The position numbers and the translations under genes were made by a program. Under the pieces are notes generated by a model. It ran no database searches. It saw only the letters and a program-made list of their open reading frames with translations, and was not told where the DNA came from. A stretch of DNA of 64,000 nt, taken from contig NZ_JAIKLE010000004.1 of NCBI RefSeq assembly GCF_022267315.1, forward strand, positions 186,001 to 250,000, read 5' to 3'. This DNA is from Maribellus maritimus (lineage in GTDB: Bacteria; Bacteroidota; Bacteroidia; Bacteroidales; Prolixibacteraceae). Below, in pieces: positions 1 through 64,000 of the stretch. Position 1 is the first letter of the stretch. Each line of letters opens with the position of its first letter.

Positions 1-1
1 T

Positions 2-1753
2 AGAAATCAGTTTGTTGAAATTACAGGTCCGGGAGGGATTTATGGAAATGTAAACCCGGAAACAGACCCGATTTGGGCGACTGGCTGGGATCATAAATCA
101 TTGCTTTTGGGTGTTCGGAATCCGAAAACCGGTTGGGATTTTTATCGCCTGCCAAAAGCCAGTCACAGCTACGATGGCGCTCACGGCTGGAATACAGAAT
201 GGCCGCGAATCAGGGACATTGGCACAGAAGTAAATCCCGAGTATCTGATGACCATGCACGGTATGTTTTGGGACTTCCCGGGAGATTTTTCAGCCCGACA
301 TTCTGCCGGAATTCGTCCGCGTTCAGCTTACCTGAAAGTAATTGGCGATTTTACCCGCTGGAATGGTCGCCTGGTTTTTGGTTGTGATGATTCTGCACAA
401 AAAGAGTTTTTAAATAAAAGAAAACAAAAAGGAAATATCGAAGGACCAGGGCAGTCTAACTCCAATCTTTGGTTTACAACACCTGAAAAACCAGATCAAC
501 TGGGACCAGCGACGGCTTCCGGGGCTGTTTGGTTAAACGATGAACTAAATACCGGCGAATATTCTGAACCCTTTCTTTTTTCCGGTTGGGAGAAACGCTG
601 CGCCTGGATTCAGAACGCTGGAAAAAATACTGTTGAGTTTAGTTTTGAGATCGATAAAAACGGGAACGGCGATTTTAGTCCGTTAAAAACAGTTGAGCTT
701 GTACCCGGAAGTTCCCGGTTTGTTGAGTTCAGCGAAAATGAAGTTGGAGAATGGGTGCGTATCAGAGTAAATAAAGCAACAAAAGCTACGGTCAGTTTTA
801 ATTATACCGATATAGATGTTCGAAAAACTTCAGCTGCAAAATTATTTGATGGAATAGCCACCATTGATGACAATGAAGTTTTTGGAGGACTTTTGTATGG
901 GTTAGCGGACAGCCGGCGTGCACTTGGGGTTTCGGCTCTGAAAATTGAAAATGGAATAACTTCGGAAACCGGTTATTATGAATTGGACGAAAACCTAAAA
1001 TTAGTTTCGAAAGACGATTTGGAAACCAATAATTTTATCAGGGAGAAATTTGCAATTCCTGAAAATGTAGTTCGAATTGATAATTCTTCGGTTTTGGTGG
1101 TCGACGACAAAGGGCGCCGCTGGAGATTGCCTTTGGGAGATAAAGCTTATAAATCGCTTACCGACGAGGCCGAATTGCGTATTTGCAGAGAAGTAGCCAC
1201 CGAACGGGACCTGTTTAACTGCTCAGGAACTTTTTATGAATTGCCTGCTGAAAATGCAGATGGATTTGCAAAAATCCGTCCGGTTTCTTCTCACAGCTTC
1301 AGGATAAATGATTATGCGTCATACCGCGGGATGTTAGTTTTAACAGGACTTGACAGCGATGTAAAAGCAGGAGATCATATTGTCCGTTCCGACGATGGAA
1401 AAGCAGCAGTTTGGCTGGGCGTTATCGATGACCTGTGGGAAATGGGAAAACCCGTTGGACATGGCGGCCCTTGGAAAAATTCAGATGTAAAAGCAGGGCA
1501 TCCTTCGGATCCATATTTAATTGGTTTTTACGATAAACGTAGCCTTGAAATATCACACGACAACAAGGAGTCAGTGACATTCAAAATTGAAGTGGAACCG
1601 ATTGGCCACGGTCCCTGGATGCTGTATAAAGAAATAAACATTCAGGCGAGTGAAACCTACAGTTACGAATTTCCGTCAGATTTTCAGTCGCGCTGGATTC
1701 GGTTTGTAGCCAATAAAGAATGCACCGCGACAGCATGGCTGGAGTACAAGTAA
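2..1753 (+). CDS. Partial secreted beta-sandwich protein of glycan locus, duplicated
   Basis: The frame is open from the left edge to the stop at 1753, so the 5' end lies outside the window and the TTG at 101 is not needed as a start. I do not recognise a named family. The visible protein contains an internal duplication. Each half has a segment beginning FYRLP or FYELP followed by an SHS motif, and each half ends in a beta-rich block: about residues 190-270 (SEPFLFSGWEKR to VSFNYTD, counted from the window edge) and the last 90 residues (SDPYLIGFYDKR to ATAWLEYK). Both blocks share the pattern R(W/F)(V/I)R(I/F) then T-A. The pattern suggests tandem jelly-roll or propeller-linked carbohydrate-associated domains. 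The neighbours (GH43-like, GH97, FAD oxidoreductase) put it in a glycan-degradation locus on the same strand. A role in glycan binding or cleavage is inferred only from that context. Confidence 0.6.
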   Translation, partial: RNQFVEITGPGGIYGNVNPETDPIWATGWDHKSLLLGVRNPKTGWDFYRLPKASHSYDGAHGWNTEWPRIRDIGTEVNPEYLMTMHGMFWDFPGDFSARHSAGIRPRSAYLKVIGDFTRWNGRLVFGCDDSAQKEFLNKRKQKGNIEGPGQSNSNLWFTTPEKPDQLGPATASGAVWLNDELNTGEYSEPFLFSGWEKRCAWIQNAGKNTVEFSFEIDKNGNGDFSPLKTVELVPGSSRFVEFSENEVGEWVRIRVNKATKATVSFNYTDIDVRKTSAAKLFDGIATIDDNEVFGGLLYGLADSRRALGVSALKIENGITSETGYYELDENLKLVSKDDLETNNFIREKFAIPENVVRIDNSSVLVVDDKGRRWRLPLGDKAYKSLTDEAELRICREVATERDLFNCSGTFYELPAENADGFAKIRPVSSHSFRINDYASYRGMLVLTGLDSDVKAGDHIVRSDDGKAAVWLGVIDDLWEMGKPVGHGGPWKNSDVKAGHPSDPYLIGFYDKRSLEISHDNKESVTFKIEVEPIGHGPWMLYKEINIQASETYSYEFPSDFQSRWIRFVANKECTATAWLEYK

Positions 1754-2063
1754 AAAAATTGTTTGTAGTTGCAGAGGAGTAGTTGGTACAATAAGAAAAT
1801 CCTGAAAGAATGAATACGAAATAGCCCCGGCTTTTGTCACGGAGAGAATAAAAAGAGCCCAAAGTTAGGTTGAGGTTTGATTATCAGATTATCCGGGGGA
1901 TGCGAGCGAAAATAGTCATCAGTGCATTCAAACCTGCTGAATTGAAAAGCAGATAAAACCATACACCGAAAACAAGAGCCCCATAACGGACATTAACAAA
2001 ATATCACTTTGAAAAACAAAAAAATGAAACTATTATTGACAGGAATTACCTAAATCGACGACA
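1754..2063. other. Intergenic 310 bp, nothing recognised
   Basis: This stretch separates the duplicated beta-sandwich protein from the GH43-like lipoprotein. I see no convincing hairpin terminator, no TAnnTTTG box and no open frame longer than about 10 codons reading into the next gene. A 9-codon ATG frame at about 2024-2053 looks incidental. Confidence 0.5.
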
Positions 2064-3146
2064 ATGAAGAAGATATGTAGTAAGCAAATTACTTTTTTAT
2101 TTTTTCTGGTTTTTTTGTTTTCATGTTCACCTGAACAGGAAGCAGAACCCGGAAAATTGAATCTTGCCAATATGTTTCAACCTGTTCCTCAAACCGGAAA
2201 ATTTATTGATCCTGATTGGTTTATATGGGGCGGTAGTTTGGTAAAATCAGACGACGACGGGAAATACCACATATTTTATTCTCGCTGGCCTCAAAAGTTG
2301 GGTATGTCTGCGTGGGTTACGCATTCCGAAATAGCGCACGCAGTTTCTGATTCTCCTCTGGGACCGTTTGAGTTTGCTGATGTGGTATTGCCGTTTCGTG
2401 GGCGCGAATATTGGGATGGGGCCGTAACACATAACCCAACTATACATTTTTTTAACGGGAAATACTATTTGTATTATATGGGGACTACAGGAGATCCGAA
2501 TGTCGAGAACCAATATTGGGAACACCGCAATAAACAGCAGATTGGCGTTGCTGTTGCCGAAAATCCGGAGGGGCCCTGGAAACGTTTTGATACACCGCTC
2601 ATCAGTGTTTCCTCAGATTCAACTGCACATGATGCGTTGATGGTTTCCAATCCGTCGGTAACCCAAATGCGCGACGGGAAATATTTAATGGTGTATAAAG
2701 CGGCTGCAAAAAAATTACCTAAACCTATGAGTGGTCCTGTAGTACATTTAACTGCTATCGCCGACAATCCGGAAGGCCCTTTTGTAAAACAGATGAAACC
2801 GATATTTACAGCGGAAGAAGCAGAATTTCCTGCTGAAGATCCATATGTGTGGTTTGCCGGGAATTGCTACTATGCTATTGTTAAAGATATGCATGGTGCC
2901 TTTACAGATGCCGGAAGGAGCCTGGTGCTTTTTTATTCCGCCAACGGAATGGACTGGAAATTAGCTGAACATCCGTTGGTGTCAAAACTGGAAATCAATT
3001 GGAAAAACGATACGCTTCAGAAAGTGAAAGCGCTGGAAAGGCCTCAGTTACTCATCGAGAACGGAAAACCAACAGCATTACTTTGTGCAGTAAATGAAAC
3101 CCGCGAGCATTCATTTAATCTGCAGATACCTTTGTTAACAAAATAA
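2064..3146 (+). CDS. GH43/GH117-like five-bladed propeller lipoprotein
   Basis: A 360-residue lipoprotein: Lys-rich start, hydrophobic stretch and lipobox LFSC with the acylated Cys at 21. The body repeats the blade pattern of five-bladed beta-propeller glycosidases: DPDWFIWGGS near residue 50, HNPTIHFFNGKYYLYYMG, NPSVTQMRDGKYLMVYK, and AEDPYVWF near residue 257. The Asp/Glu residues in those motifs would be candidate catalytic acids, as in families GH43, GH117 and GH130, but I cannot assign the family from sequence alone. The protein is probably anchored to the periplasmic or outer face of a membrane and trims oligosaccharides. It lies 11 bp before the GH97 gene, so the two are likely co-transcribed. 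Substrate unknown. Confidence 0.72.
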   Translation: MKKICSKQITFLFFLVFLFSCSPEQEAEPGKLNLANMFQPVPQTGKFIDPDWFIWGGSLVKSDDDGKYHIFYSRWPQKLGMSAWVTHSEIAHAVSDSPLGPFEFADVVLPFRGREYWDGAVTHNPTIHFFNGKYYLYYMGTTGDPNVENQYWEHRNKQQIGVAVAENPEGPWKRFDTPLISVSSDSTAHDALMVSNPSVTQMRDGKYLMVYKAAAKKLPKPMSGPVVHLTAIADNPEGPFVKQMKPIFTAEEAEFPAEDPYVWFAGNCYYAIVKDMHGAFTDAGRSLVLFYSANGMDWKLAEHPLVSKLEINWKNDTLQKVKALERPQLLIENGKPTALLCAVNETREHSFNLQIPLLTK

Positions 3147-3157
3147 ATAATCGCCCT

Positions 3158-5059
3158 ATGAAGAAAATTTGGTTTTTTATTATTGTTGTGAGTTTGTTTT
3201 CATGTAGGAATGAAAAAGTTGAACAGGTAAAATCTCCCAATGGCAATATGGTTGTTGCAATTAGCAATGAAAAGGGTTTGCTACAGATATCCCATTGGGT
3301 TAATGGTGATACGATCATTGGCAATTCGCCGCTCGGATTACAAATTCAGGATATTGATTTTTCAACTCATGTAACTATTCAGGAAACAGAAGAATCTGCT
3401 TTTGACGAAATGTGGCATACCGTTAGCGGGAAAAATAAAATGGTGCGAAATCATTATAACGAGAAGATATTTCATATCCGGGGAGAAGCCGAAAGTGACA
3501 TATCCTGCGATTTGGTTCTTCGTTGTTATAACGATGGCTTTGCTTACCGCTTTGTAGTAAAAAGTATTTCAGGTGATAGTATTCAGTGGAAAGGTGAAAA
3601 TACAAAACTAAATTTCAAAAGCGATTTTTTATATTGGGCATACAACGGGGAACAGCATAATATCGGTCCGGTAAGGTTTTCTTCTTCGCAGGAGAAAGTG
3701 CGTACTCCGATGGTTCTTGAACTTGATGACAGCTTGTATATGGCTATTCATGAAGCGGAGGTAGTACGGTATGCACCCATGAATATTCAAATTGACGGCG
3801 CAAAAAAAAATCTTGGTTTTATAGTTGATGAAACTTCGGAAAAAGGAGAGTTGCAAACGTCATGGCGCACTTTTATTGTAGGGAAACGTCCGGGTGATTT
3901 GCTGGAATCAGATCTACTGGTTAACCTGAACGAACCTTGCAAAATTGAGGATACTTCGTGGATAAAACCGGGCAAATCGTTATGGGACTGGCGTGTATGG
4001 GGATACAAGGCGAAAGACGGTTTTGAATACGAATTAAATACAATTTCACATAAAAGATTTATCGATTTTGCATCAGAAAATAATATTCAGTATTTATTGA
4101 TAGACGCTGACTGGTACGGCCCCGAATTTAGTGATAGCTCCGACCCCACGGCGGCTCGCGAGGGAATCAATATAGAAGAATGTATGGCTTATGCAAAAAA
4201 GAAAAACATAGGTGTAATTTTATATTTAAATGATGTAGGGGCAAAGAAATTTGGTCTGGATCGTGTATTAAAACAATTCTCGGATTGGGGGGCTGTTGGT
4301 GTAAAATACGGATTTATGCAGGGGAGCTGGGAGGATAAGGTCAGACACACACGCGAAGTAGTAGCGCTCTGTGCTAAATATAAACTGATGGTGGATTTTC
4401 ATGATAATCCTGTTCCACCAGGTGGAGATTGCCGTACATACCCAAACCTTATTACCCGGGAGTTTTGCCATGCACAGGCCGATGCCAAGCGTTCTTATTT
4501 TCCCGAAACAGCAGTTACTTCACCATTTATAAATATGATTGCCGGTCCGCTTGATTATACCAACGGTTGGTTTGATCTGAACAATGCACATTCGAGAATG
4601 CGCGTATTTGAAGAAATCCCGGGAACTGTAGCTGCCGAGGTGGCTAAATTGGTTGTTGCTTACTCCGGCTGGATGGTACTTCCTGATAGTCCTGAAGAGT
4701 ATTTAAAAAAGGATGATTTGTTTGATTGTATACGCAAAATGCCTCCTCAATTTGATAGTTTTAAAGTGTTGGACGGAAAAATCGGAGCATACATAAGTGT
4801 TGCCCGCAAGGCTGGTGATAATTGGTTTATTGGATCGCTTACCAACCGCGACGCGAGGGATGTCGAGTTGGATCTTGGTTTTTTGTCTGAAGGGAAAAAG
4901 TACAAAGCTGTAATATATTCCGACGCCGCTAACAGCCATTATATGGACAATAAAGAGTCTTATAAGGTGGAAGAAGAAGTTGTTCTTGCCGGAGATATGT
5001 TAAAAATAAGTATGGCTCCGGGAGGAGGAAATACAGTGTTTTTAGAAGAATTAAAATAA
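3158..5059 (+). CDS. GH97 family glycoside hydrolase, lipoprotein
   Basis: A 633-residue protein with lipobox LFSC (Cys 16). The N-terminal beta-sandwich, the central (beta/alpha)8 barrel (GKSLWDWRVWG, LLIDADWYGPE, FHDNPVPPGG, CRTYPNLITREF, GPLDYTNGWFD) and the C-terminal beta domain follow the layout of GH97, the family of SusB alpha-glucosidase and of retaining alpha-galactosidases. Retaining GH97 enzymes carry a nucleophilic Asp after a VK motif on a barrel strand. Here that strand reads GVKYGFMQ, with Tyr 384 at the corresponding place, so the retaining mechanism is unlikely. The Glu bases of the inverting SusB type are not clearly present either; Asp residues occur in the FHDN and WFDL loops. 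Substrate and mechanism therefore stay open. It is probably co-transcribed with the GH43-like gene (11 bp) and the FAD oxidoreductase (8 bp). Confidence 0.85.
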   Translation: MKKIWFFIIVVSLFSCRNEKVEQVKSPNGNMVVAISNEKGLLQISHWVNGDTIIGNSPLGLQIQDIDFSTHVTIQETEESAFDEMWHTVSGKNKMVRNHYNEKIFHIRGEAESDISCDLVLRCYNDGFAYRFVVKSISGDSIQWKGENTKLNFKSDFLYWAYNGEQHNIGPVRFSSSQEKVRTPMVLELDDSLYMAIHEAEVVRYAPMNIQIDGAKKNLGFIVDETSEKGELQTSWRTFIVGKRPGDLLESDLLVNLNEPCKIEDTSWIKPGKSLWDWRVWGYKAKDGFEYELNTISHKRFIDFASENNIQYLLIDADWYGPEFSDSSDPTAAREGINIEECMAYAKKKNIGVILYLNDVGAKKFGLDRVLKQFSDWGAVGVKYGFMQGSWEDKVRHTREVVALCAKYKLMVDFHDNPVPPGGDCRTYPNLITREFCHAQADAKRSYFPETAVTSPFINMIAGPLDYTNGWFDLNNAHSRMRVFEEIPGTVAAEVAKLVVAYSGWMVLPDSPEEYLKKDDLFDCIRKMPPQFDSFKVLDGKIGAYISVARKAGDNWFIGSLTNRDARDVELDLGFLSEGKKYKAVIYSDAANSHYMDNKESYKVEEEVVLAGDMLKISMAPGGGNTVFLEELK

Positions 5060-5067
5060 AAAATGAT

Positions 5068-6852
5068 ATGAAAAATATATGTGCCATTTTATTCATTTTT
5101 GTGAGCAATTGGGTCGTTGCCCAAACTGTCTCAGTTTTGGTTGAAGCCGAAAGCTTTGACGAAAAAGGAGGTTGGGTAGTTGATCAACAGTTTATTCCTT
5201 CCATGGGGTCGCCATATTTACTGGCGCACGGCATGGGCGAATCTGTTGAAAATGCTAAAACTACGGTTGAATTTCCCGAGAGCGGAAGATATTGGTTCTG
5301 GGTGCGCACCAAAGACTGGATTCCCTCGCGCCCGGAAACTCCGGGAACATTCAAAATTGTGTTCGACGGTGAAGAATATTCCGAAACTTTTGGCGTAAAC
5401 GAAGGCTGGCAGTGGGTTCAGTCGGGTAGGGTACGAGTGGACAATTCTAAACAGCTGAAAATTGAGCTAAAAGATGAAACCGGTTTTGAAGGCCGATGCG
5501 ATGCCATTTATTTTTCAAAAGATAAAGACGATTATCCTCCTTTTGAATTGGAAGAAATGACTACCTGGCGTAAAGAAAAACTGGGAATTCCTCCACCCGA
5601 AAATGCCGGAGATTTTGATTTGGTAGTAGTTGGTGGCGGATTGGCAGGATGCGGTGCTGCAGTTGCGGCGGCGCGGCACGGTTTAAAAGTGGCCTTAATT
5701 AACGACCGGCCTGTGCTGGGTGGAAATGCAAGTAAAGAAATAAGGGTTCATACAGAAGGACTGGAGTTTTACACTATCGTGCAGGAACTGAGCACCGAGC
5801 ATTATCCAAATGGCGATGCGGGAGCCATTGCCGCTACCGATACCATTGAAATGGTGGTACGCGCAGAAAAAAACATTTCTGTTTTCCCAAATACCCGTGC
5901 TTACACCGTGCACAAAGAGGGAAATAAGATTACCAGTGTGGATTGTTTTAATACACACACCCACAAAGAAATCCGCTTTGAAGCACCTCTTTTTGTTGAT
6001 GCAACAGGTGATGGCTGGATTGGCTACTGGGCTGGCGCCGAAGTACGTATGGGCCGCGAGTCGCGCGATGAGTTTGGTGAATCGCTGGCGCCGGAAAAAG
6101 GCGATGGAATGACTATGGGAAATTCCATTTTGTGGAACTCCGTGGAAGTGGAAAAAGAAGAAGACAGAGCCAGACCTGAAGATAAATTGGAAGTAGGCTG
6201 GCAGGAAGTACCGTGGGCTATGGATGTGGCAAAAGATTACGAAGCTACCCGTGGTGAGTGGTTCTGGGAATACGGTTTGCTGATGAATACCATTTACGAC
6301 GCGGAAGAAATTCGCGACCATATTTTTCGGGCCATTTATGGCAACTGGTACAATGTAAAACAAGACTCGGAAAATGCCAATCTGAGATTAAAATGGATAG
6401 CCTACGTAGCCGGGAAACGCGAATCACGACGCATTATGGGCGACTACGTGTTAAAGGAAAGTGATGTGGTTAACCGCCCCGATTTTGAAGATGGTTTTGT
6501 GGAAGAGGTGCGTGCCATTGATATTCATTATCCGCGTGGCGGGAAATATGATTTCCTTACGGAAGCGCAATTTACTAAAATTGAACAGTACAAAATTCCC
6601 TACCGCTGTTTGTATTCCAAAGACATCGACAATCTGTTTATGGCCGGGCGTTGTTTCTCGGCTACCCACGTTGGCCTTGGCAGCCCGCGCGTAATGCACA
6701 CCACCACCCAAATGGGAGTTGTGGTGGGTTATGCTGCTGCTGTTTGTAAGGAAAAAAACAACTGCTCTCCCCGCGATGTGTACAAATACCATCTGGACAC
6801 CATGCGCGAGCGGCTGGATAAAATAAAATCGGGGGCGGAGTTTGAGCATTGA
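5068..6852 (+). CDS. Secreted FAD-dependent oxidoreductase with N-terminal beta domain
   Basis: A 594-residue protein. Residues 1-19 form a signal peptide ending VVAQ. Residues about 20-160 resemble a carbohydrate-binding-type beta-sandwich (EAESFDEKGGW, FWVRTKDW, RCDAIYFS). From residue 183 a FAD domain of the FAD_oxidored type (PF12831-like) begins: DLVVVGGGLAGCGAA is the dinucleotide-binding loop, DATGDGWIGYWAG and NLFMAGRCFSATHVG are typical later motifs. Such proteins recur in Bacteroidota glycan loci, and oxidation of a sugar or sugar-derived substrate in the periplasm is plausible but unproven. The gene starts 8 bp after the GH97 gene and ends the + strand cluster; the next gene is convergent. 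Confidence 0.82.
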   Translation: MKNICAILFIFVSNWVVAQTVSVLVEAESFDEKGGWVVDQQFIPSMGSPYLLAHGMGESVENAKTTVEFPESGRYWFWVRTKDWIPSRPETPGTFKIVFDGEEYSETFGVNEGWQWVQSGRVRVDNSKQLKIELKDETGFEGRCDAIYFSKDKDDYPPFELEEMTTWRKEKLGIPPPENAGDFDLVVVGGGLAGCGAAVAAARHGLKVALINDRPVLGGNASKEIRVHTEGLEFYTIVQELSTEHYPNGDAGAIAATDTIEMVVRAEKNISVFPNTRAYTVHKEGNKITSVDCFNTHTHKEIRFEAPLFVDATGDGWIGYWAGAEVRMGRESRDEFGESLAPEKGDGMTMGNSILWNSVEVEKEEDRARPEDKLEVGWQEVPWAMDVAKDYEATRGEWFWEYGLLMNTIYDAEEIRDHIFRAIYGNWYNVKQDSENANLRLKWIAYVAGKRESRRIMGDYVLKESDVVNRPDFEDGFVEEVRAIDIHYPRGGKYDFLTEAQFTKIEQYKIPYRCLYSKDIDNLFMAGRCFSATHVGLGSPRVMHTTTQMGVVVGYAAAVCKEKNNCSPRDVYKYHLDTMRERLDKIKSGAEFEH

Positions 6853-7025
6853 CAACCTTTATGAGTGAATAAAACAAATGTTTGTGATCTAACTCAAATA
6901 ATCCTTACTACTGTGGTTTATTTTACTACATTACCTTTTGTTCCATTTCTATGGTTAGGCTCAATAAAATTAAATTCAGTGCATTATTCGTATGAGAAGT
7001 CTTTAAAAAAATCTAAACCAAATAA

Positions 7026-7775
7026 TTATTTAAGTTCAAAATTCTTTTCTACCTTTTTATAGATATCGTCCGGATCTAAATACTTCGAGGTAGGATCAAG
7101 GCCTGTCAGGTTTCTGAGAAAACTAGGATTTATTTGACCATCGATTTTACTAAATCCATTTAATTCTTTATAGTCGATTATTCTTTGAACTAGTTTTTTA
7201 GACGGCACCCATTTATCTTGATCAGGGTCGAAATAAACTGGGTTTTCTACTTTTAATACTTTACCAACATAGACATATGCTTCTTTTGCTTTAAGATTAT
7301 ATTCATCCAAATTAGAATTTTCTTTTTGTATTGTAGCTATTGAATTTGAAATATATGCCATCGAGGCGTATTTAATTTCATTATTTTCAAATTCGTTACT
7401 TTGGAACGAATTAAGATTCTTTTCCAATTGAGTAAGAGATGCACGACTAAGAAGTGGGAATCTATTACCAAAGTTCTTAATTTGGACGAAATAATATGTT
7501 TTACCAAAGTAAAATCCTTGGTCAATTTTCAAAATGAATTTGTCACCAGGTAAACAGTTTGAATAGATTTCGAATTTTCCATCAAGAATAGGCCCATATT
7601 CTACGGTTGGGCCATCTGAACGATTAAGATATACTGTTCCTTTAACAATTTGTTTATCATTTAGTATTTTACCAGTCCTGACATCGGTACATATTACAGT
7701 GATATACGAGTTTTGTGCGTAAGTTCTTATAAGAGATATCAAAATAAAAATAATAAGTAATAATTCATGTCTCAT
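7026..7775 (-). CDS. Unknown secreted protein, 249 aa
   Basis: No family recognised. The first 20 residues (Lys-poor but strongly hydrophobic, ending TYAQ) look like a signal peptide. Next comes a beta-rich stretch (SYITVICTDVRTGK, KGTVYLNRSDGP) reminiscent of a carboxypeptidase-regulatory or transthyretin-like fold, then a helical segment at residues 110-170. The gene is AT-rich and overlaps the upstream two-span membrane protein by 11 bp, which suggests translational coupling. It is the last gene of the minus-strand accessory cluster and is convergent with the FAD oxidoreductase. Confidence 0.6.
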   Translation of the reverse strand: MRHELLLIIFILISLIRTYAQNSYITVICTDVRTGKILNDKQIVKGTVYLNRSDGPTVEYGPILDGKFEIYSNCLPGDKFILKIDQGFYFGKTYYFVQIKNFGNRFPLLSRASLTQLEKNLNSFQSNEFENNEIKYASMAYISNSIATIQKENSNLDEYNLKAKEAYVYVGKVLKVENPVYFDPDQDKWVPSKKLVQRIIDYKELNGFSKIDGQINPSFLRNLTGLDPTSKYLDPDDIYKKVEKNFELK

Positions 7776-8394
7776 AATTAATAGTTTTTAGTTTGAACAA
7801 ATAAAAACCCACTAACATTATCCATATAATAAGTAATATTGTAAATATATGAATTTCATATTCAAGAATTTTTGTATCAATTCCGGATTTTAGAAATAGG
7901 ATTGGTTGCTCTTTGTTAATACTTGGTTCGTCTTGGTATTCCAAATAAATATTTGGCTTTTTTTCTCCAAAGAAATAAACATATAATTTAATACTAGTTT
8001 TGGGGTGCAAACCATCAACCTTAAAGCTGACATACTTTCCTGTTACCTTTTCCTCATAGGGTTCAACATTGAAATATAACGGTGAATCTGGCCGCATTTT
8101 TAAAATTTTTAGTTCGCCATTCTTGATTGTATCAGGGAACATTATTGTAAAATGTATATTTCTAAATAATTGCTCTTGTGTTAAATTTTTAATTGAAAAC
8201 TCTATAACTTCAAAAAGAGAGTCTTTATATTCATCTATTCTCCCACTATATGTTTTATTATATGTTTTACTTGAATAAGATATAATTTTTGAATCTAAAA
8301 GACGATTGGAAATATGATTTACTGTCCATCCAATAAGTGCAATCAATATAGTGAAGAGATAAGGAAATTCTTTTCGCGTAAACATTTGGCCCAT
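7765..8394 (-). CDS. Unknown two-span membrane protein
   Basis: The frame extends to a TTG at 8436, but the first ATG is at 8394 (MGQMFTRKEF) and is preferred; another ATG lies at 8385. An N-terminal hydrophobic segment (FPYLFTILIALIGWTVNH) and a C-terminal one (IFTILLIIWIMLVGFYLF) bracket about 150 residues of beta-rich sequence that would face the periplasm. No family recognised. It overlaps the following secreted-protein gene by 11 bp, so the two are probably one unit. AT-rich like its neighbours. Confidence 0.55.
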   Translation of the reverse strand: MGQMFTRKEFPYLFTILIALIGWTVNHISNRLLDSKIISYSSKTYNKTYSGRIDEYKDSLFEVIEFSIKNLTQEQLFRNIHFTIMFPDTIKNGELKILKMRPDSPLYFNVEPYEEKVTGKYVSFKVDGLHPKTSIKLYVYFFGEKKPNIYLEYQDEPSINKEQPILFLKSGIDTKILEYEIHIFTILLIIWIMLVGFYLFKLKTINYET

Positions 8395-8681
8395 TATAGC
8401 TTTATTTTGTCTGACATCAATACAACATTTTTCCAAATTGGATATGAAAAACTTGATTAATAAACATAATATTCGCTGTCAATTACAATCTAAAATATCT
8501 AAGTTCAATACTCAAAATTGTGCATTGACTTTTAATACTTCTTTTATAGTTGAATTGCATTTTTCCCAGATAAATAATTTATAAAAAGATAATAAAGTTT
8601 TTTATTTTTAACAATACTTAGTTCGGAAAATATGACTTAACCTATGTTAAATCGGGCACATTTTTTCCAAGAGGTTTGAGT

Positions 8682-9772
8682 TCATTTCAATAGTTTAAAA
8701 TTCAACAACAAGGTCTGTTGTTTCTCGCCATTCCAATCTCCATTATCATCAGAAATCAAAAGCAAGTACTCCTTACCATCTACAGTGTAAGAATCAATGC
8801 CTTCAAAATTATCAAGTGCTTTGGAGAAGCCTGTGTCCAACAAGGTAATTGGCTCGATGTAATTTTCCTTCATTTTCTGAGAATTGACGAATACGAGACG
8901 AATACAATTTGACGTATCAGTCTTTTGAATAATTTTTCCAATATTACAATGTCACCATTTTGCAGAGTAGTAGCTCCTTTAACCTCCTTCAGAATGCTTG
9001 AATTGTTCATATATGTATCACTAACATTAACAAAACCATTATATCTCAATCTCTCTGTATTCTTTCCACCAGAATCAATTAACCATGCTTCGTAGTAATC
9101 ATTATCATTCCCTTTCACCTCATATATCGCAAATAAAGAATCCCCAACATTCGTCAAAGCCTCTATACCAGCATTTTTTCTAGCAGGGAAACACTGTTTG
9201 TCATCGACAGACAATTTATCTACAGCACATCCAAATCCCGATTTTTTAAGGTCGTAACTCAACAAGTAATTTAGATTATCAAAACCCACGTAAACAATAG
9301 AATCGCCCAAGTAGGCCATTGATTCAATTTCTCCCCGAATTATTAAACTATTCAAATCATGAACCTGGCCTTTCACCATTCCTTTAGCACCAACCAGTGT
9401 CTGTTCGTCGTCATACTCAAGCGTAAATTGGAACCATTTAGATTTGAATTGAGTCTGTTTTGCAAGTTTTTCCTCAAGTGAATAATCTGATACAGTCATA
9501 ATTGTCCTTCCGTTATCGAAACAGTGAAGGGCAGATAAACCACCGAAATCATATTTGTTTGTTTTGTTGGATCTCGAGTACAATACCAGTCCTCCTTTAA
9601 AAACAAGATTATCATTGGAGAGACAGGGAATCAGTTTTTTTCTCGCCTCATTCTTTTTCTCATTTTTTGAGTTGGTCCACGGCAATGAGTACACTTCGGT
9701 TTTTACATTCTGAGAGAAACCTTTATAATAGAGAAAAAGCAAAATGGTTAGAACAATTGACAATCTTTTCAT
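8682..9772 (-). pseudogene. Frameshifted phytase-esterase-like secreted protein
   Basis: Two overlapping frames together encode one protein. The ATG at 9772 gives a signal peptide (MKRLSIVLTILLFLYYKGFSQ is split by the cleavage region at FSQ) and a body resembling the 'esterase-like activity of phytase' family (PF13449): a GLSALHCFDNGRTIMTVSDYS start and a TLQNGDIVILEK motif. That frame then runs to a stop at about 8870. The -1/+2 frame continues with the expected family sequence: TDTSNCIRLVFVNSQK, LLDTGFSKALDNFEGID, YLLLISDDNGDWNGEKQQT and a LLLNFKLL end. The switch falls at A-runs (T5 at 8933-8937 or T4 at 8923-8926 on the + strand), consistent with loss of one A. This is a recent lesion or a sequencing error; the downstream part is not decayed. 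Confidence 0.75.
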
Positions 9773-9935
9773 AGACAATAGGTTGGCAATTAAATTTAAC
9801 AAATCATTATCCATTTTAGCAATTAGCCAGAAACAAATTCTGGAAGAAATTCAGAACATTACATTTTAATATCAACTAAATACAAAAATTATGAAAGTCA
9901 CCATCTGGCAACAGAGAATGGAACATTCTCAAAAT

Positions 9936-10964
9936 CTATTCTTTTTCTGCCTCTTCGTTTGTTTTAAATGGATTCTCTCCAAATCGAAAGTTTATCGATA
10001 AAAAGAAGTTGGGGCGATATATTTGGTCATGAAGTTGATCTTTGTCTAAATCAGTAGAAATAATCTGCCCTTCATAGTATTGCTCTTTAAGTTTATTCTG
10101 TTGTTGGAATGCCACTCCTGCACTAAGTCCTACATTGTGATTAAACATTACATTATACCCGAAAAATGCTACAGGCGCCACCAAATCAAAACCTAATCCT
10201 GCGGTTACACTATGATTAACAGCCCTGCTAAAATTTTGAGCTGGGAAATATGAATAAAAGATTGCTGGTACATAACTCAAATCGAGTGCTTCTGCTTTAT
10301 CCGCTTTAAATAATTGAAAAGTTGTGGTGTCCTCCTGTTGTCGTAAGAAGTATGTGGAACGTTCTAAAGACTTTGGAGTAAATCCAAACCCATAAGAAGC
10401 TACCCACTGTCCTCTTTGTTCTCCCTTAAAAACGAATGTCCATGTTTTATCGTCACGAGTTATAATAATCGTGAGTTTTTCTCCTGCTACTAACCTTATA
10501 TTTTCTGGTCGGGACTTAGTGGTCATACTAATCGACTCTTTGGCTAAGTTGATCGTAGAAATGTCATTGCAGTCTTCCTTATCCAACTCTTTTTTTAGAT
10601 CATCAACCAGTTTAGACAAGTCTTTCTCCGTTCTATTTTTTTTATCAGATCTTTGGAAATTTAAAACGGTATCTATTTTTTCCTGCAAATCATCACAAGG
10701 AGATTCTGGTCCAGCGCCCGAACCCCCGCTTTTCGGTGGCTGAGAAAGGGGGGCCAATAATTCCACTGTCTTTTCAATATCGATACTGTACTCAAAACCA
10801 GCTACAACATTCTCCAATAAGATAACATCGCAATTTAAATTACCTCTTTTCGAAATCACAGTCCCTTCGTCTTCTCCTAAATTTAGTTTAAGAACTGATT
10901 GAGATTCTACAAATAGATGAATTTGAAGGAAAAATAACACTAACATTATCAACTTTGCTTTCAT
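9936..10964 (-). CDS. Secreted protein with coiled-coil and predicted C-terminal barrel
   Basis: A 342-residue protein with an N-terminal signal peptide (hydrophobic to about residue 20, ending FVESQ). Residues 78-90 are a Gly/Pro-rich linker; residues 92-135 form a charged predicted coiled coil (DDLQEKID to KEDCND). The C-terminal half alternates aromatic and small residues like a beta-barrel (WVASYGFGFTP, VPAIFYSYFP, VTAGLGFDLVAPVAFFGYNV) and ends with an NFFLSINFRFG strand of outer-membrane type. No family recognised. The gene starts 10 bp after the subtilase gene, so it is likely in the same operon and may be its envelope partner. Confidence 0.55.
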   Translation of the reverse strand: MKAKLIMLVLFFLQIHLFVESQSVLKLNLGEDEGTVISKRGNLNCDVILLENVVAGFEYSIDIEKTVELLAPLSQPPKSGGSGAGPESPCDDLQEKIDTVLNFQRSDKKNRTEKDLSKLVDDLKKELDKEDCNDISTINLAKESISMTTKSRPENIRLVAGEKLTIIITRDDKTWTFVFKGEQRGQWVASYGFGFTPKSLERSTYFLRQQEDTTTFQLFKADKAEALDLSYVPAIFYSYFPAQNFSRAVNHSVTAGLGFDLVAPVAFFGYNVMFNHNVGLSAGVAFQQQNKLKEQYYEGQIISTDLDKDQLHDQIYRPNFFLSINFRFGENPFKTNEEAEKE

Positions 10965-10974
10965 ATTTTTTGTT

Positions 10975-12087
10975 TTAGATTGTTAAAAATTTCATAGGAC
11001 TTAAAATTGGTAAAGAAATGTTTAAATGTGTTTTATGATTAGCTTCTCCATAGCTACTATCTCTGATTTCCTGGACCAATTGTGCAACTGAGTAATGGCG
11101 TGACTTATCCTTCAAATATTGTAAACGAAGTGCCATTACACCACTTAAGTAAGCACAAGCCATTGAGGTTCCGTAGGTAGGTTCTGTCTGCCCATTTAAA
11201 GCGCATGATTCCATGTCATAGCCGACACAAGAAGTATCTATTCTATTCCCATAGTTTGCCCAATGTACCAATCGATACTTTTCTTTGGAATCATCTATCC
11301 TTAACACAGCACTAACTGCAATTACATTATCCAAACTAGCTGGGAAAGTCACAGAATTACTATTATGATTTCCCCCAGAACTAATCACAATTTTTCCTTT
11401 TAAAATAGCACCATTTACAGCCTGTTTAACAAGGTCATTAAACTTTATATACAAGCTTAGATTTATTATTTGAACATGTTCTAAAGATGAGGCATATTTA
11501 ATTGCTTCAGCTAATTGATGGTGATTAATTTCCCCATCATGGATTTCATAAGCTTTTAATGGCAACAACTTTACATCAGGTGCAACTCCAGTCATTTTAC
11601 TTCTTCCCTTTGCTCCAATAATACCGGCAATATGAGTCCCGTGCCCGTCTGTATCTAGCAAAGAACTTTCTACAAAAGACTTTTCGTATTCTCTATCTAT
11701 GTTATCAAGAAGATCTTTGTGTGGAGAAATTCCAGTATCTATTATTGCTACTGTTATTCCTTTTCCTGTTGCAAACTTCCAAAAGGGGCTAACATCAAAA
11801 TTATCTTTTAACCAGTGGGCTTTTAAACCCGGAGTAAAATCAAAGTTAATACTCCCATCAAAAACATTAAGTTGCGCGATTTCAAACCCACCACTCCAAT
11901 AGTAATTATTAGCTTCATCTTTGTACCAAGTATTAATTCCTTCATATGATCCATCTATGCTATTCCCCTTATATAATATTCCATCTACCTCTAACTCTGT
12001 ACCTGGTGCTAAATATTGGTAACAAGGCGCATTTAAACTTGGCTGCCCAACCCGTACATTTAAATATTTTGTCACCGTTACCTTCAT
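10975..12087 (-). CDS. Subtilase (S8) protease with N-terminal SH3-like domain, no signal peptide
   Basis: A 370-residue protein. Residues 1-72 read like a bacterial SH3 domain (YLNVRVG, LAPGTELEVDG, WYKDEANNYYWSGG). Residues about 105-345 form a complete peptidase S8 domain: catalytic Asp 117 in AIIDTGIS, His 149 in DGHGTHIAG, oxyanion Asn 240 in ISSGGN and Ser 308 in GTSMA. There is no signal peptide and no obvious propeptide, unusual for a subtilase; it may act in the cytoplasm or be exported by another route. Its ATG overlaps the stop of the upstream membrane-protein gene by one base (TAATG), so the two are translationally coupled and probably interact. Substrate unknown. Confidence 0.85.
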   Translation of the reverse strand: MKVTVTKYLNVRVGQPSLNAPCYQYLAPGTELEVDGILYKGNSIDGSYEGINTWYKDEANNYYWSGGFEIAQLNVFDGSINFDFTPGLKAHWLKDNFDVSPFWKFATGKGITVAIIDTGISPHKDLLDNIDREYEKSFVESSLLDTDGHGTHIAGIIGAKGRSKMTGVAPDVKLLPLKAYEIHDGEINHHQLAEAIKYASSLEHVQIINLSLYIKFNDLVKQAVNGAILKGKIVISSGGNHNSNSVTFPASLDNVIAVSAVLRIDDSKEKYRLVHWANYGNRIDTSCVGYDMESCALNGQTEPTYGTSMACAYLSGVMALRLQYLKDKSRHYSVAQLVQEIRDSSYGEANHKTHLNISLPILSPMKFLTI

Positions 12088-13325
12088 TAGCCGACTCGTT
12101 TTATGTTTGGAGGGAGATTTTCTGGATTACTGGATTTATTGTTTTCAGGTTTTTGCTGTGTTGAACCTCTCAATTTCATTAGCTTGTTTAGTAAATCAAA
12201 CCAGAAAGTTGCACCCAGAGAAATGGCAAAAGCAGTGAGTAAGAATCCCCAGAAATGATACCATAGAAGGCAAAATAGATAGCTGATTTTAGCCTTCAAA
12301 AAAAAACGGACGCCTTTACCATTATACGCACGTAGTTTCTTCTGGCTAGGTGCGTTTTTATCTCTGTATATCTTTGGCAATGCCTTTTTATCAATATAAA
12401 CAGGATACACCAGTACATTTTTAACAGAATCAAATGGCGTCTCTACCGAATCGGGAAGCCACGCACCTAATCCCAAAATTGAATTCGCCTTTGCAATATC
12501 GGCATCCAGTTTCTTTTTGTACGCATATAGCGAATCCAGCTTTTGATTATAATTCTCAGCTGCTTTAATCGTGTCTTTTCTACTATTCAATTCTATCGGC
12601 AGACTGCGGTTGTTTTCTATATATGCATTTGCCATACTCACCATTTGTTCCCTGGCCGTTTTATCAGTGGATAGCTTTTTTGCAATAGAAATGGTATCAA
12701 CGTTAAAGAACACCGCAATAAAAAAACCAATAAAAAAGAGGATGATTTGTACTTTTTGCTTATACCATCCACTTGCCCTTTCCATTGTATCACTAAACCA
12801 TTGTTCCAGGCTGACTTTAAACTTCTCAACATCTCCCTGTGAATCAGCCCATATACTCCTTAAGTATTGAAGTGTTTCTGTTTCTATTTGAACTTCTGCT
12901 TCCTCTTTTCCCAACACATATCTTACCTTTTCGCCCCGAATGGTATCACCTATGGGCTTACTTTGAGACTCACCGGCTTGATATCCACTACCTCTTAACA
13001 AATCGATCATAACCTTTGAAAAATTAGCGGGTGTCATATAGGAAGGTTTATTGGTTTTATCTCGTTTAATCCATCTTTCAAACCAGGTGTTTTTTCCTAA
13101 ATATTTAATCAAAGGGTGACTATAGAAAACAGTTGACAACTTATTCATTGAATATTCCTTACTATCACTATCATCCAACATTTTTATTATAGCTTTTTTC
13201 AATATTGAAGCTCGTAAGCGAATATTTGTTGCAATAATCTCCTGGAGTACGGTCGCTAAAAGGCTATATAACAAGTATATAAAAACCAATCCTATAAAAA
13301 CATCAAGTACAATAGAGTTAAACAT
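12087..13325 (-). CDS. Unknown three-span membrane protein coupled to subtilase
   Basis: A 412-residue protein with a hydrophobic N-terminus (VLDVFIGLVFIYLLYSLLA) followed by a conserved-looking amphipathic stretch QEIIATNIRLRASILKKAI. A second span lies at about residues 195-215 (ILFFIGFFIAVFFN) and a third at about 345-370 (CLLWYHFWGFLLTAFAISLG). Between spans two and three a charged helical segment of about 100 residues may face outside. No named family. The stop overlaps the subtilase start by one base. It is the first gene of the minus-strand cluster; the gap upstream (13326-13757) would hold its promoter. Confidence 0.65.
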   Translation of the reverse strand: MFNSIVLDVFIGLVFIYLLYSLLATVLQEIIATNIRLRASILKKAIIKMLDDSDSKEYSMNKLSTVFYSHPLIKYLGKNTWFERWIKRDKTNKPSYMTPANFSKVMIDLLRGSGYQAGESQSKPIGDTIRGEKVRYVLGKEEAEVQIETETLQYLRSIWADSQGDVEKFKVSLEQWFSDTMERASGWYKQKVQIILFFIGFFIAVFFNVDTISIAKKLSTDKTAREQMVSMANAYIENNRSLPIELNSRKDTIKAAENYNQKLDSLYAYKKKLDADIAKANSILGLGAWLPDSVETPFDSVKNVLVYPVYIDKKALPKIYRDKNAPSQKKLRAYNGKGVRFFLKAKISYLFCLLWYHFWGFLLTAFAISLGATFWFDLLNKLMKLRGSTQQKPENNKSSNPENLPPNIKRVG

Positions 13326-13737
13326 AGCATTTCGGGATATGACGTGAATTATTAACTATAAGCATTATCAAATTTTTTGATTTCAGAGGCTTCGAAGTTT
13401 TCATTTTTTCATTGTTTGGTGTATTGGTTATAGAAAGATAAATAAGTTTTCTATTATTCGCAATAGACTGATATAAAAAAGTTTACAAGTATTTTTGTTC
13501 GTGGGGCATAAATTTAAACGGAATCCCTGTTTTTGCTGTGCTTTTAACAAGGAAGGCTAACTAAAAATTATTTTTCAATTTTAATTATTTTGTAATGGTT
13601 TGTAATATAGTTGTTTAATAGTATGTTCTGCACTTCTCGGATTTTACAAAAAGGATTTATTTTTTGTTGATGTGTTTTTATTGGTCTTCGTATTAATTTT
13701 TATAGCCTGTATTCGCAATCCCTCAGGGAAAAACGAT
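13326..13737. other. AT-rich divergent intergenic region
   Basis: This gap separates the membrane-protein/subtilase cluster (-) from the M14 carboxypeptidase (+). It is AT-rich and must contain promoters for both directions. On the minus strand TATCTTTC near 13433-13440 is one base off the TAnnTTTG box. I see no open frame or remnant. Confidence 0.4.
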
Positions 13738-13765
13738 TTTGATTTGTTGAACTTTGTTACATTTG
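13738..13765 (+). promoter_or_regulatory. Candidate Bacteroidota promoter for M14 carboxypeptidase gene
   Basis: TACATTTG at 13758-13765 matches the -7 consensus TAnnTTTG. TTTG at 13738-13741 could be the -33 element, but the 16-nt spacing is shorter than the usual 19 or so. Transcription would start near 13772, about 35 nt before the ATG. Confidence 0.42.
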
Positions 13766-13806
13766 GTTGGTTTTTTTCTTTTGTTCAATAAAAAAAGATT
13801 GTGAAT

Positions 13807-16437
13807 ATGTCTAAAATTTGCGCTGTTCTATTGCTTTTTGTTAGTCTTTTTGTTTCGTCTGTAAAGGCCGGAAATGAAACGGATACCATTCCTGTTCCCA
13901 AATCATTTTTTGGTTTTCAGCCCGGTACCGACCGTATGTTGTTAAATTATGAATCGCTGATTGACTATATGCAGCAGTTGGCGGAAGCATCTTCGCGGGT
14001 AAAAATGCTGGAAATTGGGGAGTCACCGATGGGAAAAAAAATGCATATGCTGTTGTTTTCCTCTCCGGAGAACATTCAAAACATTCAGTATTTAAAAGAA
14101 ATAAACAAAGAGCTGGCACTAAATCCCAATCTTACCGATGCTCAGTTGAAGGCTTACAGCAACGAAGGAAAAGTTTTTATACTGGCCACACTTTCGATGC
14201 ACTCCTCCGAAGTTGGTCCGTCGCAGGCTGCGCCGCTGGTGGCTTATGAACTGGCGACTTCAGACGATTCTGCGCTGGTAAAGCAGTTAAAGGATGTGGT
14301 ATATATGATGGTACCTTCCTCCAATCCGGATGGAATGGATATGATTGTGGAACATTACATGCAATCAAAAGATACAAAATATGAAGGCGGAAGTTTTCCC
14401 AAAGTGTATCATAAATATGTGGGGCACGATAATAATCGCGACTTTGTTACACTTACGCAGAAAGACAACAAAGCGATTGCCCGCGTGTACAACACGGAAT
14501 GGTATCCGCAGATTCTGGTGGATAAACACCAGATGGGAGCCACCGGGCCGCGTTATTTTGTTCCGCCCATGCACGATCCGATTGCCGAAAATGTAGATGA
14601 AAAAGTGTGGAACTGGACCTGGATTTTTGGTTCAAATATGGCAAAGGATATGGCTGCCGATAGCCTGACAGGCGTCACACAAAACTCTATTTTTGACGAT
14701 TACTGGCCGGGATCGACAGAAACCGGCATCTGGAAGAATATCATTTCGATGCTGACCGAATGCGCCAGTGTTCAGTTGGCCAAACCGGTTTATGTGGAAA
14801 AAAGTGAATTGCGGGGCGGTGGCTCGGGGCTGGCTGAATACAAAAAGAGCATCAACATGCCCGCGCCGTGGAAAGGCGGCTGGTGGCGATTAAGCGACAT
14901 TGTGGCTTACGAAGTGTCATCGTCACTTTCACTTATAAAAACAGCTTCGTTTCATAAAAAGGATATCCTTCTGAACCGGAATGCGCTTTGCGTGGGCGAA
15001 GTAAAAAAAGGTAAAACAGAGGCGCCTGCCTACTTTGTGGTTCCGGCCAAACAGCATGACGAGAGCGAATTAATTGCAATGCTGGGTTTGCTGAATGAAC
15101 ATGGTGTTGACGTGTATAAAACATTGGATGAATTAAGCTTTAAAGGGAGAATTATTGAGAAGGGCGATTATATTATTCCATTGGCTCAGCCTTACCGCGC
15201 ATTTGTAAAAGAAGTGATGGAAAAACAAAAGTACCCGGAGCGGTATTATACACCAGGTGGAGAATTGATGCGGCCTTACGATATAACCAGCTGGTCTCTG
15301 CCATTGCACCAGGGAGTTTCTTCCTATCAGATTGACGAAATTGTGGATGTGATTGACCAAAATATAAACAAAGTCGATTTTCCCTTTGAATTAAATTGGG
15401 AACTTCCGGAAGAAAATACGACGCTGATTTTTTCGGTAGATAACAACGAAAGTTTCAGGGTGGCTTTTGCTGCTCTGAAAAATGATATTGAAGTGTCGCG
15501 GCTTAGCAAAGATTCGGTAGTTGGAGAGATGGCATTAAAAACCGGCGATTTTGTAGTTGAGCTAAATCAAAAGAATGCGGATAAACTTAAAGAAATCTTG
15601 GAAAAATTAAGTGTAAAACCCGTAGAGATTTCAGGGGTAATTCCCTCAAATATAAAAGAATTAAAGCTGCCTGGAGTTGCCCTGGTAGAAACAGCTTTTC
15701 ATGATATGGATGCAGGCTGGACACGTTTTTTGTTTGATACTTATCATATTCCTTTTACCGTTCTTAAACCGGAAGATATAAAATCAAAAGAACTGGATGA
15801 TTTTGATGTAATTGTGTTTCCCGATACTAAAAAGTCCCTGCTTCTTGATGGGAAAAATAAAAGCAGAGATGGAAAAACATCCATTCCCAACTATGATCCC
15901 AGGTATATAAAAGGCATGGAAAAAGAAGGCCTGCAGAAGTTATTAAAGTTTGAAAATGAAGGGGGAACAATTGTAAGCTGGGGTGAGTCGGCTGAATTGT
16001 TTTTTGGTGTACAAACCATCAAAATTTCGGAGAAGGAAAAAGAGGAGTTTGAGTTGCCGGTGGAAGATGTATCACCGGCGATAAAAGGAAAGGGATTTTA
16101 TGCTCCGGGGACCTTGTTTAACGTCGAACTGCTGGAAAATCATCCGCTTACCCTGGGAATGGGAAAAACAACTCGCGTATTTTCAGGGGGAAAACCTGTA
16201 TTCGGTACATCCATTCCCTATTTTGATCTCGACCGGAGGGTGATTGCCAGTTACCCGGAAGAAGATATAGTGGCAAGTGGTTATGCCGAGAAAGAGGAAT
16301 TACTGAAAGGAAAACCGGCAATGGTTTGGGCAAAGAAGGGAAAAGGAAATTTTGTATTTTACGGCTTTAATCCGCAATTCCGGGCATCTACTTCCGGTAC
16401 TTACAAATTGTTGTTTAATGCTTTATTGCTTGATTAG
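13807..16437 (+). CDS. Secreted M14-family zinc carboxypeptidase with C-terminal GATase-like domain
   Basis: The ATG at 13807 is preferred over the GTG at 13801; it gives a signal peptide ending SSVKAG. The peptidase M14 domain covers about residues 40-330. Zinc ligands are His 132 and Glu 135 (MHSSEVG) and His 241 (VDKHQMG), substrate-binding residues include NNRDF, NPDG follows near residue 175, and the general base is probably Glu 318 (MLTECAS). The roughly 500-residue C-terminal part includes a stretch from about 620 (GVALVETAFHDMDAGWTRFLFD, DFDVIVFPD) resembling the class-I glutamine-amidotransferase or flavodoxin-like fold found in long Bacteroidota M14 proteins. Likely a periplasmic peptidase trimming peptides. 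It is monocistronic as far as I can see. Confidence 0.85.
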   Translation: MSKICAVLLLFVSLFVSSVKAGNETDTIPVPKSFFGFQPGTDRMLLNYESLIDYMQQLAEASSRVKMLEIGESPMGKKMHMLLFSSPENIQNIQYLKEINKELALNPNLTDAQLKAYSNEGKVFILATLSMHSSEVGPSQAAPLVAYELATSDDSALVKQLKDVVYMMVPSSNPDGMDMIVEHYMQSKDTKYEGGSFPKVYHKYVGHDNNRDFVTLTQKDNKAIARVYNTEWYPQILVDKHQMGATGPRYFVPPMHDPIAENVDEKVWNWTWIFGSNMAKDMAADSLTGVTQNSIFDDYWPGSTETGIWKNIISMLTECASVQLAKPVYVEKSELRGGGSGLAEYKKSINMPAPWKGGWWRLSDIVAYEVSSSLSLIKTASFHKKDILLNRNALCVGEVKKGKTEAPAYFVVPAKQHDESELIAMLGLLNEHGVDVYKTLDELSFKGRIIEKGDYIIPLAQPYRAFVKEVMEKQKYPERYYTPGGELMRPYDITSWSLPLHQGVSSYQIDEIVDVIDQNINKVDFPFELNWELPEENTTLIFSVDNNESFRVAFAALKNDIEVSRLSKDSVVGEMALKTGDFVVELNQKNADKLKEILEKLSVKPVEISGVIPSNIKELKLPGVALVETAFHDMDAGWTRFLFDTYHIPFTVLKPEDIKSKELDDFDVIVFPDTKKSLLLDGKNKSRDGKTSIPNYDPRYIKGMEKEGLQKLLKFENEGGTIVSWGESAELFFGVQTIKISEKEKEEFELPVEDVSPAIKGKGFYAPGTLFNVELLENHPLTLGMGKTTRVFSGGKPVFGTSIPYFDLDRRVIASYPEEDIVASGYAEKEELLKGKPAMVWAKKGKGNFVFYGFNPQFRASTSGTYKLLFNALLLD

Positions 16438-16476
16438 ATTAAAAGAATAGTCAAGACTATTACCGCTATGAGGGAG

Positions 16477-16690
16477 TTATTGTAATTCCTCAAAATCTAA
16501 ATAATGCGTAATTTCCGGAAGTAACAACAGAGCGGCAAAATCTTCGTGGTTGAAAAAAGTATCTGAAATAAATTGATAACCTCTTTCAGGATGAGTTCTT
16601 TTTGCTGAATGTTATCTTGTAAATATGCGAATCGAAGTTGTTTTTTTTTCGATGGTCATCAGGCAAATTTTTTTATGTTTTCATGGCATG
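16477..16690 (-). pseudogene. Degraded coding remnant, family unknown
   Basis: On the minus strand, protein-like sequence runs in two shifting frames. The last part reads ERGYQFISDTFFNHEDF, then AALLLLPEITHYLDFEELQ with a stop at 16477-16479. Before it, in another frame, comes KKQLRFAYLQDNIQQKEL. An A9 run near 16641-16649 marks a further frame change. The composition looks like a real C-terminus and not random sequence, but no family is recognised and no complete gene remains. Confidence 0.4.
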
Positions 16691-16715
16691 AGTTTTTCGT
16701 AGGTATGAATCGTAT

Positions 16716-16750
16716 AAAAAGCAGTCACCGTTCTCTGGAACGGTGACTGC
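16716..16750 (-). terminator. Intrinsic terminator, minus strand
   Basis: A perfect 13-bp inverted repeat (16721-16733 and 16738-16750) with a TCTG loop. On the minus strand it is followed by five T (A-run 16716-16720). It lies about 200 bp past the stop of the NmrA-like gene and would end that transcript. Confidence 0.7.
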
Positions 16751-16774
16751 TTAAATTAATGTTTGTTAAACGCG

Positions 16775-16790
16775 CCGCCCTTTAGGGCGG
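16775..16790. repeat. Short GC-rich palindrome CCGCCC-TTTA-GGGCGG
   Basis: A 6-bp perfect stem with a TTTA loop, embedded in a CGCG...GGTG context between two other hairpins. Palindromes of this kind occur at ends of IS200/IS605 elements and as REP-like repeats in Bacteroidota genomes. No transposase gene is present here. Confidence 0.45.
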
Positions 16791-16841
16791 TGATTGAAGT
16801 TAAGTATATAAACTTATTTTTATGATGAAAAAATTAACAGA

Positions 16842-16905
16842 ACTCTCCCTTATTCCCTTCTGCACAAAGAGAGACGATTGTAATGCAGTTGCAATCAGGG
16901 AGAGT
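16842..16905. repeat. Nested inverted repeat, possible mobile-element end or structured RNA
   Basis: ACTCTCCCT (16842-16850) pairs perfectly with AGGGAGAGT (16897-16905). Inside, GATTGTAA (16876-16883) pairs with TTGCAATC (16889-16896) through a 5-nt loop with one G-T pair, directly abutting the outer right arm. The element lies between the terminator hairpin and the 3' end of the NmrA-like gene. Confidence 0.45.
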
Positions 16906-16953
16906 ACTACATATCATTTTTTTCATTCAGCTTTGAGTAAACTTATTACATGA

Positions 16954-17799
16954 TTATTTTAAAGCAACTTTTACAGTCTCTGCCATTGGAGTGGTTGGTC
17001 TGCCTATCAGTTTTGAAAGCTGTTTTGAGTTGTCATATAAATCACCTTTTGATGCTCCTGTATCCCAGCTTGCAATTGCTTCAGCAAACATTTCCGGTAG
17101 CCCGACACTTTTAAGAATTTTTGCATATTCTGTTTCAGGTAAATTGTTGTACGGAATATCTTTCCCTGTCTGGCTTGAAATTTCTGCAGCCAGATCATTT
17201 AAAGTATATGCTTCATCTCCTGCCAGTTCATAAACTTTTCCTTTGTGGCTTTCGTCGCTAACAACGATTGCTGCTGCTTCAGCAAAATCTGCACGCGGTG
17301 CCGACGAAATTTTTCCTTCGCCTGCGCTTCCTACAAATGCTCCTGCTGCCAATGCTCCTGCAATTGAACCGGTGTAGTTTTCGGTGTACCAACCGTTGCG
17401 AAGAATGGTATGTTCAATTCCTGATTCCTTTAGCATCTTTTCTGTTGCCAGGTGCTCTCCGGCAAGGCTCAATGATGAAGAATCTGCATGCAGCAAACTG
17501 GTATAAACAATCCATTTTACACCTGCGCTTTTGGCTGCTTCAATCACATTAAAGTGCTGCGTCGCACGTTGTCCCACCTCGCTACCTGAAATAAGAAGCA
17601 GGTTATCAACTCCCTGAAGTGCATCCGCCAGGTTTGCCGGTTCGCTGTAGTCAAACTCACGTGCTTCTACTCCCAATCCGTTTGCTTTCTCAGGTGTACG
17701 CACCAATGCTACGATATCTTCTGCTGAAACTTTCTTTTTTAATTCTGCTACAACCAGTTGTCCTAACTGACCAGTTGCTCCCGTTACTGCTATTTTCAT
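16954..17799 (-). CDS. qorB: NmrA-like/SDR NAD(P)H:quinone oxidoreductase type 2
   Basis: A 281-residue atypical short-chain dehydrogenase. TGATGQLG (residues 6-13) is the NmrA-type nucleotide-binding loop. VALVRTPEKA, VDNLLLISGSEVGQR, YTSLLHADSSS, LRNGWYTENY and GRPTTP near the end match the QorB/NmrA family of NADPH-dependent quinone reductases, and the length fits. It probably reduces quinones or senses NADPH in the cytoplasm. It follows a SnoaL-like secreted protein gene and a Crp/Fnr regulator on the same strand, which fits a redox-stress unit. Confidence 0.8.
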   Translation of the reverse strand: MKIAVTGATGQLGQLVVAELKKKVSAEDIVALVRTPEKANGLGVEAREFDYSEPANLADALQGVDNLLLISGSEVGQRATQHFNVIEAAKSAGVKWIVYTSLLHADSSSLSLAGEHLATEKMLKESGIEHTILRNGWYTENYTGSIAGALAAGAFVGSAGEGKISSAPRADFAEAAAIVVSDESHKGKVYELAGDEAYTLNDLAAEISSQTGKDIPYNNLPETEYAKILKSVGLPEMFAEAIASWDTGASKGDLYDNSKQLSKLIGRPTTPMAETVKVALK

Positions 17800-17930
17800 T
17801 TTTTTTGAATTTTAAATATTAATAAATGTCTGTTAATGTAGTCATCTGTTTTTTCAGGATGATACTCTGTTTATTCAACAATTAAAAGTTAATTTGGTTA
17901 CTTTACAACTTTAAAATATTTGAACTTCTG

Positions 17931-18518
17931 TTAGTTGGCTAAACCCAGTTGTTTCATGTAGGTGAGGTTGTCCCAGAAGAGATATTCTTCATACATCACA
18001 CCTTTGTCGTTCCACAAACCAATGGTTACCATGTTTATCTTGAAAGCTTTTCCTGTCGGATCAATAAATTTCCCGTCGCCAATTGGCATCGGTTTCGTGA
18101 ATGTTCCTTCCATTACCCCCATTACTGCAGTGAAGTTTCCCGAACCAATTTTAATGGGATGTTCTTTGATTCGGGTGTCCGGTGCATAAACGAACATTTT
18201 TTTTAAGTCTTCAATGTGGCGTTCAATTCCTGTAGTTGTGCTACCATCGGGCCAGTGGACCAGAATATCTTCAGCGTGGCTTTCATGAAGTCGTGCCCAT
18301 TCTTCGTTTGTAAACACTACAAAATCTAATTCATCAAAAGTGGCCAGGTTTTTGGCAATCACCTCATTTGTTTCCGCAATTTTTGCAAGTTCACTTTTTA
18401 ACTGTTCCACCTCTGCTTTGTATTCATTTTTGCTTTTTTGCGCGAAGGAGAAATTTGTAACGGTCAACACCAAAAGTATTGCCATTACTGCCTTTGTAAA
18501 ATTCAACTTTGTTTTCAT
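17931..18518 (-). CDS. Secreted SnoaL/NTF2-like protein
   Basis: The start at 18518 gives a good signal peptide (MKTKLNFTKAVMAILL to FSFAQ) and sits just after a promoter box; longer upstream frames begin within that promoter. After the signal peptide comes a helical segment (residues 30-70), then an NTF2-like alpha+beta domain with FTNEEWARLHESHAEDI, VHWPDGSTTTGIE and MYEEYLFWDNLTYMKQLGL, typical of SnoaL-like polyketide-cyclase-fold proteins often annotated as ester cyclases. No catalytic function can be assigned. It lies between the Crp/Fnr gene and the NmrA-like gene. Confidence 0.7.
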   Translation of the reverse strand: MKTKLNFTKAVMAILLVLTVTNFSFAQKSKNEYKAEVEQLKSELAKIAETNEVIAKNLATFDELDFVVFTNEEWARLHESHAEDILVHWPDGSTTTGIERHIEDLKKMFVYAPDTRIKEHPIKIGSGNFTAVMGVMEGTFTKPMPIGDGKFIDPTGKAFKINMVTIGLWNDKGVMYEEYLFWDNLTYMKQLGLAN

Positions 18519-18545
18519 CGTATTTTTTGTTTTAATGTTACGATA

Positions 18546-18553
18546 CAAAGGTA
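18546..18553 (-). promoter_or_regulatory. Bacteroidota -7 box for SnoaL-like gene
   Basis: TACCTTTG on the minus strand matches TAnnTTTG exactly. It lies 28 nt upstream of the ATG at 18518, giving a predicted start near 18539 and a 5' leader of about 20 nt. No clear -33 TTTG is visible. Confidence 0.55.
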
Positions 18554-18631
18554 GGTCGGTGAAGGGCCTCGCACACTTGACCTGGGATAAGAAATACAAT
18601 TGATCTATGTTAAGGGAAAAAGGAAGGCTAT

Positions 18632-19213
18632 CTATTTTTTCTTTCGAATCCTACTGAGGCTTTCTGGTGTAATCCCCAGATATGAAGCGATATAAACCAA
18701 TGGAACCCGTTGAAACATGTTGGGGTGTTCTTTTAGCATATCGTTGTAGCGTTCCACTGCCGATTCCCACATCGTGGCATTTAGTCGTTCCAGGGCGTTA
18801 ATGTATGCTTTTTGAAAAAGAATACGAAAATAGCGCTCCAGCGTTGGGACTTCATCGTAAAGTTGTTCCAGTCGTTCTGTTGAAATCCGCAGCATCTGAG
18901 AATCTTCAAGCGCCTCAATGTAATATTTTGACGGACGTTTTGAAAAGAAACTTTCCAGATCGGAAATCCAGCTGTTGTCCAACCGAATCTGGTAAATGTG
19001 TTCAATTCCCTTTGGATCGATAAAATAAGATTGCAAACTTCCTTGCTTGATGAAATAAATGTATTTACACACTTCTCCGGGAACGAGCAGATCTTTTTTC
19101 TTTTTGATAAATGCAGGTTCAAAAGCCGACAAAATAATCGCTTCGTCTTTCTCTGAAATTGAAATCCATTTTTTGAAATAGTATAGTAGTTTATGCTCTC
19201 CGGATGTTGTCAT
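18632..19213 (-). CDS. Crp/Fnr-family transcription regulator
   Basis: The ATG at 19213 is preferred over the TTG at 19243. It encodes 193 residues: an N-terminal cyclic-nucleotide-binding-type beta-roll (FIKKKKDLLVPGEVCKYIYFIKQG is the core, with YFIDPKGIEH), a dimer helix, and a C-terminal helix-turn-helix (RVPLVYIASYLGITPESLSRIRKK). The SLSRIRK recognition helix is typical of Bacteroidota Crp/Fnr proteins. No Cys cluster for Fe-S binding is seen. It probably regulates the neighbouring SnoaL-like and NmrA-like genes on the same strand. Confidence 0.8.
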   Translation of the reverse strand: MTTSGEHKLLYYFKKWISISEKDEAIILSAFEPAFIKKKKDLLVPGEVCKYIYFIKQGSLQSYFIDPKGIEHIYQIRLDNSWISDLESFFSKRPSKYYIEALEDSQMLRISTERLEQLYDEVPTLERYFRILFQKAYINALERLNATMWESAVERYNDMLKEHPNMFQRVPLVYIASYLGITPESLSRIRKKK

Positions 19214-19286
19214 AACCAAATTTCCTACACGGTGAAAATACAAAATTATGAATAATCAGCATGTTTCGCGTTTGGGGTAACTTTAA

Positions 19287-20660
19287 CTAATCCGGTACAA
19301 TTGCTCCATGTTTTACCAGTTCACTGCGAACTACTGTTGCCGGAACATCTTCCGGCGAAACATTCATTTTATGGGCTAGAAAGGCTGTTACAGCAGCAGC
19401 TTGTCCCATTCCCATACAGGAAGCCTGCACCCGTAGTGCGGAGTTCGCCATTCGGTCGCTGCTTACACACCGGCCGGCGACAACCAGATTTTTGCTGTTT
19501 TCGGGAATTAAGGCTCTCAAAGGAATCTTTCCTACCGCACCATTTTCCAAATATTCCTGGTGAATGGTTTTTCCTTCCCGGTGCAAATCAACCGGGTAAA
19601 ACGAATAGGAAACAGCATCTTCAAAATCAACACCATTTATATAATCGTCGTGGGTTATCTGGTAAAGTCCGGAAATCCTGTAAGTTTCCCTAACTGCAGT
19701 CTCTGTTTTTAGGCTTGCGATTCTGATGTTTTCGCAACCCGGAAAGGTTTTTAACTCGCGCAATACTTTTAACAATTCTTTTCTTCCCCTAATGTTTGCA
19801 TCTGTGTGTGTTACTGAACTTGTGGAATCTGCCTCCGGAACATAAACATAATTGTATGGCGAAGTTGTTGGGAAATTATTGGGTGTTCCTTCTTTTTCTG
19901 AATTGGTGAGCATATTTTGCCGCAGCAAACTGTGGTATCGTTTGGGAATTTTGTCAAGATTAAGTTTAGAGTAATCGTAACCCTCCAAGGCGAAAAGTAA
20001 GGAACCAGGTTGTGTTTCTTTTTCTCTTAATACTTCGCATCCGGCCATTGAACTAATGAGCGCATTTCCGGTACAGTCGATTATCTGATTACACTTAATT
20101 TGTGAGAAGCTTCCTTTTCCTGCAGTTTCTACAATCCAGTTGTTTTTTTTGAATTCCACGGCAACCGGACTTTCATAATACCGGATATCCACGCCCGCAT
20201 CAATACATTTTTCTTCGGCAAGCAAAACATATAAGGCACTGTTTATTGCAATCTGGTGGCGCCAGTGTCGTACAGTGGTGTTGTTTATTATAACATTGAA
20301 GTTGGGCATTTGGTCACCATTCATTTTTACACATTCACTGACTATTTCCCAGCCAATGCCGCCAATAATTTGTTTTCTCCAGGCGTGAAATAAGCCGGGA
20401 AAAGTAACTCCTCCGGTAGTAATTGTTCCGCCTGGTTGACTGCCGCTTTCAATCAGTATGGTTTTGGCTCCGCATCTTGCTGCCTGAATCGCGGCAATCG
20501 TACCGGCTGTTCCGCCGCCAACCACCAAAATATCGCAGTTAATTTTATTTTCCGATTGTACTTTTGTCGGGAGTTCTGCTTTGGCAAACGGTGCTGAAGC
20601 GATTCCAACGGAAAGCGCTCCCATGCTTTTTATCATCTGCCTGCGTTTGATTTCTGTCAT
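19287..20660 (-). CDS. Tat-exported FAD-dependent oxidoreductase
   Basis: A 457-residue protein with a probable Tat signal (KRRQMIKSMGALSVGIASAPFAKA). From residue 43 the FAD domain reads DILVVGGGTAGTIAA with TILIESGSQPGGTITTGG. IIDCTGNALISSMAG and LVVAGRCVSSDRMANSALRVQASCMGMGQ are diagnostic of the FAD_oxidored (PF12831-like) family. It is related to, but not a close copy of, the oxidoreductase at 5068-6852. It probably oxidises a periplasmic organic substrate. Adjacent to rpiA and a Tat-type Gfo/Idh/MocA enzyme, suggesting carbohydrate metabolism. Confidence 0.8.
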   Translation of the reverse strand: MTEIKRRQMIKSMGALSVGIASAPFAKAELPTKVQSENKINCDILVVGGGTAGTIAAIQAARCGAKTILIESGSQPGGTITTGGVTFPGLFHAWRKQIIGGIGWEIVSECVKMNGDQMPNFNVIINNTTVRHWRHQIAINSALYVLLAEEKCIDAGVDIRYYESPVAVEFKKNNWIVETAGKGSFSQIKCNQIIDCTGNALISSMAGCEVLREKETQPGSLLFALEGYDYSKLNLDKIPKRYHSLLRQNMLTNSEKEGTPNNFPTTSPYNYVYVPEADSTSSVTHTDANIRGRKELLKVLRELKTFPGCENIRIASLKTETAVRETYRISGLYQITHDDYINGVDFEDAVSYSFYPVDLHREGKTIHQEYLENGAVGKIPLRALIPENSKNLVVAGRCVSSDRMANSALRVQASCMGMGQAAAVTAFLAHKMNVSPEDVPATVVRSELVKHGAIVPD

Positions 20661-20781
20661 TTTTGTTTACTGATTTAGGCAAAACGTTGGTTTTTCAAAA
20701 CTAAAATATGGAATAAAACAGCTCTTCTTAAAAAAAGGTTATCGGCTTGATCTGAATAAGTGGACTTACGCTTTAGTAAAT

Positions 20782-21456
20782 TTATTTTTGCAAGACAATG
20801 GTTTTGTTCCCGACCCCCATTATAACTTTACTTGTGGTTTCAATAAATAAACCGGTTTCCACCAACCCGGGGATGCTTTTTAGTTTGATCTCCAAGTTTG
20901 TAAGGTTGGTTTGATTGGAGATGTCGATGTCCAGAATATAGTTTTGCTCGTCAGTAACAAAAACAGAACCGTCCACTTTTCGTAAAACAGGATTTAGGTT
21001 TAACAGTGCCAGCTCTTCCTTTATTTTTGATGCAGCAAAAGGAACAACCTCTACCGGCAGCTTAAAAGAACCCAGCCGTTTCACTTGTTTTCCTGAATCG
21101 GCAATAATGATATTAATTTTTGAATTGTGCGCCAGAATTTTTTCGCGAAGAAGCGCTCCGCCTCCTCCTTTAATCAATCGCAAATAAGGGTCAAACTCAT
21201 CCGCTCCGTCGATATTAATGTCAATTTTTTCAATCTCTCCAAATTCTTTTAGCGGAATTCCATTTTCAATAGCCAGCAGCCTGGTGTTTTCGGAGGAAGG
21301 AATCCCAAATATCGATAAGCCGGAAGCAACTCTTTTTCCCAGCTCTTTTACCATGTATGCAGCAGTAGATCCCGAGCCGAGCCCGACTACCATTCCATTT
21401 TTTACCAACTTTACAGATTCAGCGGAGGCCAGTTCTTTTTCTTTTTCGTAATTCAT
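20782..21456 (-). CDS. rpiA: Ribose-5-phosphate isomerase A
   Basis: A 224-residue enzyme interconverting ribose-5-phosphate and ribulose-5-phosphate in the pentose phosphate pathway. All hallmark motifs are present: GLGSGST (residues 25-31), DGADE (83-87, catalytic Asp) and KGGGGALLREK (96-106). The length is normal. Cytosolic. The gene lies 45 bp downstream of a Gfo/Idh/MocA gene on the same strand. Confidence 0.95.
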   Translation of the reverse strand: MNYEKEKELASAESVKLVKNGMVVGLGSGSTAAYMVKELGKRVASGLSIFGIPSSENTRLLAIENGIPLKEFGEIEKIDINIDGADEFDPYLRLIKGGGGALLREKILAHNSKINIIIADSGKQVKRLGSFKLPVEVVPFAASKIKEELALLNLNPVLRKVDGSVFVTDEQNYILDIDISNQTNLTNLEIKLKSIPGLVETGLFIETTSKVIMGVGNKTIVLQK

Positions 21457-21501
21457 TCAACCGAATTGTCTGATTAATAAAAATTTTCTGCAAAAATAGA
21501 A

Positions 21502-22671
21502 TTAACCTTTTAATATGTAAGCATTTTTTTGCGCAGTTAATGCCAGCTCCGTAGCAAGAAAACAATGATCCTGTGTCATTGCCGTTTCGGTTCGGTTAAC
21601 TACATCGTTTACCAGTTGTTCTCCATACGGCATATTTATTTCGGAACAATTGTAATATTTGGTCTCTTTCTGATTAACCAAAAAGAGATGGTTTCCGCCT
21701 TCACGGCCGGCGATGTCAATATACTTTCGCATTTCAATATAGCCCTCTGTACCCAGAATAAATGTTCGCCCATCGCCCCAGGTATCCAGTCCCTCCGGAG
21801 TAAACCAGTCGATACGAATGTAGCCGGTAGCATGTGGGCTACGGACATTCATATCTCCAAAATCCATATACTGCGGATACTGTGAGTTCCCAAAATTTCC
21901 CAGCTGAGAAAGCGAAACTTCAGCTTGTTGAGATTGGGTGTAAAACAAAAACTGATCGCATTGGTGTGAGCCAATATCACATAAAATACCGCCTGCTTTT
22001 TCAGGATAAAAAAACCAGTCGGGGCGCGACTCCGGGCGCATCCGGTGTGGTCCCAGACCAATGGTTTGAACCACTTTTCCAATGGCGCCCGCCTGAACCA
22101 GTTCGCCGGCTTTTACCGATGCCGGGTTTCCCAGGCGCTCGCTGTACATGATGGAGTAAATGCGTTGGGTTTCTTTTTGTGTTTTTTTTACTTCATTAAA
22201 TTGTTCAAAGGTAACAATACCCGGTTTGTCAGCCATATAATCTTTGCCTGATTTCATCACCCGGATACCCAGTGGAGCTCTTTCAACCGGAATTCCGGCG
22301 CTGGCAACCAGCTGGATGGAACTGTCTTCAAGAATTTCTTCTTCGCTTTTGGCTACTTTTACTTCGGGAAAACGCCTTGTAAACGGAGGGAGTAATTCCG
22401 GTTCACGCGAATACACCGAGACCAGCTCACCACCACCACCAATAAGTGCACTCACCATTCCGTAAATATGGCCATGGTTAAGACCAATTACCGAAAAACG
22501 AATGGAGTTTTTAGGCGCAGAGCGATCTTTCGATTTCAGAACAATTTCCTCCGGACGATTGGTGCTGTGGAGGCTGCGACCAAACAATTCACCAGGCAAA
22601 AAAGCGGCAGCTGTAACTCCGGTTGCTGAAGCTATCGACTTTTGCAGAAATTTTCTTCTGTTAAGTTCCAT
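21502..22671 (-). CDS. Tat-exported Gfo/Idh/MocA-family oxidoreductase
   Basis: A 389-residue protein with a twin-arginine signal (NRRKFLQKSIASATGVTAAAF). An N-terminal Rossmann domain follows (RFSVIGLNHGHIYGMVSAL, SVYSREPE), then the family's SEEEILEDSSIQLV and DKPGIVTFEQF motifs; the DKP triplet replaces the usual EKP. The C-terminal alpha/beta domain has DIGSHQCDQF with the catalytic-type His. Typical of periplasmic sugar or glycoside oxidoreductases in Bacteroidota glycan metabolism. Substrate unknown. Confidence 0.83.
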   Translation of the reverse strand: MELNRRKFLQKSIASATGVTAAAFLPGELFGRSLHSTNRPEEIVLKSKDRSAPKNSIRFSVIGLNHGHIYGMVSALIGGGGELVSVYSREPELLPPFTRRFPEVKVAKSEEEILEDSSIQLVASAGIPVERAPLGIRVMKSGKDYMADKPGIVTFEQFNEVKKTQKETQRIYSIMYSERLGNPASVKAGELVQAGAIGKVVQTIGLGPHRMRPESRPDWFFYPEKAGGILCDIGSHQCDQFLFYTQSQQAEVSLSQLGNFGNSQYPQYMDFGDMNVRSPHATGYIRIDWFTPEGLDTWGDGRTFILGTEGYIEMRKYIDIAGREGGNHLFLVNQKETKYYNCSEINMPYGEQLVNDVVNRTETAMTQDHCFLATELALTAQKNAYILKG

Positions 22672-22773
22672 AAGTTTATATTGTTTTTAAGTTGTTGGTT
22701 TATATTCTTAAAATTTATACGAAAATAAAAGATAATTCAATGAAACAGCATGAAAGCCGGGGAAAATAAAATT

Positions 22774-22930
22774 TCACTGGACCAATTTTTTTATTTCCGC
22801 TGAGGTAAGCACTCGGTCGAAAACTGCCAAACCGCCGATTAAGCCTTTGTAAAAGTTACCCATTCCTTTTTTTTAAAAGAACGGAACCAACAGTAAAGTC
22901 AGAACCATTGTTTCCCATTTCACCCGGAAA
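22774..22930 (-). pseudogene. LamG/concanavalin-like C-terminal remnant
   Basis: On the minus strand, the sequence GNFYKGLIGGLAVFDR then VLTSAEIKKLVQ and a stop at 22774-22776 is the classic last strand and tail of a LamG-type lectin domain. The upstream part, NNGSDFTVGSVLLKK, is in a different frame. The change falls at the T8 run 22867-22874. Nothing recognisable remains further upstream, so only the end of a former gene survives. Confidence 0.6.
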
Positions 22931-23202
22931 ATCCTGTTGAAGTTAGTCACGATATGAAGATTATTATTTTTCGACACTTATTATCCCACTGTTTATTGTG
23001 TGGCATGAACGGTGGTAAAGACAGGTTTTCTGAAGAAAACTTAGGGAATTGATATAGTTTGAACTTTGGTTTAGTCAAAAAAACATTTTGGTAAAAAGAA
23101 AAATTACTCATTGTTTGCAAGAATACTATTTTAGAACGTGTTGTAACGAAAGTGGCATTGTTCTTTCATTTTTCCCTGATGAAGAGCCAAAACGAAACTT
23201 TA
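22931..23202. other. Intergenic, nothing recognised
   Basis: AT-rich sequence between the LamG remnant and the broken endonuclease/phosphatase gene. I see no frame, hairpin or promoter box worth reporting. Confidence 0.4.
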
Positions 23203-24252
23203 TCAAAATGCGTCGGTATGAATTGTACAAGTTACAGGCTTGTGATCCGAAGCAGTAGGGAAGTCTTTATATATAGGATTTCCGCTATTTGTATTAAAGT
23301 TGATTTTGGCACCACTCACCCAATGGTTTATCCGGCTATACAAAATGTGGTCAATCCACGAATTAATATATGAATAATTAAAAATTGGATCAGCAAAACT
23401 TACGGTGTACAATGAGGAAAAATCGAGGTCATTTTTTTTCTTGTCATCAAGCGTGTCAAAAATAGAATTTCCCAGGCACAATTCAGGTTGCCATATGGAA
23501 CCCATCAGGCGTTCAATACCACTGGCATTTATTTTCATTTCACTGGCATCGAAACCTGGTCCGTCATTGATATCGCCACAAACAATCAAAGGAATATTTT
23601 TGGTGTTATCGTTGCTTAAATAATCATTTAAAAAATTTGTGCGAAGTTGGTGGCACTGAGCAACTATCTTTTTCCGGTTGCCATCGGCTTTGGCTCACCA
23701 TTTCGACCATTCGAGGGCATCAAAAATTCCTTTGCTTTTCAAATGCAGACCGATGATTCTGAATTTTTTCCCGTCAAACAAATTTATTGATGCATACAAT
23801 GGTTTTCGTTCAAATTTGTGCACTTCTTCAATACCGTCACCATCTGTGTCCATTGTAAACTCATTGGTGGCTTTTTTTAAGGTCTCCGCTTCTACTGCTG
23901 ATGCTATGTCAAACCAATCAAAAGGAGGATCGGCAAACAGCCCTTTGTCGGTTCGTACAGCCAACCCAACACTTTGCGCCCCCGTGGGCTGCACTACACA
24001 TTGCCAGTTGCCGTTAATATCAGCCTGATCAAAAAAGAGTTGAAGTTCAGTACTTTGATTTGGACCTTCTACAAGAATCCAGATATCGGAATCAATGTCG
24101 TTAATAACACCGGTTAAATCCCGAATTCTGTGACCGATAATTTCTTTGGTCATGTAACCTTTTTCATAATACGATTTAAATTCCGGAGGATTCCCAGTAA
24201 ATAATTCATTAAACCATTCTGCATTCCATAGCGCAAATTTTATTTCAGCCAT
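23203..24252 (-). pseudogene. Endonuclease/exonuclease/phosphatase-like gene with in-frame stop
   Basis: One continuous frame of 350 codons is interrupted only by TGA at codon 186 (23695-23697). Before the stop: KFALWNAEWFNELF, DIWILVEG, FRIIGLHLKSKG. After it, without any frame change: VCGDINDGPGFD (the family's catalytic Asp-Asn motif) and a C-terminal ASDHKPVTC, the terminal His motif. Together these are the four conserved blocks of the EEP fold (DNase I-like nuclease or phosphatase). The stop replaces what could be Trp (TGG to TGA). There is no signal peptide. Both halves keep their motifs, so the lesion is recent, is a sequencing error, or the stop is read through. Confidence 0.8.
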
Positions 24253-24461
24253 TTTTTTGTTGTAATTTAAAAAGAAGTCATTTGTACTTTGTTTATTTTC
24301 CTGATAAACAGGAATAATGAGAGCTGTGTCATTGTTTAGAATAAAATGATATCCTATTTAAATTACAACAAATAATTGGGGAATCAATTTATTAAGGGCA
24401 AAAATTTTGAAGCAGAAATTGAAAGTTCCTTTTTAATAAAAGAGTTCACCGGCGGTGTCGA

Positions 24462-25046
24462 CTATTTTTTAAAATTGATGGTATAGTTCTTTTCGTTACC
24501 ATAGATTTTATAAAATTTGAACCCGGCATTCCGGCACAACGTTTTTATATCGTTGCTTTTTAGTTTGTCGGGATCGCCAGCCAGCTCTGAAACCGACAAG
24601 ATTCCATCTGGTTTTAACATTCGATAAAATTCCAGGATGTAAGTTTCTTTGTTCTCAACCTCGCCAATTACAGTTACCATAAAAATTCGGTTAAAGGAAT
24701 TGTCGCTAAAAGCAAACTTGTTTCCATTACATAGATAGTATTCAGTGTTTTTAATTCCCTTTTTATCAAGGCGCTTTTGGGCGAGGTCGAGCATTTCCTT
24801 TTGAATATCAGCCAGCACCAATTTCCCGTGTTGAAGAAATCCTGCCACCTTTAAACTAAAATAACCGGGACCGGGGCCTACTTCCAGTACCAACGAATCA
24901 GCTTTTAACTCAAGTCTTTTTATTAGCTGATTAGGTGATAGAAAAATATTTCGTAACGGGATAAGAAGTGTAAATGCCATTTGATAGGGAAATATACCTT
25001 TGGAAGTAAACCGCTTTGTGACGCCGGTTGAGCTGTTTTTAGTCAT
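24462..25046 (-). CDS. Class I SAM-dependent methyltransferase
   Basis: The ATG at 25046 is preferred over a TTG at 25088 that would overlap the DoxX gene. It encodes 194 residues. Motif I is VLEVGPGPGYFSL; later motifs LVLADIQKEML (acidic residue binding the ribose), NGNKFAFSDNSFNRIF and MLKPDGILSVSE are all present. An N-terminal segment (GIFPYQMAFTLLIPLRN) resembles the membrane-associated start of UbiE/Coq5-like methyltransferases. Substrate unknown. It starts 12 bp after the DoxX gene and is probably co-transcribed with it. Confidence 0.78.
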   Translation of the reverse strand: MTKNSSTGVTKRFTSKGIFPYQMAFTLLIPLRNIFLSPNQLIKRLELKADSLVLEVGPGPGYFSLKVAGFLQHGKLVLADIQKEMLDLAQKRLDKKGIKNTEYYLCNGNKFAFSDNSFNRIFMVTVIGEVENKETYILEFYRMLKPDGILSVSELAGDPDKLKSNDIKTLCRNAGFKFYKIYGNEKNYTINFKK

Positions 25047-25057
25047 TTTCAGAATAT

Positions 25058-25510
25058 TTAACTTTTTATCGCAAAAAAGTAAATCCAAAGTATAAATAAA
25101 ATCTGTAACGGAATTCTAAACCACAAATAAATGGGGCCGGCTCCCTGGAATGTCCCTTTCTGGTAGTCGATATGATTAATGGCTGCATAGACATTTGCCG
25201 GCAGAATAAGCAGGAAAAAAGCGATAAGCAACCATCCTGTCAATGCTCTGAATGCCGGGAGAAAAAGTGCGAAAGCCGCGACAATCTCGATAGCTCCTGT
25301 CAGGTAAACCAGTTCTGTTTTGAATGGAATAAAGGAAGGAAGCATCATCGACATCCCTTTTGTAAAAACAAAATGCCCCATTGCTGTAAAAACAAGCATT
25401 GCTGACATCGCAATTCGGCCCGGAAGAGCAAATTCAAAATTTCCACGGAATACCTTTATGCCCAAAACCGATATAATAAATACACTAAGCAGTACAACGA
25501 ATGGTTTCAT
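25058..25510 (-). CDS. DoxX-like four-span membrane protein
   Basis: A 150-residue inner-membrane protein with four hydrophobic spans. The family features are the second-span region AMSAMLVFTAMGHFVFT, the PSFIPFKTELVYLTGAIEI block and the LPANVYAAI motif near the third/fourth span. DoxX-like proteins are linked to membrane redox metabolism, but this one has no assigned reaction. Downstream of a Crp/Fnr regulator and upstream of a methyltransferase on the same strand. Confidence 0.8.
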   Translation of the reverse strand: MKPFVVLLSVFIISVLGIKVFRGNFEFALPGRIAMSAMLVFTAMGHFVFTKGMSMMLPSFIPFKTELVYLTGAIEIVAAFALFLPAFRALTGWLLIAFFLLILPANVYAAINHIDYQKGTFQGAGPIYLWFRIPLQILFILWIYFFAIKS

Positions 25511-25570
25511 AACTAAAAGTCTTTGTTTGCAAAGTTGCGCTGAATTGATAAATAAAACAATGAACCAGGG

Positions 25571-26137
25571 TTAAGAAATTCTCTTTCGTATTCTGCTTAA
25601 GGCCTGTGGGGTGATTCCAATATATGATGCAATGTATTTTAACGGAATTTGTTTGATCAGTTCGGGCCGGGAAGAAAAGAGGTCGAGGTAACGTTCTTCG
25701 GCTGTTCTGTTTAGCAGAGAAATTTCGCGGTTTGATTTGATTAGAAAAAGCCTTTCTGCATTCCGTCTGCCCAATTCGTTTCCTACTCCTGTGGTCTCAT
25801 AAACTTTCTGTAAATCCTGATAATTTATCCTGTATAAGGTGGTTTGTGTAATGGTTTCAACCTGGTAAGGACACGGTTGTTGAGTTAAAAAGGAATCGTA
25901 AGCACTTACAAAATTATTTTGAAATACGAATCCAAAAGTTTGTTCACCACTTGTTCCCCGAACATAAAATCGTACAACTCCGGTTTCAACAAATGACAAA
26001 TACTTTTCTACGTCGCCCTGTTTTAAGATGATACTTTTCTTTGTGAAGGTCTTTCTGATTAGTTTGGAACTAAAAAACTCCCAGTCATGGTCTGTCATTT
26101 CAACAAAATTCTCCAGGTATTTTCTTATTGGGTTCAT
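25571..26137 (-). CDS. Crp/Fnr-family transcription regulator
   Basis: A 188-residue protein with a beta-roll sensor domain (KSIILKQGDVEKYLSFVETGVVRFYVRG), the family's TFGFVFQNNFVSAYDSFL element, and a C-terminal helix-turn-helix (QIPLKYIASYIGITPQALSRIRKR). No iron-sulfur Cys motif. It probably controls the following DoxX and methyltransferase genes (60 bp spacing). A perfect 13-bp palindrome 35 bp upstream of its start may be its own operator. Confidence 0.8.
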   Translation of the reverse strand: MNPIRKYLENFVEMTDHDWEFFSSKLIRKTFTKKSIILKQGDVEKYLSFVETGVVRFYVRGTSGEQTFGFVFQNNFVSAYDSFLTQQPCPYQVETITQTTLYRINYQDLQKVYETTGVGNELGRRNAERLFLIKSNREISLLNRTAEERYLDLFSSRPELIKQIPLKYIASYIGITPQALSRIRKRIS

Positions 26138-26172
26138 ACGCTCACTTTTATTTGTGCATTTGAAATGAAAGG

Positions 26173-26185
26173 TACTGTAACAGTA
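26173..26185. promoter_or_regulatory. Perfect palindrome TACTGT-A-ACAGTA, possible operator
   Basis: A 13-bp perfect palindrome located 35 bp upstream of the Crp/Fnr start at 26137 (minus strand), in the position expected for a regulator-binding site. No neighbouring palindrome has the same sequence. Confidence 0.45.
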
Positions 26186-26234
26186 TCATCTGTTTTTAGG
26201 ATACAAGCTTGCTAAGCTATTTAAAACCGGGTTA

Positions 26235-26609
26235 TTATATTTTAATAATCCCGTTTCTGTATAAATTCAAAGCCTGATTTAAAATGGTTTCAATTGTATC
26301 CAGGGGGAGGTCTTTGTTTGGATTTACCCTAAAAATTTTCATCCTTGATCGATTTCCTGTTTCCAGATCAGGGTGATTGAGATGTCTTCCTTCTACCATA
26401 AGTATATAAGGTTCATGTGTTTTTTTGTCCGTCCAGAGGTGACAGAACATTTTTTTTCTGTAACAAAAACAGGGCATGCCATATTTTTTTGTTTCGGTTA
26501 CATTGTTATCCTGTTGGAGAATGATGTTCCGCAGAGCCAGCAAACAACTTCGGTTTGGCTCTTCACTACTTAAATAAAAATTGTCTGATGCTTTCATTAT
26601 GGTTTTCAA
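26235..26609 (-). CDS. DUF1801 (YdhG-like) protein
   Basis: A 124-residue cytosolic protein. ACTCGG-type targeting signals are absent. KKYGMPCFCYRKKMFCHLW, YILMVEGRHLNHPDLE and MKIFRVNPNKDLP match the DUF1801/YdhG-like fold, a small alpha+beta domain of unknown biochemical role. Two possible starts (26609 and 26597) are four codons apart. It stands alone between the Crp/Fnr unit and the EF-G paralogue. Confidence 0.72.
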   Translation of the reverse strand: MKTIMKASDNFYLSSEEPNRSCLLALRNIILQQDNNVTETKKYGMPCFCYRKKMFCHLWTDKKTHEPYILMVEGRHLNHPDLETGNRSRMKIFRVNPNKDLPLDTIETILNQALNLYRNGIIKI

Positions 26610-26726
26610 GTTACTTTAAATCATCTTAAAAATCAATGAAAGGTTTTGTTTGGTTTTTGTTTCCGGGAAAAAATGAAACAAATTTTCTGCAGGAGTTGAA
26701 TTCTTTTTTTTGTTTTAGATTAACTC

Positions 26727-26757
26727 AAAAAAGAAAACCCCGGTTCAAAAACCGGGG
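26727..26757 (-). terminator. Intrinsic terminator of EF-G paralogue
   Basis: CCCCGGTT (26738-26745) and AACCGGGG (26750-26757) form an 8-bp GC-rich stem. On the minus strand a T-rich tract follows (A-run 26727-26737). It lies 40 bp past the EF-G paralogue stop. Confidence 0.88.
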
Positions 26758-26796
26758 CCTTCATCTAGTTTATAGTAAAATGGATTAGAAAATGGT

Positions 26797-28950
26797 CTAT
26801 TCTTCTTCCTGCTCAGCTTCGTAAGCTTTTAACAGTTCATCCTGAACATCAGCAGGAACTTTTTCATATCCGTCGAAACTAATGTCAAATACTCCTCGTC
26901 CTCCGGTAATTGAACTTAACGAAGTGGTGTATTTATTCATCTCTTTTAACGGAACTTTTGCTGTAATTTTTTCCATTCCTTTTTCAGAGCCCATTCCCAT
27001 AATCATGGCGCGGCGTCCCTGCAGGTCACTCATTACATCGCCCATTCTGTCGGAAGGAACCCATACATTCAAATCGTAAATTGGCTCCAGAATTTTAGGC
27101 CCGGCGTTTTTAAAAGCCATACTAAATGCATTACGACCGGCAAGTTTAAATGAAATCTCATTTGAGTCTACCGGGTGCATTTTACCATCGTAAACATATA
27201 CACGGATATCGCGTGCATAGGAACCGGTAAGCGGGCCTTCTTCCATTTTTTCCATAATCCCTTTCAGAATGGCCGGCATAAAACGGGCATCGATTGAACC
27301 ACCAACAATACAGTTGCAGTAAATTAATTTACCACCCCATGAAAGTTTGTGCTCTTCAACTGCACGAACGGAGAGTTTCTGTTCTTTGTCACCGAATTTG
27401 AACATTGATTTTGGTTCGCTACCATCTTCATATGGTTCAATAACCAGGTGCACTTCCCCAAACTGTCCTGCACCACCTGATTGTTTTTTATGGCGGTAGT
27501 CAGCCTGAGCCGCTTTGGTAATGGTTTCGCGGTATGGAATTTTGGGCTGAAGATAATTTACTTCAATCTTATGTACATTGTCAAAATACCATTTTAATAC
27601 ATTGGTGTGGTATTCTCCCTGACAGTGAACCAGCAACTGTTTTAATTCCTTTGAATAATCAATAATAAATGTAGGATCTTCATATTTTAGTTTATTCAAA
27701 ACTTCACCTACTTTTTCATCATCGGAATCGTTTACGGCTTTTACTGCCACGGTATGTCTTGATGAAGGGAAAGTTATCGGTTCAAATTTTGTATCAGCTT
27801 CTTTTGTTGTAAGCGTTTGGTTAAATTTGGTTTCCTTTAATTTAACGGTACAACCTAAATCGCCGGCAACCAGCTCATCTACCTTTTCACGGTTTTTACC
27901 GGCCGCAACAAATACTTGCGATAAACGTTCCTTATTTCCTGATTTGCTGTTGATTAAATCGAGTCCTTCACTAATTTTTCCGGACATTACTTTGAAATAG
28001 GTAATTTCACCAACGTGAGATTCAACAGTAGTTTTAAAAACAAATAAACTTGGTGGTTCTGATTTTTCCATTTTAACAGCTTTGCCACTAACTACAGTCC
28101 GCATTTCTCTTTCGTTTGGTGCGGGAGCTATATTGGCAATAAATTCGAGCAGGCGGCCGGCACCGATACCTTTTTTTGCTGTAGTACAAAATACCGGATA
28201 CAAATCGCGTTGCAGCATTCCCAGTTTCATGCCCTTACGCATCTCGTCTTCAGTTAAACTGCCTTTGTCAAAATACAGTTCCATTAAAGCCTCTTCATTC
28301 TCGGCTGCCATCTCAACCAGTTCGTTGTGCAGTTCTTCTGCTTTTTCAATTTCTGAATCCGGAATATCCAGAACTTGCACTTCTCCTTTATCGTTGTATT
28401 TATACATTTTCATTTTTAATACATCGATAACAGAGGAAAAACTTGGACCGGCATCAACCGGGTACTGTACAATGGTAACTTTGTTTCCAAAAGTTGCTTT
28501 GCACTGGTCGAGTGCCGCATCAAAATTTGAATTGTCGTGATCAAGCTGGTTAAAAACAAAAACCATCGGAGAGTTCAGTGCTTCGGCATGACGGCCTGCT
28601 GCTTCGGTACCCGCTTCAACACCATTCGTAGCATTAACTAACATTAAACTCAGGTCGGTTACATTTAACGATGAAACAACACCACCACATAAATCATCCA
28701 TTCCAGGAGTGTCAAGAATATTGATTTTTACACCGTTTTTTTCCGTATATAGTAAAGTTGGCAATACCGAGTTGCCATAATCGTGTTCAATGTCGGTGTA
28801 ATCCGAAACGGTATTTTTAGCCGTTACTTCACCTTTTCTGTTTATCACTCCACCCTCGAAAAGCATAGCTTCAGCAAGGGTGGTTTTCCCACTGCCAGCA
28901 TTACCCAACAGTGCAATGTTTCTGATTTGATTTGTTTTATAAACTTTCAC
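26797..28950 (-). CDS. Elongation factor G paralogue lacking the catalytic His
   Basis: A 717-residue protein with the full EF-G domain order. The P-loop is GNAGSGKT (residues 16-23). Switch I reads EHDYGNSVLPT instead of the RGITI-type motif. The G3 motif is DTPG followed by Met 84 and Asp, where GTP-hydrolysing EF-Gs have DTPGHVD. G4 is NQLD (134-137) instead of NKMD. C-terminal domains IV and V are present (KKQSGGAGQFGEVHL, GRRAMIMGM, TGGRGVF). A Bacteroides EF-G2 studied in the gut is a translocase that lacks GTPase activity; this gene has the same kind of switch changes and may be its counterpart, but orthology is inferred. It is preceded by 525 bp without genes and followed by its own terminator. 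Confidence 0.85.
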   Translation of the reverse strand: MKVYKTNQIRNIALLGNAGSGKTTLAEAMLFEGGVINRKGEVTAKNTVSDYTDIEHDYGNSVLPTLLYTEKNGVKINILDTPGMDDLCGGVVSSLNVTDLSLMLVNATNGVEAGTEAAGRHAEALNSPMVFVFNQLDHDNSNFDAALDQCKATFGNKVTIVQYPVDAGPSFSSVIDVLKMKMYKYNDKGEVQVLDIPDSEIEKAEELHNELVEMAAENEEALMELYFDKGSLTEDEMRKGMKLGMLQRDLYPVFCTTAKKGIGAGRLLEFIANIAPAPNEREMRTVVSGKAVKMEKSEPPSLFVFKTTVESHVGEITYFKVMSGKISEGLDLINSKSGNKERLSQVFVAAGKNREKVDELVAGDLGCTVKLKETKFNQTLTTKEADTKFEPITFPSSRHTVAVKAVNDSDDEKVGEVLNKLKYEDPTFIIDYSKELKQLLVHCQGEYHTNVLKWYFDNVHKIEVNYLQPKIPYRETITKAAQADYRHKKQSGGAGQFGEVHLVIEPYEDGSEPKSMFKFGDKEQKLSVRAVEEHKLSWGGKLIYCNCIVGGSIDARFMPAILKGIMEKMEEGPLTGSYARDIRVYVYDGKMHPVDSNEISFKLAGRNAFSMAFKNAGPKILEPIYDLNVWVPSDRMGDVMSDLQGRRAMIMGMGSEKGMEKITAKVPLKEMNKYTTSLSSITGGRGVFDISFDGYEKVPADVQDELLKAYEAEQEEE

Positions 28951-29420
28951 GTGTATATGTTTTAGTTAATATTTTAAATATTTACAGAATTATTTGTTAA
29001 TGCTGTATTTCTATCCAAATTTTTTAATCATCTCAGGCATGAAAACTTACTTCTTTGTGAAGTGAATTTTTCCCATTTTCTTTTCCCGTTTTTCGGAAGT
29101 TTTATAAAAAAGGTCACCAAAATTAGTAATAATTTATTAACAATCAAGTTCCATGAATTTGCGAGTTAATGTTATACAACTATATTTTTTTTACTGTTTT
29201 ATTTAAGCAATTATAATTCAGTTGTTTAAACGTTTTTGTCGATAGATCGGTGTTGGGTTAATATTCTCATATTCAGATGTTTGATTTTGTTTTCTCGGAG
29301 GCCGTTGAATAAATATGATTTTAGTCGATTGTGTAAAAAGGATGCAAGAAGTATTTGTGCAAATAATCAGCTTTTTATATGTCTTATTTAGACTGAATAA
29401 AAAAAAGTTTTAAAAAATGG
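28951..29420. other. AT-rich divergent gap
   Basis: Region between the EF-G paralogue (-) and the sulfur operon (+). Very AT-rich, with no open frame over 30 codons and no hairpin with a T-tract that I can find. It presumably holds the EF-G paralogue promoter near 28980-29020, but no clean TAnnTTTG box is seen there. Confidence 0.45.
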
Positions 29421-29450
29421 TTTGAAAAGAAAAATATTCATTTACATTTG
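29421..29450 (+). promoter_or_regulatory. Promoter of sulfite-reductase operon
   Basis: TTTG (29421-29424), 18 nt spacer, then TACATTTG (29443-29450): an exact fit to the Bacteroidota TTTG...TAnnTTTG promoter. Transcription is predicted to start near 29457, about 20 nt before the leader-peptide ATG. Confidence 0.75.
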
Positions 29451-29475
29451 CAATGTGATAAAAATCATAAAAAAA

Positions 29476-29574
29476 ATGAAGCAGTATTCTTCTGAAATAA
29501 AATTGAATCCGATGGCATGTATGATGTGTATGTGTTGTCATATTCATTTTATGCGGAAGGAATTTAAAATTTGA
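29476..29574 (+). CDS. Cys/Met-rich leader peptide of sulfite-reductase operon
   Basis: A 32-codon frame with ATG at 29476 and TGA at 29572-29574. Residues 13-21 read MACMMCMCC, followed by HIHFMRKEF. In total there are six Met and four Cys (codons 15, 18, 20, 21), an extreme enrichment. It begins about 20 nt after the predicted transcription start, ends 26 nt before an intrinsic terminator, and precedes genes for sulfite reduction and siroheme synthesis. This is the arrangement of an amino-acid-responsive leader: low cysteinyl-tRNA (or methionyl-tRNA) would stall ribosomes at codons 15-21. The peptide itself is unlikely to have another job, though Cys-His metal binding cannot be excluded. 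Too short for routine gene finders. Confidence 0.72.
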   Translation: MKQYSSEIKLNPMACMMCMCCHIHFMRKEFKI

Positions 29575-29611
29575 GAGTATATAATTAGTTAGGATTTATT
29601 GCCCTTCTGCA
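29552..29611 (+). promoter_or_regulatory. Candidate antiterminator pairing
   Basis: TGCGGAAGG (29552-29560, inside leader codons 26-29) can pair with CCTTCTGCA (29603-29611): nine base pairs with one G-U. The second segment includes eight of the ten bases of the terminator's 5' arm, so the two folds are mutually exclusive. The upstream arm starts 14 nt after the last Cys codon. A ribosome stalled at the Cys codons would leave it free; one terminating at 29574 would cover it. Confidence 0.6.
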
Positions 29612-29630
29612 AACAGCAGAGGGGCTTTTT
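29601..29630 (+). terminator. Intrinsic terminator/attenuator before sulfur genes
   Basis: GCCCTTCTGC (29601-29610) pairs with GCAGAGGGGC (29616-29625) as a 10-bp stem with one G-U pair and an AAACA loop, followed by TTTTT (29626-29630). It lies after the Cys/Met leader and 85 bp before the first structural gene, so it should act as an attenuator. Confidence 0.85.
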
Positions 29631-29715
29631 GTTTTATAGGGATGAATGTTTAAACCTAAAAATAACTGAGATTGAAAGAAAACATAAAAATAAGTAGATT
29701 TTATCTTGAAAATTT

Positions 29716-29979
29716 ATGGTTGTGAATAAGAATAGGAGCAGTGAAAAAATAAGGGAGAAAAAGAGCCGGAGCATTGTAAAAACTATTTCCTGGCGAACGA
29801 TAGGAACTATTGATACCATAATAATTTCGTGGATAATTGTGGGAAATGTGAATTTTGCCGTAACCATTGGCGGGGTTGAGTTGTTTACTAAAATGGCACT
29901 TTACTTTTTACACGAAAGAGCCTGGAATAAAAGCAACTTCGGCAGGGTTAAAGAAGTGCCCGTTGAATACGAAATTTAA
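29716..29979 (+). CDS. DUF2061 membrane protein of sulfur-assimilation operon
   Basis: An 87-residue protein. After a basic N-terminus (RSSEKIREKKSR), the conserved region SIVKTISWRTIGTIDTIIISWII, GVELFTKMALYFLHERAWN is the complete DUF2061 signature with two membrane segments. Proteins of this family are often encoded beside sulfate-activation or sulfite-reduction genes, as here; a role in transport or membrane organisation is unproven. It is the first structural gene after the attenuator and starts 11 bp before the next. Confidence 0.82.
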   Translation: MVVNKNRSSEKIREKKSRSIVKTISWRTIGTIDTIIISWIIVGNVNFAVTIGGVELFTKMALYFLHERAWNKSNFGRVKEVPVEYEI

Positions 29980-29990
29980 TAAATATAACA

Positions 29991-30449
29991 ATGAAAAAGA
30001 ATTTTCTGCCAATTTCCATCAATATTGAAGGGCAAAAAATTTTAATTATCGGAGGTGGAGAAAGCGCCTTCAAAAAAATAAAAATACTACAGCGTTTTGG
30101 AGCTGAGGTTGAGGTATTGGCCATCGATGTTTCTGATGAAATAAAACAAAGCGGAATAAAGTATTTTGAAACAGCATACCAAAAGAAACATTTGACAGGA
30201 TATTTGATGTTGTATTCCTGTACCAATAATTATGAACTGGATAAACAGATTCTTTCAGATGGAGAAGAAATGGGGGTTTTGGTAAATATTCACGACAAAC
30301 CTGAACTGTGCCAGTTTGTTTCGCCGGCCATATATAAAAATGGTAAAATGACGGTTGCTGTTGCTTCAAATGGCGAAGATGTATATGAGTCAATTCGGCT
30401 TCGAAATAAAATCAGTGAATTTCTAACAGATAATTTTCATAAAAACTAA
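29991..30449 (+). CDS. Precorrin-2 dehydrogenase/sirohydrochlorin ferrochelatase (siroheme synthase N-terminal type)
   Basis: A 152-residue protein corresponding to the N-terminal module of siroheme synthase CysG (Met8p-like). ILIIGGGESAFKK (residues 18-30) is the NAD-binding loop, LMLYSCTNNYELDKQI the nucleotide-binding strand, and VNIHDKPELCQFVSPAIYKNGKMTVAVASNG is the family signature with the VND-like region and the catalytic-type Asp. It makes sirohydrochlorin from precorrin-2 and probably inserts iron to form the siroheme used by the sulfite reductase encoded two genes on. The methyltransferase half is a separate gene at 34994. One base separates it from cysJ. Confidence 0.85.
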   Translation: MKKNFLPISINIEGQKILIIGGGESAFKKIKILQRFGAEVEVLAIDVSDEIKQSGIKYFETAYQKKHLTGYLMLYSCTNNYELDKQILSDGEEMGVLVNIHDKPELCQFVSPAIYKNGKMTVAVASNGEDVYESIRLRNKISEFLTDNFHKN

Positions 30450-30450
30450 A

Positions 30451-32277
30451 ATGAGTTTAAAATCGAATCCATTAAGTGAAAAGCAGAAAATTGCTTTAAA
30501 TGAATTGGTGAAAGATGTAACAGTTGAACAGATAATTTGGCTGAACGGTTTTTTAGACGGACGACTGGCCGGACTAAATGGAAACGGAAGTCCTGTTGAG
30601 GTAACATCAGTAGTTACCGAGGCTGTAAAGGAAACTACAACAGTGGCAAACCTCACCATTCTGTTTGGTACCGAAACGGGAAATGCCGAAGAGGTAGCCC
30701 AAAAGCTGGCTGAAAAAGCAAGTTTTAAAAATGTGGCTGTTAATGTGGTAGATATGTACGATTATGATCCTAAAAAATTAAAAGATGAAGAAAATGTTGC
30801 AATTATAGTTAGTACTCACGGCGAAGGAGAACCACCTGATATGGCGGAAGAGTTTCATAAATTTGTTACAGGGAAACGTCTTCCCAAGCTCGAGAACTTG
30901 AGCTTCTCTGTCCTGGCCTTGGGCGACAAAACGTACCGAAATTTTTGCCAAACAGGTGAAGAAATTTATAATGCTATAAAAAAGAGTGGTGGCTTTCCTG
31001 CTACTCCACTCGCAAAGTGCGATGTTGATTACGAAGCCACTGCGGAAGTATGGATGAATAACCTGCTTATCAACTTAGCGCCATCCGAAACGACAACAAA
31101 AGTTGAAACGGCAGTTGAAGAGACCACTGTTATTACCTCGCCTCCAGCCACCAAAGTTCCGGTTTCAGAATTTTCTAAAAAGAATCCTTTTAGTGCAATG
31201 GTGCTCGATAAAGTTCGAATTACCGGTAATGGTTCCGACAAGGAGGTATATCATCTTGAACTTTCGCTTGAAGAGTCAGGATTAACATACGAGCCTGGAG
31301 ATTCTGTTGGCGTGTTTACTAAAAATCCGCCGGAACTGGTTGACGATATTATTCAAAAATGCGGATTCGACCCGGAGAAAAACATTGCTTTTGGAGAAGA
31401 AGAAGTGTCCTTGTTAAATGCACTCACATACCATTACGAAATTACTGTAATGACATTTGATTCATTACAGAAATACTACGGGAGAACAAAAAATCCGGAA
31501 CTCAAAATAATTCTGGAAGATGACAAAAAGCTTGACGAATATCTTTACGGATGCGACTTGCTTGACTTACTCGATGATTTCCCGTTTGATTGGAACGTAA
31601 ACAAACTAATTGAAATTTTACGACCACTTCCTCCGCGTTTGTATTCCATTTCTTCAAGTATGGAAAGTGTTGGCGAAGAGGTTCATATTACTGTTTCTGT
31701 CGTAAATTTTGAAAGAAAGAAACGGCAACGTTTTGGTGCCTGTTCATCCAATTTGGCTGATTTTATTGACCAGGATGATAAAATTCCGATTTATATAGAA
31801 AAAAATCCGGGTTTCAGATTGCCGGCCAACGGTGCCCGAATTATTATGGTTGGGGCGGGAACCGGAATCGCTCCTTACCGTGCATTTATGCAACAACGTG
31901 AAAGTTTGGGAATGAAGGGAAACACCTGGTTGTTTTTCGGTGACCGTCGGTTTCAATCTGATTTTTTGTATCAAACAGAATGGCAGAAGCTGTTGGAAAA
32001 GAAACTTCTGGAAAGAATGGATGTAGCTTTTTCACGTGATCAGGAAGAGAAAATTTATGTGCAGCATAAGTTAAAAGAGAATCGGAAGGAGATTTTTAAC
32101 TGGATGGATAACGGGGCACATTTTTATCTCTGTGGAGACCGAAAAAATATGGCTAATGATGTAACAAAAACTTTCCTCGAAATAATTCGAACAGAAGGTG
32201 GTGTAAGTGAAGAACAAGCTGAAAAATATTTAAAACAATTAAAAAAAGAAAAACGGTTTCAAACCGATGTATATTAA
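30451..32277 (+). CDS. cysJ: Sulfite reductase [NADPH] flavoprotein subunit
   Basis: A 608-residue diflavin reductase. Residues about 68-205: FMN flavodoxin domain (LFGTETGNAEEVA, STHGEGEPPDMAEEF, ALGDKTYRNFCQ). Residues about 250-430: FAD domain (ESGLTYEPGDSVGVF, RPLPPRLYSISSS). C-terminal NADPH domain: VGAGTGIAPYRAFMQQRE, FFGDRRF and YLCGDRKNMANDV, ending in a DVY tail typical of CysJ. It passes electrons from NADPH to the siroheme subunit to reduce sulfite to sulfide. One base after the siroheme gene. A strong hairpin terminator follows before the hemoprotein gene. Confidence 0.93.
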   Translation: MSLKSNPLSEKQKIALNELVKDVTVEQIIWLNGFLDGRLAGLNGNGSPVEVTSVVTEAVKETTTVANLTILFGTETGNAEEVAQKLAEKASFKNVAVNVVDMYDYDPKKLKDEENVAIIVSTHGEGEPPDMAEEFHKFVTGKRLPKLENLSFSVLALGDKTYRNFCQTGEEIYNAIKKSGGFPATPLAKCDVDYEATAEVWMNNLLINLAPSETTTKVETAVEETTVITSPPATKVPVSEFSKKNPFSAMVLDKVRITGNGSDKEVYHLELSLEESGLTYEPGDSVGVFTKNPPELVDDIIQKCGFDPEKNIAFGEEEVSLLNALTYHYEITVMTFDSLQKYYGRTKNPELKIILEDDKKLDEYLYGCDLLDLLDDFPFDWNVNKLIEILRPLPPRLYSISSSMESVGEEVHITVSVVNFERKKRQRFGACSSNLADFIDQDDKIPIYIEKNPGFRLPANGARIIMVGAGTGIAPYRAFMQQRESLGMKGNTWLFFGDRRFQSDFLYQTEWQKLLEKKLLERMDVAFSRDQEEKIYVQHKLKENRKEIFNWMDNGAHFYLCGDRKNMANDVTKTFLEIIRTEGGVSEEQAEKYLKQLKKEKRFQTDVY

Positions 32278-32291
32278 CAACTACTAATTAT

Positions 32292-32367
32292 CCGGATTTA
32301 CCTGAAAACTATTTTTTACTCTGAATGTCTGTCTTTTTATTCAGGTAAATCACCGGAAGTTTTTTTT
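32292..32367 (+). terminator. Intercistronic terminator between cysJ and cysI
   Basis: CCGG-ATTTACCTGAA (32292-32306) pairs with TTCAGGTAAAT-CA-CCGG (32340-32356), a 15-bp stem with a two-base bulge and a 33-nt loop, followed by AAG and eight T (32360-32367). It ends 25 nt before the next ATG. It should reduce read-through into the hemoprotein gene and set the subunit ratio, unless a promoter is hidden in the loop. Confidence 0.7.
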
Positions 32368-32392
32368 GATTTTATAACCTAAAGAATTAATC

Positions 32393-34093
32393 ATGAGTGA
32401 ATCGATTAAATGGGAAGAGTTATCTGAAGTTGAGAAAATAAAATTCGACAGTAATTATCTGCGGGGAACTTTGCTGGAAAGTCTGGCTGATCCGATTACT
32501 GGCGCGATACACGCAGATGATACGCAGGTATCCAAATTTCACGGTATTTATCAGCAAACCGATCGGGACACCGACAAAGAGCGAAAACAACAAAAACTGG
32601 AACCGTTGTATTCGTTTTTAATCCGTGTGCGCATGCCGGGAGGTACAGTAACTCCGCAGCAATGGTTACAAATGGATACTATTTCCAACGAGTTTGCTAA
32701 CGGAACATTAAAACTAACAACCCGCCAAACGTTTCAGTTGCATGGTGTGCTTAAGAAGAATTTGAAAGGAACGATTCAGAAAATTAACGATCGTTTGCTG
32801 GACACCATCGCTGCCTGCGGCGATGTAAACCGAAATGTAATGTGTCATGCAAATCCGGCCGAGTCTCCACTTTATCCGGAAATTATTGAACTGGCAAAAA
32901 AAGTGGGGGGGCATTTATTACCTCAAACGGGTGCTTACCACGAAATATGGCTTGACAAGAAGTTGGTGGCCGACAGCAAAGAAGAAATTGAACCGCTTTA
33001 CGGAGAGCGTTATTTGCCGCGTAAGTTTAAAATAGGAATCGTAATTCCGCCGCAAAACGACTGTGATGTTTTTTCGCAGGATTTGGGTTTTATTGCCATC
33101 ATCGAAAAAGAAAAAATAGTGGGATACAACGTCGTTGTTGGCGGAGGATTGGGCTCTACTTTTGGAAAGCCTGAAACTTACCCCAGAGCAGGAAATGTGA
33201 TTGGTTTCTGCAAACCTGAACAGGTAATCGATGTGGCGGAAAAAGTGGTATTGGTGCAACTCGATAATGGCGATCGCCAAAACCGGAAACAGGCACGTTT
33301 AAAATATACAATCGACAGGCTTGGCCTCGACTGGTTTGTTGATGAGGTGGAAAAGCGACTTGGTTTTTCGTTGGAGAAAGCGAGGGCTTTCAAATTTACA
33401 CGCACCGGGGACAACTTCGGATGGAAAAAAGGTACCGACAATAAATGGCATCTTACTTATTTTGTGGAAGGTGGTCGTGTAAAAGACGACGGAACTCGCC
33501 TGCTAAAAACAGCTCTCCGTGAAGTCGCAAAAATCAGCGACGGGAATTTTATTCTTACCGGTAACCAGAATTTAATTATTGCCGGCGTTTCCGAAAAGGT
33601 AAAAAAGAAGGTAAATACTATTTTTAATAAACACGATGTCTCTCCCAACGGAATTTCTGGCTTACGGAAAAATTCGATCGCATGTGTGGCTTTGCCAACC
33701 TGCCCACTGGCATTTGCCGAGGCTGAGCGCTATTTGCCCACGCTGGTTTCAAAAATTGAAACGATTTTGGAAAAATATAACCTGTATAAAGAGGAAATTG
33801 TTATCCGAATGACTGGCTGCCCCAATGGCTGTGGCCGCCCATACCTGGCCGAAATTGGCTTGATTGGCAAATCGCCCGGTTACTATAACCTTTATCTTGG
33901 TGGAAGTTTTAACGGTTCCCGCCTCAATACCTTATACAAAGAAACGATTTCTGAAGAAGAGATTTTACAGGAATTGGAACCAATCATCAAAGATTATGCG
34001 GAATCGCGAAATAAGGGAGAGCATTTTGGCGATTTTATACTTCGAAAAAATTATGTAAAGGAAATAAAAGAAGGGAAGGAGTTCAGGCACTAA
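32393..34093 (+). CDS. cysI: Sulfite reductase hemoprotein (siroheme/4Fe-4S) subunit
   Basis: A 566-residue siroheme protein reducing sulfite to sulfide with six electrons from the flavoprotein. The cluster-ligating Cys are 431, 437, 476 and 480 (CVALPTC and TGCPNGC), almost the same numbering as the E. coli enzyme (434, 440, 479, 483). N-terminal substrate-binding features include QLHGVLKKNLK and the CGDVNRNVMCHANP stretch. Length typical. It lies after the flavoprotein gene, with a hairpin between the two. Confidence 0.93.
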   Translation: MSESIKWEELSEVEKIKFDSNYLRGTLLESLADPITGAIHADDTQVSKFHGIYQQTDRDTDKERKQQKLEPLYSFLIRVRMPGGTVTPQQWLQMDTISNEFANGTLKLTTRQTFQLHGVLKKNLKGTIQKINDRLLDTIAACGDVNRNVMCHANPAESPLYPEIIELAKKVGGHLLPQTGAYHEIWLDKKLVADSKEEIEPLYGERYLPRKFKIGIVIPPQNDCDVFSQDLGFIAIIEKEKIVGYNVVVGGGLGSTFGKPETYPRAGNVIGFCKPEQVIDVAEKVVLVQLDNGDRQNRKQARLKYTIDRLGLDWFVDEVEKRLGFSLEKARAFKFTRTGDNFGWKKGTDNKWHLTYFVEGGRVKDDGTRLLKTALREVAKISDGNFILTGNQNLIIAGVSEKVKKKVNTIFNKHDVSPNGISGLRKNSIACVALPTCPLAFAEAERYLPTLVSKIETILEKYNLYKEEIVIRMTGCPNGCGRPYLAEIGLIGKSPGYYNLYLGGSFNGSRLNTLYKETISEEEILQELEPIIKDYAESRNKGEHFGDFILRKNYVKEIKEGKEFRH

Positions 34094-34172
34094 AGAATGA
34101 ACTAGTTCAATTTTTATAAAAAGTTGAAAACGTAGTTGAATGTAATAGGATTATTTATTCAAAAAGAATTTT

Positions 34173-35012
34173 ATGATAAAAAGAGTATCCATATTAGGTT
34201 GCGGGTGGTTAGGAACTGCTTTAGGGAGAAGATTGATGTCAAAAGGATATGTGGTTAAAGGTTCTGCTGCTACTTCTGAAAGTTATACCAAGCTTGAGTT
34301 TACAGGAATTCAAACCTATCATATTCGCGTTGAACCCGACTCGTTAACAGTTGATTACAATAGCTTTTTTAACACCGATGTTTTAATTTGTTGTATTCCG
34401 CCCCGACGAAACGAAAATGTAGCGGATATCTTTCCAAGACAAATAGCGCAAATAGCGCAGCAGGTTCAGAAGATGGAAATTTCAAAAGTAATTTTTATCT
34501 CTTCCACTTCGGTCTATGAATCGGGAAACAAAGTTGTGCGGGAAGGAGAGGAAGGAAATCCGGAGAAAGCGAGTGGCCAGGCTTTGTTAAAGGCAGAGGA
34601 GATTTTGCTAACTATTCCCGGGGTTCAGACAACTGTGGTTCGCTTTGGCGGATTAATTGGTGCCAATCGTAATCCGGCACGCTTTATGGCCGGTAAAAAA
34701 AATATTGCAGCCGGTTCGCCGGTAAATCTGATACACCGGGATGACTGCGTGAACATTCTTACTGAGATTATTGAAAAGGGAGTTTGGGGCGAAGTGTTTA
34801 ATGCCTGTAGCCCGGAACATCCCACCAAGGAAGAGTTTTATACAAAAGCTGCCAAAATAAGTGAATTACCTCTGCCTGAGTTTTCAGAGAGAACAGAGAA
34901 CTACAAAGTGATTAGCAGTGAAAAGTTGATAAACAGGCTGGACTATAAATTTCAGTATCCCAGTCCAATGGATTATCTAAAAGAGCTGGAAGAATGGACA
35001 TATCGCATTTGA
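34173..35012 (+). CDS. NAD(P)-dependent epimerase/dehydratase-like SDR (YeeZ-like)
   Basis: A 279-residue extended SDR protein. ILGCGWLGTALG (residues 8-19) is the nucleotide-binding loop; DVLICCIPP, VIFISSTSVYE, VVRFGGLIGANRNPARFMAGK and NLIHRDDCVNI follow the YeeZ family, whose reaction is unknown. No Tyr-x-x-x-Lys of the classical type is placed after the STSVYE segment, so catalysis is uncertain. It overlaps the SUMT gene by 19 bp inside the sulfur operon, hinting at a link to tetrapyrrole or sulfur metabolism. Confidence 0.75.
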   Translation: MIKRVSILGCGWLGTALGRRLMSKGYVVKGSAATSESYTKLEFTGIQTYHIRVEPDSLTVDYNSFFNTDVLICCIPPRRNENVADIFPRQIAQIAQQVQKMEISKVIFISSTSVYESGNKVVREGEEGNPEKASGQALLKAEEILLTIPGVQTTVVRFGGLIGANRNPARFMAGKKNIAAGSPVNLIHRDDCVNILTEIIEKGVWGEVFNACSPEHPTKEEFYTKAAKISELPLPEFSERTENYKVISSEKLINRLDYKFQYPSPMDYLKELEEWTYRI

Positions 35013-35731
35013 TATCGATCGTAGGTGCCGGCCCCGGCGATCCTGAATTACTGACTGTTAAAGCAGAGAGACGTATCAAAGAAGCTGACGTGGTTTTGTA
35101 TGACGCGCTTATGGGCGGAGCGATACTCGATTTGGTAAAACCAGGTTGTGTGAAAAAGTTTGTAGGAAAACGACATAACGACGGACAAGACCAGAAAGTA
35201 AGGCAAACAGAGATCTGTAACGATTTAGTATTCTGGGCGCAAAAAAACAAAAAGATTGTACGTTTAAAAACCGGTGATCCAATGATTTTTGCCCGTGGAG
35301 CAGAGGAAATAAGGTTTTGTAAAGAAAACAATTTAAACTATGAAGTGATTCCGGGAATAACAGCCGCTACAGCAGGTGCATCAATATTTTCAATTCCCCT
35401 AACCGAGCGCCAGAAAAGTAACATGGTATTGTTTTATACCGCTTGCAGAAAAGAAGATCGCTTCTCGGATATTAATGTGGTTGCCGATGTAATTTGTTCG
35501 GGGTCGCCGGTGTTAATTTATATGGGATTGAGTTGTTTGCCCGAACTCGCTGAGAAATTGCAGGATTCTGGTGTGTCGTCATCTGTTCCGGTACAGGTAT
35601 TGAGTAAAATCTCACAAAATACACAGAAGAGCTACACTACTAATTTAGGTGAAATTGAAACATTTATGGAAACCAATACTCCGGAAACCCCGTCGGTAGT
35701 CATCATTGGTAAATATGCGCTGGGGATTTAA
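34994..35731 (+). CDS. cobA: Uroporphyrinogen-III C-methyltransferase
   Basis: A 245-residue SUMT-type enzyme making precorrin-2 from uroporphyrinogen III with two SAM. Motifs: VGAGPGDPELLTVKAER (residues 10-26), VLYDALMG, VRLKTGDPMIFARGAEE and VIPGITAATAGASI, plus IYMGLSCLPEL. The start overlaps the previous gene by 19 bp. Together with the small dehydrogenase/ferrochelatase at 29991 it makes the siroheme needed by cysI. The two activities, fused as CysG in enterobacteria, are separate here. Confidence 0.92.
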   Translation: MDISHLISIVGAGPGDPELLTVKAERRIKEADVVLYDALMGGAILDLVKPGCVKKFVGKRHNDGQDQKVRQTEICNDLVFWAQKNKKIVRLKTGDPMIFARGAEEIRFCKENNLNYEVIPGITAATAGASIFSIPLTERQKSNMVLFYTACRKEDRFSDINVVADVICSGSPVLIYMGLSCLPELAEKLQDSGVSSSVPVQVLSKISQNTQKSYTTNLGEIETFMETNTPETPSVVIIGKYALGI

Positions 35732-35789
35732 AAAGCAGGAATAAAAATTCATAAAGAAACTTAAATATTAAAACCAATAGCATAAGCTG

Positions 35790-35821
35790 TTGGGAAACCC
35801 CTGAATATTGTTTTATTTTTG
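35790..35821 (+). promoter_or_regulatory. Candidate promoter of TonB receptor operon
   Basis: TATTTTTG (35814-35821) matches TAnnTTTG; TTG at 35790-35792 with a 21-nt spacer is a weak -33. The ATG at 35839 is only about 17 nt from the box, so the leader would be very short. Confidence 0.4.
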
Positions 35822-35838
35822 GTGCCTGATAAAAAACT

Positions 35839-38160
35839 ATGCTCAGGACTACCACTCTTCTGTTTCTTTTTTTAGAAGTCTGCTTTTCATTGGCGGCGCA
35901 GAAGAGATTTGTTTTGAGCGGGAACATAAAAGATGCAGCTTCAGGTGAAGACCTGATTGGTGCAACCATTGTTGTGAAAAATTTGCAAAGTACCGGCACT
36001 ACCTCCAATGCATATGGTTTTTATTCTCTTTCCCTGGCAAAGGGACAATATCAGTTAAGTGTTCAGTTTGTTGGTTATGAAACCGAGGTTTTTAACCTGG
36101 TTTTGGATGAAAACAAAAGCCTGAATGTTGAAATGAAAGAAAAGAGTTTTGAGATTGGAAACATAACAGTTACCGGAGAGCGGGCAGACCGGAATATTTC
36201 TTCGGTAGATATGGGAAATATAAAAATGATTCCGGGTAGGATTGAGAGTATCCCGGTTATTTTTGGCGAACATGATGTTTTTAAAACCATACAGTTAACT
36301 GCGGGAGTAAAACCAGCGGGCGAGGGAAGTTCCGGGTTCTATGTTCGCGGGGGAGGAATTGATCAGAACCTCATCTCTCTTGATGAGGCCCCGGTGTACA
36401 ATGCTTCGCATCTGATGGGCTTTTTTTCTGTGTTCAATTCAGAGTCGATAAAAGATGCCAACCTGATGAAAGGTTCAATACCGGCCGAGTTTGGCGGTCG
36501 CGCTTCATCGGTATTCGATATAAAAATGAAAGACGGAAATCAAAAGGAATACGGTGTTACCGGGAATGTTGGATTAATTTCATCGGGTCTTACCGTGGAA
36601 GGACCGGTTGTAAAAGATAAAAGTTCATTTGTTGTGAGCGGCCGCCGAACGTATGCCGATATGTTTTTAGTGTTCTCAAACGACGAAGATGTAAATAATT
36701 CAACCCTTTATTTTTACGACCTAAACTTAAAAACCAATTATAAAATCAATAAAAATAACCGGATTTTTCTTTCCGGATATTTTGGACGTGATAAGTTTAG
36801 ATTTGCGGAAGAATTTGGATTTGACTGGGGAAATAAAACCGGGACCTTTCGCTGGAATCACAATTTTAGCGAAAAATTGTTTTCAAATACATCCTTCATT
36901 TTTAGTAATTATTCATACAACATTAATGTTCTTCGCGATTTGGATGTTGATATTCGTTCTGAAATCCAGGATTGGAATATTAAACAGGATTTTTCGTACT
37001 ACGCGAATGTCAGGAATACGATAAAGTATGGCGGTAATATGATATATCACAATATTCTTCCCGGTGAAATTTCTGTACCCCAGGGTTCCATCTATAGTCC
37101 GCTGAAAATAACACGAAGAAAAGCCATTGAATGGGCTGCTTATGTTTCTAATCAGCAAACCATCTCTGAAAAGATAAAATTGTATTACGGATTACGACTG
37201 GCATTATTTTCCAATATTGGTCCCGGAGAATTTTATGAATTTGATGGTGATGGTGTATTGACGAATACGGTTGAAAAAGAAGATTTTGAATTTGTAAAAA
37301 CACAGGGAGGGTTGGAACCAAGGCTGGGTTTAACTTATATGTTAAGCGCTGAGAGTTCGGTAAAAGCTTCTTACAACCGGATATATCAGTTTCTTCATTT
37401 GCTTTCCAATTCGACCACAGCTACTCCAACCGATTTGTGGTTGCCTAGCAGTAATAACGTAAAGCCACAGATTTCAGATCAATTTTCTCTTGGGTATTTT
37501 AGAAATTTTAAAAACAATGAATTTGAGTCCTCTCTTGAAATATATTACAAAGATTTAGAAAACCAAATTGACTATAAAAACAGTGCGGATTTAATTTTTA
37601 ATTCAACGGTTGAGGCTGAACTGGTGTTTGGTCGCGGCTGGGCTTATGGAGCGGAACTAACCGTAAAACGAAACTATGGTCGAATAAATGGCTGGCTGAG
37701 CTACACCTGGTCAAAAACAATGCGCCAATTCGACGAAATAAATCAGGGAGAGCCTTTTCCTGCCCGGCACGATCGAACCCATGATTTTTCAATTGTTGGA
37801 ATGTATGATATTAACGACAGGCTTAAACTTTCGGCAACATGGGTCTATTACACCGGTAATGCTGTTACATTTCCCAGCGGGCGTTACGAAATTGACGGTC
37901 GGATTGTGGAGTATTATACAGAAAGGAACGGCTACCGAATGCCCGATTATCACCGGCTTGATTTAGGCCTGACATGGATTCGGAAGAAAACCATTAAATT
38001 TGAATCGAGCTGGAATTTTTCGATATACAATGCTTATGCCCGGGAGAATGCATATTACATCGATTTTAGAGAAAGCGAGACAAATCCCGGCGAAACAGAA
38101 GCCGTGCAATTTTCGTTGTTTAAAATTGTTCCTTCTGTAAGTTATAAGTTCAAATTTTAA
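35839..38160 (+). CDS. TonB-dependent outer-membrane receptor with carboxypeptidase-like plug extension
   Basis: A 773-residue protein. Signal peptide to about residue 20. Residues 25-110 are a carboxypeptidase-regulatory-like domain (LSGNIKDAASGEDLIGATIVVK, TSNAYGFYSLSL), then a plug with ITVTGERAD, VRGGGIDQNLISLDEAPVYNASHLMGFFS and a DANLMKG segment, then a 22-strand type barrel with aromatic-rich strands to a terminal VSYKFKF. Shorter than SusC-type receptors (about 1000 residues) and paired with a DUF4249 lipoprotein, not SusD, which is a known pairing in Bacteroidota. Substrate unknown. Confidence 0.88.
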   Translation: MLRTTTLLFLFLEVCFSLAAQKRFVLSGNIKDAASGEDLIGATIVVKNLQSTGTTSNAYGFYSLSLAKGQYQLSVQFVGYETEVFNLVLDENKSLNVEMKEKSFEIGNITVTGERADRNISSVDMGNIKMIPGRIESIPVIFGEHDVFKTIQLTAGVKPAGEGSSGFYVRGGGIDQNLISLDEAPVYNASHLMGFFSVFNSESIKDANLMKGSIPAEFGGRASSVFDIKMKDGNQKEYGVTGNVGLISSGLTVEGPVVKDKSSFVVSGRRTYADMFLVFSNDEDVNNSTLYFYDLNLKTNYKINKNNRIFLSGYFGRDKFRFAEEFGFDWGNKTGTFRWNHNFSEKLFSNTSFIFSNYSYNINVLRDLDVDIRSEIQDWNIKQDFSYYANVRNTIKYGGNMIYHNILPGEISVPQGSIYSPLKITRRKAIEWAAYVSNQQTISEKIKLYYGLRLALFSNIGPGEFYEFDGDGVLTNTVEKEDFEFVKTQGGLEPRLGLTYMLSAESSVKASYNRIYQFLHLLSNSTTATPTDLWLPSSNNVKPQISDQFSLGYFRNFKNNEFESSLEIYYKDLENQIDYKNSADLIFNSTVEAELVFGRGWAYGAELTVKRNYGRINGWLSYTWSKTMRQFDEINQGEPFPARHDRTHDFSIVGMYDINDRLKLSATWVYYTGNAVTFPSGRYEIDGRIVEYYTERNGYRMPDYHRLDLGLTWIRKKTIKFESSWNFSIYNAYARENAYYIDFRESETNPGETEAVQFSLFKIVPSVSYKFKF

Positions 38161-38170
38161 CCAGTGGATA

Positions 38171-38986
38171 ATGATAAGAATGAAGCTCATATTTCCGGTT
38201 TTTATTTTGCTTTTTTGGGGCTGCGAAAAAAAAATTGATGTAGACCTTAATGAAACAAATCCTGTTATTGTTATAGAAGGAACATTATCAGACAACCCGA
38301 ATTTGGCCTGTGTTAAGATTTCTAATACCACAAGTTACTATAGCTCAGAACCAGCTGAAATGCTTGCCGGAGCTACGGTGAAAATTACCGATGAAGAGGG
38401 ACGTGAATTTGAACTTATAGAAAATAACGGACAGTATCTGAATAATTCTATTATCCCCGATGCCAATTGTCAGTACAGGCTTTCAGTTACCATGGGCGAA
38501 AATGTGTATGAGTCGGTTTCAAAAATGCACAGAACAGTGTTTATTGATTCTATGGCTGTGGCTTTAAATGAAGACTATTCTGTATTTCAGGAAGGTTACA
38601 ATGTGTATCTTTATTTTCATGACCCGCCAGGGGAGAATAACTATTACCGCTTAAAAATGTTTTTGAATGGTGAAGAGGAGGATGCTCCTGAAGATTTTAT
38701 TTTTTTTGATGATAATAATACAAATGGGAAGTTTGTTGAACTGCGTATTCGGAGGAAAACTTATGAAGTTGGTGATACTGTAACGTATCAGTTACAAACG
38801 CTGGATAAAGCGGCTTACGAGTATTTTAGCGCTGTTTCTGAGCTTATCGATGAGAATTCAGCAGTTTCGGCTTCGCCAGCTAATCCAAATCCAAATTTTT
38901 CTAACGGAGCGCTGGGGTATTTTTCCGCATACTCCTGTGATGAAAAAACAATAGTAATTCAATCGAAAATCAAAAGTTTAAAATGA
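38171..38986 (+). CDS. DUF4249 lipoprotein, partner of TonB receptor
   Basis: A 271-residue lipoprotein with lipobox FWGC (Cys 18). The family signature is present: VIVIEGTLSDNP, ATVKITDEEGREFEL, and a C-terminal NFSNGALGYFSAYS. DUF4249 proteins are surface lipoproteins that sit on TonB receptors of the preceding type, presumably for ligand capture. Ten bp downstream of the receptor, so co-transcribed. The ATG at 38180 would also give a usable signal. Confidence 0.85.
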   Translation: MIRMKLIFPVFILLFWGCEKKIDVDLNETNPVIVIEGTLSDNPNLACVKISNTTSYYSSEPAEMLAGATVKITDEEGREFELIENNGQYLNNSIIPDANCQYRLSVTMGENVYESVSKMHRTVFIDSMAVALNEDYSVFQEGYNVYLYFHDPPGENNYYRLKMFLNGEEEDAPEDFIFFDDNNTNGKFVELRIRRKTYEVGDTVTYQLQTLDKAAYEYFSAVSELIDENSAVSASPANPNPNFSNGALGYFSAYSCDEKTIVIQSKIKSLK

Positions 38987-39016
38987 TTCTTTTTTGTATT
39001 TAAAGATATTTCCATT

Positions 39017-39310
39017 ATGAAAACTAATAAATATTGCTGTCGGATTTTTCCCTTGATTCTTCTGATTCTTTCCGTAATTATTGCAGTTGCCATCTGGTAT
39101 TTTGAAGAAGGAAGACATTCGTTGGTATTTTTAACCGACAGGGACGAGATTTTTAATTTTCTCGGAACAGTTTTGTTTATCGCTATTATTCCCATCGGGA
39201 TTTTTTACCTCGCCACCGAACGGGACAAAATCAAAAATAAAGCAAAGGGTTTGGCTTTTATTGGATTTTTGCCATCCCTTGCTTTTCTAGTTTATATCAT
39301 AACTGCCTAA
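39017..39310 (+). CDS. Small three-span membrane protein
   Basis: A 97-residue protein with hydrophobic segments at about residues 10-28, 48-66 and 77-95, and a charged stretch (ATERDKIKNKAKG) between the last two. No family recognised. Its 3' end overlaps the end of the convergent DUF4907 gene by 24 bp. Confidence 0.5.
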   Translation: MKTNKYCCRIFPLILLILSVIIAVAIWYFEEGRHSLVFLTDRDEIFNFLGTVLFIAIIPIGIFYLATERDKIKNKAKGLAFIGFLPSLAFLVYIITA

Positions 39311-39643
39311 CGAAATGTGCAGGTTCTCAAGTTCCTGTCGGTTTAGCGTAGGAAGTTTTTTTGCATTAAGTTTTCTGATTACCAGCAACCCGGTGACCCG
39401 GGCATCCTTTTCCGACTGGAAAGACATGTTTTTCCGGATTACAGGAATAACATCCTGTTTGATAATCCTTTTTTTATTATCGAAAATAGAATATCCCCAG
39501 CCACCGTTATCAGTAGTAAATGTTTGAATACTAAAACGTTCCTGATCGAGTTTCGCTGTTTCTGTTTTCTTTTCTTTTAAAGCAAATAAAACCACGAGTG
39601 CAGTCAATATGCTTATGAGTATATATGCCGTTTTTTTAATCAT
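39287..39643 (-). CDS. DUF4907 protein
   Basis: The start at 39643 gives an N-terminal membrane or signal segment (MIKKTAYILISILTALVV) and is preferred over an in-frame ATG at 39685, inside the upstream gene. After the segment come FSIQTFTTDNGGWGYSIFDNKK and QDVIPVIRKNMSFQSEKDA, the DUF4907 signature, 118 residues in all. Its ATG overlaps the stop region of the kelch lipoprotein gene by 8 bp (ATGATTAA), so the two are coupled. Function unknown, but it is often beside kelch proteins of this type. Confidence 0.68.
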   Translation of the reverse strand: MIKKTAYILISILTALVVLFALKEKKTETAKLDQERFSIQTFTTDNGGWGYSIFDNKKRIIKQDVIPVIRKNMSFQSEKDARVTGLLVIRKLNAKKLPTLNRQELENLHISLGSYDIN

Positions 39644-40643
39644 TGTCAACTTGTTCTGCGCTTGGATCAAAACACCATAAATCATATAAATAATAACTTC
39701 CGCTTCTGCCGGTTACAACATACCCTTTTGAACCGATGGAAAAGCCAACTGCTTCTGTACGCGAAGCTCCCTCAAAACCAGTTTTCTCTTTCCATAAATC
39801 CATTTGAGGGTCATACTCCCACACGTTACTCACATTTGAACCGGCAGTTCCACATGCCAGATAACCTTTCCCGTTTAATGTGAATGCCGAGCCGTTCATG
39901 CGCGCAATGGTTGTATAGTCATTGTCGTATTTTTCATCATCGTTATAATTCGAAATATGTCGCATTTCTGTCCAGTATCCTGTTGAAGGATCATAAGCCC
40001 AAACGTCGTCTTCGTACGAAGCATTGTTGTAGCCCGAAACAACGTATCCGATTCCATCAATCACAAACGAAGCGGCATCACGTCTTTTAGAACCGCCTAA
40101 ACTGATTATACTTTCCCAACTTTTGGAAGAAGTACTGTAGGTAAAGAAATCTTTATAAAAAAGGTTGTCGCCACGCCCCGTGCCGACATAGCCATTGTCG
40201 TCGATAGTAAAAGCAGTCGCACTGTATCTTGCTTCTCCCGGGAAATCATCAATTTGGAGCCAGCTTTGTGTTGAAGGGTCATATTCAAAAAAGTCTTTTA
40301 GTGCATCATCTCCGTCAAACCCGGTACCTATGTATCCTTTTCCATTGATGGCTATTCCAACAGCACCATTTCTGGCCGCACCCGGGAAATCAGAAAGTTG
40401 TGTCCAGTAATCGCCGTCCGGATCGTAAACCCAGAAATCTTTTAATTGGTCTTCTCCGTCAAACCCCGTTCCCAAATAGAATTTGGAATCAATTACAAAG
40501 CCAACGGCCTCACTTCTGGCAGTTCCATCTAATCCTGATTTTTCCGACCAGTTTCCCATCAATTCATCGTCGTCATCACTACCGCACGAGCTCAGACCCC
40601 CAAAAAGTACAAAAAGTAAAATAAATAAGTAATTAATTTTCAT
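39636..40643 (-). CDS. Kelch-repeat lipoprotein
   Basis: A 335-residue lipoprotein with Cys 20 (LSSC) followed by an Asp-rich linker. Six or so kelch blades repeat the pattern G-KGYIGTGFDG then LKDFFEYDPSTQSW, for example at about residues 35-85, 85-135 and 135-185. Blades carry the GG/GT and Y/W spacing of kelch beta-propellers. Likely an outer-surface binding protein. Translationally coupled to the DUF4907 gene. A -7 box 52 bp upstream of its start fits a promoter. Confidence 0.82.
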   Translation of the reverse strand: MKINYLFILLFVLFGGLSSCGSDDDDELMGNWSEKSGLDGTARSEAVGFVIDSKFYLGTGFDGEDQLKDFWVYDPDGDYWTQLSDFPGAARNGAVGIAINGKGYIGTGFDGDDALKDFFEYDPSTQSWLQIDDFPGEARYSATAFTIDDNGYVGTGRGDNLFYKDFFTYSTSSKSWESIISLGGSKRRDAASFVIDGIGYVVSGYNNASYEDDVWAYDPSTGYWTEMRHISNYNDDEKYDNDYTTIARMNGSAFTLNGKGYLACGTAGSNVSNVWEYDPQMDLWKEKTGFEGASRTEAVGFSIGSKGYVVTGRSGSYYLYDLWCFDPSAEQVDND

Positions 40644-40694
40644 GACTGTTTTTTAATATGTTATATTAATCCTAAAGTATCAGGAATTTAATCA

Positions 40695-40702
40695 CAAACG
40701 TA
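40695..40702 (-). promoter_or_regulatory. Bacteroidota -7 box for kelch/DUF4907 genes
   Basis: TACGTTTG on the minus strand matches TAnnTTTG and gives a predicted start near 40688, a 45-nt leader. The rest of the 293-bp divergent gap (40644-40936) up to the DUF4270 gene shows no other clear element. Confidence 0.48.
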
Positions 40703-40936
40703 TGCCTCAGAATAGTCAGAAAAAAGGAATTTAGACCACAGTTCGATAAGTATAGATAAACTCCGAAAATTTGTCTCTGAAACAGATCTCTGAAGTAATT
40801 TTAGCGATTTAAGGGCGTTAATAAAGATTAAAACATCGACAAATAGCTGATTTATCTATATAAAATTTGGGTTGGTATATATTTCTTTTTCAGGTTCCAT
40901 TTCTTGTCTTCTTTTGAACCCAAATTAAAATCTTAT

Positions 40937-42253
40937 ATGAAAAGAAAAACATTTTCTCTTTTAATAATAGTATACTTATTTATATCGTGTGCAGACGAAA
41001 ACGATTTGGATTTGGTTAATATTGGGGATAATTTTATCTCTTCTCAAACACATGTTGTTATCGTTGATACTTTTTCTCTTAACTTATCTACTTTTATAAT
41101 TGACTCTATCCCTGCTAATTCACCAAATAACCTGTTGGTTGGGAGCTATAGTGACGCTTTTTTTGGCGAAGTGAGTTCAACTTCTTATTTCCAGGTTAAT
41201 GCTCCGACTTATGCCGGAATCGACGACGATGCTATTTTTGACTCGCTTACCCTGGTTTTGGAATATGACGGTTTATCATACGGAGATACAACAAAAGAAA
41301 GAACCATTTTTGTTCATGAAGTTTTGGAAGAAATTGAAGGTACCGATGATTCATATATTTATAATACATCAAAGTTTAAGTTCAATGATGTACCGCTTGG
41401 CGCAATCAAATTTACTCCTGAACCCAACAAGGATGACTCTTTGGAAATCAGGCTTGACGATAACTGGGGAATAACCTTGATGCAAATGATGAAAGACAAT
41501 GCAGATGAGATCTCGACAGCCGATGATTTTTTGAATTATTTTAAAGGAATTGCTCTGGTTCCGGGAGATGAAGATGCATCGCTTTTGAGTTTTAAATCCA
41601 CCGATTCGTTAATAAATATCGTGCTTTATACACATCTTAAAGGCCAAACCCGTACCGAAGCAAATTATCGTTTGCCAATGTATTCTGCCGAGACTTGTTT
41701 TAATAACGTTGTGGCCGATAGATCGGAAACATTTATAGAAAAACTAATAAGCCAGAGAGAGAATATTTCTTCTACTCAAACGGATAACAAATCGTACATA
41801 CAGGCCGGAACAGGAATTGTTACCCGACTTGATTTTACTGGCCTCGAAAAAATAATGGAGCTTGACACCCGCAATGTTTTATATAAAGCAGAACTGATTC
41901 TCCGACCAGCCCCCGAGAGTGACGATCAAATTGATTTCCCGGAAGAGCTAATGCTGTATACAACCGATGAATACAACCGCTTAACAGCTGAAGTGCAGAA
42001 TGACGATGATGAAACTTTACTTGCCGATTTTTATTTTGATAATATGTACCGCGAAGATATTCACTATAGATTCGATATCACAAATTTTATAATGGATGAA
42101 CTGAGTGATTCGTACTTCAATCCTGAAAACGGATTAATAATAACATTTCCCAAAGAAACATTTCAGAGCACCGGACAGCGCCTTGTAATTGATACAAGGA
42201 GTGGAAATAATTACCGGCCAACCTTAAAGCTGTATTTCCTGATGTATAAATAA
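40937..42253 (+). CDS. DUF4270 lipoprotein
   Basis: The ATG at 40937 yields a lipobox FISC (Cys 18) and is preferred over a TTG at 40904. The 438-residue protein shows the DUF4270 features: IVDTFSLNLSTFIIDSIP, LLVGSYSDAFFGEVSSTSYFQV, IFDSLTLVLEYDG near the start, and a C-terminal TFQSTGQRLVIDT, RPTLKLYFL. These are surface lipoproteins of unknown role, often beside an outer-membrane barrel, as here (40 bp to the next gene). Confidence 0.8.
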   Translation: MKRKTFSLLIIVYLFISCADENDLDLVNIGDNFISSQTHVVIVDTFSLNLSTFIIDSIPANSPNNLLVGSYSDAFFGEVSSTSYFQVNAPTYAGIDDDAIFDSLTLVLEYDGLSYGDTTKERTIFVHEVLEEIEGTDDSYIYNTSKFKFNDVPLGAIKFTPEPNKDDSLEIRLDDNWGITLMQMMKDNADEISTADDFLNYFKGIALVPGDEDASLLSFKSTDSLINIVLYTHLKGQTRTEANYRLPMYSAETCFNNVVADRSETFIEKLISQRENISSTQTDNKSYIQAGTGIVTRLDFTGLEKIMELDTRNVLYKAELILRPAPESDDQIDFPEELMLYTTDEYNRLTAEVQNDDDETLLADFYFDNMYREDIHYRFDITNFIMDELSDSYFNPENGLIITFPKETFQSTGQRLVIDTRSGNNYRPTLKLYFLMYK

Positions 42254-42292
42254 AGACTGAGTGTGTTATCCGGAAACAGATAAGCAAAAAAT

Positions 42293-43525
42293 ATGAAACA
42301 CCTATTATTAGTATTATTAGTTTTTGTATCGATTTATGTTGGAGCTCAGACTACTGTATCTCCGTATTCTATTTTTGGTCCTGGTGAATTACAAAACAAA
42401 GGTTTTAGTCGATCGGGTTCGATGGGAGGTACCGGAATTGCCCTTAAATCGGGCAACAACCTTAACAATATTAATCCGGCTTCTTATACCGGAATAGACA
42501 GTTTACGGTTGATTTTTGAATTTGGAGTGAAAGGCAAATATTACGACTTAAGCTCTTCCGGAAAATCAAATACCGGATATACCGGGAACTTCAACTATAT
42601 GGCACTCGGGTGGCGTTATACAAACTGGTTTGCAGGATCCTTGGGTGTTGTTCCTTTTAGTAGTGTTGGATACTCCGTATCAAAAACAAATTATGTTGAA
42701 GGAAAGAATGAACAGTTTATTTCGGAATATGTTGGTAGCGGGGGAATCAGCCAGGCATATTTTGGGAATGCGATCAAAATCAATAAAAACCTGTCGATTG
42801 GAATAAATGCTTCATACCTTTTTGGTTCGTTAACACAAGAAGAAAATTTAATTGCTACAGGAGTAGTTCCATCCTATCAGATTGTTCGTCAGGATTTTTT
42901 GAAAAGTTTTTATTTTGATTACGGCATACAGTATTCGTTTCCTGTGAAGAAATGGAATTATTCCTTTGGAGTAACATTTAGCAATCAGCAAAATTTGAAA
43001 TCGAGCCATTTACTTAAAGTTTATGATGCAAACTACAGTTTGGTAGATTACGACGAATATGACAGCGACTACTTGAAAGTTCCAACCAAAATAGGAATTG
43101 GGATAGGAATTTACAATTCCGACCGCTTAACTTTTCTGGCCGATTATAATTTTCAGAAATGGTCGGGTGTGGAATATCCGATTCAATTGAGTGATTTTAA
43201 GGATTCTCATCGTTTTTCAGTTGGAAGTGAATTTCGTTTGTGGGAAAATCGTATTACCAACAGAGGCTATAAGAACTGGGTTTACAGATTAGGGCTCAGC
43301 TATGAAACTTCGTACCTCAACTTCGGTAGCAAAACAATTAGCAATAAGAGTGTTTCATTTGGTGCAGGAGTTCCTGTCCCCGGAAGAATATCAAATGTAA
43401 ACTGGGGAGTTGAAATCGGTTCGAACGGTACACTTTCTAATCAGTTGATAAAAGAGAATTATATACTGTTTCATCTTGGCTTTAGTTTAAATGAAATTGC
43501 CTTTTTAAAACGGAGATACGATTAA
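42293..43525 (+). CDS. FadL-like outer-membrane beta-barrel protein
   Basis: A 410-residue protein. Signal peptide to VGAQ at about residue 19, then SPYSIFGPGELQNKGFSRSGSMGGTGIALKS, a start typical of Bacteroidota FadL/OmpP1-like barrels, and many alternating aromatic strands (FNYMALGWRY, LSIGINASYLFGSL, FSFGVTFS-type). It ends with a strand running into ENYILFHLGFSLN. Transport or structural role; substrate unknown. Downstream of the DUF4270 lipoprotein. Confidence 0.72.
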   Translation: MKHLLLVLLVFVSIYVGAQTTVSPYSIFGPGELQNKGFSRSGSMGGTGIALKSGNNLNNINPASYTGIDSLRLIFEFGVKGKYYDLSSSGKSNTGYTGNFNYMALGWRYTNWFAGSLGVVPFSSVGYSVSKTNYVEGKNEQFISEYVGSGGISQAYFGNAIKINKNLSIGINASYLFGSLTQEENLIATGVVPSYQIVRQDFLKSFYFDYGIQYSFPVKKWNYSFGVTFSNQQNLKSSHLLKVYDANYSLVDYDEYDSDYLKVPTKIGIGIGIYNSDRLTFLADYNFQKWSGVEYPIQLSDFKDSHRFSVGSEFRLWENRITNRGYKNWVYRLGLSYETSYLNFGSKTISNKSVSFGAGVPVPGRISNVNWGVEIGSNGTLSNQLIKENYILFHLGFSLNEIAFLKRRYD

Positions 43526-43751
43526 ATCCTATTGAGGGCTTTTTTTATGTGGTTGGGCGAATTAAAATTGGTCGAATGTAGGATCTTGGAATATCAATAT
43601 CTATCGAAAGCATTGCTGTTGTATATATTTAAACAACTGTTAGGTAAATACCAAATTCAACGAATTTTGTTTTTTTTGCATCGTTGGCTAAGTTGTTTAT
43701 TTTCTAGGTAATTATGAACAACCCTGCCAAGGCATATGAAGTTAAAATATT

Positions 43752-46139
43752 TTATTCCATCCCGATAGGAGCACCTTGCGGTGGCATTTCGTTTTTTATT
43801 TCTTTGAATTTCTCCGGATTTGTATTAAAGAACTCTATTTGATGAACAGCATACGCGTAATGTGATTTAGATTCCGAAAGAGATACAGAATTACTTTTTT
43901 GGCTGGCCAACGTTTTAAGATCCTGAATCTTTTGCCATGTCAGTGCTTTTACTTCTGATGTGGCATCTGGGTTTAAGGCCAGTTGCATCAGGTTTACCAG
44001 GAGTGTATTATTGGCTACTTTCTGCAACTCACCATCCATCCCGCTTGTCAGGGGAGTTTCCCATGTGGCAGAAACCAGTTCGTCCAGTATTTTGGAAAAA
44101 CCCGGCTGGTTGGTATTCCTTGCATGATATTCGATTAAACGTTGTGCCCGTTGCGGGTTTAACAGTTCACTAAAAACCATATTCGTTAATTTTCCGGCAG
44201 CGCTTAGAGGGTCAAAAGTTAATCCGGTATTTGATTTTATGTTTTCAGCAGAACTCCTGCCGTAGCCCATGGGCTTGGGAGGAATCATCCGGAGTAATTT
44301 CTCCGGGATTTTCAGCTCTTTGGGCGAGATGGTTTGCAACAGAATCTGTAAAGCTTTCTCCTGGTCTTCGGACGAAATCATTTCAGTTATCATTTGTCCG
44401 TCACCTTTTAAAGCATACCGGTAGTTTAATCCACCGATTATTTTTGCTGCCGCAGTAATCTGATAACGATGGTAATAATATACCGGAACAAGAACATCTT
44501 CCAGGATAGCGTAAGGTGTTCCTTCAGGAATCGTGTTTTCGCCAAAGTTACTTAAAGCAATCCTTCTGATTTCCATCATTCTTTCCAGTTCTTTGTATGG
44601 GTTTTCCCCATTGTCCCACTGGCTGGTATATGGCTGGATGCCTCCTCCGGAAGTCCGATCGGAGAGAAAAGTTGTACCGTTTTTTATATAATCCTGAATG
44701 ATTCTACCGAGGCCTTCTTTTTCCTTTTTTTCGTCTGAAAATTCGTGGTAGCCATAGTTAATCGCAATTTTATCCCAGTCTCCGATTTTATCATCGTAAG
44801 CTTCTGAAAGGTCTATTTTTCCATTTTTAATTTTTACCAGCGGCTGCGGATAATCCATAACCGAAGCACGGTTTTCGCTGCTTGAACTGTAGGCGTGGGC
44901 CAGGCCAATGGTGTGTCCGACCTCGTGTGCTGAAAGTTGACGAATACGTGCCAGCGCCATTTCTTTGGCTTTTTCAATCTCTTTTGTGTTTTTTCCAAAA
45001 GGTGAAATCAGTCCTTGTGCAATCATAAAATCCTGGCGTATCCTGAGCGAGCCCAAAGAAACATGTCCTTTTAATATTTCACCGGTTCTGGGATCGCTTA
45101 CTGTTGAGCCATAGGACCAGCCTCGTGTTGAGCGGTGCACCCACTGAATGGTGTTGTAGCGCACATCCTGCATGTCGGCACCCTGGGGCATCTCTTTTAA
45201 AATAAACGCATTTTTGAATCCGGCTTCTTCAAAAGCTTCGTTCCACCAGCTTGCGCCTTCAATAAGTGCCGATTTAATTGGTTCCGGAGTTCCCCTGTCA
45301 ACATAATATATAATCGGCTCAACCGGTTCGCTTATTCGGGCATTTGGGTTTTTCTTTTCCAGCCGGTGCCGTTCAATAAAACGTTTAACAATTGGTTGAT
45401 CAAAAGGAGTTGCATAGTCCTGATAAGTGGTCGAGAAATAACCTGCCCTTGGATCAAATGCCCTTGGTTTGTAGTCGTTATCCGGCAGTTCAATAAACGA
45501 ATGATGAATATAAATACTTATCACATCTGAGCTTGGCGTAACGGTGCGTACAAATTTTCCCGCTGGTTCTCCGGTAAATGTAATCAGTGCTTCAAATTCA
45601 CTGTTTTTTGGGAAACTTTTTAGCCCGTCCCGGTATATTGCCGAACGCGATTTATCAATTTTATAATTTCCTTCTTTGTTCCGTTGTAAGGTTGCAGAAA
45701 CATTAGCCGCATCCAGGAGGAAAAAATCGGTAGCATCAACATAAAATTTGCCGCTTTCTTCTTTTTCAATTTTGAACCCCCAAAGTACTGATATAGCAAA
45801 TGCATCGTCAACGGCTTTTATTTCATCGTCGTTTTTACTCGAAGCCCGGTAGTCGTAGTTGGATTGTACAAGTAATAATTTATTTCCTGCTTTTACAAAT
45901 TTTACCACTTTAGTTCCGGTAAGCTTTCCCCTGTCAAGGCCTAAGTCGTTTGAACCCACCCCCGAAGCAAGAGATGTCACATACAAAAACTCTGCGTCAA
46001 GCTTATCAACTTCAAGTGTTACTTTATTTTCTTTTTCAGAATATGAAAAGTTAAAAAAACCGGTGAATTCTTCGCCAAAGGCAATAAAAGGTAAAAATGT
46101 AATGAGATATAAAATGGAAGCAGTCACAATTTTTTTCAT
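43752..46139 (-). CDS. Secreted zinc-dependent metalloprotease (HEXXHXXGXXH, DUF5117/DUF4953 type)
   Basis: A 795-residue protein with a signal peptide (ITFLPFIAFGE) and a zincin motif with zinc ligands His 405, His 409 and His 415 and catalytic Glu 406, in HEVGHTIGLAH. The Met-turn is SVMDYPQP. N-terminal DUF5118/DUF5117 regions (NFSYSEKENKVTLEV, SNYDYRASSKNDDE, FEALITFTG) and a C-terminal DUF4953-like part complete the family layout. Likely a periplasmic or secreted peptidase of metzincin type. Monocistronic, convergent with the barrel gene. Confidence 0.86.
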   Translation of the reverse strand: MKKIVTASILYLITFLPFIAFGEEFTGFFNFSYSEKENKVTLEVDKLDAEFLYVTSLASGVGSNDLGLDRGKLTGTKVVKFVKAGNKLLLVQSNYDYRASSKNDDEIKAVDDAFAISVLWGFKIEKEESGKFYVDATDFFLLDAANVSATLQRNKEGNYKIDKSRSAIYRDGLKSFPKNSEFEALITFTGEPAGKFVRTVTPSSDVISIYIHHSFIELPDNDYKPRAFDPRAGYFSTTYQDYATPFDQPIVKRFIERHRLEKKNPNARISEPVEPIIYYVDRGTPEPIKSALIEGASWWNEAFEEAGFKNAFILKEMPQGADMQDVRYNTIQWVHRSTRGWSYGSTVSDPRTGEILKGHVSLGSLRIRQDFMIAQGLISPFGKNTKEIEKAKEMALARIRQLSAHEVGHTIGLAHAYSSSSENRASVMDYPQPLVKIKNGKIDLSEAYDDKIGDWDKIAINYGYHEFSDEKKEKEGLGRIIQDYIKNGTTFLSDRTSGGGIQPYTSQWDNGENPYKELERMMEIRRIALSNFGENTIPEGTPYAILEDVLVPVYYYHRYQITAAAKIIGGLNYRYALKGDGQMITEMISSEDQEKALQILLQTISPKELKIPEKLLRMIPPKPMGYGRSSAENIKSNTGLTFDPLSAAGKLTNMVFSELLNPQRAQRLIEYHARNTNQPGFSKILDELVSATWETPLTSGMDGELQKVANNTLLVNLMQLALNPDATSEVKALTWQKIQDLKTLASQKSNSVSLSESKSHYAYAVHQIEFFNTNPEKFKEIKNEMPPQGAPIGME

Positions 46140-46416
46140 AAGAACAGATGTTTGTATTTGTTATAAATATCGGAAAATTTCATTTTAAATTCCGATTTTT
46201 TGAGTAAGTGCTACTCATGCTAATGAAACATTAACAAACAATCATTTCAATTTGATTAAGTTTCCCAGGTGTTATTTAAAAACTTTTTAATACGTGGTTC
46301 AATTTTGGGTTAAAACATGAGATTTACGAGGCAGTTTACCACTTTTTTTTCAAAAGGCAGACATCAAAATGATTTGTTAATTTATTTTCAATCTATTGTG
46401 TAACAGGTCACCAAAT
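46140..46416. other. Divergent intergenic region
   Basis: AT-rich spacer between the metalloprotease (-) and the pyrophosphatase promoter (+). No open frame or clear box for the metalloprotease found. Confidence 0.4.
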
Positions 46417-46447
46417 CTTTAGCATTTCATTTTAAAATTTATCTTTG
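46417..46447 (+). promoter_or_regulatory. Candidate promoter of membrane pyrophosphatase
   Basis: CTTTA at 46417-46421 and TATCTTTG (46440-46447) with an 18-19-nt spacer fit the Bacteroidota promoter, with TTTA for TTTG. The predicted start near 46454 gives an untranslated leader of about 115 nt, in which I see no obvious riboswitch. Confidence 0.48.
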
Positions 46448-46568
46448 TCTGCTGGAAATTTTTTTTTATTAAAAACGACCATAAATCAAACTGAGTTTAA
46501 CGATTCAATGTAAAGTATATTTATTATAAATCTAAACCGTAACAGCAGTTACATAAAATTATCAACTT

Positions 46569-48863
46569 ATGAGTAATATTTTCTTATTAGTACCCATTGC
46601 CTCCATTTTGGCACTGGTATTTGCCTGGATTTTCTTCAAATCGTTGATGAAAAATTCAGAAGGTACTGATCGGATGAAAGAGATTGCACAATATGTTCGC
46701 GAAGGTGCAATGGCTTATCTGAAGAGACAGTATAAAGTTGTAATAATTGTTTTTGTCGTTCTGTTTATCCTGCTAACAATAATGGCGTATTTTGGTGTTC
46801 AAAATCCATTTGTACCCATCGCCTTTTTAACCGGAGGTTTCTTTTCCGGACTTTGCGGATTTTTGGGAATGAAAACAGCCACTTTTGCTTCGGCGAGAAC
46901 AGCCCACGGTGCTTCACAATCGCTGAATAAAGGTTTGCAGGTAGCATTCCGTAGTGGCGCCGTAATGGGATTAGTTGTTGTAGGATTTGCCCTTCTTGAT
47001 ATTGCCGCATGGTATTTACTGTTGAGTAAAGTGATTTTTACTCCTGAACATATGGCTAACGGTTTGCATTTTCTTGGTCTCCAGTTTGTTCATGAGGGAA
47101 CAACCGAAACACAAAAGCTGGTTGAAATTACAACTACGATGTTAACCTTTGGGATGGGCGCATCTACACAGGCATTGTTTGCACGTGTTGGCGGTGGTAT
47201 TTATACTAAAGCGGCTGACGTTGGTGCCGATCTGGTTGGAAAAGTTGAAGCTGGTATCCCTGAAGATGACCCACGTAACCCTGCAACCATTGCAGATAAT
47301 GTTGGTGATAATGTTGGCGATGTTGCCGGTATGGGAGCCGATCTTTATGAAAGTTATGCAGGTTCGATACTTGCAACTGCTGCGTTAGGAGCTGCGCTTC
47401 CGGCGGTTGCTCTGGCCGGTACAGGAATTGACCCGATTAAAGCTGTAACTGCACCAATGATTGTTGCTGCTATAGGTATTGTTTTATCCATCATTGGTAT
47501 TTTTATGGTTCGTACAAAAGAATCAGCAACACAAAAAACATTATTAAGAGCTTTATTTATAGGAACTTTTGGTAGTTCTGTTCTTATACTTCTTGCCTTG
47601 GTAGGTTTGGCATTTATGGGATGGATTACCTGGGGTGTTTTCTGGGCTGTTGTTATTGGTTTGGCAGCCGGTGTTATTATCGGTCAGGCAACCGAATATT
47701 ATACTTCCGATGAATATAAACCTACAAAAGGTATTGCACATCAGGCACAACAAGGCCCTGCCACAACCATTATCGATGGAATTGCTGTTGGAATGAATTC
47801 AACCTGGATTCCGGTAGTAACTATTGTACTTGGTATCATGGGAGCTTTCTGGGCTGCCGGTGGTGCTCAGCATTTTGCAATGGGAGTATACGGAATTGGT
47901 TTTGCCGCTGTTGGTATGCTTTCAACATTAGGTATTACGCTCGCAACCGATGCTTTTGGCCCTATTGCTGATAACGCAGGTGGAAATGCTGAAATGTCGG
48001 AATTACCTCCTGAAGTTCGTGAAAGAACCGATGCTTTGGATATGTTAGGAAATACTACTGCTGCAACAGGTAAAGGTTTTGCCATTGGTTCTGCTGCACT
48101 TACTGCAATGGCACTTATTTCGGCTTACATGGAAGAAGTAAGATTGTGGTTTGGTAAAATAGCCAAAGGTGGTGAAGGATTTGTTGCTAAAGGTCAGTAT
48201 GTTTTTTATAATGATGTTGCTCCTGCAGTAGAAGAAGGTATAAAAGCTGTAAAAATTTCAGCTGCTTCTGTAAAAGATTTTTCAGCTGCTTACGATATTA
48301 CATTGTTTAATCCATTGTTCCTTGGTGGATTGTTCCTTGGTTCAATGATGGCATTCCTGTTTAGTGCAATGACAATGAAAGCTGTTGGACGTGCAGCCGG
48401 TGCGATGGTTGATGAAGTTCGTCGTCAGTTCCGCGAAATTAAAGGTATTTTGGAAGGGAAAGCAACACCTGAATATGCAAAATGTGTTGAGATTTCAACC
48501 AAAGGAGCCCAGAGAGAGATGTTGGTTCCTTCACTTGTTGCTATCATTGTTCCCGTAATTGTTGGTGCGTCAATGGGAGTTGCCGGGGTAATTGGTCTTT
48601 TAGCCGGAGGTTTAACTGCTGGTTTTACGCTGGCTGTATTTATGAATAACGCCGGAGGGGCATGGGATAACGCTAAAAAATTCATTGAAAAAGGAAATTA
48701 CGGAGGAAAGGGAAGCGAAGCTCATAAAGCAGGTGTTGTAGGTGATACCGTAGGTGATCCTTTCAAAGATACTTCTGGTCCTTCATTGAACATCCTTATT
48801 AAACTTATGACAATGGTCTCAGTTGTAATGGCTGGGTTAACCGTAACATTAAGTTTGCTGTAA
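46569..48863 (+). CDS. hppA: Membrane-bound ion-translocating pyrophosphatase
   Basis: A 764-residue polytopic inner-membrane protein (about 16 spans) that couples pyrophosphate hydrolysis to pumping of H+ and/or Na+. The catalytic Asp/Lys-rich loop [11 protein letters not shown], then [22 protein letters not shown], and the later [10 protein letters not shown] and [15 protein letters not shown] blocks are all intact. Ala follows GNTT, where K+-independent enzymes have Lys, so this is predicted to be K+-dependent; Na+ versus H+ specificity cannot be told here. Its own promoter and a strong terminator flank it. Confidence 0.95.
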
Positions 48864-48896
48864 ATTATTGATTGTAATAGAATTAATATAATTAAG

Positions 48897-48925
48897 CCAC
48901 TTGTATTGTTACAAGTGGTTTTTTT
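48897..48925 (+). terminator. Intrinsic terminator of hppA
   Basis: CCACTTGTA (48897-48905), loop TTGT, TACAAGTGG (48910-48918), then seven T (48919-48925). Perfect 9-bp stem. Confidence 0.93.
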
Positions 48926-49040
48926 GTGCCTTTTTTAATTTTAAAAATATTAGGATAAATTTAGAATTATTCTTGAACAAAATATTTCTAAATTTAGTTA
49001 CTTATTGTGAACAGGAATAAAACATTAAAAATCAAATATT

Positions 49041-50054
49041 ATGGCAGACTTATCAACAACCTACATGGGTATAAAATTAAAAAACCCATTAATTCTTGGA
49101 GCTTGCAATCTGGTTAACAAGCCTGAAACAATCAAACAAATTGAAGATGCCGGAATTGGGGCAATTGTTTATCGTTCGTTGTTTGAGGAGCAAATTCAAC
49201 TTGAAAATCTTCAGATGGATGAAGAACTCAATGAGTATAACGAACGTAACGCTGAAATGACTGATTTGTTTCCAACACTGGAACATGCGGGCCCTAAAGA
49301 ACATTTATATAATCTTGAAAAATTGAAAAAAAGTGTAAATGTTCCGGTTTTTGCAAGTTTAAATGCAATTTACGAACCTACGTGGGTTGAATATGCCAAA
49401 GAATTAGAGAAAACAGGTGTTGATGGTTTGGAAATTAATTTGTACGCTACTCCCGGCTATTTCGAAGTGACCGGGAAATCTATCGAGGATAAACAGATTC
49501 AGATTGTAAAAGCAGTAAAAAAAGCAGTTAACATTCCCGTAAGTGTTAAAATAAGTATGTTTTATTCCAATCCGCTTAATTTTATTAAAAAGGTTGATGA
49601 AGCCGGCGCAGATGCCTATGTCTTATTTAACCGTTTTTTCCAGCCCGAGATTGATGCGGAAAAGGAAGAATATTACTATCCATGGGAGTTGAGTAATCCC
49701 AAAGATCACATGGTTAGTTTGCGTTATGCGGGGCTGCTTTACGGAAATCTGGAAGGAAGTATTTGTGCCAGTCGCGGAATTTACAGTGCGCAGGATGTAA
49801 TTAAGATGATACTTGCCGGTGCAGATGCTGTGCAAATGGTGAGTACGATATACAAAAACCAGCCTTCTGTTGTTTCTGATATTCTGATTGAATTAAACAA
49901 GTGGATGGAGGAAAAAGAATACAAGTCTTTGGGCGACTTCAGAGGAAAACTTTCGCGGAAAAATATGAAAGACCCGTTTGCATATCAGAGAGCACAATAT
50001 GTTGATATTCTCATGAAATCAGATTCGATATTTAAAAAATATCCGATGGTTTAG
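49041..50054 (+). CDS. Dihydroorotate-dehydrogenase-like protein
   Basis: A 337-residue FMN-type TIM-barrel protein resembling dihydroorotate dehydrogenase: N-terminal YMGIKLKNPLILGACNL, VNVPVFASLNAIYEPTW, DGLEINLYATP, NIPVSVKISMFYSNP and GADAVQMVSTIYKN are the family blocks. The family's usual catalytic Cys or Ser position (near the NLYATPGYFEV loop) is not clear to me, so true pyrD activity is uncertain; proteins like this are annotated DHOD-like and may act in another reductive step. Monocistronic with its own terminator. Confidence 0.78.
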   Translation: MADLSTTYMGIKLKNPLILGACNLVNKPETIKQIEDAGIGAIVYRSLFEEQIQLENLQMDEELNEYNERNAEMTDLFPTLEHAGPKEHLYNLEKLKKSVNVPVFASLNAIYEPTWVEYAKELEKTGVDGLEINLYATPGYFEVTGKSIEDKQIQIVKAVKKAVNIPVSVKISMFYSNPLNFIKKVDEAGADAYVLFNRFFQPEIDAEKEEYYYPWELSNPKDHMVSLRYAGLLYGNLEGSICASRGIYSAQDVIKMILAGADAVQMVSTIYKNQPSVVSDILIELNKWMEEKEYKSLGDFRGKLSRKNMKDPFAYQRAQYVDILMKSDSIFKKYPMV

Positions 50055-50096
50055 TTAGAGAGAATAACTAATTATTTTATATAAAAAGCAGGAAGC

Positions 50097-50128
50097 ATAT
50101 AGTTTCCTGCTTTTTTTTGTTTGACAGG
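50097..50128 (+). terminator. Intrinsic terminator of DHOD-like gene
   Basis: AGCAGGAA (50097-50104) pairs with TTCCTGCT (50114-50121) and is followed by further T to 50128. It lies 43 bp after the stop codon. Confidence 0.9.
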
Positions 50129-50283
50129 AGAAATTCATTAGTTGTATTTTTTTTTGAGAAAATTATGATAATATAGTTTTAGAAATCAATAAGTAAAGGA
50201 GAAATATTTGTTTTGAAAAAAGGCAAAAAGGTATTATATTACATAGTGTTAGGAATAATCGTAAACCATTGAATCATTTTACT

Positions 50284-50823
50284 ATGGAACCATTTATAGG
50301 TCAAATAATGCTGTTTGGAGGAAATTTCGCTCCAAGAGGATGGGCACTTTGTGATGGACAATTGCTTTCAATCACACAAAATCAGGCCTTATTTTCAATT
50401 CTAGGCACAACATATGGAGGAGACGGCCGAACAACTTTTGGGCTGCCTGATTTAAGAGGGCGTGTTCCAATGCATCCGGGTAATGGGCCGGGATTAACAC
50501 CAAGAAGACTTGGAGAAAAATCGGGAGAAGAAAATATTCTGTTAAATATAAATCAGATTCCTGCACATAACCATAGTGCATCCGGGACTATTCAGGCAAA
50601 AAACGGACAAGCGGATGCTTCCAATCCGGGAGACGCTGTGGCTGCTACATTAAATAAAAATACAGAAGGATATGCCCAAAAAGCAAATACAACTATGAAG
50701 GCCGGAGGTGTCGATGTGACTGTTAATAATTCAGGAGGAAGTCTGCCTCACAACAATGTTCAGCCTTATCAGTGTATAAATTATATTATCGCGTTGCAGG
50801 GGATATATCCTTCTCGGGGCTAA
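50284..50823 (+). CDS. Phage tail-collar domain (microcystin-dependent-protein-like)
   Basis: The ATG at 50284 (MEPFIGQIMLFGG) is preferred over a TTG at 50269. The protein has 179 residues: FIGQIMLFGGNFAPRGWALCDGQLLSI, then FGLPDLRGRVPMHPG and the C-terminal LPHNNVQPYQCINYIIALQG are diagnostic of the tail-collar (PF07484) family, also called MdpB in chromosomal settings. It is a bacterial gene here with no phage neighbours. Function on the chromosome unknown; possibly part of a contractile or adhesive structure. Confidence 0.85.
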   Translation: MEPFIGQIMLFGGNFAPRGWALCDGQLLSITQNQALFSILGTTYGGDGRTTFGLPDLRGRVPMHPGNGPGLTPRRLGEKSGEENILLNINQIPAHNHSASGTIQAKNGQADASNPGDAVAATLNKNTEGYAQKANTTMKAGGVDVTVNNSGGSLPHNNVQPYQCINYIIALQGIYPSRG

Positions 50824-51231
50824 GAGACATTACATCTAAAACATATGAATTTTGTGTTGGTTACAGTATTTGGTGATTTTTGCATGAAATACCCAAAGTA
50901 TAAATGTGATTGAAGCCGATGTGCAGCAAGTTGACGATTGATTTGAGTTCCGAAGTTTCCGAAGAAAGTTTTTAGGCAAACGATATCATTGGAATTTTTT
51001 TGCAGGAGCAGTACAGAGTTTTTACGCGAAATGTTTTGAGTATGCCGAATAAGGGCGGGAAATGCATTTCCAGCCCATCAATATGATTAGCTGCCGGATT
51101 GGTAGGAAAAGGTGTTTGACTAAATAATAGATAACTCCAACGATAATTAAGTGTCTTTTAGGTTTCGTTATTTCTATTTTGTAACAATTTATTACAAGAG
51201 GTTAATTTTTTATTACAAAAAACCTATTTTC
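50824..51231. other. Intergenic, nothing assignable
   Basis: Between the tail-collar gene and the FNR-type box. Short protein-like frames occur (for example KFLGKRYHWNFFAG at about 50971-51012), possibly a decayed gene, but I cannot assign them. Confidence 0.35.
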
Positions 51232-51245
51232 TTGATTAAAATCAA
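51232..51245. promoter_or_regulatory. FNR-type binding site TTGAT-N4-ATCAA
   Basis: TTGAT (51232-51236), TAAA, ATCAA (51241-51245): a perfect match to the classical FNR/Crp-family half-site consensus. It is centred near -53 relative to a start predicted from the TTCCTTTG box at 51278-51285 and lies 330 bp upstream of a Crp/Fnr-family gene. Confidence 0.6.
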
Positions 51246-51277
51246 GTTGAATATAAGAATATTCGGCAAAAGTTTAA

Positions 51278-51285
51278 TTCCTTTG
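51278..51285 (+). promoter_or_regulatory. Candidate -7 box downstream of FNR-type site
   Basis: TTCCTTTG differs from TAnnTTTG at the second base only. A start near 51292 would give a 285-nt leader for the following Crp/Fnr gene. Confidence 0.35.
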
Positions 51286-51575
51286 TACTTCTTTGAATAT
51301 TATTCCCTAAAATATCGTAAAATATGAAATATGGAACGCTTGATACAAATCACAAAATTTTATTAAAAAGGTTTATAGCAATATTAGCCTCATTGAGGGT
51401 ATAGTTTGTCGCTTGCCACCTTGAAAAAAGTAAATTATTGTCCTTTATATTTGATTTGACAGAGTCCTTCAAGTGGATAACTATGTGTGTAAACTTAGGA
51501 TGAACTAAAGATAAGTGTCGAATGGTTTTTGATTTATTAATTAACAGCTTAAAAAATCCGAAAAGCTTCAATTAT

Positions 51576-52202
51576 ATGCAAAGGGAGCAAGAAAAGATCA
51601 TTCACTATTTAACTAAATTGAAATTAAACCTTCCCAATGATATTCTTGCAAAGATTGAAAAAGAGAAACACCAGAAGGGGACATATTTGGTTAAAGCAGG
51701 TCAACCCGTGTCTAAAATATGGTTTTTGGAGTCAGGTATAGCTCATCTTTTTTATCAAAAAGGGAGCCAAAAAGTTACTGAAACCTTTGCGTTTCCAAAT
51801 GAAATATTTAGCGTATATACAAGTTTGATTCGGAAAAGTCCGTCCATATTATCTATTCAGCTACTTACAAATGCAGTAGTATGGTCGATGGAATGGGATT
51901 ATTTTCAACAGATAAGCAAAAGTGTTCCCGTAACAATTGATATTGAACGTTTGTTGATAGCTTGTTGGATATATAATTCTATGGAACGTTCGCTAAATCG
52001 TTTTTTTACTGTGGAAGAACAATATTTATTTCTGATAAAACGTCAGCCGAAATTAATAGAACAGATTCCATCAGTCTATATAGCAAATTACCTTGGAACA
52101 ACACCTGAAACTATAAGCAGGGTTAGATCCAAAATAAAAGATGGAGTGGATTTACCTGATGTTTCACCTTTTGAATACATCTTTATCAAAAGAAAAAAAT
52201 AG
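51576..52202 (+). CDS. Crp/Fnr-family transcription regulator
   Basis: The ATG at 51576 (MQREQEK) is chosen; an in-frame ATG at 51522 would add 18 residues. The beta-roll domain reads KHQKGTYLVKAGQPVSKIWFLESGIAH, then TETFAFPNEIFSVYTSLI; the helix-turn-helix is SVYIANYLGTTPETISRVRSKIKDG. Unlike the other two Crp/Fnr genes here it carries a C-terminal tail (VSPFEYIFIKRKK). No Fe-S Cys motif is seen, so it is probably not an oxygen-sensing FNR in the strict sense. A perfect FNR-type site lies upstream, possibly for autoregulation. Confidence 0.8.
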   Translation: MQREQEKIIHYLTKLKLNLPNDILAKIEKEKHQKGTYLVKAGQPVSKIWFLESGIAHLFYQKGSQKVTETFAFPNEIFSVYTSLIRKSPSILSIQLLTNAVVWSMEWDYFQQISKSVPVTIDIERLLIACWIYNSMERSLNRFFTVEEQYLFLIKRQPKLIEQIPSVYIANYLGTTPETISRVRSKIKDGVDLPDVSPFEYIFIKRKK

Positions 52203-52555
52203 ATTCAAGTAATAATGTAATTTTTTTTGCTTCATTTTCATTTAATGACTTATGTCAATTTTAAGATAGTGGAAATAAAATAAAAACTTTTTTCTTTGTA
52301 AGAAGATAATATTTCTTATTTATAGAATGTAATTTTCGATACATACAAACCCGTTTTTTTCATTTTAAAATTGTGTCGAAAATTGATGGACGTAAATAAT
52401 AAATTGTTTAACGATAATACGATTTAAGGTTCAAGCTGTATTCTGTACTGATTGTTTATTTACAGTAATAGATAAAGGAATGGTATAACTTCGCTCAGAG
52501 ATTTTATATGTGAAATAAAAGAGCTGGTATTCCTTGTTTTTGTAAAGAAAGCATA
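52203..52555. other. Intergenic, AT-rich
   Basis: 353-bp gap upstream of the receiver protein. No open frame, hairpin or clear promoter box; TTCTTTG near 52290-52296 is a weak -7-like string. Confidence 0.4.
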
Positions 52556-52585
52556 ATGGTACAATTGCAGCAAATTTTAAGGGTC

Positions 52586-52969
52586 ATGAAAAAGATAAAG
52601 ATACTTTATGTTGACGACGATCCTGCGCATATCTTGTTAATGTGCAGGGTATTGCTGGAAAGCAATTTTGAATTGGTACCTGCCTGTTCAGCTAAAGATG
52701 CAATTTCAATTTTAAACGACTCCCCAGAGCTGAAAATAGTAATTAGCGATTGGGTTATGCCAGAGATGGATGGATTGGAGCTGGTTCAGTATGTAAATGA
52801 ATCGTATCCGGATAAAATTTGCTATATGTTGTCTGGTAGCAACAGGACAGATAAGGTGAAGAGTTTTGAAGAAAAAGGATTTATCAGGAAATATTTTCCA
52901 AAACCCGTCAATAAAGAAATATTGATGGAGGAGATGGATAATATAAGCAGTTTGTTGAATTTGAATTAG
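52586..52969 (+). CDS. Single-domain response regulator
   Basis: The ATG at 52586 is preferred over one at 52556. It encodes 127 residues, one receiver domain: acidic pocket Asp 10-12 in YVDDDP, phospho-acceptor Asp 55 in SDWVMPEMDG, Ser 83 in YMLSGS (switch Thr/Ser) and Lys 106 in FPKPV. There is no output domain. It may act in a phosphorelay or as a phosphate sink; no kinase gene is adjacent. Confidence 0.85.
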   Translation: MKKIKILYVDDDPAHILLMCRVLLESNFELVPACSAKDAISILNDSPELKIVISDWVMPEMDGLELVQYVNESYPDKICYMLSGSNRTDKVKSFEEKGFIRKYFPKPVNKEILMEEMDNISSLLNLN

Positions 52970-53048
52970 TTATTGAATATTTTGAAAGTAAAAGAGTGTA
53001 AATTTATTATGTGACGCAAAGATTGATGTTTTTACAAACCTCTGGACT

Positions 53049-53075
53049 ACACCGGGAGTTTGAAACTCCCGGTGT
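53049..53075 (+). terminator. Long perfect hairpin, probable terminator of receiver gene
   Basis: A 13-bp perfect inverted repeat (53049-53061 and 53063-53075) around one base, 80 bp after the receiver stop. The following TTCCTTTTCC is only loosely T-rich, so termination may be partial. Confidence 0.5.
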
Positions 53076-53199
53076 TTCCTTTTCCCGTTTTGAATTGATA
53101 TCTCTGCTGAAAACGAAATTTTGAGAATATGTTTTACGATAATATGAAATAAGTAATAAACTCAGAGTTACATAGATAATACCGTCCGTCCTTTCAGGT

Positions 53200-53316
53200 T
53201 TGCAAACAATGGGTGAAATCCCAGCCCATGAAACAGGATGCCGGCTGAGACATAATCATCTTCAAATGTATTCTACATACCATCACCGTTAGAAGGCCGG
53301 CTCCTGTTGTTTGCAA
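53200..53316 (+). ncRNA. Multi-stem structured RNA candidate
   Basis: Closed by TTGCAAACAA (53200-53209) pairing perfectly with TTGTTTGCAA (53307-53316). Inside: a hairpin TGGG-TGAAA-TCCCA (53210-53223), then a long stem CAGGA (53234-53238), T bulge, GCCGGC (53240-53245) pairing with GCCGGC-TCCTG (53296-53306), which abuts the closing stem exactly. Inside this, ATGTA/TACAT forms a small hairpin. The whole is a three-way-junction layout of 117 nt in a gene-free interval. Both strands would fold; I chose + because the gene-free stretch ends at a two-way terminator at 53679. No protein gene is nearby that it would control. Family unknown. Confidence 0.45.
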
Positions 53317-53678
53317 CGCCTCTCCCAGAAAAGGCTGAAGAGATTATAGAATTTTTGTTATTACAGATATTCTGAACATTAAGTAGGTTTTTTTGTAGTT
53401 GTTGTTACTCATAATTTTCTAAAAAAATAAGTAAAGCCCGAGTCTTTTTAAGTAAAGTGTAATTAATAATTAGGTTTACAAAGCATCGCTTTTCAGCATT
53501 AAAAATCTGTAGTTTTATTCTGTTTGTTTTTACTTTGTACTATAACAAATTGATAATATCTTTCAAGATATATAAGAAATGAAGATGATGATTACAAACC
53601 TTATTTTTAGAGAGTTTAAAAATTACGAAACCTTTTAAAGGTACTGGACGCAAAACTTTAGAGGTCTAAGAACTATGA
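53317..53678. other. Gene-free stretch after RNA candidate
   Basis: AT-rich 362 bp, no open frame over 30 codons on the + strand, no other strong hairpin. It could be the 3' part of a longer noncoding transcript that ends at the two-way terminator. Confidence 0.35.
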
Positions 53679-53713
53679 AAAAGCTATTCCGAAACTCAGG
53701 GATAGTTTTTTTT
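53679..53713. terminator. Two-way terminator
   Basis: CTATTCC (53684-53690), loop GAAACTCA, GGGATAG (53699-53705) with one G-U pair; eight T follow on the + strand (53706-53713) and five A precede (53678-53682), giving T on the minus strand. It overlaps the last codons of the minus-strand gene at 53696. It would end both that gene and any + transcript from the RNA candidate. Confidence 0.65.
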
Positions 53714-54292
53714 ATGTTTTTTTTCAGATGAATATTCATTCGACTTTTTCCGTTTTTTTATTTTTTTTGAAATAGCCCCAACAACATCGGAAGGAGAAAA
53801 CTTTAAAATTTTCAGCGACGTCGCTTCTGAGCGCATTACACTATTTTCTCGATTGACCATGTCCTGTACCACCTCTTTTTCAGTGAGTTTATCAGTGGGA
53901 GTGGGGTTAGGATTCCATCCCATTGATTCGATATTTTTCTTTGCGTTTATCATATCATCCTGTGGATTGGAAAAGATATCAACTTCTATTATATTGATGG
54001 TATCCAATGCAATTTGGATAACCGGATTAACCATTAGATCAAAAACTTTTATTCTTTGAGACATGTATGACACATGTGAAATCATTAGAGAATCACCGGG
54101 AAGCACCCACATGTCGAATATACCGTTTTGTCGACTAACGGCTTTGTTGAGGTTGCGGTAATTTAAAATGTATACATCTGCAACCGGATTGGAATCTCCA
54201 TCAATTATCCGGCCTTGAATATGAAATTCTTTTTCCTGCGAGAGTGCAAAAGAGCAAGTAAGAACAAAAAGTAGCAGAGTTAGCAGTTTCAT
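53696..54292 (-). CDS. Secreted carboxypeptidase-like regulatory-domain protein
   Basis: The ATG at 54292 gives a signal peptide (LLTLLLFVLTCSFALSQ) and is preferred over longer frames to 54379. The 198-residue product has a carboxypeptidase D regulatory-like fold (FHIQGRIIDGDSNPVADVYILNYRNLNKAVSRQNGIFDM), then a linker and a Lys-rich C-terminus. It resembles the plug-extension domain of TonB receptors but stands alone. Function unknown. It lies downstream of the PP2C/PAS pair but 164 bp from it. Confidence 0.65.
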   Translation of the reverse strand: MKLLTLLLFVLTCSFALSQEKEFHIQGRIIDGDSNPVADVYILNYRNLNKAVSRQNGIFDMWVLPGDSLMISHVSYMSQRIKVFDLMVNPVIQIALDTINIIEVDIFSNPQDDMINAKKNIESMGWNPNPTPTDKLTEKEVVQDMVNRENSVMRSEATSLKILKFSPSDVVGAISKKIKKRKKSNEYSSEKKHKKNYP

Positions 54293-54455
54293 GACTTTTG
54301 TTTTATATCCACTAATTTCTGAAAAACTCTCCTTAAATTGCCTGAAAAAATGGTAAATGATGTTAATGTCTGTTCTCAATTTCTATCGAAGGTTCATCAA
54401 TTGAAAGTACGCTAATTCGTTTCTATGGCAGAGGCTGTTAGTGATTGTTACCATA

Positions 54456-55670
54456 TTAAACGTATTCCACTTTTACTTTTTTGAAGAATTTGTGCACCAG
54501 AATTTTTACAATTCGTTTTACCACAAATTTTCTCAATTCCAGTTCCAGTGGTTGTTCCGGATCCTGGTGTGCCCAGTTGATACGAGTTCCTACAATTATA
54601 TCAATACTATCGTGTTGAAGTAAAAGTTTAACAACCTGCTCTGGCGGACTATCCTGTAATTTTGTGTCGCTGTCGTAATTCTCCAGAATGTCTTCAACTT
54701 TTCCCAGTGTCAAAATTCCTTCTGTAACCATCTCAAAACCTGACATTGTTGCCGAAGGTGGTAATGCTGTTGCTTTTTTTTCACCGTGCTGGATGTTTAC
54801 TTCAAGATTTAATTCGCGGGCGATAATTTCGGCTGTTGTACCCCCGCAAATAATTTTTTTGCCTTTAAATCCCTGAACGCGTCCAACAAAATCATAGTCT
54901 TTAATCTTGTAAAACGGAGGGCCTGTAATGAGCATAAATTTTCTGGGCTCTCTAAAATAAATTACACCACAGGTTGTATCATCTTTCACCGAAAAGTTGT
55001 CATTCATTACTGCCTGGTTTAAGATTTTCCGCGAAAGTTTTGTTGCCGAGATATCCGGCATCCGGCCTACCTGATTTAATATAAAATTTTCAATTTTTTC
55101 CATTCCCCATCCCAGCGGGAAACGATTGTTCCCCAACCCTGATTGAGGAACCCCATCAGACATAAATATAATCCTGTCCTCTTTAAAAGCTTTAAATTCA
55201 CGACAACGTAATAATTTTCCCAAATTTGCTTCTCCGCGGATTTTTAATTCATATTCTTTGGGTTGAAATAATTTCCCGTTTCGAAGAATTAAAACAGTCG
55301 GATTATCATAGTTAATTATTCTTACATATCCCTCAGGGTCAATTTCAATGATGGTAAATGTGGCGTAGTTTTCCTTTCCGTCGTTACTTTTAGGAAGGGC
55401 TTCCATAATAATCCTGGCTGCAACTTCGGGTTTGGTATGTAGTTTTGTATATTTTAAAGCCATGGTTGCGGTAAGTGTGCCAAGTACATTTGCCCTGATT
55501 CCATGACCAATCCCGTCGCTTAAAACCAAAATTGTACGACTCTCTTCTTTGGTGATACTCGATTCAAAAACATCGCCGCAGGCAATCTCTCCTTTTGGCT
55601 TTTTTTGCTGAACATCAATTTCTACGTGGTAGCCCGGGTTATTCGTCGTCACCATATCTGTGCGATTCAA
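54456..55670 (-). CDS. SpoIIE-like PP2C serine phosphatase of hydrogenase locus
   Basis: A 404-residue protein. Residues about 25-235 form a PP2C/SpoIIE phosphatase domain with GDVFES (Asp 33), LVLSDGIGHG (Asp 52), RIIFMSDGVPQSG and KDDTTCGV, the metal-binding Asp positions. The C-terminal part (about 240-404; LITGPPFYKIKD, KKIICGGTTAEIIAREL) is a distinct alpha/beta domain found on phosphatases encoded beside [FeFe] hydrogenases. It overlaps the PAS gene by 32 bp (or less if the start is the ATG at 55655) and is likely co-translated. Expected to dephosphorylate a Ser/Thr-phosphorylated partner, perhaps a target of the RsbW-like ATPase at 57090. Confidence 0.85.
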   Translation of the reverse strand: MNRTDMVTTNNPGYHVEIDVQQKKPKGEIACGDVFESSITKEESRTILVLSDGIGHGIRANVLGTLTATMALKYTKLHTKPEVAARIIMEALPKSNDGKENYATFTIIEIDPEGYVRIINYDNPTVLILRNGKLFQPKEYELKIRGEANLGKLLRCREFKAFKEDRIIFMSDGVPQSGLGNNRFPLGWGMEKIENFILNQVGRMPDISATKLSRKILNQAVMNDNFSVKDDTTCGVIYFREPRKFMLITGPPFYKIKDYDFVGRVQGFKGKKIICGGTTAEIIARELNLEVNIQHGEKKATALPPSATMSGFEMVTEGILTLGKVEDILENYDSDTKLQDSPPEQVVKLLLQHDSIDIIVGTRINWAHQDPEQPLELELRKFVVKRIVKILVHKFFKKVKVEYV

Positions 55671-56565
55671 TAATTGAGTTTAAAAGTTCTTCTGTTTCTG
55701 CTGCATTTTCGCCTAACAATCGGGCAATTTTTTGTACTGTTTCTATATTCTGGATTTTTATCCGCTGTGCCCGGTTAATGATTTCATCGCGCACCAGCAT
55801 CGGCGCAGACATGTCGCGGATAACGGCACCTACAACCTTTTGTTTATAAAGAGTTACAACAGAAACATGCAGTAGTTTATTCTGAAACTTAATGTCACGC
55901 TCCAGGATCTCTTCTCCTGACGTGAGAATACTCGACATCATTTTAAAAATTACTTCAGGCACAAGGACACTAACATCCGCCCCCTTTAAGCCCGGAATCG
56001 TTTCAAACAACTCGGAGGTTTCTTCGCCCATTAGCTGCGCAAAGCTAACGTTCGAATCCACTACTTTGTGGTTATCGTCCATCATCAAAATACCCACGTT
56101 AATTTTATGCAACATGTGTGAAGAAACCTCCATCGATTCCTGTGCTTTTTTCAGGCGGGTTTCTGTTCGTTTCAATTCGGTTATATCGTTAATTGAGCCT
56201 ACAATACCTATAACTTTATCATCATTGTCGTGTATTACGGCTTTGTTAAAAATGACATTATGAATGGTTCCGTCGGAATGTTTAATTTGATTTTCATACA
56301 CTTGTACACCTGTTGATTCAAGCAATTCTTTGTCGCGACGTGAATAAATATCAGCCATTTCCCTGGAATGAATATCGTACACGGACTTTCCAACTATTTG
56401 CTCGCGAAGGCGACCAATAAACTTTTCATGAGCTTTGTTGCAAGCCTGGTAAACTCCATTTAAATCTCTGTAGAAAATAGGAATGGGGAGCGCATCAATA
56501 ATTTTCTGATGAAATTCCGGGTCATCAATATTATTGGTCAAAAATGATTTTTTATCGTAGATCAT
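55639..56565 (-). CDS. PAS-domain sensor of hydrogenase locus
   Basis: The ATG at 56565 is preferred over a longer frame to 56604. The 308-residue protein has one clear PAS/PAC domain (IIDALPIPIFYRDLNGVYQACNKAHE, then VIGIVGSINDITELKRTE), a second PAS-like domain (INVGILMMDDNHKVVDSNVSFAQLM) and a helical C-terminus. There is no kinase or DNA-binding domain. In sensory hydrogenases of HydS type a PAS domain follows the H-cluster and Fe-S parts; here the PAS is on a separate, divergently transcribed gene with a phosphatase. Likely redox or H2 signalling. Confidence 0.8.
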   Translation of the reverse strand: MIYDKKSFLTNNIDDPEFHQKIIDALPIPIFYRDLNGVYQACNKAHEKFIGRLREQIVGKSVYDIHSREMADIYSRRDKELLESTGVQVYENQIKHSDGTIHNVIFNKAVIHDNDDKVIGIVGSINDITELKRTETRLKKAQESMEVSSHMLHKINVGILMMDDNHKVVDSNVSFAQLMGEETSELFETIPGLKGADVSVLVPEVIFKMMSSILTSGEEILERDIKFQNKLLHVSVVTLYKQKVVGAVIRDMSAPMLVRDEIINRAQRIKIQNIETVQKIARLLGENAAETEELLNSIIESHRYGDDE

Positions 56566-56680
56566 ATTTTGGTTTTTCGAAATTTGGAATGTGAAAATTA
56601 ACAAATAAAGCCTTTATTTCAATTCATTTTAAATCTATTTGAAAACAGTTTTTTATGATGAAAAGCTGATTATTTGAATT

Positions 56681-56711
56681 TTTGTTCGTTTATCTTTGTT
56701 TGAAGAACAAA
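56681..56711. promoter_or_regulatory. Inverted repeat TTTGTTC-N17-GAACAAA around -7 box
   Basis: TTTGTTC (56681-56687) and GAACAAA (56705-56711) flank the TATCTTTG box 56691-56698 of the hydrogenase operon. The position suits a repressor or activator that blocks or positions the polymerase. Confidence 0.45.
56691..56698 (+). promoter_or_regulatory. -7 box of hydrogenase operon
   Basis: TATCTTTG matches TAnnTTTG exactly, 48 bp before the GTG start of the first gene. The -33 element is unclear. Confidence 0.5.
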
Positions 56712-56745
56712 TATATCTCAAAAATAAAACCATTTAAATTCAACA

Positions 56746-57090
56746 GTGAAAATTAGTGATATTCAAAAATTAACAGAAGCCCGAATCATTGCCGGCGACT
56801 TACTGACAGAAAAAAATATAAAAAAGGCATTTAGTTCAGATTTAATGAGTGATGTTCTAACGCTTGATGAGGAAGATATTTTGCTGATAACAGGCCTTGC
56901 AAATGTGCAGTTGCTTCGCACAGCTGAAATGGCAGATATTCATGTTGTTTTACTTGCCAGAAATAAAAAGGCTTCACCGGAAATGATACAACTGGCCAAA
57001 GAAAATAAGATTGTTTTGCTTGAAACTCCATTTTCGATTTTCAGAGCAAGTGGGGTGTTATTCTCAAACGGAATAAAACCGGTGTATTAA
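56746..57090 (+). CDS. DRTGG-domain protein (1)
   Basis: A 114-residue protein starting with GTG. It has the DRTGG-domain core: LTEARIIAGDLLTEKNIKKAFSSDLMSDVL, then ILLITGLANVQLLRTAEMADIHVVLLAR. DRTGG domains accompany [FeFe]-hydrogenase and phosphotransacetylase genes and are thought to be regulatory. Its stop overlaps the next ATG by one base (TAATG). First gene of the hydrogenase operon. Confidence 0.82.
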   Translation: MKISDIQKLTEARIIAGDLLTEKNIKKAFSSDLMSDVLTLDEEDILLITGLANVQLLRTAEMADIHVVLLARNKKASPEMIQLAKENKIVLLETPFSIFRASGVLFSNGIKPVY

Positions 57091-57500
57091 TGGAACTTGT
57101 TTTTGAAATAGAAGGAGGCGATTTTACAAGTGCCGGAAATGCATCGAGTAAAATCAAAAAAGTGTTGAAACAATTAAATATTGATTCAAAAACAATAAAA
57201 CGAATTGTAATTGCTGTTTACGAGGCGGAGGTAAATATCGTGGCACATGCCAAAAAAGGGATTTTGAAAGCATCCATAGGTAGTCATTTTATTGAAGTAA
57301 AACTAACTGATAAAGGGCCGGGAATTGAGGATGTGGAAAAAGCGATGGAAGCGGGTTTTTCTACCGCTTCAAAGCAGGTGCGGGAAATGGGTTTTGGTGC
57401 AGGCATGGGACTGCCTAACATAAAAAAAAATGTTGATGAACTGGATATTATAAGTGAGATGGGCAAAGGTACGCTTGTAAAGTTTAAAAATTACTTTTAA
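57090..57500 (+). CDS. RsbW-like anti-sigma ATPase/kinase
   Basis: A 136-residue GHKL ATPase. VIAVYEAEVNIVAHA carries the N-box (Glu and Asn), KLTDKGPGIEDVEKA is the G1 box, and GFGAGMGLPNIKKNVDELDI is the G2/lid region. This matches the RsbW/SpoIIAB type that phosphorylates an anti-sigma antagonist, or a stand-alone regulatory ATPase. Coupled to genes on both sides by one-base TAATG overlaps. The PP2C phosphatase on the opposite strand is its natural counterpart, but no STAS-domain antagonist is present. Confidence 0.85.
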   Translation: MELVFEIEGGDFTSAGNASSKIKKVLKQLNIDSKTIKRIVIAVYEAEVNIVAHAKKGILKASIGSHFIEVKLTDKGPGIEDVEKAMEAGFSTASKQVREMGFGAGMGLPNIKKNVDELDIISEMGKGTLVKFKNYF

Positions 57501-58867
57501 TGGAAGAGGGGCAAAAATATCATGCAATAAAAGTGGACGAAGAGAAATGTTTTGGGTGTACACATTGTATGAAAGCATGTCCAACCGAAGCAATTCGTAT
57601 CGTAAACGGAGTAGCCTCTATTCGCCCGGAGAGATGTGTGGATTGCGGCAACTGTTTGCGTGCTTGTCCGGCCAAAGCATTTTATGTGGAACAGGATGAT
57701 TTGCAGAATATTTTTGATTACAATTACCGTATTGCACTTTTTCCGTCGGTTTTAATCGGGCAGTTTCCTGAAAAATATTCGGAGGACCAGATTTACCAGG
57801 CAATTTTAAAATTAGGGTTTACTCATATTTATGAGGTAGAACAACCTATTCGTTGGCTTTCGGAGGAAATAAAGAAGAAAACCGGCAGAAATCGGGAGCA
57901 TCCGGTAATTTCTTCATTTTGTCCGGCAGTTGTACGCCTGATACAATCAAAATATCCTTCGCTGGCTGAGAATATAACTCCATTAAAAGCTCCCCACGAT
58001 TTAGCCGCAAATTTTGCAATTGAAGAATTAAAGGCAAAAGGGGCAAATGAAGGTGAAATCGGTATTTTTTATATCAGTCCCTGTTCTGCAAAGATGGCCG
58101 CAGTGAACCAGCCGCTTGGAGAGAAAAAATCGGTTGTAAACGGAACCATCAATATGAAGGATTTGTACAACCGGATAATGAAAATAATTTTAAAAGATAA
58201 AACGGAGGATTTCTCTCCCTTGCGAAAAAATCTTAGTCGCGACGGAATCTTGTGGAGTTTGCCCCGCGGGGAATCCAGACAGTTTAAAAGCAGGGCCATG
58301 TCTATCGACGGAATTCATAACGTGGTGAAATTTTTGGAACGCCTGGAAAACGAAGAGATTGCCGGTCTTGACTATCTCGAATTAAAGTCATGCAGTCAGG
58401 GATGTGCCGGGGGTATTTTATTAACAGGAAATCGGTTTCTTACTTCGGAACGTTTGCAAAAACGCGCTCTGCGATATCCGTCTGCATCAAAAACAGAAGT
58501 GCCGGATGTTGGCAAAACGATTGTTCAGAAAAAGTTGCAGGCAGATAAAATAGAAGCAAAAAGCATTTTTGTGTTGCATGAGGATCGGGTAAAAGCATTG
58601 GACCGGATGCAAAAGGCAGGCAAAATTCTTTGTCAGCTTCCGGGTATTGATTGTGGAGCTTGCGGGGCACCTAACTGCCATGCCCTTGCGGAAGACATGG
58701 TTCAGGGGAATGCTAAAATGACGGACTGTATCTTTTTACAAAAGAGATATATAAAAGAAAATAAATTATCGGTTGAAAAAGGATTTAAAAGCCTTGAAAA
58801 GGTATGGGGCCAAAAACGTTTTGATGCCGATTGTAATAAAAAAGGCGGACGAAATGAAGGTTTCTGA
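57500..58867 (+). CDS. Sensory-type [FeFe]-hydrogenase-like iron-sulfur protein
   Basis: A 455-residue protein. Two [4Fe-4S] motifs (Cys 17, 20, 23, 27 and Cys 46, 49, 52, 56). Then an H-cluster domain: L1-type SSFCP with Cys 141, L2-type SPCSAK with Cys 195, L3-type SCSQGC with Cys 298 and 302. In catalytic enzymes L1 reads TSCCP, where the first Cys relays protons; here that place is Phe 140, as expected for a sensor. Near the C-terminus a further Fe-S domain (CGACGAPNC and MTDC) follows. The PAS domain usual for this class is missing, but a PAS gene is divergently encoded. Probably senses H2 or redox state; it overlaps the next gene by 14 bp. Confidence 0.88.
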   Translation: MEEGQKYHAIKVDEEKCFGCTHCMKACPTEAIRIVNGVASIRPERCVDCGNCLRACPAKAFYVEQDDLQNIFDYNYRIALFPSVLIGQFPEKYSEDQIYQAILKLGFTHIYEVEQPIRWLSEEIKKKTGRNREHPVISSFCPAVVRLIQSKYPSLAENITPLKAPHDLAANFAIEELKAKGANEGEIGIFYISPCSAKMAAVNQPLGEKKSVVNGTINMKDLYNRIMKIILKDKTEDFSPLRKNLSRDGILWSLPRGESRQFKSRAMSIDGIHNVVKFLERLENEEIAGLDYLELKSCSQGCAGGILLTGNRFLTSERLQKRALRYPSASKTEVPDVGKTIVQKKLQADKIEAKSIFVLHEDRVKALDRMQKAGKILCQLPGIDCGACGAPNCHALAEDMVQGNAKMTDCIFLQKRYIKENKLSVEKGFKSLEKVWGQKRFDADCNKKGGRNEGF

Positions 58868-59192
58868 TTTGGTTGAAAAGTTTAATCTAATAGTATTTTC
58901 AGGTAATAATGGCCTTGAAAATGAAATATCGGGAGGTTATGTTTCCGATTTATTGAGTGATGTGATGGGAAATGCCGGCGAAGGCGAAGTCTGGATTACA
59001 CTCCAAACCCATCAGAATGTAATGGCTGTCGCGTCATTAAAGGACCTGGCAGCAGTAATATTGGTAAAAGGATTTGAGCCAGAAACTGAAACATTAAACA
59101 AAAGCAACGAAGAGGGAATTCCCATATTAGGAACCCGTTGGGGAACGTTTGAAACTGTAGGGAAACTTTATAATTTTCTTCAGGAAGATTAA
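58854..59192 (+). CDS. DRTGG-domain protein (2)
   Basis: The ATG at 58854, overlapping the previous gene by 14 bp, is preferred over a TTG at 58773. The 112-residue protein carries the DRTGG-like layout MKVSDLVEKFNLIVFSGN, GYVSDLLSDVMGNAGEGEVWIT and MAVASLKDLAAVILV, a paralogue of the first gene. The duplicated DRTGG genes bracket the sensory hydrogenase and the ATPase. Confidence 0.8.
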   Translation: MKVSDLVEKFNLIVFSGNNGLENEISGGYVSDLLSDVMGNAGEGEVWITLQTHQNVMAVASLKDLAAVILVKGFEPETETLNKSNEEGIPILGTRWGTFETVGKLYNFLQED

Positions 59193-59245
59193 TCGATTCT
59201 CAGGACAATTTTGTTTTGAATTTATAATCTTCAAATAAAAAGAAA

Positions 59246-59779
59246 ATGGCAAAAATAAAACTTTATATTGCACAAAGTTTAAACTCAAAAATCGCTTTGG
59301 CCGATGGAAGCGTAGAGTGGCTGGAATCAATCCCCAATCCTGAGAATACAGATCATGGTTATGCTGAATTTTTTGACTCTGTTGGAATAACAATCATGGG
59401 GAACAGCACATACAAACAACTAATTAGTTGGGATATAGAATTCCCCTACAAAACAAAAATAAACTATGTTTTTACACGAAATCCGGAAATTCAAAACACA
59501 AAATATGTAACTTTTGTAAAAGAAAATCATATTGAATTTGTACAAAATTTAAGGGGAAAATCGAAGCGCGATATTTGGCTAATTGGCGGTGGGCAGTTGA
59601 ATACCTGGTTTTTAAACGAGAAATTAATTGACGAGGTTTATGTTTTTATTATGCCCATTGTTGTCCAGGCGGGAATTGAGTTGTTTGAAGCTATTCCCCG
59701 GGAAACACGACTTGAGCTGACATACTCAAAAGTTTACAAAAGCGGAGTTATTGAACTGCGTTACAAAATAAAGCGTTAA
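59246..59779 (+). CDS. RibD-C/dihydrofolate-reductase-like protein
   Basis: A 177-residue protein. LYIAQSLNSKIALADGSVEWL, GITIMGNSTYKQLI, DIWLIGGGQLNTWFL and DEVYVFIMPIVVQAGIELF are the blocks of the RibD-C/YyaP family of dihydrofolate-reductase-fold enzymes. It probably reduces a pterin- or pyrimidine-type substrate with NADPH. Its place between DRTGG and PHP genes of a hydrogenase operon is unusual; spacing is 53 bp before and 22 bp after. Confidence 0.83.
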   Translation: MAKIKLYIAQSLNSKIALADGSVEWLESIPNPENTDHGYAEFFDSVGITIMGNSTYKQLISWDIEFPYKTKINYVFTRNPEIQNTKYVTFVKENHIEFVQNLRGKSKRDIWLIGGGQLNTWFLNEKLIDEVYVFIMPIVVQAGIELFEAIPRETRLELTYSKVYKSGVIELRYKIKR

Positions 59780-59801
59780 CCATCTTCAAAAAAATTGCAA
59801 A

Positions 59802-60542
59802 ATGCAAATATTCAGGGCCGATTTACATATACATACACTTTTGTCGCCCTGTGCCGATTTGGAAATGTCGCCCGGAAATATCGTAAAAAGAGCAAAAGAA
59901 ACGGGACTTCAGATTATCGGAATCACTGATCATAACTCTACAAAACAAGCGCCGTTGGTAAGAAAGCTGGCTGAAAGGGAGGGAATTTTTGTTCTTACCG
60001 GTGCTGAAGTTACAACAAAAGAAGAGGTACATTGCCTCGTGTTTTTTGAAAAAGAAAAGGAACTTGAAATCTTTCAACAGTTTATCGATTTAAACATAAC
60101 CAAAATTCCAAACAAGGAAGATTATTTTGGCTACCAGCCATTAATTGATGAAGAAGAAAATATTTTGGAGATGATTCCCTATTATCTTCCTGCTGCGCTA
60201 AAAGTTGGAATCGATGAAATTCAAAATCAGGTTTCCGGTTTAAATGGCCTTTTTATTCCCGCCCATATCGACCGATCCGCAAATGGGATTATAAGTCAAC
60301 TTGGATTTATTCCCAAGAATTTAAAATATGATGCGTTGGGTGTTTCAAAACATACTTCCGTAAATTATGTTCGAAAACATTATGTTATAGAAAATAAAAA
60401 GACCCTTATACGCAATTCCGATGCCCATTATTTGGAACAAATTGGCGAAATTTACACCAATTTTATAATTGAAAAACCCGATTTTTCAGAAATTAAAATG
60501 GCTCTGAATCAGAAAAATAACCGATTTGTTCAAATAAGATGA
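59802..60542 (+). CDS. PHP-domain metal-dependent phosphoesterase
   Basis: A 246-residue protein. The four PHP motifs are visible: ADLHIHTLLSPC, ITDHNSTK, PAHIDRSANG and RNSDAHYLEQ. Such stand-alone PHP proteins are phosphoesterases; substrate unknown. PHP genes often travel with the ATPase and NuoE-like genes of [FeFe]-hydrogenase operons. Its stop and the next ATG overlap (ATGA). Confidence 0.88.
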   Translation: MQIFRADLHIHTLLSPCADLEMSPGNIVKRAKETGLQIIGITDHNSTKQAPLVRKLAEREGIFVLTGAEVTTKEEVHCLVFFEKEKELEIFQQFIDLNITKIPNKEDYFGYQPLIDEEENILEMIPYYLPAALKVGIDEIQNQVSGLNGLFIPAHIDRSANGIISQLGFIPKNLKYDALGVSKHTSVNYVRKHYVIENKKTLIRNSDAHYLEQIGEIYTNFIIEKPDFSEIKMALNQKNNRFVQIR

Positions 60543-61087
60543 AAACCATATCTGAACATATCCTTGATATCGTTCAAAATTCGGTCAGGGCAAAGGCTAC
60601 ATTGATTGAAATCATAGTTGATGAGGATAAAAAAAATGACATTTACACTTTGATAATTCGGGACAACGGCTGCGGTATGGATGAGCAGACATTACAACAG
60701 GCAACCGAACCGTTCTTTACATCCAGAAATACCCGGAAAGTTGGGATGGGGCTGGCGCTGCTAAAACAAAATGCAGAACAATGTGGCGGAAAACTTGAGC
60801 TGAAATCGAAAGAGGGGATGGGAACGGAAATAAAAGCTGTTTTTCAGTTATCAAATATTGACAGGCCACCGTTGGGAGATGTGTGGAATTCTTACTATCT
60901 CACTTTGCTGAGTTACAAAAAAGTAGAATTGAAATACACACATAAAACCACTAAGAGCATTTTTGAAATTTCATCTGATGACATTATCAAAATGCTTGAC
61001 GGAATGCCACTAAACAACAAAGAAATTAAAAATGGAATTATCGAACTGATAAAAAACAATTTAACAGATATAAAAGCAACCTTATAA
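60539..61087 (+). CDS. GHKL ATP-binding protein (histidine-kinase-like ATPase)
   Basis: A 182-residue protein with an HATPase_c domain: N-box near residues 6-20 (HILDIVQNSVRAKAT), G1 box IIRDNGCGMDEQ, F box FFTSRNTRK and G2 box VGMGLALLKQNAEQCGG. There is no dimerisation His, so it is not a sensor kinase by itself. A C-terminal 60-residue region (SNIDRPPLGDVWNSYY) is specific. Second GHKL ATPase of the operon; may act with the first. Confidence 0.85.
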   Translation: MKTISEHILDIVQNSVRAKATLIEIIVDEDKKNDIYTLIIRDNGCGMDEQTLQQATEPFFTSRNTRKVGMGLALLKQNAEQCGGKLELKSKEGMGTEIKAVFQLSNIDRPPLGDVWNSYYLTLLSYKKVELKYTHKTTKSIFEISSDDIIKMLDGMPLNNKEIKNGIIELIKNNLTDIKATL

Positions 61088-61105
61088 AAAACAACCAATA
61101 CAACT

Positions 61106-61501
61106 ATGACTAAAATAAAATCACTGGCTGATCTCAAAAAAATCAGGGATGAGGTACAGTCCAAGATCAAATTGCGGGAGAATAGCGATCATCCCGAACA
61201 AACTGTGCAGATTAAAGTGGGGATGGCAACGTGCGGAATTGCATCGGGTGCCAAAGAAACCATGAATTATTTTGTGGAAGAATTGGAACAACAGGCTATT
61301 GATGCCGTTGTTACGCAAACCGGATGCATGGGATATTGTTACGCCGAGCCAACGGTGGAAATAACGTTGCCCGGAAAAGGACCGGTGGTTTTTGGTTACG
61401 TAAATAAATCAAAAGCTGAAGAAATTATCGAAGTCTACATCAAACGTGGCAAGCTGGTAGATGGCATTATTCCGGTAAATTTTAAAACCATTGATGAATA
61501 A
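61106..61501 (+). CDS. Thioredoxin-like [2Fe-2S] ferredoxin subunit of hydrogenase (HndB/NuoE-like)
   Basis: A 131-residue protein. The [2Fe-2S] Cys are in GMATCGIASGAKE and TGCMGYC, the thioredoxin-like ferredoxin pattern. An N-terminal helical stretch precedes. Equivalent to HndB of NADP-reducing hydrogenases; usually encoded just before the flavin subunit, as here (21 bp). It passes electrons between the flavin subunit and the ferredoxin clusters. Confidence 0.85.
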   Translation: MTKIKSLADLKKIRDEVQSKIKLRENSDHPEQTVQIKVGMATCGIASGAKETMNYFVEELEQQAIDAVVTQTGCMGYCYAEPTVEITLPGKGPVVFGYVNKSKAEEIIEVYIKRGKLVDGIIPVNFKTIDE

Positions 61502-61522
61502 AAACCTTCAACTAAATTTATT

Positions 61523-63316
61523 ATGAGCGATTATAAAATGCACCTTCTCATTTGCAGCGGAACAGGTTGTAAAGCGTCGGAAAGTGAAGATATTATAAAT
61601 TCATTTACTTCTTTAATTGATGAGTTTGGGCTGGAAGACGAAGTGCAAATTGTACGCACCGGATGTTTTGGTTTTTGCGAGAAAGGCCCCATTGTAAAGG
61701 TATTGCCCGATAATACTTTTTATGTGAGAGTAAGCCCCGGGGATACTGAAGAAATTTTAAAAGAGCATATAGTAAAAGGACGTACAGTTCAGCGTTTATT
61801 GTATACCGATCCGGTAACCAACGAAAATATAAGTGATTCCAAAGGAATTGGGTTTTACAAAAAGCAAATCAGGATTGCCTTACGAAATTGTGGTTTTATC
61901 AATCCGGAAAATATTGAAGAGTACATAGCCCGGGATGGTTACATGGCGCTTGGAAAGTGTCTGGCCGAATTCACTCCGGAAGAAACCATTCAGGAAATAA
62001 AGGAATCAGGATTACGTGGCCGTGGAGGTGGAGGGTTTCCAACCGGATTAAAATGGGAAATTACACGAAAATCGGAGGCCGACCAAAAATATGTAGTTTG
62101 TAATGCTGATGAAGGTGATCCTGGTGCATTTATGGATCGGTCAATTTTGGAAGGCGACCCGCATTCTGTTTTGGAAGCCATGGCTATCTGCGGATATTGT
62201 ATCGGTGCAGACAAAGGTTTGGTTTATATCCGTGCAGAATATCCATTGGCAATTGAGCGTTTAAAGACAGCGATAAAACAAGCCCGCGAATATGGATTGT
62301 TGGGCAATGATATTATGGGCGCAAAGTTCAATTTTGATATTGAACTGCGTTATGGTGCAGGTGCATTTGTTTGTGGCGAAGAAACAGCGCTTATTCATTC
62401 AATGGAAGGTTTACGTGGTGAACCTACTTTTAAACCGCCGTTTCCTTCTGTTTCAGGATATATGGGGAAACCAACCAACGTAAACAATGTGGAAACCTTT
62501 GCTAATATTCCTGTTATATTAAATAAAGGAGCCAACTGGTTTAATAAAATTGGTACTGAAAAATCAAAAGGAACCAAAGTTTTTGCATTAGCCGGAAAAA
62601 TCAACAATGTTGGTTTAATTGAAGTTCCAATGGGCACTACATTGCGTGAAGTGATTTACGACATTGGTGGCGGTATAAAAAACGGAAAAGAATTTAAATC
62701 GGTGCAAACCGGAGGTCCTTCCGGTGGATGTTTAACAAAAGATTTTTTGGATACACCAATCGATTATGATAATTTGATTGCTGCTGGATCGATGATGGGA
62801 TCGGGAGGAATGATTGTAATGGATGAGGACGATTGTATGGTTTCCATTGCGCGTTTTTATCTCGAATTTACATTGGAAGAATCGTGTGGAAAATGTACTC
62901 CTTGTCGTGTCGGCAATAAACGCCTGCACGAAATTCTTGACAAAATAACAAAAGGAAAAGGAGAAGTGGAAGACATTGAACGTTTAAGGGTTTTGAGTTC
63001 AGTTATTAAGGATGCGTCACTTTGCGGACTGGGACAATCATCTCCCAACCCGGTACTTTCAACCATTGCAAATTTTGAAAATGAATATTTGGCGCATGTA
63101 AATGACGGAAAATGTCCGGCAGGGCAGTGCAAGGCTCTTTTGAAATATGAAATTGCAGAAGATTTATGTACAGGTTGTACACTTTGTTTCCGAAATTGCC
63201 CGGTTGGAGCAATTACAGGTGAGCGCAGGCAACCTCATTTTATTGACCAGTCTATCTGTATTAAATGTGGTGTTTGTTTTGAAAAATGTAAATTCGATGC
63301 GATAACCCTAACATAA
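61523..63316 (+). CDS. hydB: Flavin/NAD(P)-binding hydrogenase subunit (HydB/HndC/NuoF-like)
   Basis: A 597-residue protein. N-terminal thioredoxin-like [2Fe-2S] domain (CSGTGCKASE, RTGCFGFCEKG). Then NuoF-like FMN/NAD domain: GLRGRGGGGFPTGLKW, NADEGDPGAFMDR, YGAGAFVCGEETALI; SLBB-like part; [4Fe-4S] site Cys 455, 458, 461 (SCGKCTPC) plus the Cys in SLCGLG. At the C-terminus two ferredoxin motifs, CTGCTLCFRNCP and CIKCGVCFEKC. It oxidises or reduces NAD(P)H; with the large subunit this forms an NAD(P)-dependent, possibly electron-bifurcating hydrogenase. Confidence 0.93.
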   Translation: MSDYKMHLLICSGTGCKASESEDIINSFTSLIDEFGLEDEVQIVRTGCFGFCEKGPIVKVLPDNTFYVRVSPGDTEEILKEHIVKGRTVQRLLYTDPVTNENISDSKGIGFYKKQIRIALRNCGFINPENIEEYIARDGYMALGKCLAEFTPEETIQEIKESGLRGRGGGGFPTGLKWEITRKSEADQKYVVCNADEGDPGAFMDRSILEGDPHSVLEAMAICGYCIGADKGLVYIRAEYPLAIERLKTAIKQAREYGLLGNDIMGAKFNFDIELRYGAGAFVCGEETALIHSMEGLRGEPTFKPPFPSVSGYMGKPTNVNNVETFANIPVILNKGANWFNKIGTEKSKGTKVFALAGKINNVGLIEVPMGTTLREVIYDIGGGIKNGKEFKSVQTGGPSGGCLTKDFLDTPIDYDNLIAAGSMMGSGGMIVMDEDDCMVSIARFYLEFTLEESCGKCTPCRVGNKRLHEILDKITKGKGEVEDIERLRVLSSVIKDASLCGLGQSSPNPVLSTIANFENEYLAHVNDGKCPAGQCKALLKYEIAEDLCTGCTLCFRNCPVGAITGERRQPHFIDQSICIKCGVCFEKCKFDAITLT

Positions 63317-63334
63317 TCAAGTAAAAAGAATACA

Positions 63335-64000
63335 ATGGATACGATAAATCTGACAATTGATAATAAATCGATAGTTGTAAAAAACGGAACTACAATTTTG
63401 GAAGCGGCATCAGGAATTGGCGTGCATGTCCCCACGTTGTGTCACATGAAACTGCATGATTTAAATATAGAAAATAAACCCGGTGGCTGTCGCGTCTGCG
63501 TGGTGGAAGTTGAGGGACGCCGGAATCTTGCTCCGGCTTGCTGTACCGAAGTAGCTGAAGGAATGGTAGTAAATACCCATTCGATCCGGGCTATTAATGC
63601 TCGCCGTACAGTGATGGAACTGATTCTTTCCGACCACCCCGCTGACTGTCTGATATGTGCAAAGTCGGGCAACTGTGAGTTGCAGGACATGGCACATCAA
63701 CTGGGTATTCGTGAAATTCATTACCAGGGGGAACAGTCACATTATCGGGAAGACACTTCCCCTGCAATTATTCGTGAAGTGGACAAATGTATAATGTGCC
63801 GCCGTTGTGAAATGATGTGTAATGAAGTACAAACGGTAGGCGTTCTTTCGGCGATAAACCGTGGTTTTAATTCTGTAGTTTCTCCGGCTTTTGAAATGAA
63901 TCTCGACCATTCGGTTTGCACGTATTGCGGACAATGTGTTGCTGTTTGCCCAACCGGTGCGTTAACCGAAGTAGATGAAACAGGAAATGTAATCCGCGCT
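63335..64000 (+). CDS. hydA: [FeFe] hydrogenase large subunit, partial at right edge
   Basis: The ATG at 63335, 18 bp after the HydB-like stop, opens a frame to the window end (222 residues, no stop). The N-terminal part has the full relay-cluster set: [2Fe-2S] Cys 36, 52, 55 and one of Cys 69/70; His-Cys3 cluster His 101, Cys 105, 108, 114; then two ferredoxin motifs CIMCRRCEMMC and CTYCGQCVAVCP. This matches the HydA subunit of NAD(P)-linked, bifurcating [FeFe] hydrogenases. The H-cluster domain itself lies outside the window, so catalysis is inferred. Confidence 0.93.
   Translation, partial: MDTINLTIDNKSIVVKNGTTILEAASGIGVHVPTLCHMKLHDLNIENKPGGCRVCVVEVEGRRNLAPACCTEVAEGMVVNTHSIRAINARRTVMELILSDHPADCLICAKSGNCELQDMAHQLGIREIHYQGEQSHYREDTSPAIIREVDKCIMCRRCEMMCNEVQTVGVLSAINRGFNSVVSPAFEMNLDHSVCTYCGQCVAVCPTGALTEVDETGNVIRA

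Follow-up and report, generated by a model that had tools for sequence, protein, structure and literature searches.

A putative transcription attenuator with a Cys- and Met-rich leader peptide upstream of the siroheme and sulfite reductase operon of Maribellus maritimus

Upstream of its siroheme and sulfite reductase genes, Maribellus maritimus carries a short reading frame crowded with Cys and Met codons and followed by an intrinsic terminator, an arrangement that raises the questions of whether the operon is controlled by ribosome stalling, which amino acid is sensed, and how far such leaders extend through the phylum. Here, we describe a computational analysis of this element, which lies in a stretch of 64,000 nucleotides (contig NZ_JAIKLE010000004.1, positions 186,001 to 250,000; hereafter the window) from an assembly of 7.33 Mb in 201 contigs. 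Coordinates are those of the window, and features are on its forward strand unless stated otherwise.

The operon begins with a gene for a DUF2061 membrane protein (29716–29979; PF09834) and continues with a siroheme synthase of the CysG N-terminal domain type (29991–30449; TIGR01470), cysJ for the sulfite reductase flavoprotein (30451–32277; TIGR01931) and cysI for the hemoprotein (32393–34093; TIGR02041), the last three above cut-off. An SDR/epimerase-like protein is encoded 3' of cysI (34173–35012; TIGR01777, below cut-off), as it is in relatives, followed by a uroporphyrinogen-III C-methyltransferase of the cobA or CysG C-terminal type (34994–35731; TIGR01469, above cut-off). An earlier sequence-only reading of this DNA had the downstream genes (siroheme synthesis, cysJ, cysI) making sulfide for cysteine, and the domain assignments fit that role. 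The same reading named a promoter, TTTG-N18-TACATTTG, which is indeed present at 29421–29450 (TTTG at 29421–29424, TACATTTG at 29443–29450) and which we take to be of the Bacteroidota sigma-ABfr type. Just 3' of the -7 box lies an unstranded palindrome, TGTGATAAAAATCATA (29454–29469), a candidate CRP/FNR-like operator or 5' hairpin. When one mismatch is allowed, the genome holds three further copies of this palindrome (one in the backwards control), of which one is perfect and lies, by eye, 5' of a SusC-like gene.

Between promoter and operon, a 32-codon ATG frame, MKQYSSEIKLNPMACMMCMCCHIHFMRKEFKI, occupies 29476–29574, with its stop codon at 29572–29574, Cys at codons 15, 18, 20 and 21, and six Met including the start, all as described previously. 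Codons 15–21 (29518–29538) read C M M C M C C and are the putative sensing codons. The intrinsic terminator was found by a terminator scan where it had been placed, at 29601–29630, and comprises a 10 bp stem (29601–29625), a 5 nt loop and a U tract. Arm 2, TGCGGAAGG (29552–29560), lies inside the leader frame and is complementary, as claimed, to arm 3, CCTTCTGCA (29603–29611), which lies within the 5' half of the terminator, and the two would form the 5' and 3' halves of an antiterminator. The claimed spacing holds in part: there are 13 nt between the last Cys codon and arm 2, but the distance from the end of arm 2 to the stop codon is 11 nt rather than 14 nt. A further pairing, absent from the earlier reading, joins arm 1 (codons 4–7; 29487–29494) to arm 2 at 29554–29561; it is present in the minimum free energy fold, could serve as a protector or pause hairpin, and completes the usual 1:2 / 2:3 / 3:4 scheme. 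The leader region folds better than any of 200 shuffles (0/200 as good, z -4.4), and two terminator-like sites occur in the scanned 1.4 kb against a shuffle mean of 0.5. Rfam gave no match in the window at the gathering threshold (nine sub-threshold matches fall in 29380–29720), and the SAM-I riboswitch model RF00162 had none in the window. An NCBIfam search with the leader peptide returned no family, and the sole match to the peptide in the window's genome at E up to 10 was itself.

Conservation of the element was examined at cysI loci, CysI being matched in 25 of 61 genomes. The 23 cysI loci taken comprise 22 same-genus counterparts, from Draconibacterium and Maribellus (Draconibacterium being placed in Prolixibacteraceae, Bacteroidia at NCBI), and one from another family; two fragments in one genome (G001) and a weak second match in another (G016) were left out. 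All 22 same-genus loci have the order cysG(N)-cysJ-cysI (21 with DUF2061) and a Cys/Met leader 5' of the operon, and the single cysJI locus from another family of the order has none (0/1) in the 3.7 kb covered 5' of cysJ. Alignment of 26 sequences (the window, the 22 same-genus loci and L065, L073 and L101 from the codon scan described below) gave the four core Cys in 25, 25, 26 and 26 sequences and the three core Met in 26, 25 and 26, with TGT/TGC exchanges at all four Cys positions and variable residues outside the core. A TAnnTTTG box lies 5' of the leader in 26/26 sequences, among which no conservation of the TTTG at the window's spacing was seen by eye. An intrinsic terminator separates the leader from the first gene, likewise in 26/26. 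Since leader, arms and terminator recur throughout the alignment, the element in the window goes beyond chance; the Cys/Met codons, terminator and antiterminator pairs, whose presence in relatives the earlier reading had proposed to check, are all kept. Among these related loci, L065 has hemA as the first gene after its attenuator, L050 has a shorter relative in that position and L042 is alike by eye, in each case ahead of the siroheme and sulfite reductase genes.

Pairing is near complete in the antiterminator (213/214 alignment cells) and the terminator (257/260), and 190/208 cells pair between arms 1 and 2. For the antiterminator (its outermost pair a gap in 20/26 rows), the percentage paired, the number of both-side-changed cells (10) and the covariation score (0.234) were each reached by none of 500 shuffles, and slid controls were 49–60% paired; one pair is AU in 14 sequences, GC in 8, GU in 3 and unpaired in 1. 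The other two of the five measures, pairs with a both-side change and pair types, were reached by 268 and 302 of the 500 shuffles. For arm 1:arm 2 and terminator together, shuffles reached the five measures in 8, 413, 17, 412 and 2 of 500 cases, and two slid versions exceeded the native number of both-side changes (11 and 9 against 7 cells). The aligned rows are related, so these shuffle tests overstate significance. As a duplex, arm 2:arm 3 with full arms has a mean of -13.0 over the 26 Prolixibacteraceae sequences, with 3.6% of shuffles as good and none of 300 as good in 8/26 loci; with a shortened arm 3 the native value is -10.5 and the swapped value -9.9, 14% of shuffles being as good.

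Two further sets of 30 loci each, centred on metY and cysD in relatives, were inspected for like leaders, and none was found in the 29 metY and 24 cysD neighbourhoods that could be judged, one metY and six cysD loci being excluded (contig cut or another gene centred); cysD is mostly internal to its operon, and a leader further 5' may escape the cysD count. One locus per set (L113, L153) has a Cys-dense ATG frame outside longer ORFs, which we take as chance.

To relate the arms to ribosome position, all 26 aligned sequences were folded in a model that takes the RNA 3' of the ribosome, with the edge fixed at 14 nt, counted from where the A-site codon begins, and that scores upstream pairing of arm 3 before arm 4 exists. 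The mean probability of this pairing is 0.97 (lowest 0.62) while the A site holds one or the other of the last two core Cys codons; it drops to 0.57 two codons further on and to 0.14 after four, and stands at 0.06 once the stop codon is reached. If only pairs with arm 2 are counted, the last core Cys codon again gives a mean of 0.97, and no sequence exceeds 0.09 four codons later. For a ribosome at the stop codon, the window retains 0.34 upstream pairing of arm 3, through partners outside arm 2, and L049 behaves alike. The ribosome-stalling geometry that the sequence-only reading had recognised is thus reproduced in the model, where a stall at the Cys codons frees arm 2 and a ribosome at the stop codon covers it. 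In the full-length RNA, the terminator is preferred at every sampled ribosome position (mean 0.98–0.99), so any switch would have to be kinetic. Under the same model, the trpL leader of E. coli K-12, a proven attenuator, gives 0.62 at its Trp codons and 0.02 at codon 14, with a full-length terminator at 0.84–0.86, and it thus shows the same behaviour and the same model limit, the terminator being preferred at full length. The window and trpL share a leader frame with regulatory codons, alternative hairpins and an intrinsic terminator; they differ in that the window has Cys/Met rather than Trp codons, belongs to another phylum and holds arm 2 inside the leader frame, and no descent is claimed.

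We consider it very probable, from sequence comparison and modelled folding, that the element is a ribosome-mediated transcription attenuator of the trp type that senses Cys-tRNA and perhaps also Met-tRNA; this interpretation, already put forward in the earlier reading, is supported by the conservation test and by the ribosome folding with trpL as a yardstick. RNA polymerase would transcribe the leader with a ribosome close behind. With ample charged Cys-tRNA, the ribosome would reach the stop codon and cover arm 2, arms 3 and 4 would build the terminator, and transcription would end. With scarce Cys-tRNA (possibly Met-tRNA too), the ribosome would stall on codons 15–21 and leave arm 2 exposed, which would then pair with arm 3 while arm 4 is yet to be transcribed and so prevent the terminator; read-through would turn on the siroheme and sulfite reductase genes and yield sulfide for cysteine. 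Without a ribosome, arm 1 could hold arm 2, and the terminator would form.

The distribution of such leaders was surveyed at several depths. A joined pattern (Cys codons plus the arms of this clade) matched the window alone in 295 genomes of the order, a sample that holds one other same-genus genome (without a cysI match) and two of the family. The CMMCMCC codons, allowing one mismatch, matched in 10 of 395 genomes of the phylum (backwards control 2), and these are the window, seven leaders of Balneolaceae (f49) and two chance-like matches. A codon scan for C-M/I-M-C-M-C-C, covering 84,980 species at one genome each, returned 40 stretches, of which 26 are clear leaders: 13 in Prolixibacteraceae, 8 in Balneolaceae including Rhodohalobacter, 4 in Flavobacterium and 1 in a Saprospiraceae metagenome-assembled genome (MAG). 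Seven stretches are ferredoxin-like frames (six in Omnitrophota, one in another bacterium), and six are unrelated frames. The arm pair at the Saprospiraceae locus (-5.4 kcal/mol) is weak and unconvincing. The remaining stretch, a possible leader on the reverse strand of a Bacteroidetes MAG (L102), is a KCMMCMCCCC-stop frame that precedes an AhpC/TSA-family gene, with an Rfam fluoride riboswitch match inside or next to the stretch of the following gene. The four Flavobacterium leaders (L071, L072, L094 and L099) end in SCMMCMCC, and the last three of them are flanked on one side by an Rrf2-type regulator and on the other by a TonB-dependent receptor; no terminator was seen by eye in the Flavobacterium leaders before the receptor.

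In Balneolaceae (phylum Balneolota at NCBI, within the window's phylum in the grouping used for genome sampling), the leader and its terminator are followed by a SAM-I riboswitch and then metY-metX. The riboswitch is present in 7/8 of the loci found by the scan, the eighth (L081) being cut off, and in 20/20 metY loci of f49. An ATG frame with at least three Cys in eight residues occurs in 17 of these 20 loci, against 1 on the antisense strand and 6% of dinucleotide shuffles, and one more of the loci, L225, has a leader with a GTG start. For the Cys-dense ORF counts before metY given here and below, the 800-nt stretch was shifted by hand in L223, L225–L228, L276, L277 and L279, where the leader lies further 5', a shift that favours the real strand; the antisense and shuffle controls took the same stretches. 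The arms are unlike those of the window, with AAGGGC(TT) at the stop codon and AAGCCCTT, or GCAGAGGG and CCCTCTG, in f49, and with GGAGTGGC or GAGTGGTGTT and arms of the GCCATTCC type in another family (f50, two genomes). Across 25 loci outside Prolixibacteraceae, the native arm duplexes average -12.7 kcal/mol; the average is -9.4 when arms are swapped between loci (516 duplexes) and -6.0 when they are shuffled, and 2.1% of shuffles are as good. The terminator finder, run on 30 such loci, missed 11 and took a wrong hairpin in L075 and L223; eight of those loci, including L075, were entered by pattern, the terminators of L223 and L229 were placed by eye alone, and none was found in L276, L277 and L279.

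Of the 30 loci, 16 from two families were folded beside the modelled ribosome, and upstream pairing falls from a plateau of 0.58–0.98 to about half or less 2–4 codons past the Cys cluster, gradually in L230, L231 and L236; L231, L238, L293 and L294 carry isolated additional Cys codons closer to the stop codon, which are located after the drop. Because the folded lineages share a Cys cluster placed where a stalled ribosome just misses arm 2, attenuation by codon counting of Cys-tRNA is the best fit.

Among other Bacteroidia, seven class-wide loci with full-length CysI yielded leader/terminator units in two genomes, G117 and G144, probably of Flavobacteriaceae (f31). G117 has two units in tandem with different arms 5' of cysH (L313 / L338), and G144 has one before a cysE-like gene, as judged by eye, and another before metY (L258); the four arm pairs were matched by 1, 0, 17 and 2 of 1000 shuffles. 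Cys-dense frames without a visible terminator occur at L308, L310 and L312, the Cys frame at L309 is chance, and L311 has no leader in its stretch, a leader lying before cysH (L323) in the same genome. The best 30 cysH loci in the class include 8 with a Cys-dense ORF within 700 nt 5' (antisense 2/30), of which L321 is probably chance. Five of them (L324, L325, L331, L332 and L335) have six or seven near-unbroken Cys, for example MMCCCCCCC and MTPIKQHHSSIASNRMMCCCCCCC, and no terminator was found in these five by script.

Before metY, a set of 20 Bacteroidia loci (L243–L262) has 12 Cys-dense ORFs (antisense 1, shuffles 6%) and SAM-I in 16; all but one of these 16 (15/16) have a short ORF beginning 3–9 nt past the aptamer, with 3–8 Cys in 11 of these ORFs. 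No intrinsic terminator was seen by eye in these sequences. No convincing leader was found in another 30 metY loci (L164–L193), the best from 247 genomes, and 40 further loci gave 9 with a Cys-dense ORF against 3 on the antisense strand, so the presence of a Cys leader before metY is patchy.

These leaders bear on the identity of the signal. We infer from sequence that cysteine rather than methionine is sensed, because Cys-run leaders with few Met exist in other Bacteroidia. That the same attenuator answers to methionine, or to both sulfur amino acids equally, is unlikely: the core Met are conserved as well as the Cys (25–26 of 26) and metY-metX stand 3' of the leader in Balneolaceae, but in other Bacteroidia some of the leaders ahead of metY or cysH consist of Cys runs, with as many as seven Cys in succession and few Met, and the window's operon yields sulfide, one step short of cysteine. 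In Prolixibacteraceae and Balneolaceae, Met may contribute to the signal of a cysteine-sensing attenuator.

A different kind of stall, in which the Cys/Met-rich nascent peptide binds a ligand such as a metal ion or a thiol and arrests the ribosome, would account for CMMCMCC being kept as amino acids with few substitutions in the 26 sequences. We judge it very unlikely, since the arrangement of Cys differs greatly between lineages (CMMCMCC, CCMCMCM, CCICICCPCCC, CCCCCCC), an order and spacing that better fit codon counting, and the controlled genes are sulfur genes. Control could instead lie mainly with a protein at the promoter palindrome (29454–29469), the hairpins being secondary. The motif GTGA-N6-TCA[CT] is present in all 26 aligned sequences, beginning 12–20 nt past the start of the -7 box, which points to an additional layer of control or to a 5' hairpin; as the main control it would leave the leader, the arms and their spacing unexplained, and we regard it as extremely unlikely in that role, although such a protein may act additionally. 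Finally, it is barely credible that the frame, conserved as it and its core are, encodes a functional small protein beside an ordinary terminator, given that the non-core residues vary, that its 3' part holds an RNA arm keeping its pairing to the terminator, and that this terminator stands before its own operon with no other evident use, not serving the EF-G-like gene 5' of the operon because that gene is divergent.

A cysteine-responsive attenuator of this design, with ribosome stalling set against an intrinsic terminator, resembles known systems in part. Actinobacterial cys operons are reported to be preceded by leader ORFs with Cys runs, for which no conserved terminator hairpin was found (Seliverstov et al., 2005; PMC1262725), and polycysteine leader ORFs of mycobacteria are reported to be leaderless and cysteine-responsive (Canestrari et al., 2020), with translation attenuation stated for M. 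smegmatis in work citing that report. The actinobacterial leaders are likewise short Cys-codon ORFs before cys operons, whereas the window has a conserved intrinsic terminator and antiterminator and interspersed Met. Set beside a run of Cys codons close to the stop codon, as in the actinobacterial type, the window's Cys cluster is interrupted by Met and followed by 11 codons before the stop. With 25 nt between the -7 box and the ATG, the window's leader is probably not leaderless. Within Bacteroidota, a paper on Flavobacterium psychrophilum (PMC9723704) mentions unspecified clues to leader-peptide attenuation 5' of amino-acid biosynthesis operons, a likeness in phylum and in kind of control, but its passages on attenuation name neither cysteine nor sulfur genes. 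General statements on leader peptides in Bacteroidota are made in PMC7366714, the main text of PMC2965389, which surveys premature terminators, contains no word that starts with Bacteroid, and a riboswitch survey (PMC2258182) reports, in the portion available, SAM riboswitches in Bacteroidetes and no leader peptide. Before metY, in Balneolaceae as in other Bacteroidia, SAM-I (RF00162) lies next to Cys leaders; it is a different sensor and, as noted, has no match in the window. The sequence-only reading knew of no described case in Bacteroidota, and our search of titles and abstract starts in the open literature, with most subscription journals and supplements outside its range, agrees in finding no cysteine attenuator in the phylum. 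A 2010 study by Lopatovskaya et al. may cover parts of the subject. The principle of attenuation is known, and its terminator-based cysteine variant in this phylum is apparently undescribed.

In the sea, in soil and in the gut, Bacteroidota play a major part in processing sulfated and other organic matter, and the control of their sulfur assimilation is little described in the literature surveyed. Similar putative switches are present ahead of further sulfur genes in a number of Bacteroidota lineages and their relatives, a range wider than the earlier reading could see. We tentatively propose, with some doubt, that Cys-codon leaders form a widespread layer of sulfur-assimilation control in Bacteroidota sensu lato, acting as trp-like attenuators before cysG-J-I, cysH and metY-metX, with arms turned over completely and spacing kept, and combined before metY with SAM-I in both orders; at loci whose leader starts 3–9 nt past the aptamer, SAM may gate translation of the leader as part of a two-input (SAM and cysteine) logic gate. 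Leaders with unlike arms and the same spacing make attenuation by codon counting directly testable. The combination of SAM and cysteine, if true, would be a natural two-signal RNA gate.
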